From positions 433,204 to 497,203 of the forward strand of contig NZ_BMKD01000005.1 of the NCBI RefSeq assembly GCF_014643835.1: a stretch of 64,000 nt of DNA. The letters are read 5' to 3'. Position 1 is the first letter of the stretch; each line of letters begins with the position of its first letter. Below, piece after piece: positions 1 to 64,000 of this stretch. Under the pieces are notes generated by a model. The model had not been told where the DNA came from and ran no database searches. It was given only the letters and a program-made list of their open reading frames with translations. Source of the DNA: Mucilaginibacter rubeus (GTDB lineage: Bacteria > Bacteroidota > Bacteroidia > Sphingobacteriales > Sphingobacteriaceae). The position numbers were made by a program, and so were the translations under genes.

Positions 1-518
1 AAATTAAGGAACATTTAATAAGTGCCCATCACCAAACCGAGGAAGCCGCTGCCGAAATAGCTTATTTGAGCAATGGCAACATGACCGAAGCTTTGGCCAT
101 GCTGCAGCAGGACAACAAAAGCTACCACGAGCTGTTTGTACAATGGCTGCGCTATTGCTTTGGCAATAAAGGCATAGAGGTGATGGCTTTTGTGGAGCAA
201 TTTGCCAAAATGGGGCGCGAAAACCAAAAAAACTTTTTGCGTTACGGTACCAGCTTTATCCGCGAGTGCTGTTTACTCATTGCCGGGGCGGGTAGCCTGG
301 TACATTTACCGCCAAAGGAACTGGACACGGCTCAAAAAATGAGTAACGTGCTGAGCATTGGCAAATCGCAAATGATTATTGATGAGCTGGAAAAAGCACA
401 TTATCATGTGGAGCGCAACGCTAATCCCAAAATCTTATTTTTAGATGTATCTTTACAAATTATTAAAATACTAATAAATAAAAATGTCCCTGCGGGGAAT
501 CAATATATGCCAAGTTAA
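1..518 (+). CDS. holB: DNA polymerase III subunit delta' (C-terminal part)
   Basis: The reading frame is open to the left edge, so only about the last 172 codons are present. Delta' is part of the clamp loader that places the beta clamp on DNA. The visible part is the helical C-terminal collar region, with a stretch around AYLSNGNMTEALAMLQQ typical of the segment after the ATPase module; the Walker and lid motifs lie outside the window. The stop is 2 nt before the next gene, so holB, ricT and gldH look co-transcribed, an order familiar in Bacteroidota. The identification rests on this fragment and the gene order; another AAA+ clamp-loader subunit is the only realistic alternative. Confidence 0.72.
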   Translation, partial: IKEHLISAHHQTEEAAAEIAYLSNGNMTEALAMLQQDNKSYHELFVQWLRYCFGNKGIEVMAFVEQFAKMGRENQKNFLRYGTSFIRECCLLIAGAGSLVHLPPKELDTAQKMSNVLSIGKSQMIIDELEKAHYHVERNANPKILFLDVSLQIIKILINKNVPAGNQYMPS

Positions 519-520
519 TT

Positions 521-2017
521 ATGGGATGTGGAAGTTGCTCAACAGGTGGCGGATGTTCGCCTGCGGGCTGCAAAAGTAACGGCAGTTGCCTTACTAATGG
601 TTGCAGCAAATTAGATGTTTACGATTGGCTGTCGCATATGGACATGCCGACTAACTATAAGCCGTTCCAGGTTATTGAAGTTAAGTTTAAAGGCTCGCGC
701 AAGGAGTTTTATTTAAACAACGATAATATTTACCTCGAAGCCGGCGAACTTGTGGCTGTTGAAGCAACCACTGGTGGCTATGATATTGGCCATGTTTCGC
801 TTACCGGCGAACTGGTACGCATGCAGATGGTAAAACGCCATGTAAAGGAAGCTGATGTTGTAAAAAAGATCTACCGTAAAGCTACCGTTGCCGATGTTGA
901 CAAATGGAAAGCTGCCAAGGATATGGAATGGGAAACCATGCACAAATCGCGCAAGCTGGCGCTTGACCTTAACCTGAGCATGAAGCTGAGCGATGTGGAT
1001 TACCAGGGCGATAAAACCAAGGCAACATTTTATTATACTGCCGAAGGCCGCGTTGATTTCAGGGAACTGATCAAGAAAATGGCCGAAACTTTCCGCATCC
1101 GTATCGAGATGAGGCAGATTGGTATGAGGCAGGAAGCAAGCCGTTTAGGCGGCATAGGTTCATGTGGCCGCGAGCTTTGCTGCTCAACCTGGCTTACCGA
1201 TTTTAAAACGGTATCTACTTCGGCAGCCCGCTATCAAAACCTTTCGTTAAATACGCTGAAACTGGCCGGCCAGTGCGGCAAGCTGAAATGCTGCCTTAAC
1301 TACGAGCTGGATACTTACATGGATGCCTTAAAATACATCCCTGATAATGTAAACACCCTTAAAACCCAAAAAGGGGATGCCCGCCTGCAAAAAACCGACA
1401 TCTTTAAAAAAATAATGTGGTTTAGCTACCCGGGAGAAGAATCATGGGTTCCGTTGCCAATAAAAAAGGTTAAAGAGATTCAGCAGCAGAATAAAGATGG
1501 TGTGATCCCTGAAGACCTTGGCGAAATTGTTGAAGTTGAAACACCTGCGGCAAAAGCGCTCGATTACGAAAACGTGGTTGGCCAGGATAGTCTTACCCGC
1601 CTCGACGAACGACGCAACAACAATAAAAAGAAGAACAAAAACCGCAATAAAAACCAGAAACCCGGAGGCCAGGCGCAAGCCGAGGGCAAACCGGCCAATC
1701 AGCAGCCTCAGCAGGGATCGGGTAATCCGCAGGAAAAACCGGCCCAGCAGCCGCGTCCTGAAGGAAACCGCCAGCAGCAAAACAATAACAAGCCCCAGGG
1801 TAACAGGCCTCCGCAGCAAAACAGACCGCAGGGAGAAGGCCGGCCTCAGGGCGAAGCCAAACCTCAAAGAGAACCGAGACCACAGGGTGAACCGGGGCCA
1901 CAAGGCGAAGGAAAACCACAGGGTGAGGGAAGCGGTAATAACAACAGGCGCCGCAGGCCAAACCGCCCAAACCGGAATAATAATAACAATAATAATCAAC
2001 AGGCCAAACCTGAATGA
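521..2017 (+). CDS. ricT: PSP1-domain protein, RicT/YaaT family
   Basis: 498 aa. The central PSP1 domain (about residues 90-300) carries the paired cysteine clusters GSCGRELCC (about 213-219) and GQCGKLKCC (about 249-257). In Bacillus subtilis RicT such cysteines help the RicA-RicF-RicT complex bind [4Fe-4S] clusters and act in RNA processing and development. Two additions are visible. The N-terminus has six cysteines in the first 28 residues (C3, C6, C12, C17, C23, C28) in a Gly/Ser-rich context. From about residue 365 to the end there is a low-complexity N/Q/P/G/R tail with PQGE-like repeats, probably disordered and cationic. The start is 2 nt after holB and the stop overlaps gldH by 4 nt (ATGA). 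Family call is strong; the cellular role in this organism is inferred. Confidence 0.87.
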   Translation: MGCGSCSTGGGCSPAGCKSNGSCLTNGCSKLDVYDWLSHMDMPTNYKPFQVIEVKFKGSRKEFYLNNDNIYLEAGELVAVEATTGGYDIGHVSLTGELVRMQMVKRHVKEADVVKKIYRKATVADVDKWKAAKDMEWETMHKSRKLALDLNLSMKLSDVDYQGDKTKATFYYTAEGRVDFRELIKKMAETFRIRIEMRQIGMRQEASRLGGIGSCGRELCCSTWLTDFKTVSTSAARYQNLSLNTLKLAGQCGKLKCCLNYELDTYMDALKYIPDNVNTLKTQKGDARLQKTDIFKKIMWFSYPGEESWVPLPIKKVKEIQQQNKDGVIPEDLGEIVEVETPAAKALDYENVVGQDSLTRLDERRNNNKKKNKNRNKNQKPGGQAQAEGKPANQQPQQGSGNPQEKPAQQPRPEGNRQQQNNNKPQGNRPPQQNRPQGEGRPQGEAKPQREPRPQGEPGPQGEGKPQGEGSGNNNRRRRPNRPNRNNNNNNNQQAKPE

Positions 2018-2496
2018 AACGGGCTTTAAATATCATTTACCCGGCAGTATTGTTATTGGTAACCCTGTTTGCCGGTTCCTGTACCGATCCGAACAGGATC
2101 ATTGATACCAACACCGAAATTGCCGATCATAACTGGTCGTACGTTAACCGCGTAAACTTTGATGTTAAAGTTGATGATGAAAAAGTTGCCTATAACCAAT
2201 ACCTTAATTTACGGGTTACGGGCAACTATAAATACTCCAACATATTTGTATTGGTTAGTCAAATTTCGCCCGATAAAAAAACGCATATTACGCGTTTTGA
2301 AGTAAAGCTGGCCAATCCTGATGGCGAATGGCTGGGCAAGGGATCAGGCAACCTTTACAGCTACCAGGTGCTTTTACGTAAAGATTATCATTTCCCCACA
2401 AAAGGCGTTTACCGTTTTCAGATAGAACAAAACATGCGCGATAACCCCCTTCATGAGATCAGCGATGTGGGATTAAGGATAGAGAAAGCCCAATAA
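2014..2496 (+). CDS. gldH: Gliding motility lipoprotein GldH
   Basis: 160 aa. A lipoprotein signal ends in LFAGSC with the lipid-modified cysteine at residue 23. The rest is a single beta-rich GldH domain (motifs WSYVNRVNFDV and GKGSGNLYSYQVLL). In Flavobacterium johnsoniae GldH is an envelope lipoprotein needed for gliding and type IX secretion-linked motility; many non-gliding Bacteroidota keep it. The start overlaps the ricT stop in an ATGA, which indicates translational coupling. No other gld genes are in this window, so motility cannot be concluded. Confidence 0.87.
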   Translation: MKRALNIIYPAVLLLVTLFAGSCTDPNRIIDTNTEIADHNWSYVNRVNFDVKVDDEKVAYNQYLNLRVTGNYKYSNIFVLVSQISPDKKTHITRFEVKLANPDGEWLGKGSGNLYSYQVLLRKDYHFPTKGVYRFQIEQNMRDNPLHEISDVGLRIEKAQ

Positions 2497-2502
2497 TTTA
2501 CA

Positions 2503-2883
2503 CTAAGGTATATTATAGGTAACGGTAACCGAGCCATGCGTCAGTACCTCTCTGTCGGTATCCTGTACAACTATTTTGTCATTGTCGTAAATTCTGTAGG
2601 TAACGGTATTGCTAACGTCTGAGGCAACAACCAGGGTTACCTGGTCGTTTTGATTCAATGTAGCAGTATAGCTGTATGATGATCCTTTTGCAACAGCTTT
2701 CGCATCAACTATTTTAGGGCTGCTATCCGTTGTTTTATATTCAGATAATGAAACGTTAAAGGCATCTGCCCCGCTTACCGTAACTTTTATGGTATGGGGC
2801 TGCGGAGGCTGATCTGTGCTTTTCTTTGAGCAGGACACAAACAGCAAGCTTATCAATATCCCATAAATCAGTTGCTTCATCAT
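2503..2883 (-). CDS. Small secreted lipoprotein, unknown function
   Basis: 126 aa, convergent with gldH (6 nt between the stops). The signal peptide ends LLFVSC, so Cys18 is the likely lipid anchor. The mature part looks like a single beta-sandwich domain of about 95 residues (TIKVTVSGADAFNVSLSEY, then a VTLVVASDVSNTVTYRIY stretch). I do not recognise a named family. It stands alone, with a separate promoter region at 2884-2982. Confidence 0.6.
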   Translation of the reverse strand: MMKQLIYGILISLLFVSCSKKSTDQPPQPHTIKVTVSGADAFNVSLSEYKTTDSSPKIVDAKAVAKGSSYSYTATLNQNDQVTLVVASDVSNTVTYRIYDNDKIVVQDTDREVLTHGSVTVTYNIP

Positions 2884-2982
2884 TGTTTTTTATTTGTGAA
2901 TATGCTTAATTTATACCAGCGAACAAAATCTTAATAATAAAACTGAAACGTATAACTACCCGTTAAGCCTTAAACATCACCC

Positions 2983-3213
2983 ATGAAAAAATTAACCATC
3001 CTTACATTTGTAGCTGCTTCAATAGCTTTTGCATCCTGTCATAGCGCCGATAAAAATAACCGTCAAAACGATACCAGCGCGACCCAAGGCAGCGGCGGCC
3101 CTGCCGATTCGGCTAAAAGTTCGGCTCCGGGCAATGGCGCTGTTGCACCAAATTCGTCGGATACAACCAGTCTTCATGGTGATACTGATTCTGCTGTGCA
3201 TCCGGTGCATTAA
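2983..3213 (+). CDS. Small low-complexity lipoprotein
   Basis: 76 aa. Residues 1-19 are a lipoprotein signal ending AFASC (Cys19). The mature part is short, hydrophilic and Ser/Gly/Asp/Thr-rich, with a final HPVH, and looks disordered. Such small lipoproteins are common in Sphingobacteriaceae and have no known function. The signal peptide and the clear start support a real gene, but its small size leaves some doubt. Confidence 0.55.
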   Translation: MKKLTILTFVAASIAFASCHSADKNNRQNDTSATQGSGGPADSAKSSAPGNGAVAPNSSDTTSLHGDTDSAVHPVH

Positions 3214-3317
3214 TGCTGGCTGATCACTATTTCTTTTGTTCATGATTAAACTAAGAATTAGCTGATCAGTCTACCTTCAGGAGTTTACTTTTTTGTTGCC
3301 TTTAACCTTTTTATTAA

Positions 3318-4745
3318 ATGAAATACCTAAACCTATCTTTTCTTATCATCTTTTTTCCCTTAGTGTTATCAGCCCAAACTAATAATACTATAGCAACGCC
3401 CCGAATTGATAAACGTGTAGAATTGCTGAGCATTGTTTTCCGTTTAGCGGGTAACGAAGAATACAATACCCCTGACAATGTTAAATACGTTGCAGATATT
3501 CATAAGCATTTTGATAAATTTATTGACCATCCGCTCATTAAATACGCCCAGGAACTGAGGGACAGCAGCGGCGTTAGCTACGATGCTGTTATGTCAATGG
3601 CCGTTCACTTAAATGAACCACCGGCATTAGAACCATTAGTACCTTTTTCAGTCTCTTTACCAGACAAAAGGTGGACCCTGGAAAGCGCTGTAAAATTCAC
3701 TGCCCTGTTAAAGCAATTTTATAAAGACGCCGACTTCGATGGGTTTTTCCATACCCATTTAGCTGATTATGCTATAGCCGAAAGCCGTTTTAATGTCCTG
3801 TTTAAAAAGCTGGATGTATCCTGGTATTATAAATTTTATGGTAAAGCGCCGGCCGAAAATTTCAATATCATCATAGGATTTGGAAATGGCGGAGGAAACT
3901 ACGGGCCACATGTTTATTTAAACGATCATACCAAAAAAGTATATGCAATTATTGGTTCTGGTACTTTTGATGAGCAAGGCTTACCTACTTATGACGCGGC
4001 ATCTTATCTGCCTACATTGATCCACGAGTTTAACCATTCATTTATCAATTATCTTACCGATAATTATGAAAACCAATTGAGAGACGCGGGTGCGCTTATT
4101 TACGAAAAAGAGCGCACAAAAATGCGGAAACAAGCTTATGGCGAGTGGAAAACAATGATAAACGAAGCGTTAGTAAGGGCATCGGTAATCAGTTACCTGA
4201 AAACCCATAATACCGATACATTGGTGGCCGAACAAGAGCTTAAGCAGCAATTGGCCAGAGGTTTTGTTTGGATGCGGCCATTGGTTAATTTACTTGGTCA
4301 ATATCAATCAAACAGAAAAACTTATCCTGCACTTGAAAGCTTTATGCCTGCTATTGTCGTCTTTTACAATAAATTGGCGCCAAATATCAGTTTTTACGAT
4401 GACGACTATCAGCAACATTGTGCCCGGGTAATAGCAGTAAGGCCTTTCAAAAACGGCGATACTACAATAAGAGCCAACACAACTGAAATTATATTTGATT
4501 TTGATAAAAAATTGGATGGCATAAAGTACTTTTTTGGCCCGGGAGCCAAGGGTATAGATCATTATCCTAAGTCGGCAAAATTTACCTTTGCTAATGATAA
4601 CAAAAGCATTATTATGAAAGTTAGCCTGAAGCCCAATACCGAATACCAGATAAATATTGCCGGCGGTATGATGCGGGCAAGCGATGGCTATGCTGTACAA
4701 AACTATATCCTGAATTTTAAAACAGAAAATAGTCCCATCCCTTAA
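3318..4745 (+). CDS. DUF4932 secreted protein, putative zinc metalloprotease
   Basis: 475 aa with a Sec signal peptide (about residues 1-20, ending SAQ). The central region resembles DUF4932 and contains HEFNHSF; H236, E237 and H240 make an HExxH zinc-protease-like site. A candidate third ligand is not obvious by eye. From about residue 370 the C-terminus looks like an Ig-like (Big_5-type) domain, with the phrases NTTEIIFDFDKKLDG and LKPNTEYQINI. The protein probably acts in the periplasm or outside the cell. Monocistronic, with 100 nt of AT-rich leader. Peptidase activity is an inference from the motif. Confidence 0.75.
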   Translation: MKYLNLSFLIIFFPLVLSAQTNNTIATPRIDKRVELLSIVFRLAGNEEYNTPDNVKYVADIHKHFDKFIDHPLIKYAQELRDSSGVSYDAVMSMAVHLNEPPALEPLVPFSVSLPDKRWTLESAVKFTALLKQFYKDADFDGFFHTHLADYAIAESRFNVLFKKLDVSWYYKFYGKAPAENFNIIIGFGNGGGNYGPHVYLNDHTKKVYAIIGSGTFDEQGLPTYDAASYLPTLIHEFNHSFINYLTDNYENQLRDAGALIYEKERTKMRKQAYGEWKTMINEALVRASVISYLKTHNTDTLVAEQELKQQLARGFVWMRPLVNLLGQYQSNRKTYPALESFMPAIVVFYNKLAPNISFYDDDYQQHCARVIAVRPFKNGDTTIRANTTEIIFDFDKKLDGIKYFFGPGAKGIDHYPKSAKFTFANDNKSIIMKVSLKPNTEYQINIAGGMMRASDGYAVQNYILNFKTENSPIP

Positions 4746-4823
4746 TTCACTTGCCTTTCCTGATTAACTTTATTAGTATTTATAAAAATTTATGCTTTAC
4801 TTTACTAATATTTTTATCAATAA

Positions 4824-6194
4824 ATGACTGGTATTATATTAGTATTTGTATCCCTGATCATCCTACTGATTGCAGTTTTTCTATTCCTGAAAAAACCAAA
4901 AGCAGTTGAGCTGATCTCTGCCGAGGAGTTGAGCAAACTCCGGTATGAGCATGATCAGTTTAAAATTTTATTGGCTAAAGCCGAAGAAAAATCTAATGGC
5001 TTAGCTGCTGAAAAAGAAAGCATTACCAACTTTTTAAAGGAGGAAAAGAACCGCCTGATTGACGAACTTTTATACGAGCGTACCCAACTTGCACAGGCCA
5101 ATCAATCCTTAGAAAGTGCCCGGGCCTACTATAAATCGCAGCAGGAAAAACTGCAGGAGCAAAAGGCCGAGATAGAGCAGATTCGCACCCAATTTCAGCG
5201 GGAATTTGAAAATGTGGCCGAAAAACTGCTTAAAGAAAAATCGAAGGAATTTACCGATATCAACCGCAGCAATTTAGATGTTATCCTTAACCCATTAAAG
5301 GAAAACTTGAAAGCATTTGAGGATAAAGTTGAGAAAGTTTACAACATGGAAGCGGCCGAGCGGAATACGCTAAAAGGCGTGATCACCCAACTGATGGATC
5401 TCAACAAACAGATTAGTGATGAAGCTCAAAACCTAACCAAAGCGCTTAAAGGGGATAACAAAAAACAAGGCAACTGGGGCGAGGTAATTTTGGAGCGGGT
5501 ACTGGAACGTTCAGGCCTCGTCAGAGATCAGGAATACCGCATCCAGGCCGCCATGCAGGCCACCGACGGCACAAGATATCAACCAGATGTGATCATCGAC
5601 CTACCCGATGAAAAACACCTGATTATCGACTCCAAAGTATCGCTGATAGCCTATGAAAAACTGGTTAACGCCGATACCGAAGACGACCGAAAACTGTTTG
5701 CTAAAGCTCATGTGGAATCCATCCGCGGGCATGTTACCGGCCTCTCAGCCAAAAAATATCACGATTTATATAAGATCAATTCGCCCGATTTTGTGCTGCT
5801 TTTTGTGCCGATAGAATCCTCATTCAGTATTGCCGTACAACTGGATGGCGAACTGTTTAATTATGCCTGGGACAGGAAAGTGGTAATTGTTAGTCCGTCG
5901 ACTTTGCTGGCTACTCTGCGTACCATTGCCAGCATGTGGAAACAGGAACGCCAAAACCGTAATGTATTGGAAATAGCCCGTTTAAGCGGCGATATGTATG
6001 ATAAGTTTGTTGGTTTTTTAAGTGATATGGACAGCATTGGCAAAAATATCAACCAAACACAATCGGCTTATAATAACGCCATCAGTAAATTATCGGAGGG
6101 TAGGGGCAACCTTACTACTACCGCCGAAAAGATCAAAAAGTTGGGAGCAAAAGCGGACAAGCAAATAGATCAAAAATATATTGGGGATGAGTAA
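4824..6194 (+). CDS. rmuC: DNA recombination protein RmuC
   Basis: 456 aa, a usual length. An N-terminal membrane helix (about residues 3-23) is followed by a long coiled coil (about 35-160) and the RmuC nuclease-like domain (about 190-430). Clear family motifs are GNWGEVILERVLERSGL and QPDVIIDLP, then IIDSKVSL, which carries the Asp/Lys of a PD-(D/E)xK-type fold. RmuC limits inversions at short inverted repeats and is thought to act on structured DNA. The stop codon abuts the stop of the convergent gene with no gap (TAATTA). Confidence 0.94.
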   Translation: MTGIILVFVSLIILLIAVFLFLKKPKAVELISAEELSKLRYEHDQFKILLAKAEEKSNGLAAEKESITNFLKEEKNRLIDELLYERTQLAQANQSLESARAYYKSQQEKLQEQKAEIEQIRTQFQREFENVAEKLLKEKSKEFTDINRSNLDVILNPLKENLKAFEDKVEKVYNMEAAERNTLKGVITQLMDLNKQISDEAQNLTKALKGDNKKQGNWGEVILERVLERSGLVRDQEYRIQAAMQATDGTRYQPDVIIDLPDEKHLIIDSKVSLIAYEKLVNADTEDDRKLFAKAHVESIRGHVTGLSAKKYHDLYKINSPDFVLLFVPIESSFSIAVQLDGELFNYAWDRKVVIVSPSTLLATLRTIASMWKQERQNRNVLEIARLSGDMYDKFVGFLSDMDSIGKNINQTQSAYNNAISKLSEGRGNLTTTAEKIKKLGAKADKQIDQKYIGDE

Positions 6195-7055
6195 TTAAAG
6201 CTCGTTAACAACTGCCAGATATGATGCGTTGGCGGATGCATTTGCTTTAAAAGTTATCCCCTCCATTATCATGGACAGATTAAAATTTATATTGCTAACC
6301 ATGCTACTCATGTAATTTTGTTTGATACTATAAACAAGTTTGCCGCTTCCTTTACCGTTACCACTAATAGCTACCTCTGCTCCGTTTGTAGTAGTCTTCA
6401 AATCCATAGCCATCGATTGATCTATATCGAAATTTGCTATATCATTATTAACAGATATGAGTTTATAAACAAGCTTTATATTCATTTGCATATTGGTAAA
6501 GCCGGGTACGGGCATTGCCATGGGTATTTCCTGCGTAAAAGTCTCGCCAATTTTCATTGGCTTATCCGGAAATTGTAGTTTGTTACTGATGTCATTGATA
6601 ATAGCAGTAACAGCTGATTTTATCTTTTCGTCTGTATTTTTTCCGGATACCGAATCGATATGTATTTTGCCCTCCGGCGACCCCGTTCCATAAAAAATTC
6701 GGTCTTTCAAAGGATCCGGGGTTTCAATCTGCTTCCCATTAAAATTCATTACCGATGGCATCCCCCAAAATGTCATCGTAAAAGGAAAAGAATTATCGCT
6801 ATTTAGTTTTCCTGTAACTAAATCTAAATCATGACCATTATGCCCGGTTATGGTCGCCGGCAATTTCGTATTTTTCTTTATTTCGGCTATACTTGCTTCA
6901 TCACCTACGGCGTCTATCTCCATTTTAAGATCAGTTACCATTTTCACATGATATTTATGAAGCGACTTATATTTTATCTTAAAAATGGTTGAGTTTTGAG
7001 CAAAGCTTTTAGCTATAGTGAATAATAAAACACATGAGATTATGTATTTTTTCAT
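6195..7055 (-). CDS. Secreted protein of unknown function (possibly DUF6263)
   Basis: 286 aa with a Sec signal peptide (MKKYIISCVLLFTIAKSFAQ). The mature part is beta-rich with long amphipathic stretches; near residue 190 it reads GETFTQEIPMAMPVPGF, a layout I associate with DUF6263-type periplasmic proteins, though I cannot confirm the family. There are no catalytic motifs or membrane segments. It is convergent with rmuC and separated by 36 nt from the next upstream gene on the same strand, so it could be read through from the thiL operon. Confidence 0.7.
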   Translation of the reverse strand: MKKYIISCVLLFTIAKSFAQNSTIFKIKYKSLHKYHVKMVTDLKMEIDAVGDEASIAEIKKNTKLPATITGHNGHDLDLVTGKLNSDNSFPFTMTFWGMPSVMNFNGKQIETPDPLKDRIFYGTGSPEGKIHIDSVSGKNTDEKIKSAVTAIINDISNKLQFPDKPMKIGETFTQEIPMAMPVPGFTNMQMNIKLVYKLISVNNDIANFDIDQSMAMDLKTTTNGAEVAISGNGKGSGKLVYSIKQNYMSSMVSNINFNLSMIMEGITFKANASANASYLAVVNEL

Positions 7056-7091
7056 TTTAAAAGATTTAGGTTTGATTTAAAAATAAAGTTT

Positions 7092-7541
7092 TTATCTATT
7101 AGTGTTTTTCCTGTTAAACCACCAATCGGCCTGTTTGGTAAACATCAGCGCCCATCCCCATAGTTCAACAATGATCTCGACGAGGGTTAAAATGATGAGA
7201 TAAACCGGCATTTCTATAGCTTTTTTTTGAGCCGAACTATCATGCAAAATTCCAAAACTGTATAACAATGATGATCCCAGGAAAAACACATTCAGCAATA
7301 CCAAAACCGAAAGGATGATCCGGGCCCATTTCTTTCCTTCGCCGGTAACAAAGATCAAAAAGCCGACAGCGACGAATACAAACAGGATGGCCGAAAAATT
7401 GAACCCGTCCAGGTAATTATTCAACGTTTGGATCAGCAAGCCCAGGTAAAGCAATAAAATTCCCTTCACAAAAGCCCCGGGCGGTTTCCCATCGGGATGA
7501 TTGTTGAGGTAAAATTTATCGAAAATATCCTGCAGCATCAC
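7092..7541 (-). CDS. Four-helix membrane protein, unknown function
   Basis: 149 aa. Four hydrophobic segments are visible (about residues 26-42, 50-66, 74-96 and 112-135). The N-terminus is cytosolic-looking and acidic (MMLQDIFDKFYLNN) and the C-terminus is basic. No enzyme motif is seen. The start overlaps the thiL stop by 4 nt, so the two are probably translationally coupled. The context suggests nothing about thiamine; the coupling may be incidental. Confidence 0.75.
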   Translation of the reverse strand: MMLQDIFDKFYLNNHPDGKPPGAFVKGILLLYLGLLIQTLNNYLDGFNFSAILFVFVAVGFLIFVTGEGKKWARIILSVLVLLNVFFLGSSLLYSFGILHDSSAQKKAIEMPVYLIILTLVEIIVELWGWALMFTKQADWWFNRKNTNR

Positions 7542-8584
7542 TCGGCTTTTTTAAACGCGTTCCAGCCCTGGGCTTTCAATTCGTGTACAGTACCGCTTTT
7601 GGTGATCAGGTTACAACCGGCCGAAGCCTCGGTGATATAGCCGATGATGCTGATATCCATTTTAAATTTGATCTTATCATAATCGGCCTGCTTCACGGTG
7701 AACAACAATTCATAATCTTCACCACCACTCAAAGCGCAAATAGTAGGGTCGAGGTTAAATTCGCGGGCCGTTTCAAAAGTCATCGGGTCCAACGGAATTT
7801 TTTCCTCGTACAAGTTACAGCCTTTGTTGCTTTGCTTGCAGATGTGTAATAATTCGGAAGCCAAACCGTCAGATACATCGATCATAGCGGTTGGTTTTAC
7901 CTCTATGCTTTTCAACAGTTCAACCACATCACGACGGGCTTCGGGCTTCAACTGACGCTCAACAATGTAATCTTTTCCTTCAAGGTCCGGCTGAATATTA
8001 GGATTTTCCAGGTAGATCAGCTTTTCGCGCTCCAGCAGTTGCAGGCCGGTATAAGCACCTCCCAAATCACCGGATACACAGATCAGGTCCCCTTCTTCAG
8101 CACCATTGCGGTATACAATATCAGCTTCATCGGCGTAGCCAATTGAAGTTACGCTGATTACCAAACCTTGCTTGGATGATGTTGTATCACCACCAATTAA
8201 ATCCACATTATATTTTTCGCAGGCGATATAGATCCCCTGGTAAAGCTCCTCAATGGCCTCGAGCGGAAATTTGCTCGACATGCCGATAGACACCGTAACC
8301 TGCGACGCTATTCCATTCATCGCGTAAATGTCGCTCAGGTTTACCTGTATCGCTTTATAACCCAAATGCTTAAGCGGCGTGTACGCCAAATCAAAATGGA
8401 TCCCTTCCAACAGCATATCGGTACTCACCAGCACTTTTTTACCGGCGAAATCAAGTACAGCTGCATCGTCGCCGACTCCTTTTTTTGAGCTTTCGTTAGT
8501 AAGCTTAATATTTTTTGTAAGGTGACCGATAAGGCCAAATTCGCCAAGCTCCTCTAAATTGGTTCTATCCTGATTTTCAAACAT
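7538..8584 (-). CDS. thiL: Thiamine-monophosphate kinase
   Basis: ThiL phosphorylates thiamine phosphate to thiamine diphosphate with ATP, the last step of cofactor synthesis. Family motifs are in order: GVGDDAAVL, VSTDMLLEGIHF, GGDTTSSK, MIDVSDGLASEL and GGEDYELLFTV, which are the Mg/ATP-binding aspartates and the active-site loop. I place the start at the ATG of MFENQDRTNLEELGEFGLI because the family usually begins there; an in-frame ATG 36 nt upstream (8620) would add 12 residues of little resemblance to the family. No other thi genes are nearby and no TPP riboswitch was recognised upstream. Confidence 0.93.
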   Translation of the reverse strand: MFENQDRTNLEELGEFGLIGHLTKNIKLTNESSKKGVGDDAAVLDFAGKKVLVSTDMLLEGIHFDLAYTPLKHLGYKAIQVNLSDIYAMNGIASQVTVSIGMSSKFPLEAIEELYQGIYIACEKYNVDLIGGDTTSSKQGLVISVTSIGYADEADIVYRNGAEEGDLICVSGDLGGAYTGLQLLEREKLIYLENPNIQPDLEGKDYIVERQLKPEARRDVVELLKSIEVKPTAMIDVSDGLASELLHICKQSNKGCNLYEEKIPLDPMTFETAREFNLDPTICALSGGEDYELLFTVKQADYDKIKFKMDISIIGYITEASAGCNLITKSGTVHELKAQGWNAFKKAE

Positions 8585-8633
8585 AGTTTTTGCGATTTCA
8601 CCGATGACCTTTGATTTCACCGATTTTATTTTT

Positions 8634-8688
8634 CGGGCCGCAACCCGGTTTCACATCTTCCGCCGAAGGCGGGAAATTTTTTTTACAC
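8634..8688 (+). repeat. Hairpin repeat, copy 1
   Basis: Starts with CGGGCCGCAACC, then about 15 variable bases, then TCCGCCGAAGGCGGG (a 5-bp stem CCGCC/GGCGG with loop GAA) and a long T run ending in ACAC. The second copy lies about 170 bp away in the same orientation. Resembles a REP-like or terminator-like dispersed element. Confidence 0.6.
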
Positions 8689-8806
8689 TTTCGGTCACGT
8701 ACCAACCAAATTTTTCTCACCTCCAAAAACGGACGACAAATATATATACTCGAATTTCCCTTTAGCTTTTATACTTCTTAACAATAATGTGGATAACCCA
8801 ATTTCT

Positions 8807-8858
8807 CGGGCCGCAACCTTTATACCTTATATCCGCCTTTGGCGGAAAAATTTTTTAC
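8807..8858 (+). repeat. Hairpin repeat, copy 2
   Basis: Same layout as the copy at 8634: CGGGCCGCAACC, a variable segment, TCCGCC-TTT-GGCGG and a T run followed by AC. The loop differs (TTT instead of GAA), as does the middle, while the two ends are conserved. That pattern suggests selection or mobility acting on the ends and the stem. Confidence 0.6.
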
Positions 8859-9025
8859 GATTTTTAGCCTTTTTACAAGCAAGAAGGCACTTTTACACTA
8901 AAAATACCTTCAATTTTATAGCTCCCGGTTTTCCACAATTCCCCGGTTTATAACTTCCTGATCAAGGCCATCCAACTGATAAAAAATCGGTGAAGTCAAC
9001 TTGTAATCGGTGTAATCCCAAAGAA

Positions 9026-10018
9026 CTATAATCCAAGCTGCGCCGAAATTTCAAGCATGCGCTCAATCGGTTTTACTGCTTTTTCAATGATATGCTGTGG
9101 TACAGTTACCTCAGGCGTTTCATTTTTCAAACACAGGTATAACTTTTCCAGTGTGTTACGCTTCATATGCGGGCAATCGTTGCATGCGCAGTTGTTATTT
9201 GGTGGCGCCGGGATAAATATTTTATCCGGGTTTTCCTTTTGCATCTGGTGTAAAATGCCCGATTCCGTCGCTACAATAAATTCCTTGTCCTGGTGGCTGC
9301 CGGCATATTTTAAAATTCCGGTTGTTGAACCAACATAATCGGCCATTTCCAGTATAACATCCTCACATTCAGGATGTGCCAACAGCTTTGCACCCGGGTG
9401 ACGTTCCTTTAGTTTGGTGATCTTTTCTCTCGAAAATATCTCATGAACCATACAGGCCCCATTCCACAATACCAGGTCGCGGCCGGTTTTTTTGGCTACG
9501 TACGCGCCAAGGTTTTTATCAGGTCCGAAAATGATCTTCTGATCCTTCGGTAAGCTCTCTACAATCTGCACAGCGTTGCTTGATGTACAAACAATGTCGG
9601 TTAAAGCTTTCAATTCAGCCGTACAGTTTACATAAGTGATCACCAGGTGATCGGGATAGTTTTCCTTAAACTTTTTGAACAAGTGTGGCGGACAACTATC
9701 TGCTAATGAACAACCTGCCTTCATATCCGGCAGTAAAACCTTCTTGGTTGGCGACAGGATCTTGGCAGTTTCGGCCATGAAATGTACACCTGCAAAAACA
9801 ATGATATCGGCATCCGTTTTGGCGGCTTGTTGAGATAATCCTAAACTATCGCCAATGTAATCGGCAATATCCTGGATATCGCCATCCTGGTAATAGTGCG
9901 CCAGGATCACCGCATTTTTTTGCTTTTTTAATTTTTCAATTTCCGCGAAAAGATCAAGCGTCGGATCAATTTCTTCATCCACGTATCCTTTCAGATTTAT
10001 TTCTTCGAAGGTATTCAT
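9026..10018 (-). CDS. nadA: Quinolinate synthase
   Basis: About 330 aa, NadA type. It condenses iminoaspartate (from NadB) with dihydroxyacetone phosphate to quinolinate, using a [4Fe-4S] cluster in the cytoplasm. Family motifs: [19 protein letters not shown] near the N-terminus, [20 protein letters not shown] and [10 protein letters not shown], which supply the cluster cysteines. I chose the ATG that gives [11 protein letters not shown]; the codon two positions further upstream is GTG. nadA is divergent from nadB across 400 bp, so the pair could be co-regulated from that shared region. Confidence 0.96.
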
Positions 10019-10425
10019 TTCCACAATTCAATTAATAACAACTAATTTTTAAATTAAAAAGAACTATTGTTTATTAGGGTGTTGGTAATGTGCAAAATTC
10101 GGAGTAATTTTTGTTTTAAAAGTTAGTTTTCACAATTTATTAACACTTATACACATTTTTCCACTAAAAATAGCGCTGATTTTTAGATAGGTATGACAAT
10201 CAATTTTTATTTAAAAAAGTTTTATGTTAATATTTTCAGGGTTGACAAAATGTTAGCTTTATGACTAAAGTGTCGTAAAAGTCGCTCAAAAAATATTGAT
10301 ATTCGGCGTGAGAAAGGGAGTTATACACACTGTAAACTATTTTTCACTTTTTGTTTACATAAACTTAACAGGTTATACAGCTGTTATTAACATTAGTACT
10401 ACTTTTACACACATTCATCTAAAAT
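10019..10425. other. AT-rich nadA-nadB divergent region; candidate replication origin
   Basis: About 400 bp, AT-rich, without a gene. It contains two exact copies of TTATACACA (10147-10155 and 10321-10329), a match to the DnaA-box consensus TTATnCACA, plus looser relatives (TTTTCCAC at about 10157, GGTTATACAG at 10371, TTTTACACA at about 10403). Together with boxes on the other side of nadA and parS-like sites about 6 kb to the right, this could be part of oriC. The promoters of nadA and nadB are also expected here. The oriC reading is inference and needs a GC-skew check. Confidence 0.4.
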
Positions 10426-12018
10426 ATGACCCGAAATGTTGATTTCCTTGTAGTGGGTTCAGGGATAGCCGGATTAAGTTTTGCGCTCAAAGCCGCGAAG
10501 CATGGTAAGGTACTGATAGTTACAAAATCTAACGAAGACGAATCCAACACCAAATATGCCCAGGGGGGCGTTGCGGTGGTTGTGGATAAAAAAGAAGATT
10601 CTTTTGAAAAGCATATCCAGGATACCTTAATAAGTGGCGATGGGCTTTGTGACCGCGAAGTTGTTGAAGCAGTTGTTAAAGAAGGGCCCGAGCGCATCAA
10701 TGAAATTATTGATTACGGAACTAATTTCGATAAGACAAACGAGGGTGTTTATGACCTGGCTAAAGAGGGGGGGCACTCCGAGTTTCGTGTGTTACATTAC
10801 AAAGATGTAACTGGCTGGGAGATAGAGCGTTCACTTTTAGAGGAAATTCATAAAAACCCTAATATTGAGATACTTACACATTATTTTGCGGTTGATTTAA
10901 TTACGCAGCACCATTTGGGCGAGCTGGTAGGTAAATCAAGTACTGATATTACCTGTTTCGGGATTTACGCTTTTAATACCGAAACCAAGATCGTCGAGAA
11001 GATCTTATCTAAAGTTACGGTAATGGCTGCTGGTGGCGCCGGACATATTTATGCTGTTACCACAAATCCAACCATCGCCACCGGTGATGGCATTGCTATG
11101 GTTTATCGTGCAAAAGGTAAGGTACGTAATATGGAGTTCATGCAATTCCATCCAACAGCTTTGTATAATCCCGGCGAGTATCCTTCTTTTCTCATATCCG
11201 AAGCTGTACGCGGTTTTGGCGGCGTGTTAAAGCGCACTAATGGCGAGGAGTTTATGCACGAATACGATGAGCGTAAATCCTTAGCACCCCGTGATATAAC
11301 GGCAAGGGCTATTGATGCCGAGATCAAAAAATCGGGCGAAGACTTTGTTTATTTAGATGTAAGGCACCGAAGCAAGAAAGATATCCTGAACCATTTTCCT
11401 AATATTTATGCTAAATGCCTGGAGATTGGTATCGACATGACTAAAGATATGATCCCTGTTGCGCCGGCCTGTCATTATATGTGCGGCGGTATTATGGTTG
11501 ATCATGTTGGGCAATCGTCTATATTAAGGTTGTATGCCTGCGGCGAATGTTCATCAACAGGCCTGCATGGTGCTAATCGCCTGGCTTCAAATTCTTTATT
11601 AGAGGCGTTGGTTTTTGCCCACAGGATCTACGAGGACGCAATTAAGAATTTCGAAAATAATGTAATACCCGATAATATCCCGGATTGGGATGAGAAGGGC
11701 GTGCAGCTGTCAAACGAAGACATCCTGGTTACCCACAACGTACGCGAAATGCAGAAGCTGATGAATGACTACGTAGGTATCGTTCGTTCGGATTTCAGAC
11801 TCGATAGGGCTCTGCGGAGGTTAAAATTATTATACGAAGAGACTGAAGATTTCTACAAGAAAACTAAACTATCGGTTAAACTTTGCGAGCTGCGTAACCT
11901 GATCCAGGTATCGTTTATTGTCGTAAAATCGGCTATGTTGCGTAAAGAAAGCAGGGGATTACATTATACTACTGATTATCCTGAGCATGCTGAGCAGGTG
12001 CAGGATACGGTGTTTTAG
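10426..12018 (+). CDS. nadB: L-aspartate oxidase
   Basis: 530 aa, a normal NadB length. It oxidises L-aspartate to iminoaspartate with FAD, feeding NadA for NAD synthesis. Seen: the N-terminal dinucleotide fold LVVGSGIAGLSFALKAA, the conserved NTKYAQGGVAVV, HFHPTAL-type substrate segment (MQFHPTALYNPGE), APACHYMCGGIMVD and the FAD-capping stretch GECSSTGLHGANRLASNSL. The C-terminal helical domain of the succinate dehydrogenase flavoprotein family is complete. The start is the first ATG, 8 codons before the Rossmann motif, as usual. Confidence 0.96.
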   Translation: MTRNVDFLVVGSGIAGLSFALKAAKHGKVLIVTKSNEDESNTKYAQGGVAVVVDKKEDSFEKHIQDTLISGDGLCDREVVEAVVKEGPERINEIIDYGTNFDKTNEGVYDLAKEGGHSEFRVLHYKDVTGWEIERSLLEEIHKNPNIEILTHYFAVDLITQHHLGELVGKSSTDITCFGIYAFNTETKIVEKILSKVTVMAAGGAGHIYAVTTNPTIATGDGIAMVYRAKGKVRNMEFMQFHPTALYNPGEYPSFLISEAVRGFGGVLKRTNGEEFMHEYDERKSLAPRDITARAIDAEIKKSGEDFVYLDVRHRSKKDILNHFPNIYAKCLEIGIDMTKDMIPVAPACHYMCGGIMVDHVGQSSILRLYACGECSSTGLHGANRLASNSLLEALVFAHRIYEDAIKNFENNVIPDNIPDWDEKGVQLSNEDILVTHNVREMQKLMNDYVGIVRSDFRLDRALRRLKLLYEETEDFYKKTKLSVKLCELRNLIQVSFIVVKSAMLRKESRGLHYTTDYPEHAEQVQDTVF

Positions 12019-12028
12019 TATAAAATAT

Positions 12029-12122
12029 GTCATTGCGAGCGTAGCGTGGCAATCTCGTAGTCAATGCATATTCGACAAGCATAGCTACGAGATTGCTTCG
12101 TCGTTCCTCCTCGCAATGACAT
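12029..12122. repeat. Palindromic intergenic repeat, TGTCATTGCGAG type
   Basis: Long imperfect palindrome directly after nadB. Outer arms TGTCATTGCGAG (12029-12040) and CTCGCAATGACA; inner arms GCAATCTCGTAG and CTACGAGATTGC around a loop of about 25 nt. It can fold on either strand and may also serve as a transcription terminator. I recall similar elements as dispersed repeats in Bacteroidota genomes. Confidence 0.75.
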
Positions 12123-12144
12123 GAAAAAGAGCCTTTAGTGAGTG

Positions 12145-12217
12145 AGCGAAAAACGGGATTCGAACCCGCGGCCTTCAGTTTGGGAAACTGACGCTCTACC
12201 GACTGAGCTATTTTCGC
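12145..12217 (-). tRNA. tRNA-Gly (anticodon CCC)
   Basis: A 73-nt cloverleaf on the minus strand. Acceptor GCGAAAA pairs with TTTTCGC, discriminator T; D arm GCTC/GAGC; anticodon stem TCAGT/ACTGA with loop TTCCCAA, so anticodon CCC; T arm GCGGG/CCCGT with loop TTCGAAT. The 3' CCA is not encoded. All canonical positions are present. Confidence 0.95.
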
Positions 12218-12291
12218 TTATTTATAATCAAACATAAATAAAATTATTCAAATCACTAATCCATTAAATCAATAATTCACTAATTAAAGAT

Positions 12292-12804
12292 ATGCCAGTA
12301 ATACTGCCCATAAAAGATAAAAGCCCGGTTTGGGGTAAGGATTGTTTTATTGCCGAAAACTGCACTATAGTAGGGGATGTAGTGATGGGTGATAATTGCT
12401 CGGTATGGTTTAACGCGGTGATCCGTGGTGATGTGCATTATATCAAGATTGGAAATAATACCAATATCCAGGATGGTGCAGTAATTCATGCCACTTATTT
12501 AAAAGCGCCAACTAATATAGGTAATCATGTTTCTATTGGGCATAACGCGCTTGTACACGGCTGTACTTTACATGATCATACGTTGGTAGGCATGGGCGCT
12601 ATTGTGATGGATCATGCGGTTGTAAATGAGTTTGTGATCATTGCTGCAGGCGCTGTAGTGCTGGAAAACACCGTTTGCGAATCTGGCTATCTGTATGCCG
12701 GCATCCCTGCAAAAAAAATAAAGCCCCTTACTGATGAGCAAAGGGCTATGTTGAAGCAACTGCCTCAAAATTATATCATGTATTCGGGCTGGTTTAAGGA
12801 GTAA
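12292..12804 (+). CDS. Gamma-class carbonic anhydrase-like protein
   Basis: 170 aa. The protein is a left-handed beta-helix built from hexapeptide repeats (for example IVGDVVMGDNCSVWFNAVIRGD). The three zinc-binding histidines of the gamma carbonic anhydrase family fit H66, H84 and H89 (IHATYL and SIGHNALVHG). It belongs to the short YrdA/PaaY-like group, whose members bind metal as trimers but do not all have measurable anhydrase activity. The C-terminal helix (DEQRAMLKQLP) is typical. The 3' end overlaps the convergent gene by 11 nt. Confidence 0.9.
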   Translation: MPVILPIKDKSPVWGKDCFIAENCTIVGDVVMGDNCSVWFNAVIRGDVHYIKIGNNTNIQDGAVIHATYLKAPTNIGNHVSIGHNALVHGCTLHDHTLVGMGAIVMDHAVVNEFVIIAAGAVVLENTVCESGYLYAGIPAKKIKPLTDEQRAMLKQLPQNYIMYSGWFKE

Positions 12805-14434
12805 CCTTTTCTTTTGGAATAGTCACCGGTTCCTCCGCTTCCCAGTTTGGCCTCAGGGTGATGAGCTTTTCATTTAGCCAGATATTTTCGGGTTGTCGCT
12901 TCAACCTTACGTTCCCGCTATCCCATTTGCCGTTTTTATTTTCGTCGTAAATGATCCTAACATAGTATTTAGCGGCCAGGATCCCTTTATATACCAATGA
13001 GGTATTTTTGGTAATAGGGTCGCTTTGAATTAATTTTTTGTCTTCACTTAATAACTCAACCACATAGGCTTTGGCGGTATCAGGCACAGTTAACTTCACT
13101 GTAAGCTGGCTATAATTATCCAGCTTATTGATCTGGAATTTTTTAGACAGGCGTTTGTTTTTATCACCGTAAATATCCGTCAATGCACCTTCATTGAGTA
13201 TCAGCTCATATTTACTGGTTTCCCGCCATCGGTATTTTAAATTGAGCAGTTTATAGTTGCCTGTATCTTTTTGGATGGTGTAATCGCTTGTAGCTACAGA
13301 ATCTTCGTTTAAGGTAATTTGCGATTGGTCGAAGTTTTCGATAGGGATGCTTGCCGTGATCACCAAATTGCCGCCGGGTTTTAATTTACTGTCATTACCC
13401 ATGTTATAGCTTGTTGTTACAACACGTGTAAAGCTTTCATTTTTACGTTTAAGCTGATAGATGGTATCTATAGGCTTTCCTTTGTCAAATATGGCCACAC
13501 GCAGGGAGTCGAAGTTCATATTACGCAAATAAACAGATGCTGTATCTTTTGTACGTGAAAACGATACCTGTTTTCTATCATCCACATTGGCAGGATAAAT
13601 CACTTTAATGGCCGGCTGTGTTAGCCCTTTGTTAAATACCAATAATAGCTTACCATCAGTATCAAAGCGTTTTTCGGATACCCTGAATTTTTCAGGATCT
13701 TGCTTGAATAAGTTTAATTGGACGTTCGAAGTATCGGCCCGGAGATGAATTGGTTTTTTCAGGAAAGCGATCAGCTCTTCATCGCGGTTAAAAATTTTAT
13801 CGGGGCTTGCTTCTTTTAAGGCATAGATGCGATAGTCATCTTCCCTTAAATTATTCAAAGCGAAATTTCCTGACGAATCGGTGAGGGCAAAAATAGATGG
13901 CTTCTTTTTTCCGAAGAGTGTGTCCTGCTTCACCGGGAAAATAAATACCAGTACATCTTTCTCTTTTTCCTGGGTGAGGGTATTGGTTACCGTACCGCTG
14001 ATGCTCAGTGAATCGATGTGGCTGCCGGTAGAAAAAACATAAGTGAAATTTTTAAGGATGTTACTTTCATTCACATCTTGTATTGACTTTCCAAAGTTGA
14101 TAACGTAGGTAGTATTTTTTTGAAGGCTGTCTTTAAACTCAATTTTTAATTTTCTTTTGTTTGATGAATACTCGGGTGGCTTCTCCATGGCTGGGCTCAT
14201 GCTGATCTCCTGGTAAGCATTAGTGAGTTTGATGAATTCGTCAAATTCCAGGTCGATTTGTTTGGCAGCAAAATTCCGGGTTTTATTTCCGGGAATTGCC
14301 TTCACCAATTTGGGCGGGGTCTGGTCGCGCGGCCCTCCTTGCGGTGGTTGTTGGGCTGCGCATCCAAAAATGAACAAAACAATAAAAATCAGTATTGAAT
14401 TTTTGTAAAAAATAGCCGTTTTTGTGTTTAACAT
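12794..14434 (-). CDS. Ig-like domain outer-envelope lipoprotein
   Basis: 546 aa. The lipoprotein signal ends FIFGC with Cys25 as anchor, followed by a short AQQPPQGGPRD linker. About residues 35-135 form a Big_5-type Ig-like domain (KLVKAIPGNKTRNFAAKQID, later NTTYVINFGKSIQDVNE). Residues about 145-210 resemble a carboxypeptidase-regulatory-like beta domain (ALTDSSGNFALNNL), and the rest is beta-rich. It is conserved in Sphingobacteria next to core genes, probably surface or periplasmic, with unknown function. The C-terminus overlaps the carbonic anhydrase gene tail to tail. Confidence 0.8.
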   Translation of the reverse strand: MLNTKTAIFYKNSILIFIVLFIFGCAAQQPPQGGPRDQTPPKLVKAIPGNKTRNFAAKQIDLEFDEFIKLTNAYQEISMSPAMEKPPEYSSNKRKLKIEFKDSLQKNTTYVINFGKSIQDVNESNILKNFTYVFSTGSHIDSLSISGTVTNTLTQEKEKDVLVFIFPVKQDTLFGKKKPSIFALTDSSGNFALNNLREDDYRIYALKEASPDKIFNRDEELIAFLKKPIHLRADTSNVQLNLFKQDPEKFRVSEKRFDTDGKLLLVFNKGLTQPAIKVIYPANVDDRKQVSFSRTKDTASVYLRNMNFDSLRVAIFDKGKPIDTIYQLKRKNESFTRVVTTSYNMGNDSKLKPGGNLVITASIPIENFDQSQITLNEDSVATSDYTIQKDTGNYKLLNLKYRWRETSKYELILNEGALTDIYGDKNKRLSKKFQINKLDNYSQLTVKLTVPDTAKAYVVELLSEDKKLIQSDPITKNTSLVYKGILAAKYYVRIIYDENKNGKWDSGNVRLKRQPENIWLNEKLITLRPNWEAEEPVTIPKEKVTP

Positions 14435-14549
14435 AGTTTTTAGGCGATATAAGCGATTTTTATGTTTTTATGAGAAGTACTATTAAAAATTAAAAATAAT
14501 TGATTTTAAAGGACTTTTTATAATTAATTAATTATCAGTTATTTACGTT

Positions 14550-16412
14550 TTATCTCGATACATGAACCATCAAAACTGAAATATCGGAGGGTGAAACGCC
14601 CGATATTCGGGAAGCCTGGCCCAAAGTGCGTGGTTTTATCCTCATCAATTTTTCGCGTGCCTCTTTGGAGAGCGATACCAACGTGTGATAATCAAAATTT
14701 GGATTGATCTCGCGGTCTTCCATTTTTTTCATCCGGTCAACTATCTCCATCTCCTTGATGAAATAACTCTCATATTTGATTTTTATTTCAGCCTGCTCAA
14801 TAGTTTCTTTATCGTAGGCCGAAAGTAACTCGGCCAAAGGAGCGTCGGCTTTTTTAAGGTCATTAAAGGTTACCTGCGGGCGGCTCAACAAATTGAATAG
14901 TTTGGTGCTTTGCGCAAGCGGACTCGTACCCAACTCTTCCATCAGGGTGTTAACTGTTGATGGATCGATGGACTTGCTTTTGGTATAAGCCACAATATCA
15001 TCAGAGTTTTTTATCTTTTGATTTACTTTTTCCAAACGCTCATCACTAATCAATCCCAGTTCATGACCCATAGGAGAGAGCCTGATATCTGCATTATCCT
15101 GGCGTAATAAAAGTCTATGTTCAGCCCTTGAAGTGAACATGCGGTAAGGCTCTTCAGTACCTTTAGTTACCAGGTCATCTATCAAAACACCTATATATGA
15201 CTCTGCTCTTTTCAGGATCAATTCATGTTTATCGTTAATTTTTTGGTGCGCATTGATCCCTGCAATGAAACCTTGAGACGCTGCTTCTTCGTAACCGGTA
15301 GTGCCATTGATTTGGCCGGCGAAGTACAGGTTGCTGATCTGTTTAGTTTCTAAGGTTAAACCTAATTGTGTAGGAGGGAAGAAATCGTACTCAATAGCAT
15401 AACCCGGCCTGAACATTTTAGCGTTCTCAAAACCCGGAATCTTGGTGAGTGCTTTGTATTGTACATCCTCAGGTAAGGAGGTGGAGAAACCATTTACGTA
15501 GATCTCAACAGTATTTAAACCTTCCGGTTCAACAAAAATCTGGTGGCGATCGCGCTCAGCAAACCTGTTAATTTTATCTTCAATTGAAGGGCAATAGCGT
15601 GGACCTAAACCTTTGATTCGACCTGTAAACATGGGTGATCTTTCAAAGCCTTCTTTCAAGGTTTCGTGTACATTGGTATTGGTATAGGTAATCCAGCAGC
15701 AGCGTTGTTCTTCTATAAATGGTACGTCGGTAAAGGAAAATTTGCCTCTTACGGGATCGCCCCATTGCTCTTCCATCAAGCTATAGTTTAAACTGCGACC
15801 GTCAACACGGGGTGGGGTACCGGTCTTCATTCTACCTGCTTCAAAGCCTAATTCAACCAATTGCTCGGTTAAACCTGTAGCTGCTTTTTCACCTGTACGG
15901 CCTCCGCCAAATCTTTTTTCGCCAATATGGATCACACCATTCAGGAAGGTTCCGTTAGTTAATACAACGGCATCCGCTTCAATTTCGATACCGATAGAGG
16001 TACGAACACCTGCTACGGTATTATTTTTTACCAGCAGAGAGGTAACTGTGTCTTGCCAAAAATCAACGTTAGGGGTGCGTTCTAATGATAAACGCCACTC
16101 TTCGGCAAAGCGCATACGGTCGCTTTGAGCACGCGGGCTCCACATTGCGGGGCCTTTTGATTGATTAAGCATCCTGAACTGGATAGATGTTTTATCCGTT
16201 ATAATGCCCGAATATCCACCCAAAGCATCTATCTCCCGCACTATTTGTCCCTTAGCAACACCACCCATGGCAGGGTTACAACTCATCTGTGCAATGGTAC
16301 CCATATTCATGGTGATCAGCAAAACTGATGAACCCAAATTAGCAGCGGCAGCAGCAGCTTCACAGCCTGCGTGCCCGGCACCTACCACTATTACATTATA
16401 TTTCTTAAACAT
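14550..16412 (-). CDS. mnmG: tRNA uridine-5-carboxymethylaminomethyl modification enzyme MnmG (GidA)
   Basis: 620 aa, full length. With MnmE it makes the cmnm5 modification at wobble U34 of several tRNAs, using FAD, NADH and methylene-tetrahydrofolate. Seen: Rossmann motif [19 protein letters not shown], the GidA signature region [32 protein letters not shown], and the C-terminal helical domain for MnmE/tRNA binding ([17 protein letters not shown]). The gene has an exact AGGAGG Shine-Dalgarno (complement of 16418-16423) five bases before the ATG. Its upstream region carries parS-like palindromes; mnmG is close to oriC in many bacteria. Confidence 0.97.
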
Positions 16413-16497
16413 TTTATCCTCCTTGTTCCACTTTTGGTAAGTCTTGAGTTGCAGGTTTTAAGTCTTATGTTGACTTAATGGTACTTCAATTCAAGTT

Positions 16498-16513
16498 TGT
16501 TCCACGTGGAACT
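16498..16513. other. parS-like ParB binding site 1
   Basis: TGTTCCACGTGGAACT. The 14-bp core GTTCCACGTGGAAC is a perfect palindrome and equals the core of chromosomal parS sites described in Pseudomonas; it differs little from the B. subtilis consensus. It lies in the non-coding stretch 86 bp upstream of the mnmG start. The function is inferred from the exact motif and from a second copy 108 bp away. Confidence 0.8.
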
Positions 16514-16596
16514 TTAATTTTATTTACGTTGATTTTCTCGTTGGTACTTTCAACTTACTGTTTAGAATTTCAGACTTAACTGCAAAATTACCTCAA

Positions 16597-16842
16597 TTAA
16601 ACAGATGTTCCACGTGGAACCCTGAATAATGATATTAAAGCTACAAACCCCCAAACGCCCTCTAACACCACAAAAGGGTAGAAATTTACCATATATGATG
16701 CATAGCAACAGGTGCCTGCGCCAATAAGGTTTAAAAGGCTGTAAAGCTTGCTTTCGGTAGGTAGTTTCTTAGTTAAATTTAACAGAAATGCTATTAAAAG
16801 TATAATTACTCCTATTGATGCTATAATATCCGATGCCTTCAT
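16597..16842 (-). CDS. CBU_0592-like small membrane protein
   Basis: 81 aa from the ATG of MKASDIIASIGVIILLIAF. Two to three membrane segments (about residues 5-22, 33-51 and 53-72) fit the CBU_0592 family of unknown function. The start shares its A with the stop of the upstream ABC-F gene (TAATG), so it is probably translated by coupling; a reading 11 codons longer would overlap the ABC-F gene and lacks family resemblance. Its last codons (encoding RVPRGTSV) contain the second parS-like palindrome, so the DNA there has two jobs. Confidence 0.75.
   Translation of the reverse strand: MKASDIIASIGVIILLIAFLLNLTKKLPTESKLYSLLNLIGAGTCCYASYMVNFYPFVVLEGVWGFVALISLFRVPRGTSV
16606..16621. other. parS-like ParB binding site 2
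   Basis: TGTTCCACGTGGAACC, the same 14-bp palindromic core as the site at 16498. It lies inside the last codons of the CBU_0592-like gene. Two such 14-bp palindromes within 125 bp are very unlikely by chance. Confidence 0.8.
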
Positions 16843-18707
16843 TATCCTTCGTTTAGCTCGGTTAATTCCATCCAACGGGCGCTTTTATCGTCCAGTTGCT
16901 TGTTTAAAACCTCTATTTGCTTTAATAAATCATCAAGCTTTTTAGGGTCGATGCCCGAAGCGTTCAGTTGTTCGTTTTTATCTTTTATACTTGCCTCAAT
17001 GGCGTTGATCTCATCTTCAATGTTTTCTAATTCTTTGGCTTCTTTATAGCTTAACTTGCTCTTTTTAGCTGCAGGTGCTTGTGTTTGCACTACAGCAGCA
17101 GGTTTTTTAGCTTGTTGTTTGGCTTCTTCCAGTTCAAGCCTGTACGATGAGTAGTTTCCATTAAAGATGCGCACGTGACCTTTTTCTTCCATGATGAAAA
17201 GCTGGTCGGTAAGCTTATCCAGCAAATACCTGTCGTGCGATACCATCATCAATACACCTCCGTAGTTGGTTAAAAACTCTTCCAATACATTTAAAGTGTC
17301 GATATCCAAATCATTGGTGGGCTCATCCAGTATCAGAAAGTTCGGGTTCTTCATCAGGATGCTCATTAGCTGCAAGCGTTTCTTTTCACCACCGCTTAGT
17401 TTGGATATAAAACCATACTGTTTGGCAGGAGGGAAGAGAAACAAGGTAAGCAAAGCAGAGGCTGAAATGGTTTTGCCATCGGCCATGGTAATAAATTCTG
17501 CAACGTTCTTTACAATATCAATTACGCGTTCGTCTTCCTTAAAAGTAATGCCTGCCTGATGGAAATAACCTATTACAGTTGTTTCTCCTTTTACTACAGT
17601 GCCTTTATCGGGTTGTAAAGCGCCTGTGATGATATTTAAAAGGGTTGATTTCCCGCTGCCGTTTTTTCCGGCTAAACCAATTCTGTCGCCCTTTTTAAAT
17701 ATATAACTGAAATTATTGATATAAGTGTTACCGTTGAATGATTTATACAGGTGATCCATTTCCATGATCTTATTACCCTGGCGCGCTGTTTTAACGCTTA
17801 ATTCAACTTTATCCCGGATACCACCATTCTTGGTCTTTTCTTCCAGGTCATAATACGCATCGATGCGGGCTTTTGATTTAGTACCACGGGCCTGGGGCTG
17901 GCGGCGCATCCATTCAAGCTCTTTCCTTAACAGGTTGGAGTTTTTTTGAAATGCGGCTTCGTCCGCTGCTTCTCGTTCAGCTTTCTTTTCAAGGTAATAA
18001 CCATAACTTCCGTTGTAAGGTTGAATCTTTCCTCTGTCAATCTCTAAAATCTCGTTACATACGTTATCCAGGAAATACCTGTCGTGCGTAACCATCAATA
18101 TGGTTTTGTTGCCTTCGGTCAGTAATTTCTCCAGCCATTCTATCGTATCAATATCCAGGTGGTTGGTAGGCTCATCCAGTATATAAACTTCCGGATCTTC
18201 AATAAGTAGCTTAGCTAAGGCCAAACGTTTCTTTTGCCCGCCCGATAGGGTAGTGATATGCTGATTGAGGTGGTGGATATCTAACCGGCCTAAAATAGTT
18301 TTGATCTTGTACTCATACTCCCAGGCATCAACCTCGCTCATCTCTTCCATTACCTTTTCAATGGCCTTGGTATTTTCCGGGTCGTTCTCCATCAGTTCCT
18401 CATACCTGCGGATGAGCTGCTGCTGCACATCATCGGCATGAAATATATAATCGCTGATAGTAACCGCGTTTTTAAAGTTTGGGTCCTGCTCCAGGTAACC
18501 CATGTTAAGGTCGCGGGCTTGCACCACTTTACCCTCGGTAGGTTTTATAGTACCGCCCAATATTTTTAGAAGGGTAGATTTGCCGGCACCATTAACGCCT
18601 ACAAGCGCAACCTTACGGCCGCGGTTAATACCTATGGTTACATTTTTAAATAACCAGTTGTCATGAAATTGATGGCCAAGGTTCTCGGCAGAAAGATAAG
18701 TACTCAC
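16842..18707 (-). CDS. ABC-F family ATPase (Uup/EttA-like)
   Basis: 621 aa with two ABC domains and no membrane part. Domain 1 has GVNGAGKSTLL, LSGGQKKRLALAKLL and ILDEPTNHLDID; domain 2 has GKNGSGKSTLLN, LSGGEKKRLQLMSIL and ILDEPTNDLDID. A linker of about 80 residues (around WMRRQPQARGTKSKARIDAY) and a C-terminal coiled coil (about 535-615) match the Uup-like subgroup. ABC-F proteins act on the ribosome at the E site or in DNA/ribosome quality control rather than in transport. The gene overlaps its neighbours on both sides by 1-4 nt, making a three-gene operon. Confidence 0.93.
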   Translation of the reverse strand: MSTYLSAENLGHQFHDNWLFKNVTIGINRGRKVALVGVNGAGKSTLLKILGGTIKPTEGKVVQARDLNMGYLEQDPNFKNAVTISDYIFHADDVQQQLIRRYEELMENDPENTKAIEKVMEEMSEVDAWEYEYKIKTILGRLDIHHLNQHITTLSGGQKKRLALAKLLIEDPEVYILDEPTNHLDIDTIEWLEKLLTEGNKTILMVTHDRYFLDNVCNEILEIDRGKIQPYNGSYGYYLEKKAEREAADEAAFQKNSNLLRKELEWMRRQPQARGTKSKARIDAYYDLEEKTKNGGIRDKVELSVKTARQGNKIMEMDHLYKSFNGNTYINNFSYIFKKGDRIGLAGKNGSGKSTLLNIITGALQPDKGTVVKGETTVIGYFHQAGITFKEDERVIDIVKNVAEFITMADGKTISASALLTLFLFPPAKQYGFISKLSGGEKKRLQLMSILMKNPNFLILDEPTNDLDIDTLNVLEEFLTNYGGVLMMVSHDRYLLDKLTDQLFIMEEKGHVRIFNGNYSSYRLELEEAKQQAKKPAAVVQTQAPAAKKSKLSYKEAKELENIEDEINAIEASIKDKNEQLNASGIDPKKLDDLLKQIEVLNKQLDDKSARWMELTELNEG

Positions 18708-19360
18708 GATAGTTGTTTTATTTTATCCGACTCGTATATAAATACACCAGTCGTTTGTTTTATTGATTGTAGATACATGGCCATGGCAACGGTTGAGGCA
18801 TCAATGCTTTGGTATTTTTTCCATCTGCCAAAGAGCAGCGGATTTATAACCTTCATTAAGCCGTTTAAAAACTTTTCCATTGGTCTGCTTTCCTGCCTGT
18901 CGCCGGCTAAGAAAGATGGCCTGTAAATATGAACAGCAGGGATACCAGCAGCTGTTATATCGGCCTCGGTTTCCCCTTTAGTTTTGGTATAGAAGTTAAC
19001 ACCATTTATATCGGCTCCAATTGATGATACCAAATGATATTGTTCGACCCCGTTTTGCTTAGCCAATTGTGCCAGTAATAACGGGTAATCATGATCTATC
19101 CTGCGATAGACAGCCAAATCAGGCGTTTTCTTCTTTGTCGACCCCAAGCAGCAGAACAAAGCATGGCCATTAAGCTCGTTTTTATATGTTTCGGGCTGTT
19201 CAAAGTCGATAACAAGCTGTTTTAATTTATGATGTTGTAGTGGTATTTTTTTTCTTACCAGGATCAATACTTCATCATAATAGGCTTGTTCCAATAAAAT
19301 TTGCAGGAGATGACTGCCAATAAGTCCGCTTGAGCCTGCAATAACAGCTTTTTTTGCCAT
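18704..19360 (-). CDS. NAD(P)-binding atypical short-chain dehydrogenase
   Basis: 218 aa. N-terminal VIAGSSGLIGSHLLQILL is the GxxGxxG nucleotide-binding turn of an extended Rossmann fold; the family is near the HTATIP2/YbjT-like oxidoreductases (phrases ALFCCLGSTKKKTPDL and YHLVSSIGADINGVNFYTKTKGE). The Y-x-x-x-K pair of active SDRs is represented by FYTKTKGE. The substrate is unknown. It is the first gene of the operon and overlaps the ABC-F start in an ATGA. Confidence 0.85.
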   Translation of the reverse strand: MAKKAVIAGSSGLIGSHLLQILLEQAYYDEVLILVRKKIPLQHHKLKQLVIDFEQPETYKNELNGHALFCCLGSTKKKTPDLAVYRRIDHDYPLLLAQLAKQNGVEQYHLVSSIGADINGVNFYTKTKGETEADITAAGIPAVHIYRPSFLAGDRQESRPMEKFLNGLMKVINPLLFGRWKKYQSIDASTVAMAMYLQSIKQTTGVFIYESDKIKQLS

Positions 19361-19416
19361 TACTTATTGATTTTTTGCAAAATTACGCATAATTAAATTG
19401 TGGAATAAATATTGTG

Positions 19417-19426
19417 TGTTTAAACA
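19417..19426. promoter_or_regulatory. Palindrome TGTTTAAACA before the pirin gene
   Basis: A perfect 10-bp palindrome 17 bp upstream of the pirin start and just after a TTGTG that could be a -33 element. The same 10-mer occurs before the nitroreductase (38620) and in the promoter of the LacI-type regulator (40473), so it may be a shared operator. Confidence 0.4.
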
Positions 19427-19443
19427 TATAATTATATAGTAAC

Positions 19444-20154
19444 ATGAAAACAATATTTTATCCCGAAGCAGAACGAGGACATAGCGATATAGGCTGGTTA
19501 AAGGCCAATTTTTCCTTCAGTTTTGCATCGTATTATAATCCCGAAAAAATGAATTTCGGAGCGCTGCGCGTTTTGAATGATGATATTATTGCTGCGGGCC
19601 GCGGTTTTGGAAGCCATCCGCATGATAATATGGAAATTATCACCATTCCTTTAAAAGGAGGGTTACAGCATAAAGATAGTATGGGCAATGCCGGGGTAGT
19701 TAATGCAGGTGAGGTACAGGTAATGTCGGCAGGTACCGGTGTATACCACTCAGAGTATAATGCCTCGCATAAAGAAGCGGCAAATACGCTGCAGATCTGG
19801 CTTTTTCCTAAAGCAAGAAATATCCAGCCCCGTTACGATCAGATGAGTTTTAAAGACCGTTTTAAATTGAATGAGCTCACTACGCTGATATCGCCGCAAA
19901 AAAGCAAAGACACCCTTTGGATAAACCAGGATGCCACATTTTCGATGGGTAAGTTTGAGGCGGGGCAAACAATAAATTATGATATTAAAACAAAAGGCAA
20001 TGGCGCTTACATTTTTGTGTTGGATGGAGCGGCTAAAATAAACAGCCAGGTTTTAAACAAAAAAGATGCGCTGGGCGTTTATGATACAAGTTCACTTACA
20101 ATTATAACCGAAGAGCCCTCCCGTTTCCTGATCATTGATGTACCGATGTCATAA
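19444..20154 (+). CDS. Pirin family protein (YhaK-like bicupin)
   Basis: 236 aa, two cupin halves. The N-terminal cupin carries the metal-binding set in GSHPHDNMEIITIPLKGG, QHKDSMGN and an EVQVMSAGTGVYHSE motif, which is the pirin signature. The short length and the shape of the C-terminal half place it near YhaK. Pirins bind iron; some have quercetin dioxygenase activity and some act as redox sensors. The natural substrate is unknown. Single gene with an AT-rich leader. Confidence 0.92.
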   Translation: MKTIFYPEAERGHSDIGWLKANFSFSFASYYNPEKMNFGALRVLNDDIIAAGRGFGSHPHDNMEIITIPLKGGLQHKDSMGNAGVVNAGEVQVMSAGTGVYHSEYNASHKEAANTLQIWLFPKARNIQPRYDQMSFKDRFKLNELTTLISPQKSKDTLWINQDATFSMGKFEAGQTINYDIKTKGNGAYIFVLDGAAKINSQVLNKKDALGVYDTSSLTIITEEPSRFLIIDVPMS

Positions 20155-20252
20155 TCAGTATTTAGCCTGAATCCATAAAGTGAATATTATTGAAAGTTCA
20201 AAAACAATTGAGCATTGCTTTGTTGTTGTTTACAATTATTTAAGATTCACTG

Positions 20253-21032
20253 ATGGAAGCACAGCAGGAACTAAGCGGATGGAGGAAATGGCTGGAAGGC
20301 ATAGGCGACTATGTGGTGTTCTTCTCACGTTTTTTCCGCAATATATTTACCGGCGGCTTTGAATGGTCGGAATTTGTGAGGCAATGTTACGAAATAGGCT
20401 ATCGTTCCATGATGCTGGTGGGTATCACCTCCTTTATTATGGGCCTGGTGCTTATTTTGCAGCTCAGACCGTCGCTGGTAGATCTTGGCGCCGAAAGCAT
20501 GTTGCCCAAAACATTGTCGGTAGCCCTTGTGCGCGAAATTGGGCCTGTTATTACGGCTATTATCTGTGCCGGCAAAATAGCATCGAGTATTGGCGCCGAG
20601 CTGGGCAGTATGAAAGTTACCGAACAGATTGATGCTATGGAAGTATCGGGTGCAAACCCCGTCCAATACCTGGTGGTAACGCGCATACTGGCAACCAGCT
20701 TTATGATTCCGCTATTAACCGTTATAGGCGATGCTATTGGGCTTTTTGGTGGTTTCCTGGCGCTCAACTTCACCGATAGCATTAGTTTTTCCCTCTATTT
20801 CAATAAATGTATAGCCTCGCTCGATTTTTCGGATCTGCTGCCTGCAGTTGCCAAAACGGTGCTTTTTGGGTTTGCGGTTGGTTTTGTGGGATGTTATAAA
20901 GGTTATCACTCTGATAAAGGCACTGAAAGTGTAGGCATAGCTGCAAACTCGGCCGTGGTAACTGCCTCCTTGTGGATTTTTATTATTGATGCGATAGCCG
21001 TTCAGATCACCAGTTTGTTATTTTATAAATGA
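20253..21032 (+). CDS. mlaE: MlaE-type ABC transporter permease
   Basis: 259 aa, five or six membrane helices. The family motifs ALVREIGPVITAIICAGKIASSIGAELGSMKVTEQIDAMEV and GCYKGYHSDKGTESVGIAANSAVV (given in part) are intact. MlaE with MlaF and MlaD forms the inner-membrane complex that moves phospholipids between inner and outer membranes. mlaF starts 2 nt after the stop, and mlaD overlaps mlaF, so this is one operon. No mlaB or mlaC homologue follows, as is common outside Proteobacteria. Confidence 0.93.
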   Translation: MEAQQELSGWRKWLEGIGDYVVFFSRFFRNIFTGGFEWSEFVRQCYEIGYRSMMLVGITSFIMGLVLILQLRPSLVDLGAESMLPKTLSVALVREIGPVITAIICAGKIASSIGAELGSMKVTEQIDAMEVSGANPVQYLVVTRILATSFMIPLLTVIGDAIGLFGGFLALNFTDSISFSLYFNKCIASLDFSDLLPAVAKTVLFGFAVGFVGCYKGYHSDKGTESVGIAANSAVVTASLWIFIIDAIAVQITSLLFYK

Positions 21033-21033
21033 G

Positions 21034-21825
21034 ATGAAAGAAACAAACCAACATACTGAAGCCGAAAAGGAACTATCAGCTCAAAAAAAAGAAGTGGTGA
21101 TCCGCGCTAAGGGGATCAAAAAGTCCTTTGGCAAAAAGCAGGTGCTTAAGGATATCAGTTTTGACTTAAAAAAGGGTGAAAATATCGTTGTACTGGGGAA
21201 ATCAGGGCAGGGAAAATCGGTTACTATTCAGTGTGTTGTAGGTATGTTACAGCCCGATGGCGGCAGCCTGGAAGTATTTGGTGAAGATATTACCACGATG
21301 GACGATGATGAGCTTAAACAGCTTAGGATAAAGATAGGCTTCCTTTTTCAGGGCGGTGCTTTGTATGATTCCATGACGGTAAGGGATAACCTGGAGTTTC
21401 CGCTTACCAGGGTATTGAAGCTCAAAGACCAGAAAGAAATTAATAAAAAGGTTGAAGGTGTACTGGATGCAGTTGGTTTGCTTGATGCCATAGATAAAAT
21501 GCCGTCAGATCTGTCGGGCGGGATGCGGAAAAGGGTAGGACTGGCCCGTACACTGATCGTTAACCCCGAAATTATGTTGTATGATGAGCCCACTACCGGG
21601 CTTGATCCCATAACATCCCGCGAGATCAGTGAACTGATTAACCGGCTGCAACGGAAGTATGAAATATCATCTGTCATCATTACCCACGACATGGAATGTG
21701 CCCGCATTACGGCCGACCGGATCCTGGTAATGGATGATGGTAAATATATAGCCGAGGGCTCGTACAAAGAGCTCGAAAAATCAGACAACGAAATGGTCAG
21801 ATCATTTTTTAACGTATCAGCATGA
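21034..21825 (+). CDS. mlaF: MlaF-type ABC transporter ATP-binding protein
   Basis: 263 aa. Walker A GKSGQGKSV, Q-loop FLFQGGALYDSMTV, signature LSGGMRKRVGLARTL, Walker B IMLYDEPTTGLDP and H-loop IITHDM are complete. The AALYDS-like stretch after the Q-loop and the KRVGLAR signature are typical of the MlaF/Ttg2A group. An N-terminal charged extension of about 20 residues precedes the ABC fold. It powers the MlaE permease. Confidence 0.94.
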   Translation: MKETNQHTEAEKELSAQKKEVVIRAKGIKKSFGKKQVLKDISFDLKKGENIVVLGKSGQGKSVTIQCVVGMLQPDGGSLEVFGEDITTMDDDELKQLRIKIGFLFQGGALYDSMTVRDNLEFPLTRVLKLKDQKEINKKVEGVLDAVGLLDAIDKMPSDLSGGMRKRVGLARTLIVNPEIMLYDEPTTGLDPITSREISELINRLQRKYEISSVIITHDMECARITADRILVMDDGKYIAEGSYKELEKSDNEMVRSFFNVSA

Positions 21826-22652
21826 AAACCACATCATCTCAAAAAATAAAAATAGGCCTGTTCACCTTTTTAGGATTGGCAGTGCTGTTGGTAGCTATTT
21901 TTTTAATAGGTAACCAAAAAAGCCTGTTCAATTCTACCTTTCATGTTTATGGACGGTTTAAAAATGTGAGCGGCCTGCAGGTAGGTAATAATGTACGCTT
22001 CGCGGGTATTAATGTGGGAGTGGTACAATCTATTAATATCGTAACCGATAGCTCGGTACGGGTTGACCTTACACTGAATAAAAGTGTGAAAAAGTTTATA
22101 AAAAAAGATTCGAAGCTGAGCATAGGCAGTGATGGTTTGATGGGGGATAAGCTGGTAGTAATAGCGCCCGGCGGTATTGTTAGCCACGAGGAGATTGAAG
22201 ATGGCGGCCGTTTAAGTTCGATAAACCCGGTCGACGTAGACAAGATCATTAATAAACTTACCCGCGTGGCCGATAACGCCGAATCATTAACCGAAAATTT
22301 AACCGGCATAGTCGCCAAGATTAATAATGGGCAGGGCAGTATTGGCCGCCTGTTGAACAGCGACAAAATGGCGCGCGACCTGGAAGGCACTGTTAAACAG
22401 GCCCGTACTACTATCAAAACAGTCCATACTACAACCAATACGCTTAATGAGGACCTTACCGCGGCCCAGCATAACTTTTTGTTAAGAGGTTTCTTTAACA
22501 AGAAGAAGAAGCGTGAACAACAAAGGCAGGACAGCATTAAAAAAGCCCAGGAGAAGATTAAAGAGGATAAGGAAAAAGCAGCGAAAGAAGCCCAAAAGCA
22601 AAGGGAAAAAGCAGCTAAGGAAGCTGCTGATAAGCAGAAGGATGGTAATTGA
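21822..22652 (+). CDS. mlaD: MCE domain lipid-transfer protein, MlaD-like
   Basis: 276 aa. One N-terminal membrane helix (about residues 11-29) is followed by a single MCE domain (about 36-115; phrases FKNVSGLQVGNNVRFAGINV and IGSDGLMGDKLVVIAPG). Residues about 130-200 are helical, and the last 60 residues are a Lys/Glu/Ala-rich coil (KEKAAKEAQKQREKAAKEAA). The protein should sit in the inner membrane with the MCE ring in the periplasm. The start overlaps mlaF by 4 nt. The charged tail is longer than in E. coli MlaD and may bridge the periplasm (inference). Confidence 0.92.
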   Translation: MKTTSSQKIKIGLFTFLGLAVLLVAIFLIGNQKSLFNSTFHVYGRFKNVSGLQVGNNVRFAGINVGVVQSINIVTDSSVRVDLTLNKSVKKFIKKDSKLSIGSDGLMGDKLVVIAPGGIVSHEEIEDGGRLSSINPVDVDKIINKLTRVADNAESLTENLTGIVAKINNGQGSIGRLLNSDKMARDLEGTVKQARTTIKTVHTTTNTLNEDLTAAQHNFLLRGFFNKKKKREQQRQDSIKKAQEKIKEDKEKAAKEAQKQREKAAKEAADKQKDGN

Positions 22653-22680
22653 TGATATAGAAAGGCAGTTAAGTTTTAAT

Positions 22681-22723
22681 AAAAAAGGCGTCATTAAAGA
22701 TTTCTCTAATGCCGCCTTTTTAT
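22681..22723. terminator. Bidirectional terminator between mlaD and the MACPF gene
   Basis: AAAAAGGCG-x-CATTA pairs with TAATG-x-CGCCTTTTT around a loop of about 11 nt. The A run on one side and the T run on the other let the hairpin stop transcription from both convergent genes. Confidence 0.8.
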
Positions 22724-22759
22724 TAGGAATTGAATTTTAAGTAGTTTCCAAATAGAGAA

Positions 22760-24253
22760 TTAGTATAAATCTGGTTTTATAACAAACTTTTCCCACGGAC
22801 CAGGGGCTTGTTTCGTGCAATTAATTTTTCCGCCACCGTTTGCCAAAACGGAAGTAACGCCTGTACCGTCCATTCTTAAGTAAGTGCCAGGAAAGGCCAC
22901 TGATTGGATAACATATGTACCATCACTCTGTTTTATTACATTGAATTTTTCATACGGACCAACTGAATTTTGAAGATTTACAATGCCTCCACCCTGAGGG
23001 CCGGTTGGTACACCTGAGCCATCCATTCTTAAGAACAAGCCAGCAAATGCATTTGATTCAATAGTGTAAGTTCCGTCACTTTGTTTTGCAAACAACATTT
23101 TTTCAAAAGGTGCGGCAGTGAACTGACAATTGACAGTACCGCTACCAGAGGTGCTCGAAACGTAATTTGTACCATTTAATCTTAAATACACATTGTAAAA
23201 GGCGTTCGACTTAACGGTTGCCAGCGTATTTGATAAATGAACATGTTTGTTTGCTAAATATTGGTCAATATAGTTTTTAACCGCAGTACTTTTAGCAGGA
23301 TCATCAATAAGATCGGATAACAGAATTATGTTTGTTGCACTGTTACCCAATTGAATAAAAGCAGCATTTTCTCGAGTACAGCTACTTTGCCAGTTTGCTA
23401 TGCTGATTTTTGGAGCTGAATTATCCAGCACAATTTCGCCGAATAGCCCCTTAGTACCATCGCCTCCGACTGTTTCATAATATATTGTTTGATCAAAATT
23501 TGAATTTATCAGCGAATCTTGGTAAGATATATTAGTAGATGCTCCAAAAATTCCAAATAAACCTTTAGCTTCTGCACCTGCTTTTACAGACAAGGCTCTG
23601 TCTTTAATGGTGGTTTGAGAACGATAATATAAACTCAATTTAGCACCTAAAATAATATCTGTTAAAACGTGTGTACCATACTTAGTAACAAGCTGCTGAG
23701 GAGTCATGCTATTCACATCAGATTTAAATACAGGAGTTAAATAAGTTGACTTTATCAGGCTTAATGGAGCATCAAATCTTAGCCGTTTTTGTCTGATTAT
23801 TAATGAGGCGTCTGCATATGAATACTTCGAAGATAAGGAACTGAATTCATGAAACTTTTCACTAACTGTACCACTAAATGCGCCCACTGTTAAGGATGCA
23901 CCAGTAGAATACGAAAGGTTTTGTGAATAATCTTCTGCAGTTGAACCCGAATGAGATTCTGAGTATTGTGTAACATTTAAGTCGGTCACGACCCTGTTTG
24001 ATTCTGCCTGTGCAATTTTTGCAATATCTACAACCTGATAGGTGGTTGAGTTTGAACTTGCATATTCACCGGTCACATCGTAGCCAAAACCCAACAAATC
24101 ATATAGGGGATCACCTGCTGATTGAGTTGTTAGTTTTTTAGGTTTAGTGGATTGATTAAGGCTAAAATCGTTTTTCTTGCAGCTGGTGAAGGTTGAAGTG
24201 ATCGCAATCGCAGAGCAGGTAATTAACAGCTTGAGATTTAGGTTTTTTTTCAT
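22760..24253 (-). CDS. MACPF-domain lipoprotein with C-terminal beta-trefoil
   Basis: 497 aa. The signal peptide ends STFTSC, so the protein is probably a lipoprotein at the cell surface or periplasm. About residues 45-330 form a membrane-attack-complex/perforin domain; its signature is YGTHVLTDIILGAKL, the Y-G-T-H core that is diagnostic. About 350-497 hold three repeats of roughly 48 residues with the pattern YLR(M/L)(D/N)G...PFEKF..(K)QSDGTY, a beta-trefoil likely to bind sugar or another surface ligand. Bacteroidota MACPF proteins such as the BSAPs of Bacteroides kill competing bacteria; others may target eukaryotes. It has its own promoter. The target here is unknown. Confidence 0.85.
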   Translation of the reverse strand: MKKNLNLKLLITCSAIAITSTFTSCKKNDFSLNQSTKPKKLTTQSAGDPLYDLLGFGYDVTGEYASSNSTTYQVVDIAKIAQAESNRVVTDLNVTQYSESHSGSTAEDYSQNLSYSTGASLTVGAFSGTVSEKFHEFSSLSSKYSYADASLIIRQKRLRFDAPLSLIKSTYLTPVFKSDVNSMTPQQLVTKYGTHVLTDIILGAKLSLYYRSQTTIKDRALSVKAGAEAKGLFGIFGASTNISYQDSLINSNFDQTIYYETVGGDGTKGLFGEIVLDNSAPKISIANWQSSCTRENAAFIQLGNSATNIILLSDLIDDPAKSTAVKNYIDQYLANKHVHLSNTLATVKSNAFYNVYLRLNGTNYVSSTSGSGTVNCQFTAAPFEKMLFAKQSDGTYTIESNAFAGLFLRMDGSGVPTGPQGGGIVNLQNSVGPYEKFNVIKQSDGTYVIQSVAFPGTYLRMDGTGVTSVLANGGGKINCTKQAPGPWEKFVIKPDLY

Positions 24254-24278
24254 ATTTATTATAATGTTTAAGTTGGCG

Positions 24279-24311
24279 CAAACTTATATTATAAAATTCA
24301 TATTTCACAAT
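24279..24311 (-). promoter_or_regulatory. Bacteroidota-type promoter of the MACPF gene
   Basis: On the minus strand ATTG (around 24308-24311), 21 bp, then TAAGTTTG (24286-24279), matching the TTTG/TAnnTTTG consensus with slightly long spacing. The -7 element lies about 25 bp upstream of the ATG. Confidence 0.5.
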
Positions 24312-24604
24312 AGTTAATAATATATTTAATCCTTGATTAATTATTGATGAATATGCCTCTTTTTAAGAATAGAATTGCGGGTTTTTATTCATAAATATTT
24401 GACTGTAAATATTTTATATTTATAATTTCTTATGGTTTATGCTCGATTGAAAGAAAACTTTTTTGGAAAATATTTTATAATTTAATGCTAATCCGGTTGG
24501 CGTTGATATCATCTTCGAAAATTACTACCTTGTAAGTGCCTCACTTAAGGACGGGATATAGGCTGTTCAAATTAAATGACTATCCCAATTGGTCATCGCT
24601 TCAA

Positions 24605-24620
24605 TGTGCCACGTGGAACA
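24605..24620. other. Possible third parS-like site (one mismatch)
   Basis: TGTGCCACGTGGAACA differs from the ideal palindrome TGTTCCACGTGGAACA at one position. It is intergenic, two bases before the stop of the omptin-like gene, and 8 kb from the exact pair. A single mismatch in the arm may weaken binding. Confidence 0.5.
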
Positions 24621-24621
24621 C

Positions 24622-25515
24622 TTATAAATTGAATGTTATTCCCCCAAACACCCTAAAGCCATTTCTATACGCACCGTTCATCTGTGTTTTATCCACCTCG
24701 GCACTGTTGAGGTAAAGTTCATCGGTACCATTACCTGTTTGCCAGTGCAGGGATCCGCCACCAGCCTGAATGGCTATGTGATTTGTGATTGAATACGCCA
24801 ACGCGCCGCTCATATTCAAGCCATACCCGTTAGCATGGTGCCGGTAGCTAACCGGGTGCTGAAAAGTGGTGATGAGGTTCCAGTTGCCCAGGGCATTATA
24901 GCCTACCTGGTTATAGGTGATATCGGCATTAGCCTTCAGCTTTTCAGTGAGTTTTAAAGATGCAATGACTTTAATGAATACGCCTTTCCATTTAGTTTGG
25001 TAGCTGCTGTTCAAGTTCGGAAAGCGGTTACCACTACCATATAAATAAAGGGATTGCCGGTTATCGCTGTATCCTGCGTAAGGTATAAAGCTAAATTGTT
25101 CATTATCAACTAATTTGTAACCTGCACCAAGCGCCCAACCCTGTGTGCTCCCCTTGCCAGCATCAAATGTTTCATTATAGGTATTACCGGTACGGTTATC
25201 GGTGCTATAGTCCGAATCATTTACCGAGCCCGAGGTGATAAACTGCCGGCCGTAATCTGCATAAATGTTAAATCGTTGATATACATTATATTGTAAAGAA
25301 GCAGCAATGCTTTGCCCGCTCAGCTTTGTCCATTTCAGTTCCGAAAAAACATTGGGGCTTTGACCATTGCTATTGCCGGCTATCGACCAGTGAAAATTCT
25401 CTTTCTGATAGCCATCGGTAAGATTAAACTCCAATTTGTTTCTGCCCGATTGGGCATATAATGTACGCAGGCCTATTATTAACCACAGAAAGCAAAAGCC
25501 GGTAAATTTTTTCAT
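24622..25515 (-). CDS. Omptin-like outer-membrane beta-barrel
   Basis: 297 aa from the ATG of MKKFTGF, with a Sec signal peptide ending LYAQ. A reading six codons longer would start inside a hairpin. The protein is made of alternating beta strands and ends NGFRVFGGITFNL with a terminal hydrophobic residue, as outer-membrane barrels do. The stretch SELKWTKLSGQ to SVNDSDYSTDN lines up with the omptin barrel, and N-D-S-D-Y matches the first catalytic Asp pair (D-x-D) at nearly the same place in the precursor (106/108 counted from the longer start). The second pair (Asp-x-His) is not evident: there is W-N-L and later F-Q-H. It may be a diverged protease or a non-catalytic relative. It follows GH16 closely. 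Confidence 0.6.
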   Translation of the reverse strand: MKKFTGFCFLWLIIGLRTLYAQSGRNKLEFNLTDGYQKENFHWSIAGNSNGQSPNVFSELKWTKLSGQSIAASLQYNVYQRFNIYADYGRQFITSGSVNDSDYSTDNRTGNTYNETFDAGKGSTQGWALGAGYKLVDNEQFSFIPYAGYSDNRQSLYLYGSGNRFPNLNSSYQTKWKGVFIKVIASLKLTEKLKANADITYNQVGYNALGNWNLITTFQHPVSYRHHANGYGLNMSGALAYSITNHIAIQAGGGSLHWQTGNGTDELYLNSAEVDKTQMNGAYRNGFRVFGGITFNL

Positions 25516-25563
25516 GGCAGGCTTATATAGCAAGTAAGCCTGCCCTTTTAAAAAGAGCAGGCT
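25516..25563 (-). promoter_or_regulatory. Leader with two mutually exclusive hairpins
   Basis: Read on the minus strand, segment 1 AGCCTGC (25563-25557), segment 2 GGCAGGCTTA (25544-25535) and segment 3 TAAGCCTGCC (25525-25516), directly before the ATG. Segments 2 and 3 pair perfectly over 10 bp; segment 2 can instead pair with segment 1 over 7 bp. Forming 2:3 would bury the translation start. This is the layout of an attenuator or thermosensor; function is inferred. Confidence 0.5.
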
Positions 25564-25580
25564 AAATATATCATTTTAAA

Positions 25581-26813
25581 TTATTGGTTTACGCCAAAAG
25601 CTTCCCAGCCCGATGCCGTTGCACGGTTACAGGTCATAGGTTGCGTACCATTTTCGCTGGAAATAAACTTGCCGTTGTTGCCCCTGAATGTAATTTTACC
25701 ATCGGTGGTAGGCACCCAGTCAAATTTTTCCCAGTCGCCTATAGTAGTACGGTTACAGGTAATGGCTTGTGTACCGTTTTCGCTTGATACGTATTTACCC
25801 ATCGCCTGAAGAGCAACTTTACCGCCCCCGGCATCAACTACAGTAAATTGCTCCCATGCTGATGCAGTAGCACGGTTACAATTCATGGCTTGTGTGCCAT
25901 TTTCGCTGCTAACATATTGGTTATTAAAACCTTTTAAAGTGATAGTTTGACCAATAGGAGGGTTTGTACTGCTGCCCGACAGGTCATAAACCCGTACATA
26001 ATCAACCACCATGTTGCAAGGCAATGCACTATCATTGATCGTGTTCCCCGGCAAATCTCCGCCGATGGCCAGGTTAAGGATAATAAAGAACGGATTATGA
26101 AATGCGCCGGTATTGTTGATATTATTGGCAATATTACCGGTTACATACAGCGTATTGTCCACATACCAGCGAATAGAATTGGTATCCCACTCAACCGCGT
26201 AGGTATGGAAACCTGTTGGCGTTGTGGTGGTACTGCCGCCATATTGTACGTGGCCGCCGTTGTTGTACCAGTGCATAGTGCCCAAGATGGTATTGGAGGT
26301 GTTTACCTGCTCCATAATGTCAATTTCGCCGCATTGCGGCCAGTTTACAGTACCGATGTTTGCGCCCAGCATCCAGAAGGCGGGCCATGTACCTTGTACT
26401 GCCGGCAGCTTAATGCTTGCCTCAATACGACCATAGGTAGGCTGGAATTTACCTGCTGTAGTCAGTTTGGCCGATGTATAAGGCTGGCCTCCAACGGATT
26501 GCTTGCGGGCAGTAATGGTAAGGAAACCGCCTGATACCGTGGCGTTTGCCGACTGGTAATATTCCTTTTCGTTATTAACGCCGGGGTTGCCGTTATCAAT
26601 GTTCCAGTTGGCGGTGTTAACGCTGGTGCCGTTAAATTCGTCGCTCCAAAGCAATGTGCCTGCTCTTGGTGTGGTGCTTGAACTGCCTGTTTTTTCATCG
26701 TTTGTTTTAATGGAAGGTGATGGTCTGTTCAAGTCCTTGCTGCAGGACGAAATTAAAAGCATTAATGCCGATGCAGTAGCGGCACTCTTCGCAAAATTTA
26801 AAAGTTGTTTCAT
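25581..26813 (-). CDS. GH16 beta-glucanase lipoprotein with fascin-like domain
   Basis: 410 aa. Lipoprotein signal with Cys24 (LLISSC). The GH16 domain (about residues 50-275) holds the active-site motif GEIDIMEQ with nucleophile E163, D165 and acid/base E168, and the aromatic-rich WPAFWMLG. This is the laminarinase (endo-beta-1,3-glucanase) branch. The last 122 residues are three repeats of about 41 residues, each with KY(V/I)SSENGTQ-x-M/I-x-CNR...WE-x-F, a fascin-like beta-trefoil expected to bind polysaccharide. The GH30 gene lies 41 nt upstream on the same strand with an almost identical trefoil. The protein is probably surface-anchored and degrades beta-1,3-glucan. Confidence 0.92.
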
Positions 26814-26854
26814 AATGATAGTATTGGTGAATAATTAATTGGTTTTGCAGGTAA

Positions 26855-28732
26855 TTACTGGTTTACACCAAAAGCCTCCCAGCCTGACGCCGTTGCACGG
26901 GTGCAGGTCATGGGTTGTGTACCGTTCTCGCTGGATATAAATTTGCCGTTATTGCCGCGGAGGGTAACCTTGCCATCGGTTGTGGGGATCCAGTCAAATT
27001 TTTCCCAGTCGCCAAAAGTTGTGCGGTTGCAGGTTATGGCCTGTGTCCCGTTTTCTGAGGATACGTATTTATTCATGGCCATCAAGGCTATTTTGCCTCC
27101 ACCGGCATCAACCACGGTAAATTGTTCCCATGCTGAGGCGGTAGACCGGTTGCAATTCATGGCCTGCGTGCCGTTTTCGCTGCTTACGTACAGGTTATTA
27201 AAGCCTTTAAGGGTGATGACTGAACCTATGGGCGGGCCTGATGCTGAACTTTGGGTGCCGGTCCATTTAAAGGTTGCTACAGCGCCGGCGGCTAACGTGT
27301 AAGTAAAAGATTCCGCGCCCCATTTAACTTTAAAGCTTACGCTTGATGAGCCATTATTAAGGGCGATGAGTACTTTGCTGCCGTCAGAATTTTTGAAGGC
27401 CACGTTTTGGATACTGCCCGATAAATTGGAAGAAATCCGCACAGCGCCCGGGCGTACAAACCGCGATGCATGACCGATAATGTAATAACCAACATTTCGG
27501 GTAATAGAAGTACCGCTAACAGTGATACCTCCCAAACAGGTACTGCAGCCGCCCGGTGTATGCGGATTGTTGTTTGGGTCGGAGGCCAGGTTCCATTCCA
27601 AAACATTGCGGCTCCAGTTGCGGGTAGCACCAATAATGAGCGTGTTAACATGCCATGACAGATCGCCGCCAAAATTGCTTGGTGCGCCAACCCATTGCTC
27701 GGTGAAATAAACGTTTTTATTTGGATAGGCGTTGTGTACATCAGTTAGTGAGCTGATATTGCCCGCATACAGGTGAAACGCTGATCCGTCAACATAGGGA
27801 TTGGCGCCGCCATCAGCTAACACGGTTTCGGGATAATCAATCCTGTCGGTGTTGTGGTCATAGGCAATGATCTTGGTTTGAAAGCCTGCCGCCCTGATTT
27901 GCGGGCCGAGGTTGTTTTTAATAAAATTGGCCTGCTCATCCGGCTGCATTACCATACTTGGGTTGTTGTATGGGTTAAGCGGTTCATTTTGAGGGGTAAT
28001 GGCATCAATGGTAATTCCCTGGGCCTGCATGGCCTGCAGGTATTTTACAAAATAGCGGGCATAGGCGTCATAATAACCTGCTGCTGTATTGAGGCTGCCG
28101 CCGGTATAGCCGTTATTGCCGGTGGTGTTTACCTTCATCCAGGTAGGGGCTGTCCATGGGGTAGCTATAATTTTGATAGATGGGTTTATGGCGATGATCT
28201 TTTTCAGGATCGGTAGCAGGTCCTGGTTTTCGGCGCTGATACTGAAGTTGTTCATGTTAAAATCGCCGGCGGTTTGGTTGTAGGTGAAATCGCTTGAGCT
28301 AAGATCGGAGGCACCGATGCTGATCCGGATATAGCTGATCCCGATCTGGCCGTTGGCTGTGCCAAAAAGCTCGTTAAGCACATTGGTTTGGTTGGCGCCA
28401 AGGCCGTTAAGTAGTCCGGCACTGCCCCCGGTTAAAGTAAAGCCGAAACCGTCTATTCCCTGGTAGGTTTGGTTTTCGTCTACTGTAATAGTTGTTGCAT
28501 TAGTACCGGCATCGGCACTAAAATTAAAGCTGGCTTGTGCCTGTAAAAGCTTTGATTGATCGGCAGTAGTAACCCAGGCATTCACTACTTCGTTAGCGGC
28601 CCGTGCTACGGTGCCGCTTGTTTTTTGATTGGGTGCTTCGTTGTTGTTCACATTCTTTTTACAAGAGTAAAAAGCAGCGGTGGAGAGCAGGGTGAGGACT
28701 GCGAACCGCTTTAACTGGTAATTGATTTTCAT
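26855..28732 (-). CDS. GH30 glucanase lipoprotein with fascin-like domain
   Basis: 625 aa. Lipoprotein signal with Cys24 (AAFYSC). The GH30 (beta/alpha)8 barrel plus its side beta domain covers about residues 75-495. The acid/base E250 is in [10 protein letters not shown] and the nucleophile E345 in YFTEQWVG, a spacing normal for the family. Relatives act on beta-1,6-glucan or glucosylceramide; the neighbouring GH16 enzyme makes beta-1,6-glucan side chains of laminarin or fungal wall glucan a sensible target (inference). Residues about 504-625 are a three-repeat fascin-like domain that matches that of the GH16 protein at 110 of 122 positions. It is the first gene of the GH30-GH16-omptin-like group. 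Confidence 0.9.
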
Positions 28733-29301
28733 TGAGTTGTTTATTTAGTTGATTGATATTCAAAAAAATATCACATAAGCCCCTATGCAACAATTCAATA
28801 TTTGTAACAATATTTAACTGTTGCTTAAGAATATCAAAGCATTGGTCAGGGTAAATACGCCCGACCGTTACTGTTTTCCATGAAGCAGGTTTATGCGTAG
28901 CTTAAAATTGGCATTACAAATCTACAGTAATTTAAACGGATCAATCAAGAAAAATGTTCATAATTAATTGATTTATAGTGTATTATGTATAATTTAATAC
29001 GCTTGCATCACAGTGTTAAAGAGGGCAAAAATTAGTTTAAATAGCCTGTGCAACGTTTCTGTTGCGATGAGATTTTTTTTGTGATACGCTTACTTCGCAA
29101 TTAATTTTAAGTAAAAAAGAGAGGGAAGGGTAGCCTCAGACTATATATGCGCGGATATATTTAGATATGAATTAGTCTGCAAACCTTTTAGGACTGTACC
29201 GTTGCTGGTTGAGGTATCATATTAATTTTAACTTTTCCAAAAAGCACAAGTCATCATCTCTCATGCCAGCCGTACGAGACTTGCGTCTCGTTTACGCTCA
29301 C
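28733..29301. other. Intergenic region upstream of the GH30 gene
   Basis: 569 bp, mostly AT-rich, without a convincing gene. It must hold the promoter of the glucanase group; a weak minus-strand match (TTG, then TATTTTTTTG) lies near 28760-28790. Near its right end ACGAGAC-TTGC-GTCTCGT (29273-29290) is a perfect 7-bp hairpin that may end the transglycosylase transcript. Confidence 0.55.
29273..29290. terminator. Short hairpin after the transglycosylase gene
   Basis: ACGAGAC and GTCTCGT form a perfect stem with a 4-nt loop, 12 bp beyond the stop of the minus-strand transglycosylase gene. There is no strong T run, so it could be a repeat element rather than a true terminator. Confidence 0.4.
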
Positions 29302-31554
29302 TTATGGCATCTTATCTTTCAATTCTTTTTCCTTTTCCCGTTCTTCGTCCTTCAGCCGCCGTTTTTCCTGCCGTACTTCTTTTCGTGTCCGGCCGCCGGT
29401 GGTATCAACAGCTTCAATCTTGAGTTTATATTCGGCTTTCAGTGCTTCTATCTGGGCTTTGAGCTGCTCCTTTATTGTTTGTTCTTTTTGTTTCAATTTT
29501 TCCTCGGCTTTTTCTTCGGTGGTATCTTTTTTACCAAAAAGGCGCTGGAAAAAGTTAGGCCTTTTTACAGGCTCTTCAACAACTGGTAAAATACCATCGT
29601 CATCTGCTCCGCCTTGTTTCATAAGGCTATCGGCAGTAGCAGTATCAACAGGGGCAATCTGACGGCGCAGGCCTTCCCTTAACCGCACTTCGTAAAATCC
29701 GTAAGCATTGGTATCCCGGGCGGTATAACCCTTCATAGCCATCAGTTTACCAATCAGGTTAAAGTAGCCATGTAGTCCCGGTCGTAAGGTGCCATCAGGC
29801 TGAAAGGCGTATAAACCGCCTTTAGGATAGGGGACAATGCTGGCCAGGTAAATGCTTTCTCCCAAACTAAGCTCAGACGGCGATTTGCCAAAGTAATAAT
29901 GCGAGGCCTCACCAATACCGTAAATGTTACGGCCCCATTCAATGATGTTAAAGTAAACTTCCAGCATCCTGTCTTTGGTCATGATGCGGTTATTTTCAAT
30001 AAGCCATACAATCAGGATCTCCTCTATTTTGCGCGACAGGGTTTTCTCCCGGCTCAGGTAGGCGTTTTTAACCAGCTGCTGTGATATACCGCTGCCGCCG
30101 CGTTTGTATTTCTTTGTTTTAAAATCGGTAGCTATTGATTTGCGGATGGCTTCCATCACAAAGCCATGGTTGGTGTAAAAAGATGGATCTTCGGCCGTCA
30201 TTACCGCGTTTCTCAAATTGGGCGAAATTTGCTGCAGCGGCGTAAACTCCGGGTTTTCGGGGCCTATCAGGTGCGGTGCCATTGGTTTGCCCTTTTCATA
30301 TGGTGTATATACAAAGGGGCTGTTAAGCTTGGTTAAATCGGTACGTCCAAACTTCAGGATCCGGAAGTTATCTTTATCCATGCCCGAGTCAAATATCAAA
30401 TCGTCGGGCTTTGATGAATCCATGTAAAAATTCATGTGATAATTCAGCTTGCCGGCAACCTGGATGCCGTCAAGGGCGTCAAACATCCCCGTAGGAAACG
30501 AATCGAAAATATCAGCCGCATTAAGCCAGCCGGTATTGAGCTTCAGCTCATAAATTTTTACCGGGTTAAGTGTGTACTTAACGTATGGGTGCGCCGTTAA
30601 TTTTTTAATATGGATAAGCGAAGTACTATCAATAGATATATAATTAGTGCCTACTTTAACATCAGCATCAATTGCTGCTGCGGGCAACACAATATCAGTA
30701 GACGAAATGCCCGGATGACGGATAAGCAGGTTTTTAACCGACCATGAACCCGAGATCCTGGTTTCCCCGCTACTGTGATCCTCCTCTGTAAGTTTGGTTT
30801 GCAGCGTATCAAAATTAAGCTTCAGGTTAAATTTCTTTTCGATGATAGGCAGCTCTACTTTTTTGCCATCGGCATAAAGCATTACGTCGATATCCTTATC
30901 GGACGGATGCATTTTGCCGGCGAAATGCCAGGTGGCTTCCCCGTCATTAACTTTTATGGTTGAGCTCAGCTGCCCGTCTTTGATTAGGGCTGTTTGCGCT
31001 AAAAGTTTAAGTTGATCGCTGTCGCTCTTAAAACTGATCCTGAAATTATGGAGCGATAAGTTATCCGGAATCTTATAAAGCAACTGGTTGATCAGGTTAT
31101 CGGCAAGATGGCTCAAATCGGCTTTGGTATCGGTGGCTGTTGAGTCCTTTTTCTTTTTGAAAAGAAAATCGAAATTCTTGACCCCGTTTTTATTAACAAG
31201 GCTAATGAAGCCATCCTGCAATACCACATCTGATAGTTTTACCTCACCAAGCACCAGCGGCATTATCCGTACACTTACCACAAAATTTTTGATGTTCAGC
31301 AAACTATCGCGGCCATCCGGTACGATGCTGATATCCGAGAATGAAACGGTGCTAAGGCCCGTAAACTTTGCCGATCCTATTTTTACATCTAAATTATAAT
31401 CCCTCTTTGCTTTTAATTTAGCTTTGTCAATGGCTTTTTCGAGCAGGGCTCCACGTTTTGAGTAGGCAACATATCCGCCGATAAGCAGAATAAGAATTAA
31501 GGGAACGAGAATGTATGCGGCTATGCGTATATATTTAGGATTAAGGCGCTTCAT
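29302..31554 (-). CDS. Membrane-anchored peptidoglycan transglycosylase (GT51) with AsmA-like N-terminus
   Basis: 750 aa. One membrane helix at about residues 11-30. Residues about 40-400 are beta-rich and resemble AsmA/DUF748-like repeats (ISFSDISIVPDGRDSLLNI). Residues about 435-625 are a GT51 domain: AVMTAEDPSFYTNHGF with catalytic E455, GGSGISQQLVKNAYL, and the second acidic motif in FNIIEWGRNIYGIGEA. No transpeptidase domain follows; the C-terminus (about 670-750) is a charged coiled coil. GT51 enzymes polymerise lipid II. The AsmA-like half is unusual for Proteobacteria but is seen in Bacteroidota. It has its own consensus promoter. Confidence 0.88.
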   Translation of the reverse strand: MKRLNPKYIRIAAYILVPLILILLIGGYVAYSKRGALLEKAIDKAKLKAKRDYNLDVKIGSAKFTGLSTVSFSDISIVPDGRDSLLNIKNFVVSVRIMPLVLGEVKLSDVVLQDGFISLVNKNGVKNFDFLFKKKKDSTATDTKADLSHLADNLINQLLYKIPDNLSLHNFRISFKSDSDQLKLLAQTALIKDGQLSSTIKVNDGEATWHFAGKMHPSDKDIDVMLYADGKKVELPIIEKKFNLKLNFDTLQTKLTEEDHSSGETRISGSWSVKNLLIRHPGISSTDIVLPAAAIDADVKVGTNYISIDSTSLIHIKKLTAHPYVKYTLNPVKIYELKLNTGWLNAADIFDSFPTGMFDALDGIQVAGKLNYHMNFYMDSSKPDDLIFDSGMDKDNFRILKFGRTDLTKLNSPFVYTPYEKGKPMAPHLIGPENPEFTPLQQISPNLRNAVMTAEDPSFYTNHGFVMEAIRKSIATDFKTKKYKRGGSGISQQLVKNAYLSREKTLSRKIEEILIVWLIENNRIMTKDRMLEVYFNIIEWGRNIYGIGEASHYYFGKSPSELSLGESIYLASIVPYPKGGLYAFQPDGTLRPGLHGYFNLIGKLMAMKGYTARDTNAYGFYEVRLREGLRRQIAPVDTATADSLMKQGGADDDGILPVVEEPVKRPNFFQRLFGKKDTTEEKAEEKLKQKEQTIKEQLKAQIEALKAEYKLKIEAVDTTGGRTRKEVRQEKRRLKDEEREKEKELKDKMP

Positions 31555-31568
31555 TTGTTAATTTTATC

Positions 31569-31599
31569 CAAAACTAAACTAAATCTTATCCCCTGCAAA
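31569..31599 (-). promoter_or_regulatory. Consensus Bacteroidota promoter of the transglycosylase gene
   Basis: Minus strand TTTG (31599-31596), exactly 19 bp, TAGTTTTG (31576-31569): an exact match to TTTG-N19-TAnnTTTG. The -7 element is 14 bp before the ATG, so the leader would be very short. Confidence 0.6.
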
Positions 31600-31669
31600 C
31601 GGTTGTTTTTGCAAATTGTTTCCTGATAAACTTAATCAACCACCTGTTTTCATAAATTTGCCTCATATT

Positions 31670-32758
31670 ATGACAATTACTAAAGAACAAGTTTTACAGG
31701 CCCTGGGCAATGTTGAAGAGCCGGATCTAAAAAAAGACCTGGTAACGCTCAACATGATCCAGGATATTCATATTGATGGCAACAACGTTAGCTTCTCGGT
31801 GATCCTGACTACGCCGGCCTGCCCGCTTAAAGCCATGATTGAGAATGCCTGCCGTAATGCTATCCTACATTTTGTAAGCAAAGAGGCCGTTATCAATATC
31901 AACATGACCTCGCGTGTAACTACTCAAAAAAATACCGGGGTTCCGGGCGTAAAAAATATTATTGCCGTAGCTTCGGGCAAAGGCGGGGTTGGTAAATCAA
32001 CTGTAGCGGCAAACCTTGCTTTGGGCCTGGCAAAATCGGGCGCAAAGGTGGGAATGATCGATGCTGATATTTACGGTCCTTCGGTGCCCATTATGTTTGG
32101 CCTGGAGGGTGCCCGCCCAATGGCCAGCCAGGTTGATGGCAAAACCCGAATTGAACCGATTGAAAAATACGGGATCAAATTACTGTCGATAGGTTTCTTT
32201 ACCGATCCTAATCAGCCGGTGCCATGGCGCGGACCGATGGTATCTACCGCTGTAAAACAACTGTTCAATGATGCCGACTGGGGCGAGCTGGATTACCTGG
32301 TGATCGATCTGCCGCCGGGTACAGGCGATATTCACATCACGGTAACGCAAAGCTTCCCGGTAACGGGCGCTGTAATTGTTACCACGCCGCAAAACGTGGC
32401 CCTTGCCGATGCTAAAAAAGGTATTGGTATGTTTATGATGCCGGCTATTAATGTGCCTATACTGGGGGTGGTTGAAAACATGTCGTACTTTACACCTGCC
32501 GAACTGCCCGAAAACAAGTATTACATATTTGGTAAAGGCGGTGGACAAAAACTGGCGGCACAGCTTGATGTTCCGTTCCTGGGCGAAATCCCGCTGATTA
32601 AAGGCATCAGTGATTCGGGTGATGCAGGCAAGCCGACAGTGCTTGAAGAAGATGGTCCGATGACCGCTGCTTTTGTGAAAATGGCCGAGCGTGTTGCCCA
32701 GCAGGTGGCCATATCAAATGCCAAAGCATTGAGTGCAGAAAATATTGTAAATAATTAA
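31670..32758 (+). CDS. mrp: Mrp/NBP35-family iron-sulfur carrier ATPase
   Basis: 362 aa from the ATG of MTITKEQVLQALG; an upstream TTG in frame adds 18 unlike residues. An N-terminal MIP18/DUF59 domain (about 1-95) is followed by the P-loop ATPase with the deviant Walker A VASGKGGVGKSTVAANLALGL, LVIDLPPGTGDIHIT and VTTPQNVALADAKKG. Mrp/ApbC proteins bind and transfer Fe-S clusters as dimers. The CxxC that holds the cluster in E. coli Mrp is missing: the segment after NMSYF reads TPAELPENKYYIFGKGGG. The gene is followed after 31 nt by a NifU-like gene, which supports a role in Fe-S assembly. Confidence 0.93.
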   Translation: MTITKEQVLQALGNVEEPDLKKDLVTLNMIQDIHIDGNNVSFSVILTTPACPLKAMIENACRNAILHFVSKEAVININMTSRVTTQKNTGVPGVKNIIAVASGKGGVGKSTVAANLALGLAKSGAKVGMIDADIYGPSVPIMFGLEGARPMASQVDGKTRIEPIEKYGIKLLSIGFFTDPNQPVPWRGPMVSTAVKQLFNDADWGELDYLVIDLPPGTGDIHITVTQSFPVTGAVIVTTPQNVALADAKKGIGMFMMPAINVPILGVVENMSYFTPAELPENKYYIFGKGGGQKLAAQLDVPFLGEIPLIKGISDSGDAGKPTVLEEDGPMTAAFVKMAERVAQQVAISNAKALSAENIVNN

Positions 32759-32789
32759 TAACTTTACATAACGTTATAAATTAATAAAA

Positions 32790-33068
32790 ATGAGTTTATT
32801 AAATCAGGTTGAAGCAGCTTTAGATACTATCCGTCCGTATTTGGAGGCTGATGGGGGGAATGTTTCTGTTGAGGAGATAACTCCTGAAAATGTTGTTAAA
32901 TTAAAGCTGTTGGGTTCATGCGGATCATGCCCAATGAGTATCATGACCCTTAAAGCAGGTATTGAGCAGGCTATTAAAAAAGCTGTGCCCGAAATTACCG
33001 CCATTGAGGCCATAAACCTAACGGACATTGATGACCCCAATGCCGTGCTTCCCGAAAATTTAAGGTAG
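32790..33068 (+). CDS. NifU-like C-terminal domain Fe-S scaffold protein
   Basis: 92 aa, a stand-alone Nfu domain. It has VEAALDTIRPYLEADGGNVSVEEI and the cluster-binding LGSCGSCPMSIMTLKAGIEQ (parts shown), with the CxxC at GSCGSCP. Such proteins carry a [4Fe-4S] cluster at the dimer interface and pass it to target enzymes. Next to mrp on the same strand, so the two probably form a small Fe-S maturation operon. Confidence 0.92.
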   Translation: MSLLNQVEAALDTIRPYLEADGGNVSVEEITPENVVKLKLLGSCGSCPMSIMTLKAGIEQAIKKAVPEITAIEAINLTDIDDPNAVLPENLR

Positions 33069-33188
33069 TTGTTAAGATTTGTTAAATCCCCGGTTCAATT
33101 GGGGGATATGACTTATTTTTGATGAAGTTTAAAAACTATTTTGGCGCTCGCAGCGTAATATATGTTGAGCTAAGTAGTTAATGGTTTT

Positions 33189-33821
33189 ATGAAATATTTA
33201 TTTGGTTTACTGCTGTTATTTGTTTCAATGGGCGCTTTTGCACAAAGCAAAGACCGCCCCGTTGTGCAGTTTACCGGTATTACACATAATGCCGATAGCG
33301 TAAAGATCACTATCCCTTATGTAACCATTACCAATACTTCGGCACATAATATTATTAACGTATCAAACTATAAGGGATACTTTTCATTTGTAGTACATGA
33401 GCGCGATACCCTCCGATTTACATGCGTTGGCTATGCCCCGGTTACTGTGGTTATCCCGTCCAATCTGCCAAATGAAAGTTATACTACCCAGGTATCCCTG
33501 AAAGCGCAGATCATCAACCTGCCCACATTTCACGTGTTTCCATGGGCCACGACCGATGAGTTTAAAAAAGATTTCCTGGCTATAAAACTTGCTGATGACG
33601 ATTTGGAGATTGCCCGCAAAAATATCAGCAAGGCAACCCTATCGGCCCTGTACAATACTTTGCCCCGCGATGCCCAGGAAATACAATCGGCCAATGCGCA
33701 GGCCATGCACACCAGCATACTGAATTCGCACTCGCTTACACCCAATCCACTATTAAATCCGCTGGCATGGGGTAGCCTCATCAAGTCGATATCTGATGGG
33801 GATAAGAGTAGTAGTAAATAA
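33189..33821 (+). CDS. Secreted carboxypeptidase-regulatory-like domain protein
   Basis: 210 aa with a Sec signal peptide (ending AFAQ). Residues about 28-110 resemble a CarboxypepD_reg-like beta sandwich (IPYVTITNTSAHNIINVSNYKGYFSFVVHERDTLRF, shown in part), here standing alone without a TonB receptor. The remaining 100 residues are helical and end in a Ser/Lys-rich tail. Small proteins of this shape are common in Bacteroidota; function unknown. It is convergent with modC across a palindromic region. Confidence 0.75.
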   Translation: MKYLFGLLLLFVSMGAFAQSKDRPVVQFTGITHNADSVKITIPYVTITNTSAHNIINVSNYKGYFSFVVHERDTLRFTCVGYAPVTVVIPSNLPNESYTTQVSLKAQIINLPTFHVFPWATTDEFKKDFLAIKLADDDLEIARKNISKATLSALYNTLPRDAQEIQSANAQAMHTSILNSHSLTPNPLLNPLAWGSLIKSISDGDKSSSK

Positions 33822-33850
33822 TCATTAAGATTTTGGTTGTTAATCCTACA

Positions 33851-33966
33851 ACTTGCGCTTATCTGTGATGAGTGCTTAAAATGGGCTTACGTTTGTAAAG
33901 TAAGCGCCGGAAATGGCATTGCAAACGCCAAACCACATTAAGTACTCGTTAAAAACGAGCGCAAGT
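33851..33966. repeat. Long nested palindrome between convergent genes
   Basis: Nested arms ACTTGCGCT (33851-33859) with AGCGCAAGT (33958-33966), GAGTGCTTAA with TTAAGTACTC, and GTTTG with CAAAC further in. The whole 116 bp could fold into one long hairpin. It may be a bidirectional terminator or a dispersed element; no second copy is in the window. Confidence 0.55.
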
Positions 33967-33987
33967 CGAAAAATATTTATAAGAGAT

Positions 33988-34614
33988 TTAAACCTCATCA
34001 TCAAAATCCATCACCTCGCCTTCAAACATTTCCAACTCCTGCAAATTATGACTTACTACAATAGTAGTAACCCCTAATTGCTTAAGTAAAAGCTTAAGTT
34101 CAGCAATCAGTGTAGTTTTCATTTTACTATCCAATGCCGAAAACGGTTCATCCATTAAAAGCAGTTTGGGTTTGGTAGCCAATGCCCTCAAAATGGCCAG
34201 CCGCTGTTGTTGCCCGCCGGATAAGTGATCGGGCTTGTGAGTGGTAAAATTATCCAGTTGTCCCAATTGCAGCAGGCGTTTTATCCAGCCGGTATCATTG
34301 CTGGCATACTCCAGGTGTTGCTGCACCGTCATGTTTGGAAACAGGGCATAGTTTTGAAATACGAAGCCGATATGCCTTTTTTGCGGCGATAAATTGATCG
34401 GTTGTTCATCATCAAACCAGGTAATTCCGTCCGCTACGATCTTTCCTTTTCGGGGCGCTGACAGACCGGCTATCATTTTAAGCAATGTAGTTTTTCCTGA
34501 ACCCGAAGGCCCCCAAATTTTGGTAACGCTCCCGGAAACAAACTGCCGTTTTATCTTCAGCAATTGCCCGCCATGATGGGCTTTCAGTTTTATTTCAATA
34601 TCTATACTGATCAT
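33988..34614 (-). CDS. modC: Molybdate ABC transporter ATP-binding protein
   Basis: 208 aa. Walker A WGPSGSGKTTLL, Q-loop FVFQNYALFPNMTV, signature LSGGQQQRLAILRAL, Walker B LLLMDEPFSALD and H-loop VSHN are complete. It lacks the C-terminal TOBE (molybdate-sensing) domain of E. coli ModC, so it is a short form. The start overlaps modB by 4 nt. Specificity for molybdate rather than tungstate or sulfate is inferred from ModA and ModB. Confidence 0.88.
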   Translation of the reverse strand: MISIDIEIKLKAHHGGQLLKIKRQFVSGSVTKIWGPSGSGKTTLLKMIAGLSAPRKGKIVADGITWFDDEQPINLSPQKRHIGFVFQNYALFPNMTVQQHLEYASNDTGWIKRLLQLGQLDNFTTHKPDHLSGGQQQRLAILRALATKPKLLLMDEPFSALDSKMKTTLIAELKLLLKQLGVTTIVVSHNLQELEMFEGEVMDFDDEV

Positions 34615-35282
34615 GCTATGGGGCCTTTCGCCTGGTATTTATTGAACATAAAAACAGCTATCACCAACACAAAAGTGATGGAAAATAAAATAAGCGAATA
34701 GTTATTGGCCGAGGCATAGTCCATCTTCTCTACCGAATCATATACCGCAATAGAAGCTACACGGGTAACACCGGGGATATTGCCGCCAATCATCAGTACA
34801 ACACCAAACTCACCCAGCGTATGGGCAAAGGTTAAAACCGCGGAGGTTAATAATGATGGTTTGATGTTGGGCAGCAGTACATACCTGAACGTTTGCCATT
34901 CGGTTTTACCCAATGTGTATGACGCTTCGGCTAATGAAACCGGCAATTGCTGCAGAGCGGATTTTACAGGACCCACCATAAAAGGCATACTATAAATTAC
35001 CGAAGCCAAGACCAAGCCCGGAAAGGAAAAAACCAGTTGTACATCAAAAGTATCATGCAGCCATTTCCCTAAACCATGCTGCGGACTAAAAGCCAGCAGC
35101 AGATAAAAGCCCAGTACCGATGGCGGCAACACCAAAGGCATAGTAATAATTGCTTCGAAAATGATCTTGATAAACGATTTTCCCCTTGAAAGCCACCAGG
35201 CAAATGGCAGCCCGATAAGCAGTAGCAAAAGCGTGGCGATGCCTGCTAATTTTAATGTGAGCCATATGGGCGATAGGTCCAT
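34611..35282 (-). CDS. modB: Molybdate ABC transporter permease
   Basis: 223 aa, about five membrane helices. The family's EAA-like cytoplasmic loop is seen as LPVSLAEASYTLGKTEWQTF, and LPPSVLGFYLLLAF near the N-terminus is typical of ModB. It lies between modA (15 nt upstream) and modC (4-nt overlap) on the same strand. Confidence 0.93.
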   Translation of the reverse strand: MDLSPIWLTLKLAGIATLLLLLIGLPFAWWLSRGKSFIKIIFEAIITMPLVLPPSVLGFYLLLAFSPQHGLGKWLHDTFDVQLVFSFPGLVLASVIYSMPFMVGPVKSALQQLPVSLAEASYTLGKTEWQTFRYVLLPNIKPSLLTSAVLTFAHTLGEFGVVLMIGGNIPGVTRVASIAVYDSVEKMDYASANNYSLILFSITFVLVIAVFMFNKYQAKGPIA

Positions 35283-35297
35283 CGATAAAAATACAAA

Positions 35298-36074
35298 TTA
35301 TTGCACCCTATAACCATAGGCTTTAAAAATACTTTTAGCGGCCGGGCTTAAAATGTACCCGTAAAATTTTCCGGCCGCAGGATTAGTCGCTCCGTGTTTC
35401 AGGATCACGATGCCCTGAAGTATGGGGTCGTAGGTTTTGGGATCGACGACCGTATAAAACAGAGGTGTTTTATCTCCCAGTTCCTTTACCAGCGATTGGG
35501 TAGTGAAACCGATATCGGCCACGCCTGTGGTAATGTAAGTATTTACCTGCGATATGCTTTCTCCATAAACGGCCTTCGATTTGGCATCATCCAAAATCCC
35601 CTTATCCCTGAGCGATTGCTCGGCGGCTTTACCATAAGGCGCTATAGCCGGATTTGCTATGGCGATTTTTTTTATCCTTGCCGAAAGCAGCAGGCGTTCC
35701 CAGTTTTCAAAGCCAATGTTTTGCGTACTGCAGATGATCAGGCTGCCCGAGGCGTACACTACCGGTTTTTCTTTTGCAAAACCATTTTTAAACAGTGTTT
35801 CGGGAAAGGCCATATCTGCCGATAAAAACACATCAAACGGAGCTCCATTACTGATCTGAGCTACCAGCTTACCCGATGAGCCTATAACTACATCAATAGT
35901 AATTCCTGTTTTTTGTTTAAAATCTTTTTGTAAAACCTCCATTACCGGCTGCAGGTTAGCAGCTGCCGCAACCCGGATATTTTGGGCGTTTACGGTTAAG
36001 CTTGCTGTAAATAGCAGGGCGAATAAAAAAAGAATGCTTTTTTTTAGCCCGGTATTGTAATGTTCGCTTTGCAT
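35298..36074 (-). CDS. modA: Molybdate-binding periplasmic protein
   Basis: About 258 aa from the ATG of MQSEHYNTGLKKS, followed by a Sec signal (FLFALLFTASLTVNAQ). An in-frame start at 36131 adds 19 polar residues before the signal peptide and seems less likely. The ModA fold is recognisable: VAAAANLQPVMEVL, VIGSSGKLVAQI, GAPFDVFLSADM, and later NPAIAPYGKAAEQ and VADIGFTTQSLV. It captures molybdate (or tungstate) for the ModBC transporter. Confidence 0.93.
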   Translation of the reverse strand: MQSEHYNTGLKKSILFLFALLFTASLTVNAQNIRVAAAANLQPVMEVLQKDFKQKTGITIDVVIGSSGKLVAQISNGAPFDVFLSADMAFPETLFKNGFAKEKPVVYASGSLIICSTQNIGFENWERLLLSARIKKIAIANPAIAPYGKAAEQSLRDKGILDDAKSKAVYGESISQVNTYITTGVADIGFTTQSLVKELGDKTPLFYTVVDPKTYDPILQGIVILKHGATNPAAGKFYGYILSPAAKSIFKAYGYRVQ

Positions 36075-36170
36075 CGGTTTTATAGTTTTTAGCTTGCAGG
36101 CAACAGTTTTCGTTTTGGTAATGAAGCACATCGTGATTTTTGAAAAGCGATGTTTTGATGCCTAACACTA

Positions 36171-36178
36171 CAAATATA
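36171..36178 (-). promoter_or_regulatory. -7 element for the mod operon
   Basis: TATATTTG on the minus strand, matching TAnnTTTG, about 97 bp upstream of the chosen modA start. No good -33 TTTG is found at the expected distance. Confidence 0.35.
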
Positions 36179-36540
36179 CGCTTGTTATAACCAATAGCGG
36201 TTCATATATTAGTCATGTTAAGTTATCTGATAAATCAAATTTTAACAATGATAAAACGGTCGGGCGCCGCGTGCGCCGGCTTTAAAAATACGCCTGATGA
36301 GAAATGCCAGCGTTGTTTTTTAGGCGTAGCCTTTTAATATGAAATAGATGGAAAAACCGCTTCGGACACTTTAGTAAATGGGCCTGTGACTATTTATATA
36401 TAGTAATTCCCGGATATTAACAACAAATGGCTAAAAATTAACATTTTAAATCACTGTTTAATGTACTTTTAATAGGAATAGAAAAATAAAAATATTATAA
36501 TTGTATCCGGCCTGACGCTAACCAAACAACCATTTTTTTC

Positions 36541-36572
36541 GCGCCTGTAGTGAAACCACCATTACAGGTGCG
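36541..36572 (+). promoter_or_regulatory. Leader hairpin before the chimeric receptor gene
   Basis: GCGCCTGTAGTG pairs imperfectly with CATTACAGGTGCG (two mismatched positions) around the loop AAACCAC. It ends 23 nt before the ATG. It could be an operator half-site pair, a binding site for the protein's own zinc ribbon, or an mRNA structure; none is shown. Confidence 0.4.
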
Positions 36573-36595
36573 GAATACATCCATTTCCCAAGCCT

Positions 36596-38497
36596 ATGTT
36601 TAAACTTTTACTGAGATTTTTTATCGGTATTATAATGTTTTGCTTATGCTTTTCAACAGGCATAGCTCAAACCACGGTTCAAATAAACGACAAAGTAAAC
36701 CAGCACATTTTTGAATATAAGCAGATAGTATATTTTGAGGATACAACCGGAAAACTCAGCCTCGATGATATTCGCGACGCTTACTTAGCAGGCAAATTCG
36801 CAGTTAACCTGGAACCTACCCCGGTTACCCATCACAACAATTCGGCTTACTGGTACCGCATAAAAATTGGCAAGGCCAATGCCAGCAGCAACAACTGGAT
36901 CCTGGAGTTTTTTGATCAAACTATCGACAGTATTACGGTTTATTCGCCCGTTAAAAATACTTACCGGGCAACGTCGCTTGGCAGTAGCCGCCCTTTTGCC
37001 GCGCGCTTTTACAAACACAAAAACTTTAGCTTTAATATCAACAGCAGCCAGGGGCCCGATGATGTTTATTATATCCGCATCCGTTCGGGGCATTCGGTTA
37101 ACGTGATCATGGTGTTGCGCACCGTAAGCCGCTTTATTGGCTACGCGCTCGATGAATATTTTTTCTTTGGTGTTTTTTACGGCATGATCCTGGTTTTTGG
37201 CCTGTACAATTTCATGATGTTCATAGCCATGCGCCAGGTGCAATACCTGTATTACATCATATATAACTTAAGTATTGGCCTTTATGAAATGTGTGCCGAT
37301 GGCATAGCTTACCAGTACATCTGGCCAAACTATCCCGGCTGGAACAATTATGCGTATGGTATCGCCCTGTTCTCGGCCAGTATTTTTGCCATCCTTTTTG
37401 CTCAAAGCCTGCTCAATTTAAAAGTTAATGCCCCGCGTTTAAATAAAGTGATCAAGTGGGTGATCATTTTCAGGTGCATTTATTTCCTGGTTTGCATTAC
37501 CATTAATTTGGCCTGGTTTAACTACAAGATCATCGAGTTTTTGCCGCTGTGCATTTCTTTTTATGCGGGTTGTTATGTGCTGGTAAAAGGGTATAAACCC
37601 GCGCGGTTCTTTGTTATTGGGTACACTTTTTTACTTACCGGCTTTGTTATTAAAAGCTGTATAGCACTAAATGTCTGGTGGCTGCCTGTTACCGAGTTTG
37701 ATTACTACAGCCTTAGTATTTGTTTTATTATGGAGATGCTGTTCATCTCTTTTGCTATAGGGGATAAAGTGCGGATCCTTAAAAAAGAAAAGGACGTTGC
37801 CCAGCAGGATATTATAGCCCAGATGAAGCAAAACGAAGAGCTGAAAGATACCCTGAACCGCAGCCTTGAAGCCCAGGTGCAGGAACGCACCCGCGAGCTG
37901 GTTGAAAAGTCATCAATGATAGCGGAACAAAATGAGGAGCTAAAATCAGTTAATGAGCTGCTGCAGCAACAGGCCGAAGAGATCTCGCGCATGAATGTAC
38001 TCCTCGAAAAAGACAACATTATCCTGCATAATGATATTGAAAAAGTAACACACGATAGGGTAATGCTCACCGAAGTTGACTTTGAAGAGTTTAGCCGCAT
38101 TTATCCCGACAGGGAAACCTGCTTCAAATTCCTGTCTGATCTGAAATGGGAGCATAGTTATGCCTGCCGCAAATGCAGCAATACACATTACGGCAGCGGG
38201 CACCTCCCTTACAGCCGCCGGTGTTCAAAATGTGGCTATGAGGAGTCGGTAATAGCTTATACCATACTGCAAAATACCCGGATCCCTATCAATAAAGCTT
38301 TTTATATGATCTTCCTGATGTATTCAACCAAGGGTAAGATCTCATCACATAAACTTTCCGAAATTCTTTCTATCCGTCAAAGCACTTGCTGGGCTTACAG
38401 CTCGCGCATAAAAAAAGTAATGGAGCAGCGTAAAAAAGAGATCAAAAACGCGGGAAATAAAGGGTGGAGTAAATTAGTGATCGACACGAATGCTTAA
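36596..38497 (+). CDS. 7TMR-DISM receptor fused to an IS1595-transposase-type zinc ribbon
   Basis: 633 aa. Signal peptide (about 1-25), extracytoplasmic 7TMR-DISMED2-like sensor (about 28-175), seven-helix 7TMR-DISM membrane domain (about 185-395), and a coiled coil (about 398-490). Where a histidine kinase or cyclase is usual, the protein continues with VDFEEFSRIYPDRETCFKFL and a zinc ribbon, CRKC (524-527) and CSKC (543-546), then a helical stretch through about residue 605. This order is that of the N-terminus of IS1595-family transposases; the DDE catalytic domain is absent. The likely output is therefore DNA binding tied directly to a membrane receptor. A domesticated transposase domain is my inference. 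Flanked by modA (divergent) and a nitroreductase gene. Confidence 0.82.
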   Translation: MFKLLLRFFIGIIMFCLCFSTGIAQTTVQINDKVNQHIFEYKQIVYFEDTTGKLSLDDIRDAYLAGKFAVNLEPTPVTHHNNSAYWYRIKIGKANASSNNWILEFFDQTIDSITVYSPVKNTYRATSLGSSRPFAARFYKHKNFSFNINSSQGPDDVYYIRIRSGHSVNVIMVLRTVSRFIGYALDEYFFFGVFYGMILVFGLYNFMMFIAMRQVQYLYYIIYNLSIGLYEMCADGIAYQYIWPNYPGWNNYAYGIALFSASIFAILFAQSLLNLKVNAPRLNKVIKWVIIFRCIYFLVCITINLAWFNYKIIEFLPLCISFYAGCYVLVKGYKPARFFVIGYTFLLTGFVIKSCIALNVWWLPVTEFDYYSLSICFIMEMLFISFAIGDKVRILKKEKDVAQQDIIAQMKQNEELKDTLNRSLEAQVQERTRELVEKSSMIAEQNEELKSVNELLQQQAEEISRMNVLLEKDNIILHNDIEKVTHDRVMLTEVDFEEFSRIYPDRETCFKFLSDLKWEHSYACRKCSNTHYGSGHLPYSRRCSKCGYEESVIAYTILQNTRIPINKAFYMIFLMYSTKGKISSHKLSEILSIRQSTCWAYSSRIKKVMEQRKKEIKNAGNKGWSKLVIDTNA

Positions 38498-38610
38498 CAG
38501 CAGGATAAAGTCAGGCGAAATCACCCAAAGTTATATGTAAGGAAGCTACAGGCATGACATCTATTTCCACTTGATTGGGGGAGTAATGATCTATTTACAA
38601 TTGTGTGGCT

Positions 38611-38639
38611 AAACATATATGTTTAAACATCTATATTTG
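38611..38639 (+). promoter_or_regulatory. Nitroreductase promoter with overlapping palindromes
   Basis: AAACATATATGTTT (38611-38624) and TGTTTAAACA (38620-38629) are overlapping perfect palindromes, directly followed by the -7 element TATATTTG (38632-38639). An operator in this position would block RNA polymerase. The -33 box is weak, which fits a regulated promoter. Confidence 0.5.
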
Positions 38640-38660
38640 TTTCAACATTTTAAAATAATC

Positions 38661-39290
38661 ATGTCATTAGTAGAAAAATTACAATGGAGATCGGCCGTTA
38701 AGAAATTCGATCCCAACAAAAAAATAAGCGCAGAACAGTTAGAGGCTTTAAAAACAGCCATTCAGTTAGCACCATCATCATTAGGCCTGCAATCATATAA
38801 GGTGATTGTTGTGCAGGATGCAGAAACAAGAAAGAAATTACGTGCCGTTGGGTACGACCAACCGCAGATTACCGATTCATCGGCTCTGTTTGTATTTGCT
38901 TCATTAACTAACCTTGATGAGGATTTTGGCAAAAAATTCATTGACCTTGTTGCTTCAACCCGCAGCATTGCCCGTGAAAGCCTTGCCGGTTATGAGCAAA
39001 TGGTATTAGGCACCCTGGCCAGCCGTACCGATGAGCAAAAAGTTGAATGGTCACACAAACAGGCTTATATTGCTTTAGGGGTTTTATTGGCTGAAGCGGC
39101 AGAAATTGGGGTAGACGCGGGTCCAATGGAAGGTTTTGACGCTGCGAAATTCGACGAGATCCTGGGCTTGAAAGAAAAAGGCTTAACTACCTCGGTAATT
39201 GCCGCAGTAGGTTTCCGTGCCGAAGACGACGCTTACAGCAAAATGCTAAAAGTACGCAGGCCGCAAAGCGAGCTTTTTATTGAAGCGTAA
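38661..39290 (+). CDS. NAD(P)H-dependent nitroreductase
   Basis: 209 aa from the ATG of MSLVEKLQWRSAVKKF; the in-frame upstream codons lie in the promoter. It fits the NfsB-like flavin nitroreductase family: FMN-phosphate contacts in RSAVKKFD, APSSLGLQSYKVIVVQD, and the C-terminal VIAAVGFRAEDD with a KVRRP end. These FMN enzymes reduce quinones or nitroaromatics. The gene is convergent with the LacI regulator and may share its operator. Confidence 0.92.
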   Translation: MSLVEKLQWRSAVKKFDPNKKISAEQLEALKTAIQLAPSSLGLQSYKVIVVQDAETRKKLRAVGYDQPQITDSSALFVFASLTNLDEDFGKKFIDLVASTRSIARESLAGYEQMVLGTLASRTDEQKVEWSHKQAYIALGVLLAEAAEIGVDAGPMEGFDAAKFDEILGLKEKGLTTSVIAAVGFRAEDDAYSKMLKVRRPQSELFIEA

Positions 39291-39299
39291 GGTTTTATT

Positions 39300-39416
39300 G
39301 GCTCATAGATGATGGTTCATAGTTCATAGCAGCATGCAAGAAACAAGGGAATAGACTTTATTTCTATGGCTTTGTTTCTTGCATGCTATAAACCATCAAC
39401 CATGATCTATGAACCC
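39300..39416. repeat. Inverted repeat between nitroreductase and lacI-type genes
   Basis: The inner arms GCATGCAAGAAACAA (39332-39346) and TTGTTTCTTGCATGC (39372-39386) are perfect over 15 bp. The outer flanks (ATAGATGATGGTTCATAG and ATGGTTGATGGTTTATAG read from the other side) are an imperfect continuation. It spans the end of the convergent regulator gene and can end transcription both ways. Confidence 0.7.
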
Positions 39417-40417
39417 GACGACGACTTCCTGATGAACAGCTTTGATTTCAACACATGTTGCTTTTTAGGAGCCGAGCCGTTGTTTTCGAGCACATCGAAT
39501 AATAAAGTTGCTGCCTTTACGCCCATTTCGTAAGCGGGTTGCGTTATGGTTGAAAGAGGGGGAGAAAGGAGCGGGGCTACCCTGAGGCTTGAAAAGCTAA
39601 TCACTTTCAGATCGTTAGGTATCGAAATGCCAAGGTCATTACAAACGTAGTAGGTAGCAAAGGCCAAACGTTCAACCGAACTGAAAATACCATCAGGCTT
39701 GATTACCTGTAAGGCCTTTTTCAAAATCTTATAATTTTCCTTTTCATCGTTACTGCAATCAATAACCAGGGTATCATCAAACACGATCTTGTGCTTAGCC
39801 AGCGCATCCATATAACCCTGCATCCGCACTTTACCTATCGAAATACTTTTGTTAACCACCAGGTAAGCTATCTTTTTGCACCCGGTTTTAATAAGGTGTT
39901 CAGTTGCTGCAAAACTGGCGTCATAGTCGTTAGTAGTTACTTTGGCGGCCTCAATATCCTCATAAACGCGGTCGAAAAAAACAACAGGCACATGTTTTTT
40001 TTCCAGCTGGCGCAGATAGTTGTGGTCGCTGGCTTCGCCGGATACCGACATGATAATGCCATCGGCTTTGCCATTGTTAAGATAATTTACAAACGATACT
40101 TCCTTTTCAAAAACGTCGTCGGTGCGGTAAAGCAAAATGTAGAACCCTTTTTTACGGGCAACCTCTTCAATGCCGTTGATTGCCTGCGAAAAAAAGTCGT
40201 TAGCTATTTCGGGAACGATAACAGCCAGGGTTTTGGTCTTTTTATCGCGGAGGTTACTGGCATAATGGTTGGGCAAATAGTTATGTTGTTTGGCGTATGC
40301 TAAAATCCGCTCTTTGGTGTCTTTATTAATATCAGTATTTCCATTAAAGGCCCTCGAGATGGTTGATGTGGAGATATTGAGTTCCTTTGCCAGTTTTTTG
40401 ATATTGATATTGTCCAT
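39407..40417 (-). CDS. LacI family transcriptional regulator
   Basis: 336 aa. N-terminal helix-turn-helix IKKLAKELNISTSTISRAF (about residues 5-23) and hinge helix LPNHYASNLRDKKT are typical. The rest is a periplasmic-binding-like effector domain (TLAVIVPEIANDFFSQAI). The effector is unknown; most relatives sense sugars. The -7 element TACATTTG (minus strand, 40455-40448) and a TGTTTAAACA palindrome overlapping the -33 region suggest self-repression. The same palindrome precedes the neighbouring nitroreductase. Confidence 0.92.
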   Translation of the reverse strand: MDNINIKKLAKELNISTSTISRAFNGNTDINKDTKERILAYAKQHNYLPNHYASNLRDKKTKTLAVIVPEIANDFFSQAINGIEEVARKKGFYILLYRTDDVFEKEVSFVNYLNNGKADGIIMSVSGEASDHNYLRQLEKKHVPVVFFDRVYEDIEAAKVTTNDYDASFAATEHLIKTGCKKIAYLVVNKSISIGKVRMQGYMDALAKHKIVFDDTLVIDCSNDEKENYKILKKALQVIKPDGIFSSVERLAFATYYVCNDLGISIPNDLKVISFSSLRVAPLLSPPLSTITQPAYEMGVKAATLLFDVLENNGSAPKKQHVLKSKLFIRKSSSGS

Positions 40418-40447
40418 TTTCGCTCGCTAAATCTATTTCCTATAGGC

Positions 40448-40482
40448 CAAATGTAATAAAACAGATCAATTGTGTTTAAACA
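40448..40482 (-). promoter_or_regulatory. LacI-gene promoter with operator-like palindrome
   Basis: -7 element TACATTTG (40455-40448 on the minus strand). The palindrome TGTTTAAACA (40473-40482) lies 17 bp upstream of it, over the expected -33 box. Confidence 0.5.
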
Positions 40483-40578
40483 TTAAGGCCATAATTGTCA
40501 AAATATCATTACAAAAGATAGCTCTATCGGGAATAGCTCCCTGCCTGGACGACAAGAGGTTAACTGTAAGTTAATCAG

Positions 40579-40595
40579 TGGCATGCGGTTTGCAT
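40579..40595 (+). promoter_or_regulatory. Sigma-54-like promoter of the response regulator gene
   Basis: TGGCATGCGGTTTGCAT matches the -24/-12 consensus TGGCAy-N5-TTGCw, with GG and GC exactly 10 bp apart. The -12 GC is about 33 bp upstream of the ATG. No enhancer-binding protein gene is nearby. Confidence 0.55.
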
Positions 40596-40625
40596 GACAT
40601 AAGTACAAAAAGCAGGACCTGGTTT

Positions 40626-40991
40626 ATGGCAAAACGAATTTTGATAGTTGATGATAGCGAGCTGATGATAGAGGTAATGACCTACATCCTGCTTGGTAAA
40701 GGTTACGAAGTAGCCTCGTCAACCCATGCCCATGAACTTTTCAGGACTATAAAAGCATGCCACCCTGACCTTGTGATCCTGGATATTGTTAATAAAAGCA
40801 TGGACGGCCGTGAGCTATGCCGGCTCATTAAATTGAACCGGGCCACTAAAAATCTTCGTGTAATTGTTTGTTCAGAAAATGAGGAAACCGAAGCACATGA
40901 ACCGCAAAAAGGAGCGCCGGATGATGTTTTGCACAAGCCGTTTGGCATGAACAGCCTGATCCATAAGGTTCAGTTGCAGCTGGCGGCCTGA
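40626..40991 (+). CDS. Single-domain response regulator
   Basis: 121 aa from MAKRILIVDDSELM; upstream in-frame codons overlap the promoter. It is a CheY-like receiver only: acidic pair D9/D10, phospho-acceptor D53 (LVILDIV), Ser in VIVCSEN and Lys in LHKPFG. There is no output domain, so it must act by binding a partner. No histidine kinase is adjacent. Confidence 0.92.
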   Translation: MAKRILIVDDSELMIEVMTYILLGKGYEVASSTHAHELFRTIKACHPDLVILDIVNKSMDGRELCRLIKLNRATKNLRVIVCSENEETEAHEPQKGAPDDVLHKPFGMNSLIHKVQLQLAA

Positions 40992-41087
40992 TTAAATGTG
41001 CAAAATAATGATCTGTAAATTAACCTGTTAATGTAGAAATTTGTTATTGCCCGCCGCCTGTTGTTGCTTTTGTAACATGGGATACGT

Positions 41088-41342
41088 ATGTTTACCGTAG
41101 AGAAGATAAAGATGGGATTGCCACTAAGAATAACTTTTAACGATACCGACCACGTGTATCAAATTAATACCTCGCCAATTACCCCAACCACCAGCGAACT
41201 TGAGATCCTGTTAAATGGCGAGAAAATAATCCTTCAAAAAGACGCCCGCCGTGTATGGGTACAAAAAGGTGAAGGCCCGGTAATTGACCCCGAATTTGCG
41301 CAGGCTTTGGGACGCTCGGTTGCCTTGCGGTTTAGGATGTAG
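41088..41342 (+). CDS. Small conserved protein of unknown function
   Basis: 84 aa, no signal peptide or membrane segment. The body looks like a single small beta domain (LRITFNDTDHVYQINTS, ELEILLNGEKIILQKDARRVW). The ordinary codon use and sound start favour a real gene. I do not recognise the family. It follows the response regulator after about 100 bp and is followed by a palindromic repeat. Confidence 0.55.
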   Translation: MFTVEKIKMGLPLRITFNDTDHVYQINTSPITPTTSELEILLNGEKIILQKDARRVWVQKGEGPVIDPEFAQALGRSVALRFRM

Positions 41343-41368
41343 GAGCTTAATAATTTCTTATTAAAGTT

Positions 41369-41517
41369 GTCATTTCGACGAACAGACGGGGAATTGTAAT
41401 GGGAGAGAGGAGAAATCCTATACACCCTGCTTGCAAACTTTTATAGCGAACTTTCACAGCGTATAAGATTTCTCTTTCGCCCCGGTGCTCATGCCTCTTC
41501 CGCTCAATCGAAATGAC
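41369..41517. repeat. Palindromic intergenic repeat, GTCATTTCGA type
   Basis: Outer arms GTCATTTCGA (41369-41378) and TCGAAATGAC (41508-41517), inner arms AGAAATC-x-TATAC and GTATAAGATTTCT. It lies between two convergent genes. The ends share GTCAT/ATGAC with the repeat after nadB. Confidence 0.72.
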
Positions 41518-41534
41518 ACCCTGTTGAAGGTCTC

Positions 41535-42269
41535 TTACATTAACCCCAGCATCATTAACCCCATTGCAATCATCAGTCCATCTTCAATAATGGTTACTGT
41601 GCTCATGGGCAAATTAAACACCGCGCCGAGGCATGCACAACGGATCTGCCTTTTGCTGAAAACACTTTGCAGCACACCAATCAGGCTTATGCTCATTACA
41701 CCAACCATAATGGCGTTAACCGTTACCGGCGCAATGTTAAGCGCAAAGGCAAGGCCTAAACCCAGTTCAACAAAAACATACACGTAGCCCCATCCGCGCC
41801 AGCGTTTGGCCACCACATCATACATGGCATAGCTATCGGCAAAGCCCGCAAGATCCAGCAGTTTAAAAAAGGAGAATACCAGGAAAAAGCCGCTCATGAA
41901 AACGCGCATTGCCGTAATGATGTTAAAGCCACCTGTATAGCTTCCGGCTATTATTGCTGCTGCTAAAATATAACCAAAAATGAGCAGGATCGGCTTGTAG
42001 GTTTGCAGCCAGGTGCGATTTTCAGCAGCATCTTTCGTGCTCATATGGTGATGATGTACCTCTGCTTCGCTAAGCTGGTATTTAGGATAAGCAGCAAGAG
42101 CTTGTTGAAGGTCGGCAGTCGGCACGTGCTTTTTCATCGTGATGTCGGCAGTACCTTCGGCTAATGAGATCTCAACTTTTTCGATGTTGGGAACCTGCTG
42201 TAACAGGGCTTGCACTTTAGCCAGGCAACCGGTGCAGGTCATGCCGGTGATATTATAGGTATGTGTCAT
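41535..42269 (-). CDS. HMA metal-binding domain fused to MauE/DoxX-like membrane protein
   Basis: 244 aa from MTHTYNITGMTCTGC. The first 70 residues are a heavy-metal-associated domain with C12 and C15 in GMTCTGC. A His-rich spacer (EVHHHHMS) follows, then four or more membrane helices (about 90-240) resembling MauE or DoxX. The combination suggests copper or another soft metal being bound and moved or used at the membrane. The AraC-type gene upstream on the same strand also has a CxxC N-terminus. The metal is unknown. Confidence 0.8.
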   Translation of the reverse strand: MTHTYNITGMTCTGCLAKVQALLQQVPNIEKVEISLAEGTADITMKKHVPTADLQQALAAYPKYQLSEAEVHHHHMSTKDAAENRTWLQTYKPILLIFGYILAAAIIAGSYTGGFNIITAMRVFMSGFFLVFSFFKLLDLAGFADSYAMYDVVAKRWRGWGYVYVFVELGLGLAFALNIAPVTVNAIMVGVMSISLIGVLQSVFSKRQIRCACLGAVFNLPMSTVTIIEDGLMIAMGLMMLGLM

Positions 42270-42396
42270 GATAATTTGTATTTGCTGATACAAAATTACC
42301 ATGAGCCGGCAGGGAAGGCATTACGGTATTATGGGTATGATTTATAAGATTTACAGGTTAGCACGAGAGCTACCCATGACAACGAAAAAAAATGGG

Positions 42397-42468
42397 TGTC
42401 ATACTGAGCCCGTCGAAGTATGGCGGGCAGGCCTCTGCGCACGAGTCTTCGACAGGCTCAGACTGACA
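42397..42468. repeat. Palindromic intergenic repeat, TGTCATACTGAGC type
   Basis: TGTCATACTGAGCCCGTCGA at the left end and TCGACAGGCTCAGACTGACA at the right end form an imperfect stem around a GC-rich centre. It occupies the gap between the HMA-MauE gene and the AraC-type gene. Same terminal theme (GTCA) as two other repeats in the window. Confidence 0.7.
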
Positions 42469-42575
42469 GGTGCTCTTTGTCATCTAACCTTCAGAGGCCC
42501 CGGATTTAAATCACTCAGCAAGCCGGCCACAATTTGATCGGGTTACACGAACCATTGCAGAATAAAATTCGTGCT

Positions 42576-43136
42576 TTAAATATCTTCCAGGTTTGTGCGT
42601 TTACTGCCCTGAAGGGCTTTAAAGGCAGATGGCGTCATCCCGGTTATCTGTTTAAACTGGCTGGATAGGTAGGCAACGCTGCTATAGCCTAATTGAAAAG
42701 CGATTTCGGAAAGACTACGTTCATTATAAATCAGGAGTTCCTTCACTTTTTCAATTCGCTGGGCTATGTAGTATTTTTCGATGGTTGAGCCTTCTACAGC
42801 CGAAAACAGGTTGCTCAGGTACCCATAATCATAATTAAGTTTTGAAGTAAGCAGCGCCGAAAGCTTTAAGGGCGATTGCGTTTCGGCGTAGTGCACATGC
42901 TCAATGATGAGGGTTTTGATCTGTTCAATAATACGGCTCTTTTGATCGTCGATAAGTTCAAAACCAAGGGCATTTAACGATGTCTCCAATCGTTTAAGTT
43001 GACCCGGGGTAGGGGCTTCTTTAATCTCTACCTCACCAAGATCAACGGAAACTGGCTGCAGCCCGGCTTTTTCCAGCTCGGTTTTCACCATTATTTTGCA
43101 GCGGCTGCAAACCATGTTTTTTATGTACAGCTTCAT
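42576..43136 (-). CDS. AraC-type regulator with N-terminal HMA-like domain
   Basis: 186 aa. The first 70 residues look like a heavy-metal-associated domain (IKNMVCSRCKIMVKTEL with C10 and C13). The C-terminal 110 residues are an AraC/XylS DNA-binding domain (two helix-turn-helix motifs; RSLSEIAFQLGYSSVAYLSS is recognition helix 2's region). A metal-sensing activator is the natural reading. It lies upstream of the HMA-MauE gene on the same strand, which may be its target. Confidence 0.85.
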   Translation of the reverse strand: MKLYIKNMVCSRCKIMVKTELEKAGLQPVSVDLGEVEIKEAPTPGQLKRLETSLNALGFELIDDQKSRIIEQIKTLIIEHVHYAETQSPLKLSALLTSKLNYDYGYLSNLFSAVEGSTIEKYYIAQRIEKVKELLIYNERSLSEIAFQLGYSSVAYLSSQFKQITGMTPSAFKALQGSKRTNLEDI

Positions 43137-43149
43137 GGCTGCAAAACTA

Positions 43150-44220
43150 CTATTTTACTACTTCATCCACCAGTTGTTTCAGTTCGCGATAACGCTGTTG
43201 CCTGCCATCGTTTTTAATATAAAAAGTCATCATAAAGGCGGCGTACTTTTTATCCTTGTCTATCCACGGAAAGCTCCCAAACAACCCCGGGCTGCTTACG
43301 GTATGGGCATCAAACACCCACTCGCCGTAACCGTAACCTAAACCTCCGGCCTCGGCAGGTGAATAGGCGATCTTAACGTCAGCGGTGATCCTGTTTTCCT
43401 GCATCCGGGCTATACTATTTTCGCTCAGGATACGCTTTCCGTTAAAAATGCCCCGGTTCATGATCATGGTCAAAAAGTTCAGGTAATCCTCGGGAATACT
43501 GTAAGCCCCGCCCGCGGGCAGGGCTACTTTAGCATTTCCAAAATCAGTATGCTGCATATTAAGCGGCCGGGCAATACGTTCGGCAAATAAGGTTTCAAAG
43601 TTTTTGCCGCTGATTTTTTCGATGATAGCCCCGGCAATTTGCAAGCCGGCATTGCTGTAGTGAAAAACCTTGCCGGGTGTACCTTCCATCGGTAAGGCTG
43701 CTATATCGGCTATTGCATCATCCATCGAGTTGTCCTGGCGCATATCTTCTAAACTTTCTTTTAATGGCGGCGTCTTGATCCCGGTTTGGTGCGACAGGCA
43801 TTGACCAATGGTGATGCCCCCCTTGCCATGTCGCGATAGTACAGGCAAATATTTGCCAACTGTATCGCTCAATTTTAGCTTTCCCTCATCAACAAAGGTC
43901 ATCACCAAAGCGGCACTAAGCCATTTGCTGCAGCTGGCAATAGCCACCTTTGAGGTGGACGTATAGTCATCCAGATCAGCCTTTTTGCCTTGTTTGCGGG
44001 CTATCATGCGGCCAACAAATTTTTGCCTCATGTTCATATCATTAACTGCGCGGTTATAAACTACCTTGCCATCTTTATAAACAATAAGCACCACCCGGCG
44101 ACCCATTTCGGATGCGTGGTCATTTAGCCAGTTATCAACTTTGGTAAAATTGTATTGCCCATTTACTTTAATAGCGCTAAAGGAAATAAGTATTAGTAGT
44201 AAGATAGATCTTGCTTCCAT
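43150..44220 (-). CDS. Serine hydrolase, beta-lactamase class C family
   Basis: 356 aa with a signal peptide (about 1-21). The catalytic S96-x-x-K99 lies in ASCSKW, the Tyr motif in FHYSNAGLQ, and YGYGEWVF near the C-terminus stands where a K/H-T-G motif is usual. Such proteins are often esterases or D-aminopeptidases rather than true beta-lactamases. The AraC-type gene starts 13 bp beyond its 3' end on the same strand, so the hydrolase may be the first gene of the group. Confidence 0.85.
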   Translation of the reverse strand: MEARSILLLILISFSAIKVNGQYNFTKVDNWLNDHASEMGRRVVLIVYKDGKVVYNRAVNDMNMRQKFVGRMIARKQGKKADLDDYTSTSKVAIASCSKWLSAALVMTFVDEGKLKLSDTVGKYLPVLSRHGKGGITIGQCLSHQTGIKTPPLKESLEDMRQDNSMDDAIADIAALPMEGTPGKVFHYSNAGLQIAGAIIEKISGKNFETLFAERIARPLNMQHTDFGNAKVALPAGGAYSIPEDYLNFLTMIMNRGIFNGKRILSENSIARMQENRITADVKIAYSPAEAGGLGYGYGEWVFDAHTVSSPGLFGSFPWIDKDKKYAAFMMTFYIKNDGRQQRYRELKQLVDEVVK

Positions 44221-44430
44221 TTTTGAGGGTGATTGATGCGTTTGTTTGACTGCTACGCTAATTTAAAGTTTATTCATACATGCTGATTATATTGATGGCG
44301 ACGAGCACAAAAGCAGCGCGATTTGTTGTCTCAACTTCCTTTTTTCCTTATTCAACGATTATTTGCACCCGCCCAACTAATTGTTACATTTATTATAAAG
44401 GATAGTAGTTTTCTTTGCATTGCAAACCGA

Positions 44431-45399
44431 ATGGCTATGAAAACCAACAGAAAACCCATGTATCAACGAAAAGCGTTCCTTATCATCCTGATTTTATTTG
44501 CAGGCTTTTTGTGCATCCAGTTTGTGCGCCCGGATGTTCCTAACCCGCCGGTAACGGGCGACCTGGAAGCCCCGGCAGATGTTAAGGCTATTATTCAACG
44601 TGCCTGTTATGATTGCCATTCAAACAACACCAATTTACGCTGGTATGATAAAATAGTTCCCATTTACTGGGGAGTCGCGTCCCATATCAAACAGGGCAGG
44701 GCCGACCTTAATTTTTCCGAATGGAATAAGCTCGCGCCGGCCGATCAGAAAGGCAAACTCTGGGAGTCGGTAAATCAAATAATAGCCGGAGCAATGCCTT
44801 TGCCGGGTTATACCGCTGTTCATACCGGCGCAAAAGTATCCGCAGCCGATCTTGCTGTTTTGAAGAACTATCTTGCTTCAATGGTGCACAGCAAGCCTGC
44901 CGATACGGCGGTTATCAATGCCGCCGACAGGCAATATCAGTATTGGCAAAAAAACAAAACAGCAGTAAGCAAATTGCCGACAGCGGCCAACGGCATCTCT
45001 TACATCCCCGATTATAAAAACTGGCAGCCTATCAGTACAACTGAACGATTTGATAATAACACCCTTCGTGTAATCTTCGGTAATGATATTGCCGTGAAAG
45101 CGATCAAAGAAAACAAGATCCACCCATGGCCAAACGGCGCCATATTTGCCAAAGTGGCCTGGGCGCAACTACAGGATAAAGACGGGACCACCCATACCGG
45201 CGAGTTTAAACAGGTGGAGTACATGATAAAAGACGATAAAAAATATGCATCTACCTATGGCTGGGGCTGGGCGAGGTTTAAGACCCCGAAAATGGTGCCA
45301 TATGGCGGTTCAAATGTCATGTTTACCACAGAATGTATGAATTGCCACAAGCCGATGGCTGCCGAAGATTTTGTATTTACCCAACCAATTAAACACTAA
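44431..45399 (+). CDS. Cytochrome P460-family diheme protein
   Basis: About 322 aa; I chose the ATG of MAMKTNRKPMY. One N-terminal membrane segment (about 15-30) is followed by a heme-binding-domain with CYDCH and a long P460-like domain (ISTTERFDNNTLRVIFGNDIAVKAI), closed by CMNCH near residue 308. Two CxxCH motifs give two covalent c-type hemes. P460 proteins oxidise or bind hydroxylamine or nitric oxide in some bacteria. It is directly followed by a heme-less P460-like lipoprotein. Confidence 0.82.
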   Translation: MAMKTNRKPMYQRKAFLIILILFAGFLCIQFVRPDVPNPPVTGDLEAPADVKAIIQRACYDCHSNNTNLRWYDKIVPIYWGVASHIKQGRADLNFSEWNKLAPADQKGKLWESVNQIIAGAMPLPGYTAVHTGAKVSAADLAVLKNYLASMVHSKPADTAVINAADRQYQYWQKNKTAVSKLPTAANGISYIPDYKNWQPISTTERFDNNTLRVIFGNDIAVKAIKENKIHPWPNGAIFAKVAWAQLQDKDGTTHTGEFKQVEYMIKDDKKYASTYGWGWARFKTPKMVPYGGSNVMFTTECMNCHKPMAAEDFVFTQPIKH

Positions 45400-45403
45400 C
45401 CCC

Positions 45404-45880
45404 ATGAAAGCATTATATAGTTTATTTGCTGTATGCAGCTTAATGTTTGCGGCCTGCTCCGATAACAAACCGGTTGAATTATACAATACCAAAGCCGCGC
45501 TGCCATCATCCCCGAAATATAACCTCGATGGGCTCAAGGTAATTACCTCATTTGTTAATAAGACCAAAGGTACAGCCTCAACACTTTACGGGAATGACCT
45601 GGCTTTGAAATCGGCAATTGATGGAAACAAAACAGTTGGCGCTAATGAAGTATTTACATTAGTAACCTGGAAGCAACAGGATGACGATCATTGGTTTGGC
45701 GCGAAGATCCCATCAAATGTTGAATCGGTGGAAGTGATTAAAACTACATCGTCTGGTAATAGCGTAGCTGTTAATTATCAACAACTTAATGGAAAGTCTC
45801 TCGACTTGAAAGCAGATACTTCGGGCCAGTCTGAAAGGATTAAATATATCCTTGGGCAAAAGCCTTCTGTTTTGCCGTAG
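45404..45880 (+). CDS. P460-like lipoprotein without heme motif
   Basis: 158 aa with a lipoprotein signal ending MFAAC. The middle (TASTLYGNDLALKSAI, then EVFTLVTWKQQDDDHWFGAKIP) matches the P460 fold of the preceding gene, but there is no CxxCH. It starts 4 nt after the upstream stop, so the two are co-translated. It may be a partner or a decayed paralogue. Confidence 0.68.
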   Translation: MKALYSLFAVCSLMFAACSDNKPVELYNTKAALPSSPKYNLDGLKVITSFVNKTKGTASTLYGNDLALKSAIDGNKTVGANEVFTLVTWKQQDDDHWFGAKIPSNVESVEVIKTTSSGNSVAVNYQQLNGKSLDLKADTSGQSERIKYILGQKPSVLP

Positions 45881-45911
45881 CAATAGAATGAGCTTTTTAT
45901 AGTTTTGGGCC

Positions 45912-46027
45912 GTGCGATTCCCCTCTTGAGAGGGGTGGAGGGGTGTGTTTCTGTTTTGATAAGTCTATCGCAAAGACACACCCCTGCTACCGCTCATCCC
46001 CTCCGCGCGCCCTCTCAAGAGGGGATT
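45912..46027. repeat. Three-hairpin repeat, copy 1
   Basis: CCCCTCTTGAGAGGGG at one end, AGGGGTGTGTTTCTG pairing with a later GACACACCCCT, and a CCCTCTCAAGAGGGG at the other end. The cloverleaf-like layout recurs at 49620-49737. Confidence 0.75.
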
Positions 46028-46036
46028 TAAAAAGCC

Positions 46037-47536
46037 TTACGCTATATCAATTTCAGTCCGATCACCATCTTGTGGAGGGGCCTCAAGTGTTTTTACCGGT
46101 TCCAAACCGGAGGCATATCCAAACAGGCGACGCTCTTTGATTATCGTAGCCACCTCGGACGGCACAAACTCTTCCCAGCCATCGGCGCCCAGTTTTATCA
46201 GCTCAAGCACATTGTCGGTTTCAACGTTGAGGTTATTTTCGTTATAATGCCTGATGTCTTCTATCTTATTGTTGGCTATCAGGTAACGGTACAGATCAAT
46301 CAGGTGAGGGGGAAGGTAAAAACGCAGGCAATTCCAGATCACGCCATCGCGCAGGGTAGGGTATATAAACAGTTTCACCTTACGGCTAAACAACGTAGCG
46401 AACGACTCTAAAATGCCGCCCGGCAAATCTTTATAATGTTCTTCCGAGAAAATGTACTCCAGGTTAGGGAAACCAAGTACCACGCCCATTTTAAGTTTGG
46501 TGATCTTTGAAAGATAGGCCACCAGTTTATAATACTCGTGAAAATTAGAGATCATCACCGTTTGCCCTAACGAACCGAGGATGTCTACACGGTCGAGAAA
46601 GTCCTTCTCGTCTATATCTGCGTTGATATCTGCGTTACGTTCTTTCAGGGCCTGGAGGGTAAGCTCGGTAACAACAACAACGTTGTCCTTATCAACATCC
46701 GATTCCTGTAAAAACTGTTTAACACCGGTGTTTAACATATCCATATGCACGTTGATAACCGGGCGGAAACGGCCACGCACCATTACGATATGCTTTTTGT
46801 ATAAAACTTCGGATGGTTGCAGGTTTTTACCGTCGGGCCCAAACAGTGCCGCATCCGAAAAGCCGTATTTTACCAGGTGAAGGCTCATGAGCCGGTTATC
46901 AACTTTGGTAAAGTTTGGTCCTTCAAAGCGGATCATGTCTATCTGGATCCTGTCGCGCGAGAGATTATCCATCAGCGAAAGCAGGAATACCGGTGGAATC
47001 TCATTATAATAAAAGCAGGCATACATCAGGTTTACACCCAATATCCCTACAGCCTGCTGCTGCAGGTTATTATCATTATCCAGCAGCTTAACGTGGATCA
47101 CCACGTCATTGTACTGCCCGTTCGGCTCCAGCTGAAAGCGTACGCCCATCCAACCGTGGCCTTCATTTGTTTTATTGTAATTGAGGGCCGATATGGTATC
47201 CGCGAAAGCAAAAAAAGTTGAAGTGTCACCACGCTGCGTACCAAGGCGCTCAATGATCAGGCCATATTCATGACCAAGCATGGCCATCAGGCGCGGTTCG
47301 CTTACATAACGGCGGGTTTGTTGTACCCCATAAATGGCATCTGAAAAAAGCATGTCATAGGCCGACATGGTTTTGGCTATGGTACCGGATGATGCCCCGG
47401 CTTTAAAAAAGTTTGCTGCTACGTCCTGTCCGGCACCTATTTCGGCAAATGAGCCATAAATTTCGGGGTTAAGATTAATGGCCAGCGCTTTTTGTTTGGT
47501 CCCAATATCTTTATTGTGAATGGCATTCATACCCAT
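46037..47536 (-). CDS. Conserved Bacteroidota protein of unknown function
   Basis: 499 aa, soluble-looking, no signal peptide or membrane segment. The N-terminus reads MNAIHNKDIGTKQKALAINL (from the third codon), a start I recognise from a conserved family in this phylum that databases variously label, without good support, as a nucleotidyltransferase or TonB-related protein. Several segments are well conserved in style (GEIGAG-like FAEIGAGQDVAANFF, HEYGLIIERLGTQRGDTSTFFAF). No ATP-binding or other motif is convincing. It stands alone, next to a repeat. Confidence 0.72.
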   Translation of the reverse strand: MGMNAIHNKDIGTKQKALAINLNPEIYGSFAEIGAGQDVAANFFKAGASSGTIAKTMSAYDMLFSDAIYGVQQTRRYVSEPRLMAMLGHEYGLIIERLGTQRGDTSTFFAFADTISALNYNKTNEGHGWMGVRFQLEPNGQYNDVVIHVKLLDNDNNLQQQAVGILGVNLMYACFYYNEIPPVFLLSLMDNLSRDRIQIDMIRFEGPNFTKVDNRLMSLHLVKYGFSDAALFGPDGKNLQPSEVLYKKHIVMVRGRFRPVINVHMDMLNTGVKQFLQESDVDKDNVVVVTELTLQALKERNADINADIDEKDFLDRVDILGSLGQTVMISNFHEYYKLVAYLSKITKLKMGVVLGFPNLEYIFSEEHYKDLPGGILESFATLFSRKVKLFIYPTLRDGVIWNCLRFYLPPHLIDLYRYLIANNKIEDIRHYNENNLNVETDNVLELIKLGADGWEEFVPSEVATIIKERRLFGYASGLEPVKTLEAPPQDGDRTEIDIA

Positions 47537-47755
47537 TAAATTATTATAGTTTACTGTTACCAGTAGTATAACCTTGCTAAGAAGGTCTAAAATTACACTT
47601 TTTTAAGCGAAGGCGTGTTAAGAATGTATTACAAAATAAGCAATCGGCTCGTTTTATTACGTTCAGAAAATAAATTAATGTGTTTTTGACAGATATTCCG
47701 GCTTGATACTGAGGGTCATCAGGTAAAGGTTCCAGTAAAAAAAACAAACAAAAAA

Positions 47756-47803
47756 CTTGCGTAGTTAAATGGCTACATTTATATTTGTAGTCAAATAGCT
47801 ACA
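47756..47803 (+). promoter_or_regulatory. ArsR-type promoter with two operator palindromes
   Basis: -33 CTTG (47756-47759), 20 bp, -7 TATATTTG (47780-47787). GTAGTTAAATGGCTACA (47761-47777) fills the spacer and GTAGTCAAATAGCTACA (47787-47803) covers the start site. The two 17-mers are nearly identical imperfect palindromes (GTAG..CTAC). This fits repression by the ArsR protein encoded directly downstream. Confidence 0.72.
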
Positions 47804-47805
47804 CG

Positions 47806-48126
47806 ATGAATTTAAGACGAGATGTATTTCAAGCCATAGCCGACCCAACCAGAAGGGCCATCCTTTTACTGGTTGCCACACAAGCAATGACCGCTGGTGT
47901 AATTGCGTCAAACTTTGACACCGCCCGGCCTACAGTTTCCAAACACCTGCAAATACTTACTGAGTGTGAGCTGCTTAAACAGGAGCAAAACGGCAGGGAG
48001 ATTTATTATCATATCAATGCAGAAAAAATGAAAGATGTGGCCGACTTCATTGAACCGTTCCGCGCAATGTGGGAAGACAGGTTCAACAAATTAGAAACTA
48101 TTATGAAAAATTATAAAGGCAAATAA
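47806..48126 (+). CDS. ArsR family transcriptional regulator
   Basis: 106 aa winged helix. The DNA-binding helix is in [17 protein letters not shown] and the wing in [12 protein letters not shown]. No metal-binding ELCVC-type motif is visible, so the signal may not be a metal. It heads a four-gene operon (SRPBCC protein, DoxX-like, YdeI-like) with gaps of 1, 8 and 0 nt, a common arrangement. Two operators sit in its promoter. Confidence 0.92.
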
Positions 48127-48127
48127 C

Positions 48128-48595
48128 ATGGAACAAAAAACAAAAATAGACGCTGAAAACGGCAAACAGGATTTAACCATTACAAGAGTGTTTGACTTAC
48201 CGGTGGAACTGCTTTTTAAAGCCTACATGGAGCCCGAAATTGTTGAGCAATGGATGGGAACAAAAGTGCTGAAGCTTGAAAATAAAAAGCACGGCAGCTG
48301 GCAATTTGAAACAAAAGACCCGCATGGAAACATTGTTTTTAAAGCCAACGGAACAATTCATGAGTTTATCCCCGGGCAAAAGATCACCCGTACGTTTGAA
48401 ATGGATAACGCGCCCTTTGATGTGCAACTCGAGTTCCTGGAGTTTGAAAAGCTTACCGACGATACCAGCAAGCTCAATATGCATGTGGTTTACCGAACGC
48501 CCGAACTGAGAGACCAGATGCTTAAGCTGCCTTTTGCCTATGGTATAAATATGGCCCATAACCGCCTGCAGGAAGTAGTAAACAAATTGAAATAA
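48128..48595 (+). CDS. SRPBCC (AHSA1-like) domain protein
   Basis: 155 aa, a START-like fold. The AHSA1 pattern is clear: TITRVFDLPVELLFKAYMEPE, VEQWMG, then PGQKITRTFEMDNAP. These proteins bind hydrophobic ligands; the ligand is unknown. It is 1 nt from the arsR-type gene and belongs to the same operon. Confidence 0.9.
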   Translation: MEQKTKIDAENGKQDLTITRVFDLPVELLFKAYMEPEIVEQWMGTKVLKLENKKHGSWQFETKDPHGNIVFKANGTIHEFIPGQKITRTFEMDNAPFDVQLEFLEFEKLTDDTSKLNMHVVYRTPELRDQMLKLPFAYGINMAHNRLQEVVNKLK

Positions 48596-48603
48596 CACAT
48601 ATC

Positions 48604-48993
48604 ATGAAACGGAATAAAATTATCTATTGGATAGCTACCATCTGGCTTGCTTTAGGGATGATATCAACAGGAATGGTACAGTTATTAAAAGCGAAGGCCG
48701 GGGCAGGAGGAGCCGACAGTTTGACGCATTTAGGCTATCCGGGTTATGTTTTGACTATATTGGGCATCTGGAAAGTTTTGGGCGTTATAGCAGTATTGAT
48801 TCCTAAATTTCCGGTGGTAAAGGAATGGGCGTACGCGGGTTTTTTCTTTGCTATGTCGGGCGCGATTTTTTCGCATATTGCAGCGGGGAATGCTATAGCT
48901 GAGATATTTCCCGCGCTGTTATTACTGGTACTTACTGTAATATCATGGTATTTCAGACCCGCCGAAAGAAAAGTAATTTCGGGAAACCAATAA
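48604..48993 (+). CDS. DoxX-like membrane protein
   Basis: 129 aa with four membrane helices (about 8-24, 48-66, 76-93, 98-116). DoxX-like family, phrase LGYPGYVLTILGIWKVLGV is typical. The related members accompany stress operons, with unclear role. Third gene of the ArsR operon. Confidence 0.87.
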   Translation: MKRNKIIYWIATIWLALGMISTGMVQLLKAKAGAGGADSLTHLGYPGYVLTILGIWKVLGVIAVLIPKFPVVKEWAYAGFFFAMSGAIFSHIAAGNAIAEIFPALLLLVLTVISWYFRPAERKVISGNQ

Positions 48994-49584
48994 ATGAACG
49001 ACATGAACCCCAAAGTTGATTTTTATTTTAATAAAGCCGGGAAGTGGCAGGAAGAAGTAGAGCAATTGAGATCGATTGTTCTTGATTGCGGATTGACCGA
49101 AGAATTAAAATGGGGCTGTCCCTGTTACACCTTTCGGGAAAGCAACATTGTTTTGATCCATGTATTTAAAGAATATTGCGCGCTTTTATTTTTCAAGGGA
49201 GCTTTATTAAGTGATACCCATAACATCCTTATTCAGCAAACCGAAAACGTACAAGCTGCGCGGCAAATCAGGTTTACCAATGCCGGGGAAATAGCCGGGC
49301 AAAGGAGTATCCTGAAAGCTTATATTTATGAAGCCATTGAGGTGGAAAAGGCAGGACTAAAAGTAAATTTAAAGCAGACGGAAGATTTTGCCGTCGCTCA
49401 GGAGTTTCAACAAAAATTAAATACCATACCCGCCCTTAAAACCGCATTTGAAGCATTAACACCCGGACGGCAAAAAGCATATCTCCTTCATTTTTCCCAA
49501 CCCAAACAAACCTCAACCCGCGAGGCACGAGTTGAAAAATGGATGCCGCAAATCCTTAACGGTAAAGGATTGAATGATTTGTAA
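48994..49584 (+). CDS. YdeI/OmdA-like protein with DUF1801 domain
   Basis: 196 aa. Residues about 10-125 resemble DUF1801 (LRSIVLDCGLTEELKWGCPCYTF), and the end (TPGRQKAYLLHFSQPKQTSTREARVEKW) is the YdeI/OmdA tail. The E. coli YdeI group is tied to peptide resistance. It starts directly after the previous stop; the second Met (MNPKV, 49003) is an alternative start. Last gene of the ArsR operon. Confidence 0.85.
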   Translation: MNDMNPKVDFYFNKAGKWQEEVEQLRSIVLDCGLTEELKWGCPCYTFRESNIVLIHVFKEYCALLFFKGALLSDTHNILIQQTENVQAARQIRFTNAGEIAGQRSILKAYIYEAIEVEKAGLKVNLKQTEDFAVAQEFQQKLNTIPALKTAFEALTPGRQKAYLLHFSQPKQTSTREARVEKWMPQILNGKGLNDL

Positions 49585-49619
49585 TGCAGCCCGTTTTGAA
49601 GAATAAAAAGCGGAAGCCT

Positions 49620-49737
49620 GTGCGATTCCCCTCTCTCAAGAGGGGTGTAGGGGTGTGTTTCTGCTTTGAAAAGGAAATCGCATAAACACAGCCCTGCCAC
49701 CGCGCTGTCCTACGCGCCCCCTCTCTCAAGAGGGGAA
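49620..49737. repeat. Three-hairpin repeat, copy 2
   Basis: GTGCGATTCCCCTCTCTCAA at the left end, AGGGGTGTGTTTCTG in the middle and CCCCTCTCTCAAGAGGGG at the right. It has the same layout as the copy at 45912, in the same orientation, with about 80 percent agreement by eye at the ends. Located after the ArsR operon. Confidence 0.75.
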
Positions 49738-49782
49738 TTGAAAAATTACCTAAAAACCAATAAACCATAACCTGCAATAAAT

Positions 49783-50334
49783 ATGAAGCTATCACCAGAA
49801 CAACAGGAAGAACTTATCGGCATACTAAAAACCCGTTTTGAGAAAAACATGAACCGTCACACCGGCATAGAATGGGCCGGGGTACAGGCCAATCTGGAAG
49901 CCGATACCGAAAAACTATCGTCACTTAATGAAATGGAAATAACCGGCGGAGAACCCGATGTTGTTGCTTACGATAAAAACACGAACGAATATATTTTTTT
50001 CGACTGTGCTGCAGAAAGCCCCAAAGGCCGCAGGAGTGTTTGCTACGATCATGAAGCGCTGGAAGCCAGAAAAGAACACAAGCCCGGAAACAGCGCTGTT
50101 GAAATGGCGAAGGATATGGGCATTGAACTTTTAGATGAAGAACAATACCGCGAATTGCAAAAGCTTGGGAAGTTTGATACCAAAACCTCAAGCTGGATCA
50201 AAACACCGGCCGATATCAGGAAGCTCGGCGGGGCCATCTTCGCCGATTACCGTTATGGTACCATATTTATTTACCACAATGGGGCGGAGTCATATTATGC
50301 TGCCAGGGGGTTTAGAGGGGCGTTGAGGGTTTAA
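49783..50334 (+). CDS. DUF4256 domain protein
   Basis: 183 aa covering a full DUF4256 domain: EELIGILKTRFEKNMNRH, GGEPDVVAYDKNTNEYIFFD and SPKGRRSVCYDHEAL. The family is conserved in many bacteria with unknown function. It appears monocistronic. Confidence 0.85.
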   Translation: MKLSPEQQEELIGILKTRFEKNMNRHTGIEWAGVQANLEADTEKLSSLNEMEITGGEPDVVAYDKNTNEYIFFDCAAESPKGRRSVCYDHEALEARKEHKPGNSAVEMAKDMGIELLDEEQYRELQKLGKFDTKTSSWIKTPADIRKLGGAIFADYRYGTIFIYHNGAESYYAARGFRGALRV

Positions 50335-50543
50335 AGCCGACCTGGCCCGAAATTAAAATCAAATGGCGGGGTAGGGGTGACTAAAGTAAATAGGCGCAAT
50401 TTAGTATTAAGGTTAAAGAGCAAATGTGTCGATGAATGTGTGATGTTGGCGGCTATGCATAGCGCAAATTGACCTGAAATGTTGTGTAAAGAAAGCTTGT
50501 TTAGAAATAAAACTTCCGTCAGTGAAAGAAAGGGTTAAAAAGC

Positions 50544-50551
50544 TACCTTTG
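50544..50551 (+). promoter_or_regulatory. -7 element before the acyltransferase gene
   Basis: TACCTTTG matches TAnnTTTG, 32 bp upstream of the ATG. No clear -33 TTTG is seen at 19-21 bp. Confidence 0.4.
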
Positions 50552-50583
50552 TGTAAAAATTTAATTGATATATTCTGCCCAAT

Positions 50584-51672
50584 ATGAAATTAAACCAACT
50601 TACTTTTACCAGGTTTCTTGCAGCGGTTGCTATTGTTATATACCACGCCAAGAGTGATATTTGGCCATTTAATTTGCCGGTTTTACATAATGTTTTCAGT
50701 AAGGCAAATGTTGGTGTGAGTTACTTTTTTATATTATCCGGATTTGTAATGATCATTGCCTATGGCCAGCAAAAAGCCGTTAAAGTTAAGCCGGGGAATT
50801 ATTATTTGAACAGAATAGCCAGGATCTATCCGGTATATCTTTTTGCGCTTATATTGGCAGCTGTCAGATTATTGATAATTGATACGCTACCTGTTAAGGA
50901 ATTTATATTACAGCTGTTTGCTATTCAATCATGGTTCCCTGGTTATATCAGCAAGGTTAACGCCCCGGGCTGGTCATTATCCGTTGAGGCTTTGTTTTAT
51001 GTAGCGTTTCCATTGCTTTTCAATTATTACTATAGTAAATTCTCGTTTAAGTCTGTCGCCATATTGGTTTCGTGTTTATGGCTTACAACCCAGGTGCTAC
51101 TAAACTTTCTTTACCGGTCGCCATATTACGCAGCTCCGCCATCTACCATTCATGACCTGTTATTCTATTTTCCATTAATGCATATTAATGAATTTATGAT
51201 TGGCAATATTCTCGGCTTTGTTTATTTAAAGTCGGCAAAAAGGCAGGCAAACTATGACTTGCACATTACATTTATTGTTATTGCTTTATTAGTCGTGTTA
51301 TCCGTTAATAATTACTTAAGCTTTCATGATGGGTTAATGGCCGTATTGTTTGCTCCCCTCATTTTATTATTGGCCTTAAATAACGGAAAAATCACAAAGG
51401 TTTTCTCAAACAAATACTTGATACTGTTGGGCGAAGCAAGCTATAGTATGTACATCCTTCAACATCCAATAAAATCTTTCCTTAGCTTTTTCTTCAAAAA
51501 AATACGGGTTGTAAATCCCGAACTGCAATTTTATACCTTTTTGGTTGCGCTTATTTGTATTTCAATTGCCTGTTATTTTTTCATTGAAATTCCAGCAAAA
51601 GACTGGATAAAAGGCTGGAAAGACCGGAAGCGTTTAAAATTACAAGCAGTAGATGATTCTGTAAATTTCTAA
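50584..51672 (+). CDS. Membrane acyltransferase (acyltransferase-3 family)
   Basis: 362 aa with about ten membrane helices. Family marks are LTFTRFLAAVAIVIYHAKSD (active-site His near residue 21) and the NAPGWSLSVEALFYVAFPLLF-type motif, plus LLGEASYSMYILQHPI. These OafA/NolL-like enzymes transfer acyl groups to surface sugars. The acceptor is unknown; no sugar biosynthesis gene is adjacent. Confidence 0.92.
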   Translation: MKLNQLTFTRFLAAVAIVIYHAKSDIWPFNLPVLHNVFSKANVGVSYFFILSGFVMIIAYGQQKAVKVKPGNYYLNRIARIYPVYLFALILAAVRLLIIDTLPVKEFILQLFAIQSWFPGYISKVNAPGWSLSVEALFYVAFPLLFNYYYSKFSFKSVAILVSCLWLTTQVLLNFLYRSPYYAAPPSTIHDLLFYFPLMHINEFMIGNILGFVYLKSAKRQANYDLHITFIVIALLVVLSVNNYLSFHDGLMAVLFAPLILLLALNNGKITKVFSNKYLILLGEASYSMYILQHPIKSFLSFFFKKIRVVNPELQFYTFLVALICISIACYFFIEIPAKDWIKGWKDRKRLKLQAVDDSVNF

Positions 51673-52246
51673 TTATCAATTACGGCATTTGTTAAATAAA
51701 AAAAAGCATATCCAATCAGTAAGACTACTGTGCAGGTATGCTTTTTTTGTTGTTTTCAAGTCGGGATGAGGAGACGATTACCCCGGCATTTATATCTATG
51801 ATATTCAGGACGGGCGCCGTATGGGGCACATATATTGTGCTTCGGTTTGATGGCCTTTGATACTTATTTATGCTATAGTTGATAATCAATGAACTTGTTA
51901 TAAAACATGATGAATGTCTGTTACAAATAAAAGATCTCGTAGTTATGGCTCCCCCGGCGATGCAATTGAACGATAGCGCTTTAATCACCCATGTAAGCAA
52001 CCTAAAGCGCGACCCGGGAAAAGCCAAGGCCGGGCCGCTGAAGACGAACAAATCCGCCCGCTTGTATAGCCTTTACTTTTTATCCCGGCGGTGGGCTAAA
52101 CTCGCTAAATTGGTGAATAGGGAAAGAACAATGGCGTAAACTATGCGGTTCGCATTTTGGCAATCTTGCAAGCAGGCAGACAAACTATTAGTCGGCGGAA
52201 ATAGGTTGAACAGCCATTGTGCAAAAACAGGATTGATATCCTGCTG
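51673..52246. other. Intergenic region with tRNA-Pro tail copy
   Basis: 574 bp between convergent genes. It holds the first, most decayed copy of the tRNA-Pro tail and terminator (51698-51768). The frames at 51725-52051 and 51879-52139 have no signal or family likeness, so I do not call a gene here. Confidence 0.5.
51698..51768. repeat. tRNA-Pro 3' tail and terminator, copy A (decayed)
   Basis: The terminator hairpin (GCATAT..AATCAGTAA..ATGCTTTTT) and AAGTCGGGATG, the last 8 bases of the tRNA gene plus flank, are still recognisable. The T arm is lost. Same order and orientation as the functional tRNA-Pro region at 55981-56070. Confidence 0.6.
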
Positions 52247-54670
52247 TCAGAATTTAGCACCTAATGTAACATAACATGATCTTCCGTCGCCGGGTAATAT
52301 ACCATTACCAAGGTAAACGAGCGTTTCTGTTCGGCGGGTAAAGTATTTATTATCTGTCAGGTTATTGATACCGATCCTGATGTTGTACTTGTCGGAAAAC
52401 TTATAGCCCAGGGCAAAATCGGCCACGTGATATCGTGGGACATAACCTATATTGGGACTTGTTTTGGTAGCAGCTGTATTATTCGCATCCGACCATGATC
52501 CGCCAACATATGAATAGTACAAGGTAGCGGAGAGGTTATGTACAGAGCCATTTATGCCCGAGCGGCTAACAAATTGAGGAACGTCTTCCAACGTTTTTCC
52601 AGTCAGATCAACCACGCCTGTTTTGCCATTTAAATACCTGGCGTGATTATAAGCGTAAGAAGAAAATATGGAAAGATCATTGTTAGTGTCCTCGGTATTA
52701 AAATTAAGCAGGTGAACCTCAACAAAAGCTTCCACTCCCCTGGTGAGCGCATTGCCTGCATTGGTAGTGTAGGTGTAGGGTTTTCCGTTGCCATCAGTCA
52801 GCGTTATATTTCCTATCCTGTTGTTATACTTCAGTTCAAATGCGCTTAGATCAAAGGTCAATATCTTTTTAATCTTTCCCTTAATGCCAATATCTGCATT
52901 ATGGCCGCTCGCGTCTTTCAAATTCGGGTCGATCACCGCTGTGCTCGATCCGATGATAAGATTTGCATAAAGAATAGGTCTGTATGCCTGCGAGTAATTG
53001 CCATAAATATTAATGCTTTCAGTGATCTTATACTGCGCACCGATTCCACCCAGCACGATGTTCCTGGAGGTTGAAAGCGATACGGGGTTAAAATTTTTAT
53101 ATACTTTATATTCCGTTCCGTTTAAAGTTGATTTGAGGTTATCATACCTGATGCCGGGGGTAACGGATAGCCTATCGGTGATGCGGAAAAGGTTTTCAAG
53201 AAACGCCCCGTAGTTTATTGTTTTAAAGAGCAGGACGATACCGTAATTGCCGGTTTGAGTAAGGTCAAAATTAGTTCCTGTAGTTCCCTCCCCGTTTTGT
53301 TTTCTGTTGGTAGCAGCGTTGGAATATTTTAAGCCGCCCGATAGGGCACTCTCATGGCCGAACAGATCGTATTTTTTTATCATTCGTGCATCAACAGTAT
53401 AGCTGTTGTAAAAGTCCCTGTTTATCTCTCTTGGCGCGTAGGAGCCTGTAGTTTGGCTGATGGTATCTGCATTGGTGGCTAAACTCGGGCTGGCAATAAC
53501 CATGTTTCTTTGCCCGAACAAGGTATAGGCTTTTATATTCAATAATGTTTTACTATTGATGGCGTAATTAAAAAGCAAAGCGGGGAGGTTAAGTATCGGG
53601 TTAAAATAATTTCTGCTCCTGGTTGACTGGCGCGGATTGGCAGCAAACATCGCGTCGGTAAGCCCGCCAGCAAATTTCTGCACATAGTTTTCTCTTGAAT
53701 ATTCGAGACCAATATCCATTTTATCTGTTGGCTTATAGTGCAAACTTGCGTAAGCATTCAGGAAATTATAGTCGGAGTTAGGACGCCATCCATCGCTGCT
53801 ACGGTAATTAAAGAAAGCATAATAAGTGAACTTGCCTTTTTTTCCACCTACCGAAACAAAGGAATTTGAGGTATTGAACGAGCCATACGTTTGTTCGGTT
53901 TCAATGCTTAACGACTTCGTGGTATCAGGTTGTTTAATTACATAATTGAGCATTCCTCCAAACTGAGGGCCATATTGAAGAGCGGCTGATCCCCTGATGA
54001 GCTCAATTTGCTGTACGGCTTCCAATGGCGGGTTATACATGGCCTCGGGATAACCATACAGATCGTTATTAACATTGTAGCCATTCTGGTTCACATTGAA
54101 CTCCCATGATCTGTGCGGACTTAATCCTCTTGCCGCTACACTGGTTTGAGTGCCCGAACCATCCAACTCCCACGACGTGATACCCGGTACTTTTGCAAAC
54201 ACATCGCGGGCTTTATTTTGTGCGATATCTGCATTGACGCTGTCAACCAAAACAACTTCATTTTTTTTGCCCGAATAAATATTTGTTCCGCCGATCTCGG
54301 GTAACGCTTTGATGCTTCCTACGCCTCTTTCGCCTTGTACTTCAACAGCAGATATCTTAATAACGCCGGCCTGAAGCGTATAGGAAAATTCAGTAGTGTC
54401 ATTGTTTTTTACGAGTATATGCTGTTTAACAGATTTATAGCCGATGTGCGAAATAATGACCAGGTAATTTCCGGCAGGAATATTATTGATGCTGTATTGG
54501 CCTTTATTATTTGTGGTGGCGCTGAAATTTGTTTTGTAAAGAATAATATTCACCAGCTCCAACGGGGCTTTTGAATTGTCGGTGATGCTACCTTTAATAT
54601 TGCCGGTTGATTGGGAAAAAGCATGGGTAAGTAACGAGAAAAGGAGAAAGGTAAGGAAAGCTTTTTTCAT
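52247..54670 (-). CDS. TonB-dependent outer-membrane receptor
   Basis: 807 aa. Signal peptide (about 1-19), a CarboxypepD_reg-like domain (about 22-108; NIKGSITDNSKAPLELVNII), plug (about 120-240; VFAKVPGITSWELDGSGTQT and ELIRGSAALQYGPQFGG) and a 22-strand-type barrel ending YVTLGAKF with terminal Phe. The shape is closest to FecA-like siderophore or iron-citrate receptors. No sigma/anti-sigma pair or SusD partner is adjacent, so it is an orphan; the ligand is unknown. It lies between two copies of a tRNA-Pro tail. Confidence 0.9.
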   Translation of the reverse strand: MKKAFLTFLLFSLLTHAFSQSTGNIKGSITDNSKAPLELVNIILYKTNFSATTNNKGQYSINNIPAGNYLVIISHIGYKSVKQHILVKNNDTTEFSYTLQAGVIKISAVEVQGERGVGSIKALPEIGGTNIYSGKKNEVVLVDSVNADIAQNKARDVFAKVPGITSWELDGSGTQTSVAARGLSPHRSWEFNVNQNGYNVNNDLYGYPEAMYNPPLEAVQQIELIRGSAALQYGPQFGGMLNYVIKQPDTTKSLSIETEQTYGSFNTSNSFVSVGGKKGKFTYYAFFNYRSSDGWRPNSDYNFLNAYASLHYKPTDKMDIGLEYSRENYVQKFAGGLTDAMFAANPRQSTRSRNYFNPILNLPALLFNYAINSKTLLNIKAYTLFGQRNMVIASPSLATNADTISQTTGSYAPREINRDFYNSYTVDARMIKKYDLFGHESALSGGLKYSNAATNRKQNGEGTTGTNFDLTQTGNYGIVLLFKTINYGAFLENLFRITDRLSVTPGIRYDNLKSTLNGTEYKVYKNFNPVSLSTSRNIVLGGIGAQYKITESINIYGNYSQAYRPILYANLIIGSSTAVIDPNLKDASGHNADIGIKGKIKKILTFDLSAFELKYNNRIGNITLTDGNGKPYTYTTNAGNALTRGVEAFVEVHLLNFNTEDTNNDLSIFSSYAYNHARYLNGKTGVVDLTGKTLEDVPQFVSRSGINGSVHNLSATLYYSYVGGSWSDANNTAATKTSPNIGYVPRYHVADFALGYKFSDKYNIRIGINNLTDNKYFTRRTETLVYLGNGILPGDGRSCYVTLGAKF

Positions 54671-55099
54671 AGAATGATCGTGTTTTTTGACATGTCGGTT
54701 TGTTTTCGACCATCGTTGTGTTTTTAAAAATATAATGCTAAGCTATAAAAAAGATCTTTTTTTTATTTAATAATATATGCCTGATTGAAATGTTTTCTAT
54801 GGGGGTTGCAGATTATTAAAATTAATTCGGGGTTAAAAAAATGGAAGAATATAAGTTCGTATTCAATTACCTCCGGGGTAAGAGATCACCAATTGTTGAT
54901 ATTTACTGTTGAGAGGTAAACCGTAAACGCCCCTGTAAACACGATCGTAAACAAAATCAAAAAGTATATTCAATCAGTAAAAAACTGCTCAAATATGCTC
55001 TTTAACGTTGTGGTTAAGTCGGGATGGCGGGATTCGAACCCAAAAATGTGTCGTTTTGAATATCTAAGTTTTTGTTTAATTTTGGATAAAACCTTACCA
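54671..55099. other. Intergenic region with tRNA-Pro tail copy B
   Basis: 429 bp, AT-rich in its left part, where the TonB receptor promoter should be. It holds the second copy of the tRNA-Pro tail and terminator (54956-55042). No gene is visible. Confidence 0.5.
54956..55042. repeat. tRNA-Pro 3' tail and terminator, copy B
   Basis: A 27-bp block at 55016-55042 is identical to 56044-56070, which is the T arm and acceptor end of the tRNA-Pro gene plus flank. To its left the terminator hairpin (TATATTCAATCAGTAA..ATGCTCTTTAA) is shared too. The 5' half of the tRNA is missing. It resembles an attachment-site scar. Confidence 0.75.
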
Positions 55100-55792
55100 A
55101 TGAAACTCCTTCTGCTTTTGTTTTTATCTTTTTTACTGCTATTTGCCGCCTGTAAAAAAGATAGCACAACAAAAGAGGAAGCTTCAGGAGTGATCATATC
55201 AGGCACTGTGTATCCAACTGTTAAAATTGGGCAACAAGAATGGACGGCCGTCAACTATGACGGACAGGGAGGTATAGAGGGTACTTTTTATGTGCCCAAT
55301 ATCAATTATAAGAAATTTTATACTCAAGCCGATTTAGCGAACTTAAAACTGCCTTCTGGCTGGCGTATACCGACTGTTGCCGATTTTAATAAACTAATGA
55401 GCAATTTTACCAGCAAGAAAGATACTGAGGGCAATTTTGTAATGGATTACAATGAGGCCCTCGTGCTTAAATCTACGTCGGGATGGGAGGTGCGTGGGGC
55501 ATCTGATAAACAGGGAACTAATACTTCTGGGTTTAATGCTTATCCGGCGGGATATTATGCCAGCCCATATAACGAAACCCCAGGAAACCTTGCGTTGTTT
55601 TTAACCTCCACTCCATTGCCGGCTGCAAAAGTTAATTTTCATGCCACTTATTATTCGTTTATTTTAAGCAGGCTGTATGGAACCACTTCCAGTGATGATT
55701 ATACGCAATGTTTTGGTTGCTTTGTGGACGGCGGACATAACATCGACTCTCCCAAATCGGTGAGGTTTGTAAGAGATAATCAGGCTAAATAA
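55100..55792 (+). CDS. FISUMP-domain lipoprotein
   Basis: 230 aa from the ATG of MKLLLLLFLSFLLLFAAC; a longer in-frame reading would translate the tRNA-like copy B and is rejected. Lipobox Cys18. The mature part contains VYPTVKIGQQEWTAVNYDG and LPSGWRIPTVADFNKLM, typical of the Fibrobacter succinogenes major paralogous (FISUMP) domain, a surface-protein fold. Function unknown. It lies inside the 1-kb segment between tRNA-Pro copies B and C and may be a cargo gene. Confidence 0.8.
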   Translation: MKLLLLLFLSFLLLFAACKKDSTTKEEASGVIISGTVYPTVKIGQQEWTAVNYDGQGGIEGTFYVPNINYKKFYTQADLANLKLPSGWRIPTVADFNKLMSNFTSKKDTEGNFVMDYNEALVLKSTSGWEVRGASDKQGTNTSGFNAYPAGYYASPYNETPGNLALFLTSTPLPAAKVNFHATYYSFILSRLYGTTSSDDYTQCFGCFVDGGHNIDSPKSVRFVRDNQAK

Positions 55793-55983
55793 TTGCCTCT
55801 ATGTTTTTAGCTAAATGCATAATCAAAGTGCCCCCCGCTGCCGCAAGGCTGTGCCTTGTGGCCAGCATGCAAAGTATTGAATATTGGAAATTGTGAATGA
55901 AATCATTATCAGGAGTTTTTATAACCCGTAAAGCTAACCTTGAGGACAGCGGTAAGGACGAAGCTTCAGGGCAATAAGAAATC

Positions 55984-56031
55984 AAAAGAGCATACCTCAT
56001 CAGTAAAACTACCTTTGAGACATGCTCTTTA
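55984..56031 (-). terminator. Terminator of tRNA-Pro
   Basis: AAAAGAGCAT (55984-55993) pairs with ATGCTCTTTA (56022-56031). On the minus strand the stem-loop is followed by T residues, directly downstream of the tRNA. Confidence 0.65.
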
Positions 56032-56046
56032 ATGCTTGTGTTCAAG

Positions 56047-56120
56047 TCGGGATGGCGGGATTCGAACCCACGACCTCCAGCACCCCATGCTGGCGCGATA
56101 CCGGGCTACGCTACATCCCG
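56047..56120 (-). tRNA. tRNA-Pro (anticodon GGG)
   Basis: A 74-nt cloverleaf on the minus strand. Acceptor CGGGATG/CATCCCG with discriminator A, anticodon stem CCAGC/GCTGG with loop ATGGGGT (anticodon GGG), T arm GTGGG/CCCGC with loop TTCGAAT. CCA is not encoded. Its 3' end is the source of the two partial copies at 51.7 and 55.0 kb. Confidence 0.95.
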
Positions 56121-56185
56121 AAATAAATGTATGGCCGGGCTGCAAATATAATTGTTGCAGGGATATTTCAAAATGTAAATGAAGC

Positions 56186-56386
56186 CTATTTGCTCTTTCT
56201 GCCTGCAATGAACAGAGCGATACCTATGATTACAGTCGGAACCCAATATATAAATGAAAACTCTCCAAGTTTAGAAACGAGTGGGGTCAAGGCCTCTCCC
56301 TGATAGGTGAACATGCCAGCGCCACAGATTAACATCCCTATCCCTAAAAGAAAGATAAGTAGCCCTGCCATTCGAGTACGTGACAT
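56186..56386 (-). CDS. Small two-helix membrane protein
   Basis: 66 aa. Two membrane segments (about 7-25 and 46-61), basic at both ends (MSRTRMA, AGRKSK). A small inner-membrane protein of unknown function. The start has no competing upstream ATG. Confidence 0.6.
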   Translation of the reverse strand: MSRTRMAGLLIFLLGIGMLICGAGMFTYQGEALTPLVSKLGEFSFIYWVPTVIIGIALFIAGRKSK

Positions 56387-56808
56387 ATTGGTTTATAATT
56401 GATTCTCAAATGTAATAAGTTAGTTTGCTATTTAACGATACAAACATTGCAACTCCCCAACGTATGCCTTAACCAGAGCTGTTGTTTCCAAAACAGCTAT
56501 ATCGTTATAAAATGAACTTTAAACCCCTGCCCGGGCGATTACTTAACGGGCTAATCCCTCCCAATAAACTGACAGGATCTTGTCAGTGTTCAATTTTTAA
56601 AAACCGGGTGTTCAATGTTTGAAAATGAAAATTTGTAACCCGTTGATTTCCAGCGCTTGTTTGTTCAAATCTCCTTTTAATGTATTTTAGACAAAATATA
56701 AGTGGCTGATAGCCAATGAGGTTCTTTTGCAAAAGAAAAGCAAGTGTTCACACTTTTAAAAATTGAACACTTGTAAATTTGGCAGGGAACGGAAGCTGTG
56801 AAGCACAA
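56387..56808. other. Intergenic region with inverted repeat
   Basis: 422 bp, AT-rich. AGTGTTCAATTTTTAAAA (56585-56602) and TTTTAAAAATTGAACACT (56754-56771) are an exact 18-bp inverted repeat 152 bp apart; two more GTGTTCA copies (about 56608 and 56743) lie between them. No gene is seen. Confidence 0.6.
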
Positions 56809-57522
56809 TCACCTCTTCGCCACTGGCTCGGTATGCATAATTGAAAATTTCCCGGATAGTTTTAGGGGTGTTCCGTACTCGTTATAATAAACCCTGCCTG
56901 CTGCCTTTATTTCTTTCGACTGGCTGCCGTTTAATGGATGAACAAGACAGGTTATTGAAAAGTCGGCACCGGTGTTAAATGATTTTTCAACAGCATCCAT
57001 AAGTGCGGCCTGGTGCCGGGGATCAACAATATGGATGGCCTCATTTAAAATGGGCTTTGTATTTTCCGGAAAGCCGAAGAGCTTTAAGCCATATTCGGAA
57101 AGCGTAATCTCTTTGCTGCTAAAATCCAGCGACCAATCCCAAAGGGTATGATCGTAGACCATTGTTAATTCAACACTATCCAATATTTCTGATAACTGGC
57201 CATTAAGTCTTTCCGATTTCATGTACGAAAGCTCCAATTTCTCGCCCAGAGCCAAAAGCTCGTTTCTTAGTGTAGCTATTTCTTTATTTAAAGCGACGTT
57301 TGTTTTGAGCCCGGCGCTATCTGCCGTCGTCAGCGCAGACTCGTCTTTTTCGTCAGGTAAGTCCCCAACGGGCTGCAGCTTATAATTTTTCTTTCGACGG
57401 GTTAACAAAATGTTAATATAAAAAAGGCAAAGTATAGTGGCGTAAAATAAAATATTTTGCCAAACGCCACCTACACTAAAGTAGTCCAATATGGATTTAT
57501 CGAGTTGGATAGGAATGGTCAT
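56809..57522 (-). CDS. Membrane-anchored PAS-domain protein without output domain
   Basis: 237 aa. One membrane helix (about 20-41), a charged linker and coiled coil (about 75-115) and a PAS_3-like domain (about 120-232; WDWSLDFSSKEITLSEYGLKLFGFPEN). The protein ends with the PAS fold; no kinase, HTH or cyclase follows and there is no frameshifted continuation nearby. It may signal by protein contact. A histidine kinase end is found 6 kb away, not adjacent. Confidence 0.72.
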   Translation of the reverse strand: MTIPIQLDKSILDYFSVGGVWQNILFYATILCLFYINILLTRRKKNYKLQPVGDLPDEKDESALTTADSAGLKTNVALNKEIATLRNELLALGEKLELSYMKSERLNGQLSEILDSVELTMVYDHTLWDWSLDFSSKEITLSEYGLKLFGFPENTKPILNEAIHIVDPRHQAALMDAVEKSFNTGADFSITCLVHPLNGSQSKEIKAAGRVYYNEYGTPLKLSGKFSIMHTEPVAKR

Positions 57523-58010
57523 GATAGGGCTGTGGCTAAATTAGTGCAAGGTAATAATTAACTATACGCTTAACAATCCGTGAAAACACCCTTTTTTATG
57601 GTAATTTATATTGCGGCAATTAACCCGGGGTTAATTTAATGTAGAAATTTAAAATAAATAATCGTACTTGTTATTTGTGGTCCAAATCCTACGTTTTCTC
57701 CCCGAAAGCCGAAATTTTTGCTCCACTATTTTAGGAGAGGGTTTTCTGCTGTTGCAGATATAATTTTTGGATAAAAAAACAGTTCTATATTTTAATGTAA
57801 ACCTTTTAAATTAAATGGCGTGGCCCTTAAATCAGCGTTGTTTTTAAATCTGCAATTATGGCAGCGCAACGGCCGTATGTAAAAAAGCATTTTCCGGGTT
57901 ATCACGATTATAATTGCTGTGTTAAATAATAATCGTATACCGTTTACTAACCCGGGTAGCCTTGTTATTTTATTGACTGCTATGTATCTTGTTTGCGCGC
58001 TTAATAAATT
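57523..58010. other. Intergenic region between divergent genes
   Basis: 488 bp, no gene. TTG (57962-57964), 20 bp, TATCTTG (57985-57991) may be the promoter of the membrane protein gene at 58011. The PAS gene promoter was not found. Confidence 0.5.
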
Positions 58011-58448
58011 ATGAACAGGTCATTTATATATAGTTTAAAAGTTTGGTTGCTGATGGTGATCATAGCGCCATTGCTCCACCTTGTGCTGTCATGGTTTATT
58101 ATCGAGAACCCTGAAATAAGCCTTATTGCAGAGATCCAAAAAGACTATATCATTTTTGCAGATATGGTTCTGCTGCTTACTATTCCTTTCGCCTTTGTAT
58201 TTTGGGTGGCAGTATACTCTTTATCAAAAAAGAGAGAGCCGTTTTATGTAAAACAGGTTTTAACCATAGCTATATTGATAATTACTATGCTCCCGTTTTT
58301 TGAATTACTTTTTGAGAAAAAGGTTTCGGCTGTATCTTCCATAGCTGTAATTATATTTCCATATTCAATTACGGGGATAGCCGGTATTTGGCTGCATAAG
58401 CTGGAATCTCCAGATTTTGAGGAAGAAACAGTTGAGGAGCAGGAATAA
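58011..58448 (+). CDS. Four-helix membrane protein, unknown function
   Basis: 145 aa. Four membrane helices (about 8-27, 46-66, 79-97 and 105-124) and an acidic tail (EEETVEEQE). No family recognised. Possible promoter noted upstream. Confidence 0.65.
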   Translation: MNRSFIYSLKVWLLMVIIAPLLHLVLSWFIIENPEISLIAEIQKDYIIFADMVLLLTIPFAFVFWVAVYSLSKKREPFYVKQVLTIAILIITMLPFFELLFEKKVSAVSSIAVIIFPYSITGIAGIWLHKLESPDFEEETVEEQE

Positions 58449-58649
58449 GATTTTCCCAATTTTGCCTATTATCATTGTTTAAAACCATGTATTTCCCAAT
58501 AAAGAGGGGGATTCAATTTTAATTGTCATAAACAATTAACATTTTATTATTATTGCTTTAATTTTTAACTTAAACCAACACGTGTTATATATAATACATG
58601 GCTTTTGCGTTTAATAAGGCGTGTTTATTTAACGTTTTCCACATGTAGT

Positions 58650-61600
58650 ATGGCCTCGACAGAAAATTATGAACTTTTGCTTGGCAAAATCAATACTTTT
58701 ACCCGGAAGTATTATTTCAATAATTTTTTGCGCGGATTAATATTTTTAGGTGCCGGCCTTTTCTCAGCTTACGTAGTAATTACCTTAAGCGAATATTTCG
58801 GCAATTTCAGTATCCTGCTGCGTACCATTCTTTTTTACTTTTTTATCCTGCTTAATACAGTGCTTGTTTGTTGGCTGGTTTTGCCATCATTGCTGGCCTG
58901 GCTTAAGCTGGGTAAAACTTTAACGCATGATGAAGCTGCCGAAATTATTGGCAGGCATTTTAACGATGTGCATGATAAACTCCTCAATACTCTGCAGCTA
59001 AAAAAACTTGCTGCCGAAGATGAAAGCCACCGTGCGTTGATTGAAGCCAGTATCGACCAAAAGATAGAGGCGCTTAAACCGGTAAGCTTTCCATCGGCTA
59101 TCAATCTGAAAGAAAACACTAAATATTTAAAATGGGCGCTTGGTCCGCTGGGCGTAATTATCATTATTGCTTTAACTGCGCCCTCTGTATTAACCGAAAG
59201 TACTAAAAGATTGATCAGGCATAACGAATATTTTGTTCCTGCTGCTCCGTTCAGGTTTATTGTATTGAACAAAACACTTTCAGTTGTGCAGGGGAGTGAT
59301 TTAAAGCTCGACCTTAAACTGGAAGGCGATAAGCTGCCCGCGGATGTTTATGTTGAAACAGGGGAGAATACGTTTAAATTGGATAAAGATAACATCAGCC
59401 GTTTTCATTACCAGTTTAGCAACCTGCAGCAAAATGCCCGCTTTAAGTTTTCGGGTAATGGCTTTAGTTCGGCTGTTTACGAAATCAAGGTAAATCAAAA
59501 GCCGGCACTGTTACACTTTGACGTTGACCTAAATTATCCGGCCTACCTCCATAAAAAAAATGAAAGGCTGCTCAATGCCGGCGATTTGATTATTCCTGCC
59601 GGTACAACTGTGAATTGGCAATTGCATACCCAATATGCCAGTGCGCTCATGTTTGATATGAACGGACAAAGCCATCCGGCTGTGCAAAGCAGCGCCGATT
59701 TGTTTGAACATCGTGAACGGGTATTGAAAAATTCGGTCTATAAGCTTTTACCGGTTAATGCCCAGGTGAACCAAAGTGATTCGGCTACATATCGTATCAA
59801 CGTTGTTACTGATGAAGCGCCATCCATTACTATTGATGAAAAGCCGGATTCGGTAAGTATGAAAGCATTTTACTTTAACGGTAAAATCCAGGACGATCAC
59901 GGTTTTTCATCGCTCACGTTTCATTATACCATCGAGGCTACAGGCAACAGCAAGGAAAGGGAATTTACCAAAAAAGTTAATGCAGATTTGTCTCAAACAC
60001 AGGCCGACTTTTTTTACTACTGGAACCTCAAGGACATGGGCATTACTCCCGGCGATCATGTAAGTTACTTTTTTGAGGTTGCCGATAACGATGGCGTCGC
60101 CGGGCATAAAACAGCCCGTACAGCAAAACATACACTAAATGTCCCTGACAGCAAGGAGATTAACCAGCAGTTAAATGCCGGATCAAAGGCCATAAAAGAA
60201 AAAATGCAATCGGCTATTAAACTGGCCGGGCAGGTTGAGCGCGACGCGCAAAAGCTAAATCAAAACCTGCTGAACAAAAACACGCTCTCTTTCGATGAGA
60301 AAAAGCAGGTGGAAGACCTGATGCAAAAAAGGAAAGACCTGGAAGACATGGTGAAAGATATCCAGGCCGACAATAAAAAGAATTTATACAACCGGCAGGA
60401 AAACCAGCAGCAAACCGAAGAGATACGGGCTAAGCAAAAGCAAATTGAAGATTTGTTTAACAATGTACTTGATCAAAAAACAAAGGAGCTCCTTCAAAAC
60501 CTGCAGCAAATGCTAAATGAGCAGCAAAAAGATGCTACCCGCGATGAACTATCCAAAATGCAGATGGATAATAAATCATTGAAAAAAGAACTTGACCGGG
60601 TGCTGGAACTTTATAAAAAGCTGGAATTTGAACAAAAGCTTAACCAAAACCTCGATCAGTTGAATAAGCTGGCCGACGAGCAGCAAAAACTATCTGATCA
60701 AACCAAACAGCCCGGTGCCGACCAGAAGAACCTGCAACAGCAACAGGATAAACTGAAGCAGGATTTTCAGGATGTGAAGAAAGGCTTCGATGAGTTGCAG
60801 AAGGTCAATGAGCAGTCCGAACGTAAATCAGATTATCAAAATCCAGAGAAGGAAACCAAAGATATTGAACAGCAGATGGATCAAAGCGCCGGCGATCTGC
60901 AAAAAAAAGATAATGCAAAGGCTTCAAAATCGCAGCAGCAGGCAGCAAAGCAGATGAAAGATCTCGCTGCCAAAATGCAAAAGGATAGCGACGAAGGCGA
61001 ATCAAAAGAGAATGCCGTTGACGCACAGCAACTGAGAGAGTTGTTAAAGAGCTTAGTTAACAGCTCGTTTAACCAGGAAAAGCTGATGCAAACGCTTAAA
61101 AACACCAATCCTACAGATCCGTCATATGTTACGCTATCGCAAAATCAAAAGGATATAAAAGACAACTTGAAAACGGCCGAAGACAGCCTATATGCTATCA
61201 GCAGGAGGGTGCCGCAGATCCAGTCGACAGTTAATAAGGAGATTACCAGTATTAACGATCATATTGATCAAGCGCTCGAATTTTTGGGCGACAGGCGTAC
61301 ACTTGAAGCCAATCGTAATCAGCAATACGCCATGACATCCATGAACAACCTTGCCCTGATGCTAAGTGAAGCGCTTGAGCAAATGCAGAAAATGATGAAC
61401 AAGGGTGGTAAAGGAGGCAAGGGCAAACAGCAGTCCATATCGCAACTGGCAAAAATGCAGCAGCAGCTTAATCAAAATATGCAAAAGGCCCGCGAACAGA
61501 TGCAGCAACAAGGCAATCAGGGTAAAGGGCAACGGGGCAATAGCGGTAATATGAGCGAGCAGTTTGCTAAAATGGCACGTCAACAGCAGATGATACGGCA

Positions 61601-61979
61601 GGCTTTGCAACAAATTGACAAGGATGAAAATAAAGACGGGACAGGGGGATTGGGCAATTTGGATAAAATTTCGAAAGAAATGGAACAAACCGAACGTGAT
61701 CTCGTAAACAGGAAGATTACAGATGACGCGCTAAAAAGGCAGCAGCAAATACAAACCCGGTTATTGGAGGCCGAAAAGGCCGAGCAGCAACGTGAACAGG
61801 ATCAGCAAAGAGAGAGTAATGCGGGGAAGGATTTGCCACCGGGATATATAAAGGCACTGCAGGGGTACCAGCAACAAAAAGCAAAGCAGACGGAGCAGAT
61901 CAGAACGGTATCTCCGGCACTTAATTTGTATTATAAACAAAAAATAAAATCTTACTTTGATCAACTTAATGCCAAATAA
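58650..61979 (+). CDS. DUF4175 membrane protein with long coiled coil
   Basis: About 1109 aa from the ATG of MASTENYELLLGK; an in-frame start 45 nt upstream is less likely. Three membrane segments (about 25-45, 55-80 and 160-180 of the protein) precede a large periplasmic-type region (beta-rich, about 190-520) and a very long coiled coil rich in Gln, Lys and Asp (about 530-1109), with a low-complexity Gly/Gln/Asn stretch (KGGKGGKGKQQ and GKGQRGNSGN). DUF4175 proteins are conserved in Bacteroidota; the role is not known. The gene is 1 nt from the RsbW-like gene, so they are co-expressed. Confidence 0.87.
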   Translation: MASTENYELLLGKINTFTRKYYFNNFLRGLIFLGAGLFSAYVVITLSEYFGNFSILLRTILFYFFILLNTVLVCWLVLPSLLAWLKLGKTLTHDEAAEIIGRHFNDVHDKLLNTLQLKKLAAEDESHRALIEASIDQKIEALKPVSFPSAINLKENTKYLKWALGPLGVIIIIALTAPSVLTESTKRLIRHNEYFVPAAPFRFIVLNKTLSVVQGSDLKLDLKLEGDKLPADVYVETGENTFKLDKDNISRFHYQFSNLQQNARFKFSGNGFSSAVYEIKVNQKPALLHFDVDLNYPAYLHKKNERLLNAGDLIIPAGTTVNWQLHTQYASALMFDMNGQSHPAVQSSADLFEHRERVLKNSVYKLLPVNAQVNQSDSATYRINVVTDEAPSITIDEKPDSVSMKAFYFNGKIQDDHGFSSLTFHYTIEATGNSKEREFTKKVNADLSQTQADFFYYWNLKDMGITPGDHVSYFFEVADNDGVAGHKTARTAKHTLNVPDSKEINQQLNAGSKAIKEKMQSAIKLAGQVERDAQKLNQNLLNKNTLSFDEKKQVEDLMQKRKDLEDMVKDIQADNKKNLYNRQENQQQTEEIRAKQKQIEDLFNNVLDQKTKELLQNLQQMLNEQQKDATRDELSKMQMDNKSLKKELDRVLELYKKLEFEQKLNQNLDQLNKLADEQQKLSDQTKQPGADQKNLQQQQDKLKQDFQDVKKGFDELQKVNEQSERKSDYQNPEKETKDIEQQMDQSAGDLQKKDNAKASKSQQQAAKQMKDLAAKMQKDSDEGESKENAVDAQQLRELLKSLVNSSFNQEKLMQTLKNTNPTDPSYVTLSQNQKDIKDNLKTAEDSLYAISRRVPQIQSTVNKEITSINDHIDQALEFLGDRRTLEANRNQQYAMTSMNNLALMLSEALEQMQKMMNKGGKGGKGKQQSISQLAKMQQQLNQNMQKAREQMQQQGNQGKGQRGNSGNMSEQFAKMARQQQMIRQALQQIDKDENKDGTGGLGNLDKISKEMEQTERDLVNRKITDDALKRQQQIQTRLLEAEKAEQQREQDQQRESNAGKDLPPGYIKALQGYQQQKAKQTEQIRTVSPALNLYYKQKIKSYFDQLNAK

Positions 61980-61980
61980 T

Positions 61981-62403
61981 ATGGAAGAGGCAAATGTTCA
62001 AACCAGCGAGCTATATACGTTGCAGCTGCCGTCAAAACCGGAGAGCATAACGTTGCTTGAGCAGCTGATAGAAGAAATTGCTGATAAATATCATGTTGAG
62101 GAAGATACTTTTGCCAACATGATGACTTGTCTTAACGAAGCGGTTATTAACGCCATTATGCATGGGAACAAGCAGGACGAGACTAAAAAGGTGATTGTTA
62201 ATGCCGAGGTTGAATCCAAGCGTATTATCTGGACTGTTACCGATGAAGGCCCTGGCTTTGATTATAATAACCTTGCCGATCCTACAGCTCCCGAAAATCT
62301 CGAGAACCTGACGGGCCGCGGTGTGTTTATCATTAAGCACCTCGCCGATCAATGTATCTTTAACGCCTCGGGGAATGAAATTGAACTTCACTTTAAGATC
62401 TGA
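61981..62403 (+). CDS. RsbW-like HATPase domain protein
   Basis: 140 aa from MEEANVQTSELYTL. The GHKL ATPase fold shows the N-box CLNEAVINAIMHGN, G1 box VTDEGPGFDYNNL and G2 box TGRGVFIIKHLAD. These proteins phosphorylate anti-sigma partners or act as stress switches; the partner is not here. Its stop shares the A of the ybeY start (TGATG). Confidence 0.9.
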   Translation: MEEANVQTSELYTLQLPSKPESITLLEQLIEEIADKYHVEEDTFANMMTCLNEAVINAIMHGNKQDETKKVIVNAEVESKRIIWTVTDEGPGFDYNNLADPTAPENLENLTGRGVFIIKHLADQCIFNASGNEIELHFKI

Positions 62404-62828
62404 TGCCCGCGATTAATTTTTTTGAAGAAGACACTACTTTTAAACCGAAACAAAAAGCACAATTAAGGCAGTGGATAAAAGAGACGGTAATTGCCGAGGG
62501 CTTTAAGCTGAGGGAGCTTAATTACATTTTTTGCTCAGACGCCTACCTGCTGCAAATAAACCAGCAATACCTTGATCATGATACCTATACCGATATCGTT
62601 ACTTTTGATAATTCGGAAGTGGAGGGGGAGATAGTTGGCGATATCTTTATTTCGATAGACCGCATCCGTGAAAATGGCGCCAAATTTAAAACAGGCGAAA
62701 CCAATGAGTTGCACCGTGTTATTATTCACGGCGCGTTGCACTTGTTGGGCTATACGGATAAAAGTGTTGTTACAAAACAAAAAATGACACAAAAAGAAGA
62801 TGAGTACTTAGCTAAAAGAAATTTTTAG
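62403..62828 (+). CDS. ybeY: Endoribonuclease YbeY
   Basis: 141 aa, standard length. The fold is recognisable (LNYIFCSDAYLLQINQQYL; DIVTFDNSEVEGEIVGDIFIS) and the zinc motif reads HGALHLLGYTDK, where the usual HGxLHLxGyDH has a third His. That residue is Lys here, as in many Bacteroidota relatives. YbeY acts in 16S rRNA 3' end maturation. It overlaps the RsbW-like gene by 1 nt. Confidence 0.92.
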   Translation: MPAINFFEEDTTFKPKQKAQLRQWIKETVIAEGFKLRELNYIFCSDAYLLQINQQYLDHDTYTDIVTFDNSEVEGEIVGDIFISIDRIRENGAKFKTGETNELHRVIIHGALHLLGYTDKSVVTKQKMTQKEDEYLAKRNF

Positions 62829-62870
62829 CCTTACTTTTATAGTGGATTATAAAAATCAATTGTAAAAACC

Positions 62871-63386
62871 ATGAAAACACTGGCACTCATCATCGCCTTA
62901 TTATTTGCCACCGCGCCTTCTTCGGTATATGATTTTAAACTGAAAACTATTGATGGCAAAGATTTTAGCCTGGCTAAATACAAAGGCAAAAAAGTATTGA
63001 TCGTAAATACGGCTTCAAAATGCGGCTTCACCAAGCAATACGCCGACCTGGAAAAATTATCTGAGCAATACAAAGGCAAGCTGGTTGTAGTAGGTTTTCC
63101 GGCCAATAACTTTGGCGGCCAGGAGCCGGGTACCAACCAGGATATCAAAACCTTTTGCAAAGAAAACTTTAACGTAAAATTCCCTATGAGCGGTAAGGTT
63201 AGCGTTTTGGGCCTAGATATCGATCCGTTGTTCCAATACTTAACAACTGCTCCAAACCCTGATTTTACCGGCGACATCAAATGGAATTTCGAAAAATTTC
63301 TGATAGACGAAAACGGCAAACTGATCCACCGTTTCAGGTCGCAAACCACTCCACTATCTGAAGATATCACCAAATATCTGAACTAA
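62871..63386 (+). CDS. Glutathione peroxidase-like thiol peroxidase
   Basis: 171 aa with a short signal peptide (MKTLALIIALLFATAPSS). The catalytic set is C51 (NTASKCGFTKQ), Q84, W138 and N139. A further C96 (TFCKENF) matches the resolving cysteine of thioredoxin-dependent members, so the electron donor is probably thioredoxin rather than glutathione. The export signal suggests a periplasmic peroxide defence role. Confidence 0.93.
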   Translation: MKTLALIIALLFATAPSSVYDFKLKTIDGKDFSLAKYKGKKVLIVNTASKCGFTKQYADLEKLSEQYKGKLVVVGFPANNFGGQEPGTNQDIKTFCKENFNVKFPMSGKVSVLGLDIDPLFQYLTTAPNPDFTGDIKWNFEKFLIDENGKLIHRFRSQTTPLSEDITKYLN

Positions 63387-63784
63387 GACTTTGCCTTTAA
63401 GGCACAGGCTGCCGGCGATAGTTCCGGTTGCGCAGGATAGGTTTGAACAAAATAAAGGGGCAATTGACCAATTGGTTGTTTGTCCCTTTACTGTTAAAGC
63501 GGGATTGATCCTTTAGGCTGGTGATTATAATTGTGCAAAGGTGAATGACAAGTACTCGCGAAGCCGGGCGGCAATGAATTATGGTAATGATAAGGTTTAG
63601 GCTTTAAAGATCACTAACAGGGAAGTTAATTTTAACAAGGCCTTTTAGTTTCTTCTGTTCCAGCCCGCGCCGGTAATGTAAATTATCTTCTAACAAAACT
63701 ATCTGGAGCATGCTTTTCGGTAAATATAAAATGCTAATTTCCTAAATTATCCCGGCTTTCTTTATACCTATTATGGGGTATACG
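63387..63784. other. Intergenic region after the peroxidase gene
   Basis: 398 bp. Holds the terminator hairpin at 63454-63490; the rest shows nothing I can assign. The two genes on its sides are convergent. Confidence 0.55.
63454..63490 (+). terminator. Terminator of the peroxidase gene
   Basis: AAAGGGGCAATTGACC pairs imperfectly with GGTTGTTTGTCCCTTT; the 3' arm ends in CCCTTTA. A weak T run follows. Confidence 0.5.
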
Positions 63785-64000
63785 CTAAAGGTTCAGTTTA
63801 AGGCCGATGGATGTGCCTTTACCGTGGGCGGTATCAATTTTCAGTTCGGCGTTCAATCTTTTTGCCCGGGCGTAAATATTCCGGATGCCCATGGTTTCGT
63901 GCTTGCGCACATCAGGGTCAAATCCGCGCCCGTCATCACGGATGCTGATCTGCAGTCGGTTTTTGTAAAGATTGATTTCCAGAAACGCGTTTTGTGCCTC
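63785..64000 (-). CDS. Sensor histidine kinase (C-terminal end, NarX/LytS-like)
   Basis: Partial at the right edge: 71 codons of the ATPase domain plus the stop. The G1 box IRDDGRGFDP, G2 box TMGIRNIYARA and the GKGTSIGLKLNL end (given in short pieces) are of the HATPase_c type seen in HisKA_3 (NarL-system) kinases. The sensor and dimerisation parts lie beyond the window, and the gene runs toward the left. Confidence 0.85.
   Translation of the reverse strand, partial: EAQNAFLEINLYKNRLQISIRDDGRGFDPDVRKHETMGIRNIYARAKRLNAELKIDTAHGKGTSIGLKLNL

Follow-up and report, generated by a model that had tools for sequence, protein, structure and literature searches.

A 7TMR-DISM receptor ending in an IS1595 transposase-type module as a probable regulator of polysaccharide utilization genes in Bacteroidota

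We analyzed a 64,000-nt stretch of Mucilaginibacter rubeus DNA (hereafter the window) and found an ORF of 633 aa with an ATG start (36596-38497, forward strand), in which a 7TMR-DISM sensor is joined to a predicted IS1595 DNA-binding module. The encoded receptor is probably a membrane-anchored one-component direct activator of polysaccharide utilization genes, with both its DNA binding and its ligand predicted from indirect evidence. It also seems likely, if somewhat less firmly so, that a single ancient capture of a transposase module gave rise to a new Bacteroidota class of such membrane one-component activators regulating polysaccharide utilization (in soil Mucilaginibacter, fungal cell-wall GH30, GH16, and GH18 genes), that these receptors, from their place in the membrane, bridge two sites separated by about 90 bp, and that receptor and operator evolved together, paralogues within a genome recognizing distinct site classes. 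A preliminary description of the window had taken the protein for a one-component regulator in the membrane whose DNA-binding domain was domesticated from a transposon, and the sequence comparisons support this proposal, with DNA binding as its predicted part. That description mentioned neither the helix-turn-helix behind the ribbon nor the target genes or candidate DNA sites; the likely function, the likely DNA sites, and the single origin go beyond it, and we regard these additions as likely.

Domain composition of the receptor

Pfam assigns aa 42-174 (36719-37117, forward strand) to the periplasmic sensor 7TMR-DISMED2 (PF07696; E 5.6e-28, 98 bits against a cut-off of 22) and aa 187-391 (37154-37768, forward strand) to the seven-helix membrane domain 7TMR-DISM_7TM (PF07695; E 2.3e-44, 152.2 bits against a cut-off of 29), and all 38 homologues contain a DISMED domain and PF07695. 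The modeled sensor is similar to 3jyb, the periplasmic domain of RetS (TM 0.82, normalized by target length), and the full-length model matches RetS in the sensor only. The sensor and helices are followed by a long helix, probably a coiled coil, at aa 392-495 (37769-38080, forward strand), where the model shows a helix at aa 367-491, partly with low confidence. This is the point where 7TMR-DISM paralogues run on into a histidine kinase. Twenty same-genus paralogues share the sensor, helices, and coil with the receptor at 21-28% identity, but they end in a kinase: the kinase H-box is present in 20/20 and the zinc ribbon in 0/20. Pfam and NCBIfam scans found no DDE, kinase, or cyclase domain in the receptor ORF, and the output of this receptor is the IS1595 module rather than a kinase or cyclase.

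The module is predicted at aa 496-617 (38081-38446, forward strand) from profiles, BLASTP, and a structural model. The IS1595 zinc ribbon profile PF12760 matches aa 506-548 with E 0.004 and 17.5 bits, and the last 154 aa alone with E 9.1e-4 and 19.6 bits, both below the Pfam cut-off of 25.4; it is found in 38/38 homologues at E<=0.01 and exceeds the Pfam cut-off in four of the seven distant homologues scanned. The NCBIfam IS1595 transposase profile NF033547 matches aa 560-617 over profile positions 1-59 of 215 (E 1.5e-7), with a score below the curated cut-off of 75 bits. BLASTP gave gapless alignments to two IS1595 transposases, L125 (46/117 identical, 39%; E 1e-34) and L144 (45/120 identical; E 1e-32), both of which carry the DDE domain PF12762 in Pfam, while the receptor is devoid of PF12762 and stops where the transposase DDE domain begins in the alignment. 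The zinc ribbon with its two CxxC pairs (CRKC...CSKC, aa 524-546; 38165-38233, forward strand; Pfam and alignment) is identified by homology and recurs in all 38 homologues. A model of aa 483-633 built from the 38 homologues (pLDDT 85.3, pTM 0.79) has helices at 496-502 and 506-517, strands at the ribbon, and helices at 565-577, 584-591, and 595-611, and the module is therefore read as a zinc ribbon plus a helix-turn-helix, the latter at aa 584-611 (38345-38428, forward strand; model helices 584-591 and 595-611, and NCBIfam). Among solved structures the module has no sequence relatives, and a Foldseek search with its model returned nothing at E<=0.001 (best E 0.74) and weak zinc-ribbon and winged-helix matches only. 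At the level of sequence, the receptor C-terminus is thus confirmed as the N-terminal module of an IS1595-family transposase.

These results bear out the preliminary description, which had recognized a 7TMR-DISM receptor (PF07696 and PF07695 both score above their cut-offs) continuing into an IS1595 N-terminus (NF033547 match; gapless alignments to the genuine transposases L125 and L144), with neither a DDE domain nor a kinase or cyclase output. It had placed the ribbon cysteines correctly at CRKC 524-527 and CSKC 543-546. Of the checks it had suggested, the profile search recovered the IS1595 homology, the fusion proved to be conserved with cysteines intact across many genomes, and structure prediction gave a module of good confidence with no significant solved-structure match. 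Neither of the contrary outcomes it had named, the lack of any IS1595 match or a fusion limited to one genome with decayed cysteines in relatives, was observed.

Gene neighborhood and candidate operator

SusC plus SusD, or GH16, GH30, GH5, or GH3 glycoside hydrolases, are encoded in the fetched flanks of 76 of 79 receptor loci versus 1 of 20 kinase-paralogue loci, a comparison in which related loci were each counted and the reference proteins for neighbor recognition were taken from receptor loci, so that the GH-family counts favor the latter. At 33 of 78 named loci (L083 and L055 dropped), same-strand SusC and SusD genes occupy positions +1 and +2. Of 18 further loci picked across other families and paralogues, 15 have a same-strand SusC gene at +1 to +3, and the three exceptions are the f12 loci, with a secreted protein adjoining and GH16 in the flanks. 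Pfam verified examples of SusC, SusD, GH30, GH16, GH5, GH3, and alginate lyase neighbors, and the linkage to susC/susD or glycoside hydrolase genes by which regulators of polysaccharide utilization loci (PULs) are recognized is present. In the f12 loci (L154, L155, and L156) the receptor is flanked by a secreted-looking ORF of 1670-1800 aa on one side and a protein of 291-301 aa on the other, and a Por secretion tail was found in L154, the single f12 locus scanned.

In the window, the receptor has molybdate-transport-like genes on one side and a nitroreductase-like gene on the other. The proposed target operon lies about 8 kb off at 24622-28732 on the reverse strand and comprises a GH30 glycoside hydrolase (26855-28732; Pfam), a GH16 glycoside hydrolase (25581-26813; Pfam and neighbor comparison), and an outer-membrane-protein-like ORF (PF17251 Pom; 24622-25533; Pfam and neighbor comparison). 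The same group is found directly 3' of the receptor in L032 and L033, where GH30 is receptor-adjacent; relative to these two loci it is rearranged to a place about 8 kb away on the other strand in the window, and apparently also in G001. Adjoining the GH30-GH16 group is a gene for a MACPF (perforin-like) protein with a repetitive C-terminus (22760-24253, reverse strand). A C-terminal DUF7910/fascin-like domain is common to the GH30 and GH16 of the window and to the GH18 proteins of L177, L178, and L179, and is perhaps a common glycan-binding part.

Alignment of receptor-SusC intergenic regions revealed a site in two copies, which in Pedobacter reads GGTA-N4-AAGCGTATCA; the Chitinophaga and Dyadobacter site is close to it, and the Mucilaginibacter site has TGYGA as its left half. 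The strict pair pattern was defined as two cores A-N-S-CGTAT-Y-R on the same strand, 86-93 bp apart. Direct repeats of the core AAGCGTATCA with this spacing on one strand are present in 58 of 78 loci, in every case with the next gene of that strand starting less than 500 bp further on, and the remaining 20 receptor loci have no pair within the fetched flanks. Opposite-strand pairs at 86-93 bp occur in 0/78 loci, each of 20 rounds of dinucleotide shuffling left 0 loci with a pair, and no pair was found at the 20 kinase-paralogue loci. The window contains exactly one strict pair (28995-29091, reverse strand; 0 in 100 shuffles), 263 bp before the GH30 start. Its candidate operator copies, found by repeat search, are the distal TGCGAAGTAAGCGTATCA (29082-29099, reverse strand) and, 87 bp from it, the proximal TGTGATGCAAGCGTATTA (28995-29012, reverse strand). 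The sole strict pair of the nearest compared genome, G001, is also 8 kb from the receptor. Between the two copies in the window is an inverted repeat, GCAAC-N5-GTTGC (within 29010-29090, reverse strand), in place of which 16 of 59 sequences have a CTG..ATCA[G/A] palindrome; this element is possibly a third site or a bend.

A promoter-like sequence, TTG-N21-TAGATTTG (28917-28948, reverse strand), includes the motif TAnnTTTR, which we take to be the Bacteroidota -7 type promoter element and which starts 70 bp after the proximal copy. Across the 58 pair loci and the window (n = 59), the distance from the second copy to the start of TAnnTTTR is 70-71 bp in 40 cases, 81-83 bp in 15, and 60 bp in a single case, and 3 lack the motif at these positions; the 70-bp distance of the window is thus the commonest among its relatives. 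Successive distances lie roughly one helical turn from each other, the pattern expected of an activator bound upstream. The repeat spacing itself, at 86-93 bp, does not correspond to an integral number of helical turns.

A genome-wide search of 100 relatives located the strict pair in 25 of them, at 31 places, and a control pattern at 1 place. It is present in 23/39 receptor genomes versus 2/61 receptor-less ones (Fisher 3e-10; within the genus 5e-5; relatedness uncorrected), and the latter two are G010 (58% complete; pair before GH30) and G045 (pair inside a gene). Thirteen of the 31 places were inspected: 11 precede GH30 (4), GH18 (3), SusC (2), GH3 (1), and alginate-lyase-family (1) genes, and 2 are inside genes. 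The targets in L177-L179 had been taken for GH16 on a BLAST match of 126-139 aa, an assignment ruled out by Pfam, which identifies GH18. In family f36 the strict pair is found in 3 of 117 genomes (2 with the receptor; G457 without), and under looser matching 6/6 f36 receptor loci have a pair 88-91 bp apart. Downstream of f12 and f15 receptors the repeat was not found, and no more than one similar site is seen in f49; therefore, receptor and repeat do not always occur together. The f15 loci L159, L161, and L164 share another motif 3' of the receptor, GCAA[A/T]CGATTTCGGA or close to it, which is possibly the f15 operator, and the f49 loci L158 and L160 have a single GTGTG-N3or4-AAGCGTATA-like site 3' of the receptor. 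Near the ends of related IS elements, 5 near-matches to the site were found versus 4.8 expected (11 transposase loci), and an inverted-repeat search gave no clear IS ends in most of 16 loci; a derivation of the operator from the transposon's own ends is unsupported by these sequences.

Comparison with known regulators

Known membrane regulators of PULs are mainly SusR-like proteins, HTCS, and sigma/anti-sigma systems. As described in excerpts of PMC3878776, the SusR-like regulators of Bacteroides resemble the present receptor in being Bacteroidota-specific, in periplasmic sensing, in having a C-terminal DNA-binding part, and in lying beside susC/susD. Their predicted operators are, in the same excerpts, direct repeats with an unusually long spacing of 67 or 77 bp between centers, compared with 86-93 bp here, and HTCS motifs are direct repeats as well. 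The SusR DNA-binding domain is stated there to have no significant similarity to known ones (PMC3878776), whereas our receptor has an IS1595 transposase module on 7TMR-DISM, and its likeness to SusR is one of role only. HTCS are likewise inner-membrane PUL regulators with a periplasmic sensor and a C-terminal DNA-binding domain, but they signal by a histidine kinase and a receiver to an AraC domain, and Pfam and NCBIfam found none of these parts in the receptor ORF. Proteins with the ChiS-family DNA-binding domain include a 7TMR-DISM architecture, and ChiS responds to chitin; unlike the receptor, this family is proteobacterial, and its domain is helix-sheet-helix rather than a transposase zinc ribbon-helix-turn-helix (PMC8092284, in excerpt). 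IS1595 transposases (PF12760 plus PF12762; NF033547) have an N-terminal zinc ribbon-helix-turn-helix homologous to that of the receptor at 38-39% identity. The receptor differs from them in the absence of a DDE domain, in the fusion of this part to a receptor, and in its conserved place beside polysaccharide genes.

The preliminary description knew of no characterised example, and our search of open-licence PubMed Central papers, a collection in which subscription papers are mostly not included, yielded no description either: no paper joined 7TMR-DISM with transposase and zinc ribbon, none joined 7TMR-DISM with polysaccharide utilization or Bacteroidetes, and none mentioned PF12760. A Chitinophaga pinensis locus for the fungal cell wall is known (PMC10449523), and the available excerpts of PMC10449523, PMC11497827, and PMC5342196 contain nothing on the receptor protein. 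Very probably, the role of the receptor is an already known, SusR-like one, and its make-up from different parts is new. If this reading is true, it adds a regulator class for PULs and offers a clear example from bacteria of a membrane receptor that carries the DNA-binding domain of a transposase, in which the sister kinases reveal what was replaced. It would also provide a readable operator for regulon prediction in many soil Bacteroidota and a possible fungal cell wall sensor.

Proposed mode of action, alternatives, and origin

We propose that the periplasmic sensor would detect an oligosaccharide released from a polysaccharide, in this clade probably fungal cell-wall beta-glucan; GH18, GH16, and GH30 together point to the fungal cell wall. 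By analogy with other 7TMR-DISM proteins, the signal would pass via the seven helices and the coiled coil to the C-terminal zinc ribbon and helix-turn-helix, a former part of an IS1595 transposase, and alter it. The module may then bind two AAGCGTATCA-type sites 86-93 bp apart, which lie upstream of, and in helical phase with, a Bacteroidota-type promoter, and the bound receptor would switch on SusC/SusD or GH30-GH16 operons, including loci far from the receptor gene.

Such distant loci could also be reached if the output module were freed from the membrane by proteolysis and acted as a soluble factor, an alternative that we consider unlikely. Pair places are found on another contig than the receptor in G021 and 1.15 Mb from it in G027, and membrane-tethered regulators of this kind are known generally, but the long coil is conserved over its length, and SusR-type tethered regulators are thought to work from the membrane. 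Mean identity to the window protein among 31 aligned sequences is 0.59 for the sensor, 0.77 for the seven helices, 0.78 for the coil, 0.87 for the zinc ribbon, and 0.92 for the helix-turn-helix part.

The DNA-binding part is thus the most conserved region of the receptor, which speaks against a second, quite improbable alternative, that the zinc ribbon-helix-turn-helix is a protein-binding or dimerization module and that another regulator acts on the repeat. This alternative is favored by the receptors of f12 and f15, which lack the repeat. A two-component pair could also be the regulator at 11 Pedobacter loci (L084, L085, L086, L090, L094, L095, L100, L101, L102, L104, and L109), where a response regulator (225 aa at L084) and a 434-aa HK-like protein are encoded directly upstream of the receptor. 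However, neighbor clustering showed no other regulator family recurring beside most loci, the pair is largely restricted to receptor genomes, and the repeat type follows the clade of the receptor DNA-binding domain. On a phylogeny of 60 DNA-binding modules, sites with a GGT left half and those with a TGY left half are separated by a single change, and so are spacings of 86-89 bp and those of 90-93 bp; the dividing branch has a support of 87 (SH-aLRT only), and in 5 of the 60 rows one site belongs to neither class and the label was taken from the other site. The Mucilaginibacter paralogues L075, L092, L110, L166, and L167 cluster with receptors of Pedobacter, Chitinophaga, and Dyadobacter and have sites of the GGT class, carrying the site class of their receptor clade and not of their genus, and G053 and G046 each contain both an orthologue of the window receptor (TGY) and a GGT-type paralogue. 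The site class tracks the receptor clade even among same-genus paralogues, which makes the receptor itself the favored candidate for reading the site.

A further reading, in which a receptor and an IS fragment are joined in frame by chance or in decay and serve no function, might draw on the missing catalytic domain; it is rejected because the fusion is conserved: it is intact in 79 of 80 named loci in six genera, retains six cysteines in 31/31 sequences, has a very low dN/dS, and forms one clade. The 80 named loci were kept from 195 relatives found in named genomes; the 79 ORFs are 624-671 aa long with CxxC-x15-CxxC, and L055 is truncated by a contig end. They are from Mucilaginibacter, Pedobacter, Arcticibacter, Desertivirga, Dyadobacter, and Chitinophaga, plus some Bacteroidetes bins. 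Matches were found in 70 of 100 relatives searched, many of them the receptor half alone or transposases, and by reading of the match list receptor plus module is present in 39 (38 of the genus and G075), including G058, split over two contigs, and G051, with two overlapping matches in one frame. Across the class, 395 genomes were searched with up to 10 candidates scored per genome, and 16 of them, in five families, have a match within a reading frame at least about 600 aa long; all seven proteins scanned from this set contain PF07696, PF07695, and PF12760. The conserved cysteines are C509, C524, C527, C543, C546, and C598. The module dN/dS is 0.004 (L002) and 0.008 (L005) versus 0.054 and 0.060 for the sensor, from the two usable close pairs, synonymous sites being near saturation in most others. 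When 31 receptors were placed in one tree with 15 transposases, a branch with support 98/95 had the receptors on one side, under midpoint rooting only and with some long transposase branches. Many IS1595-type transposases or fragments are present in G400 (10 matches), G001, and G018, and several short frames of G001 and G018 lie at contig ends.
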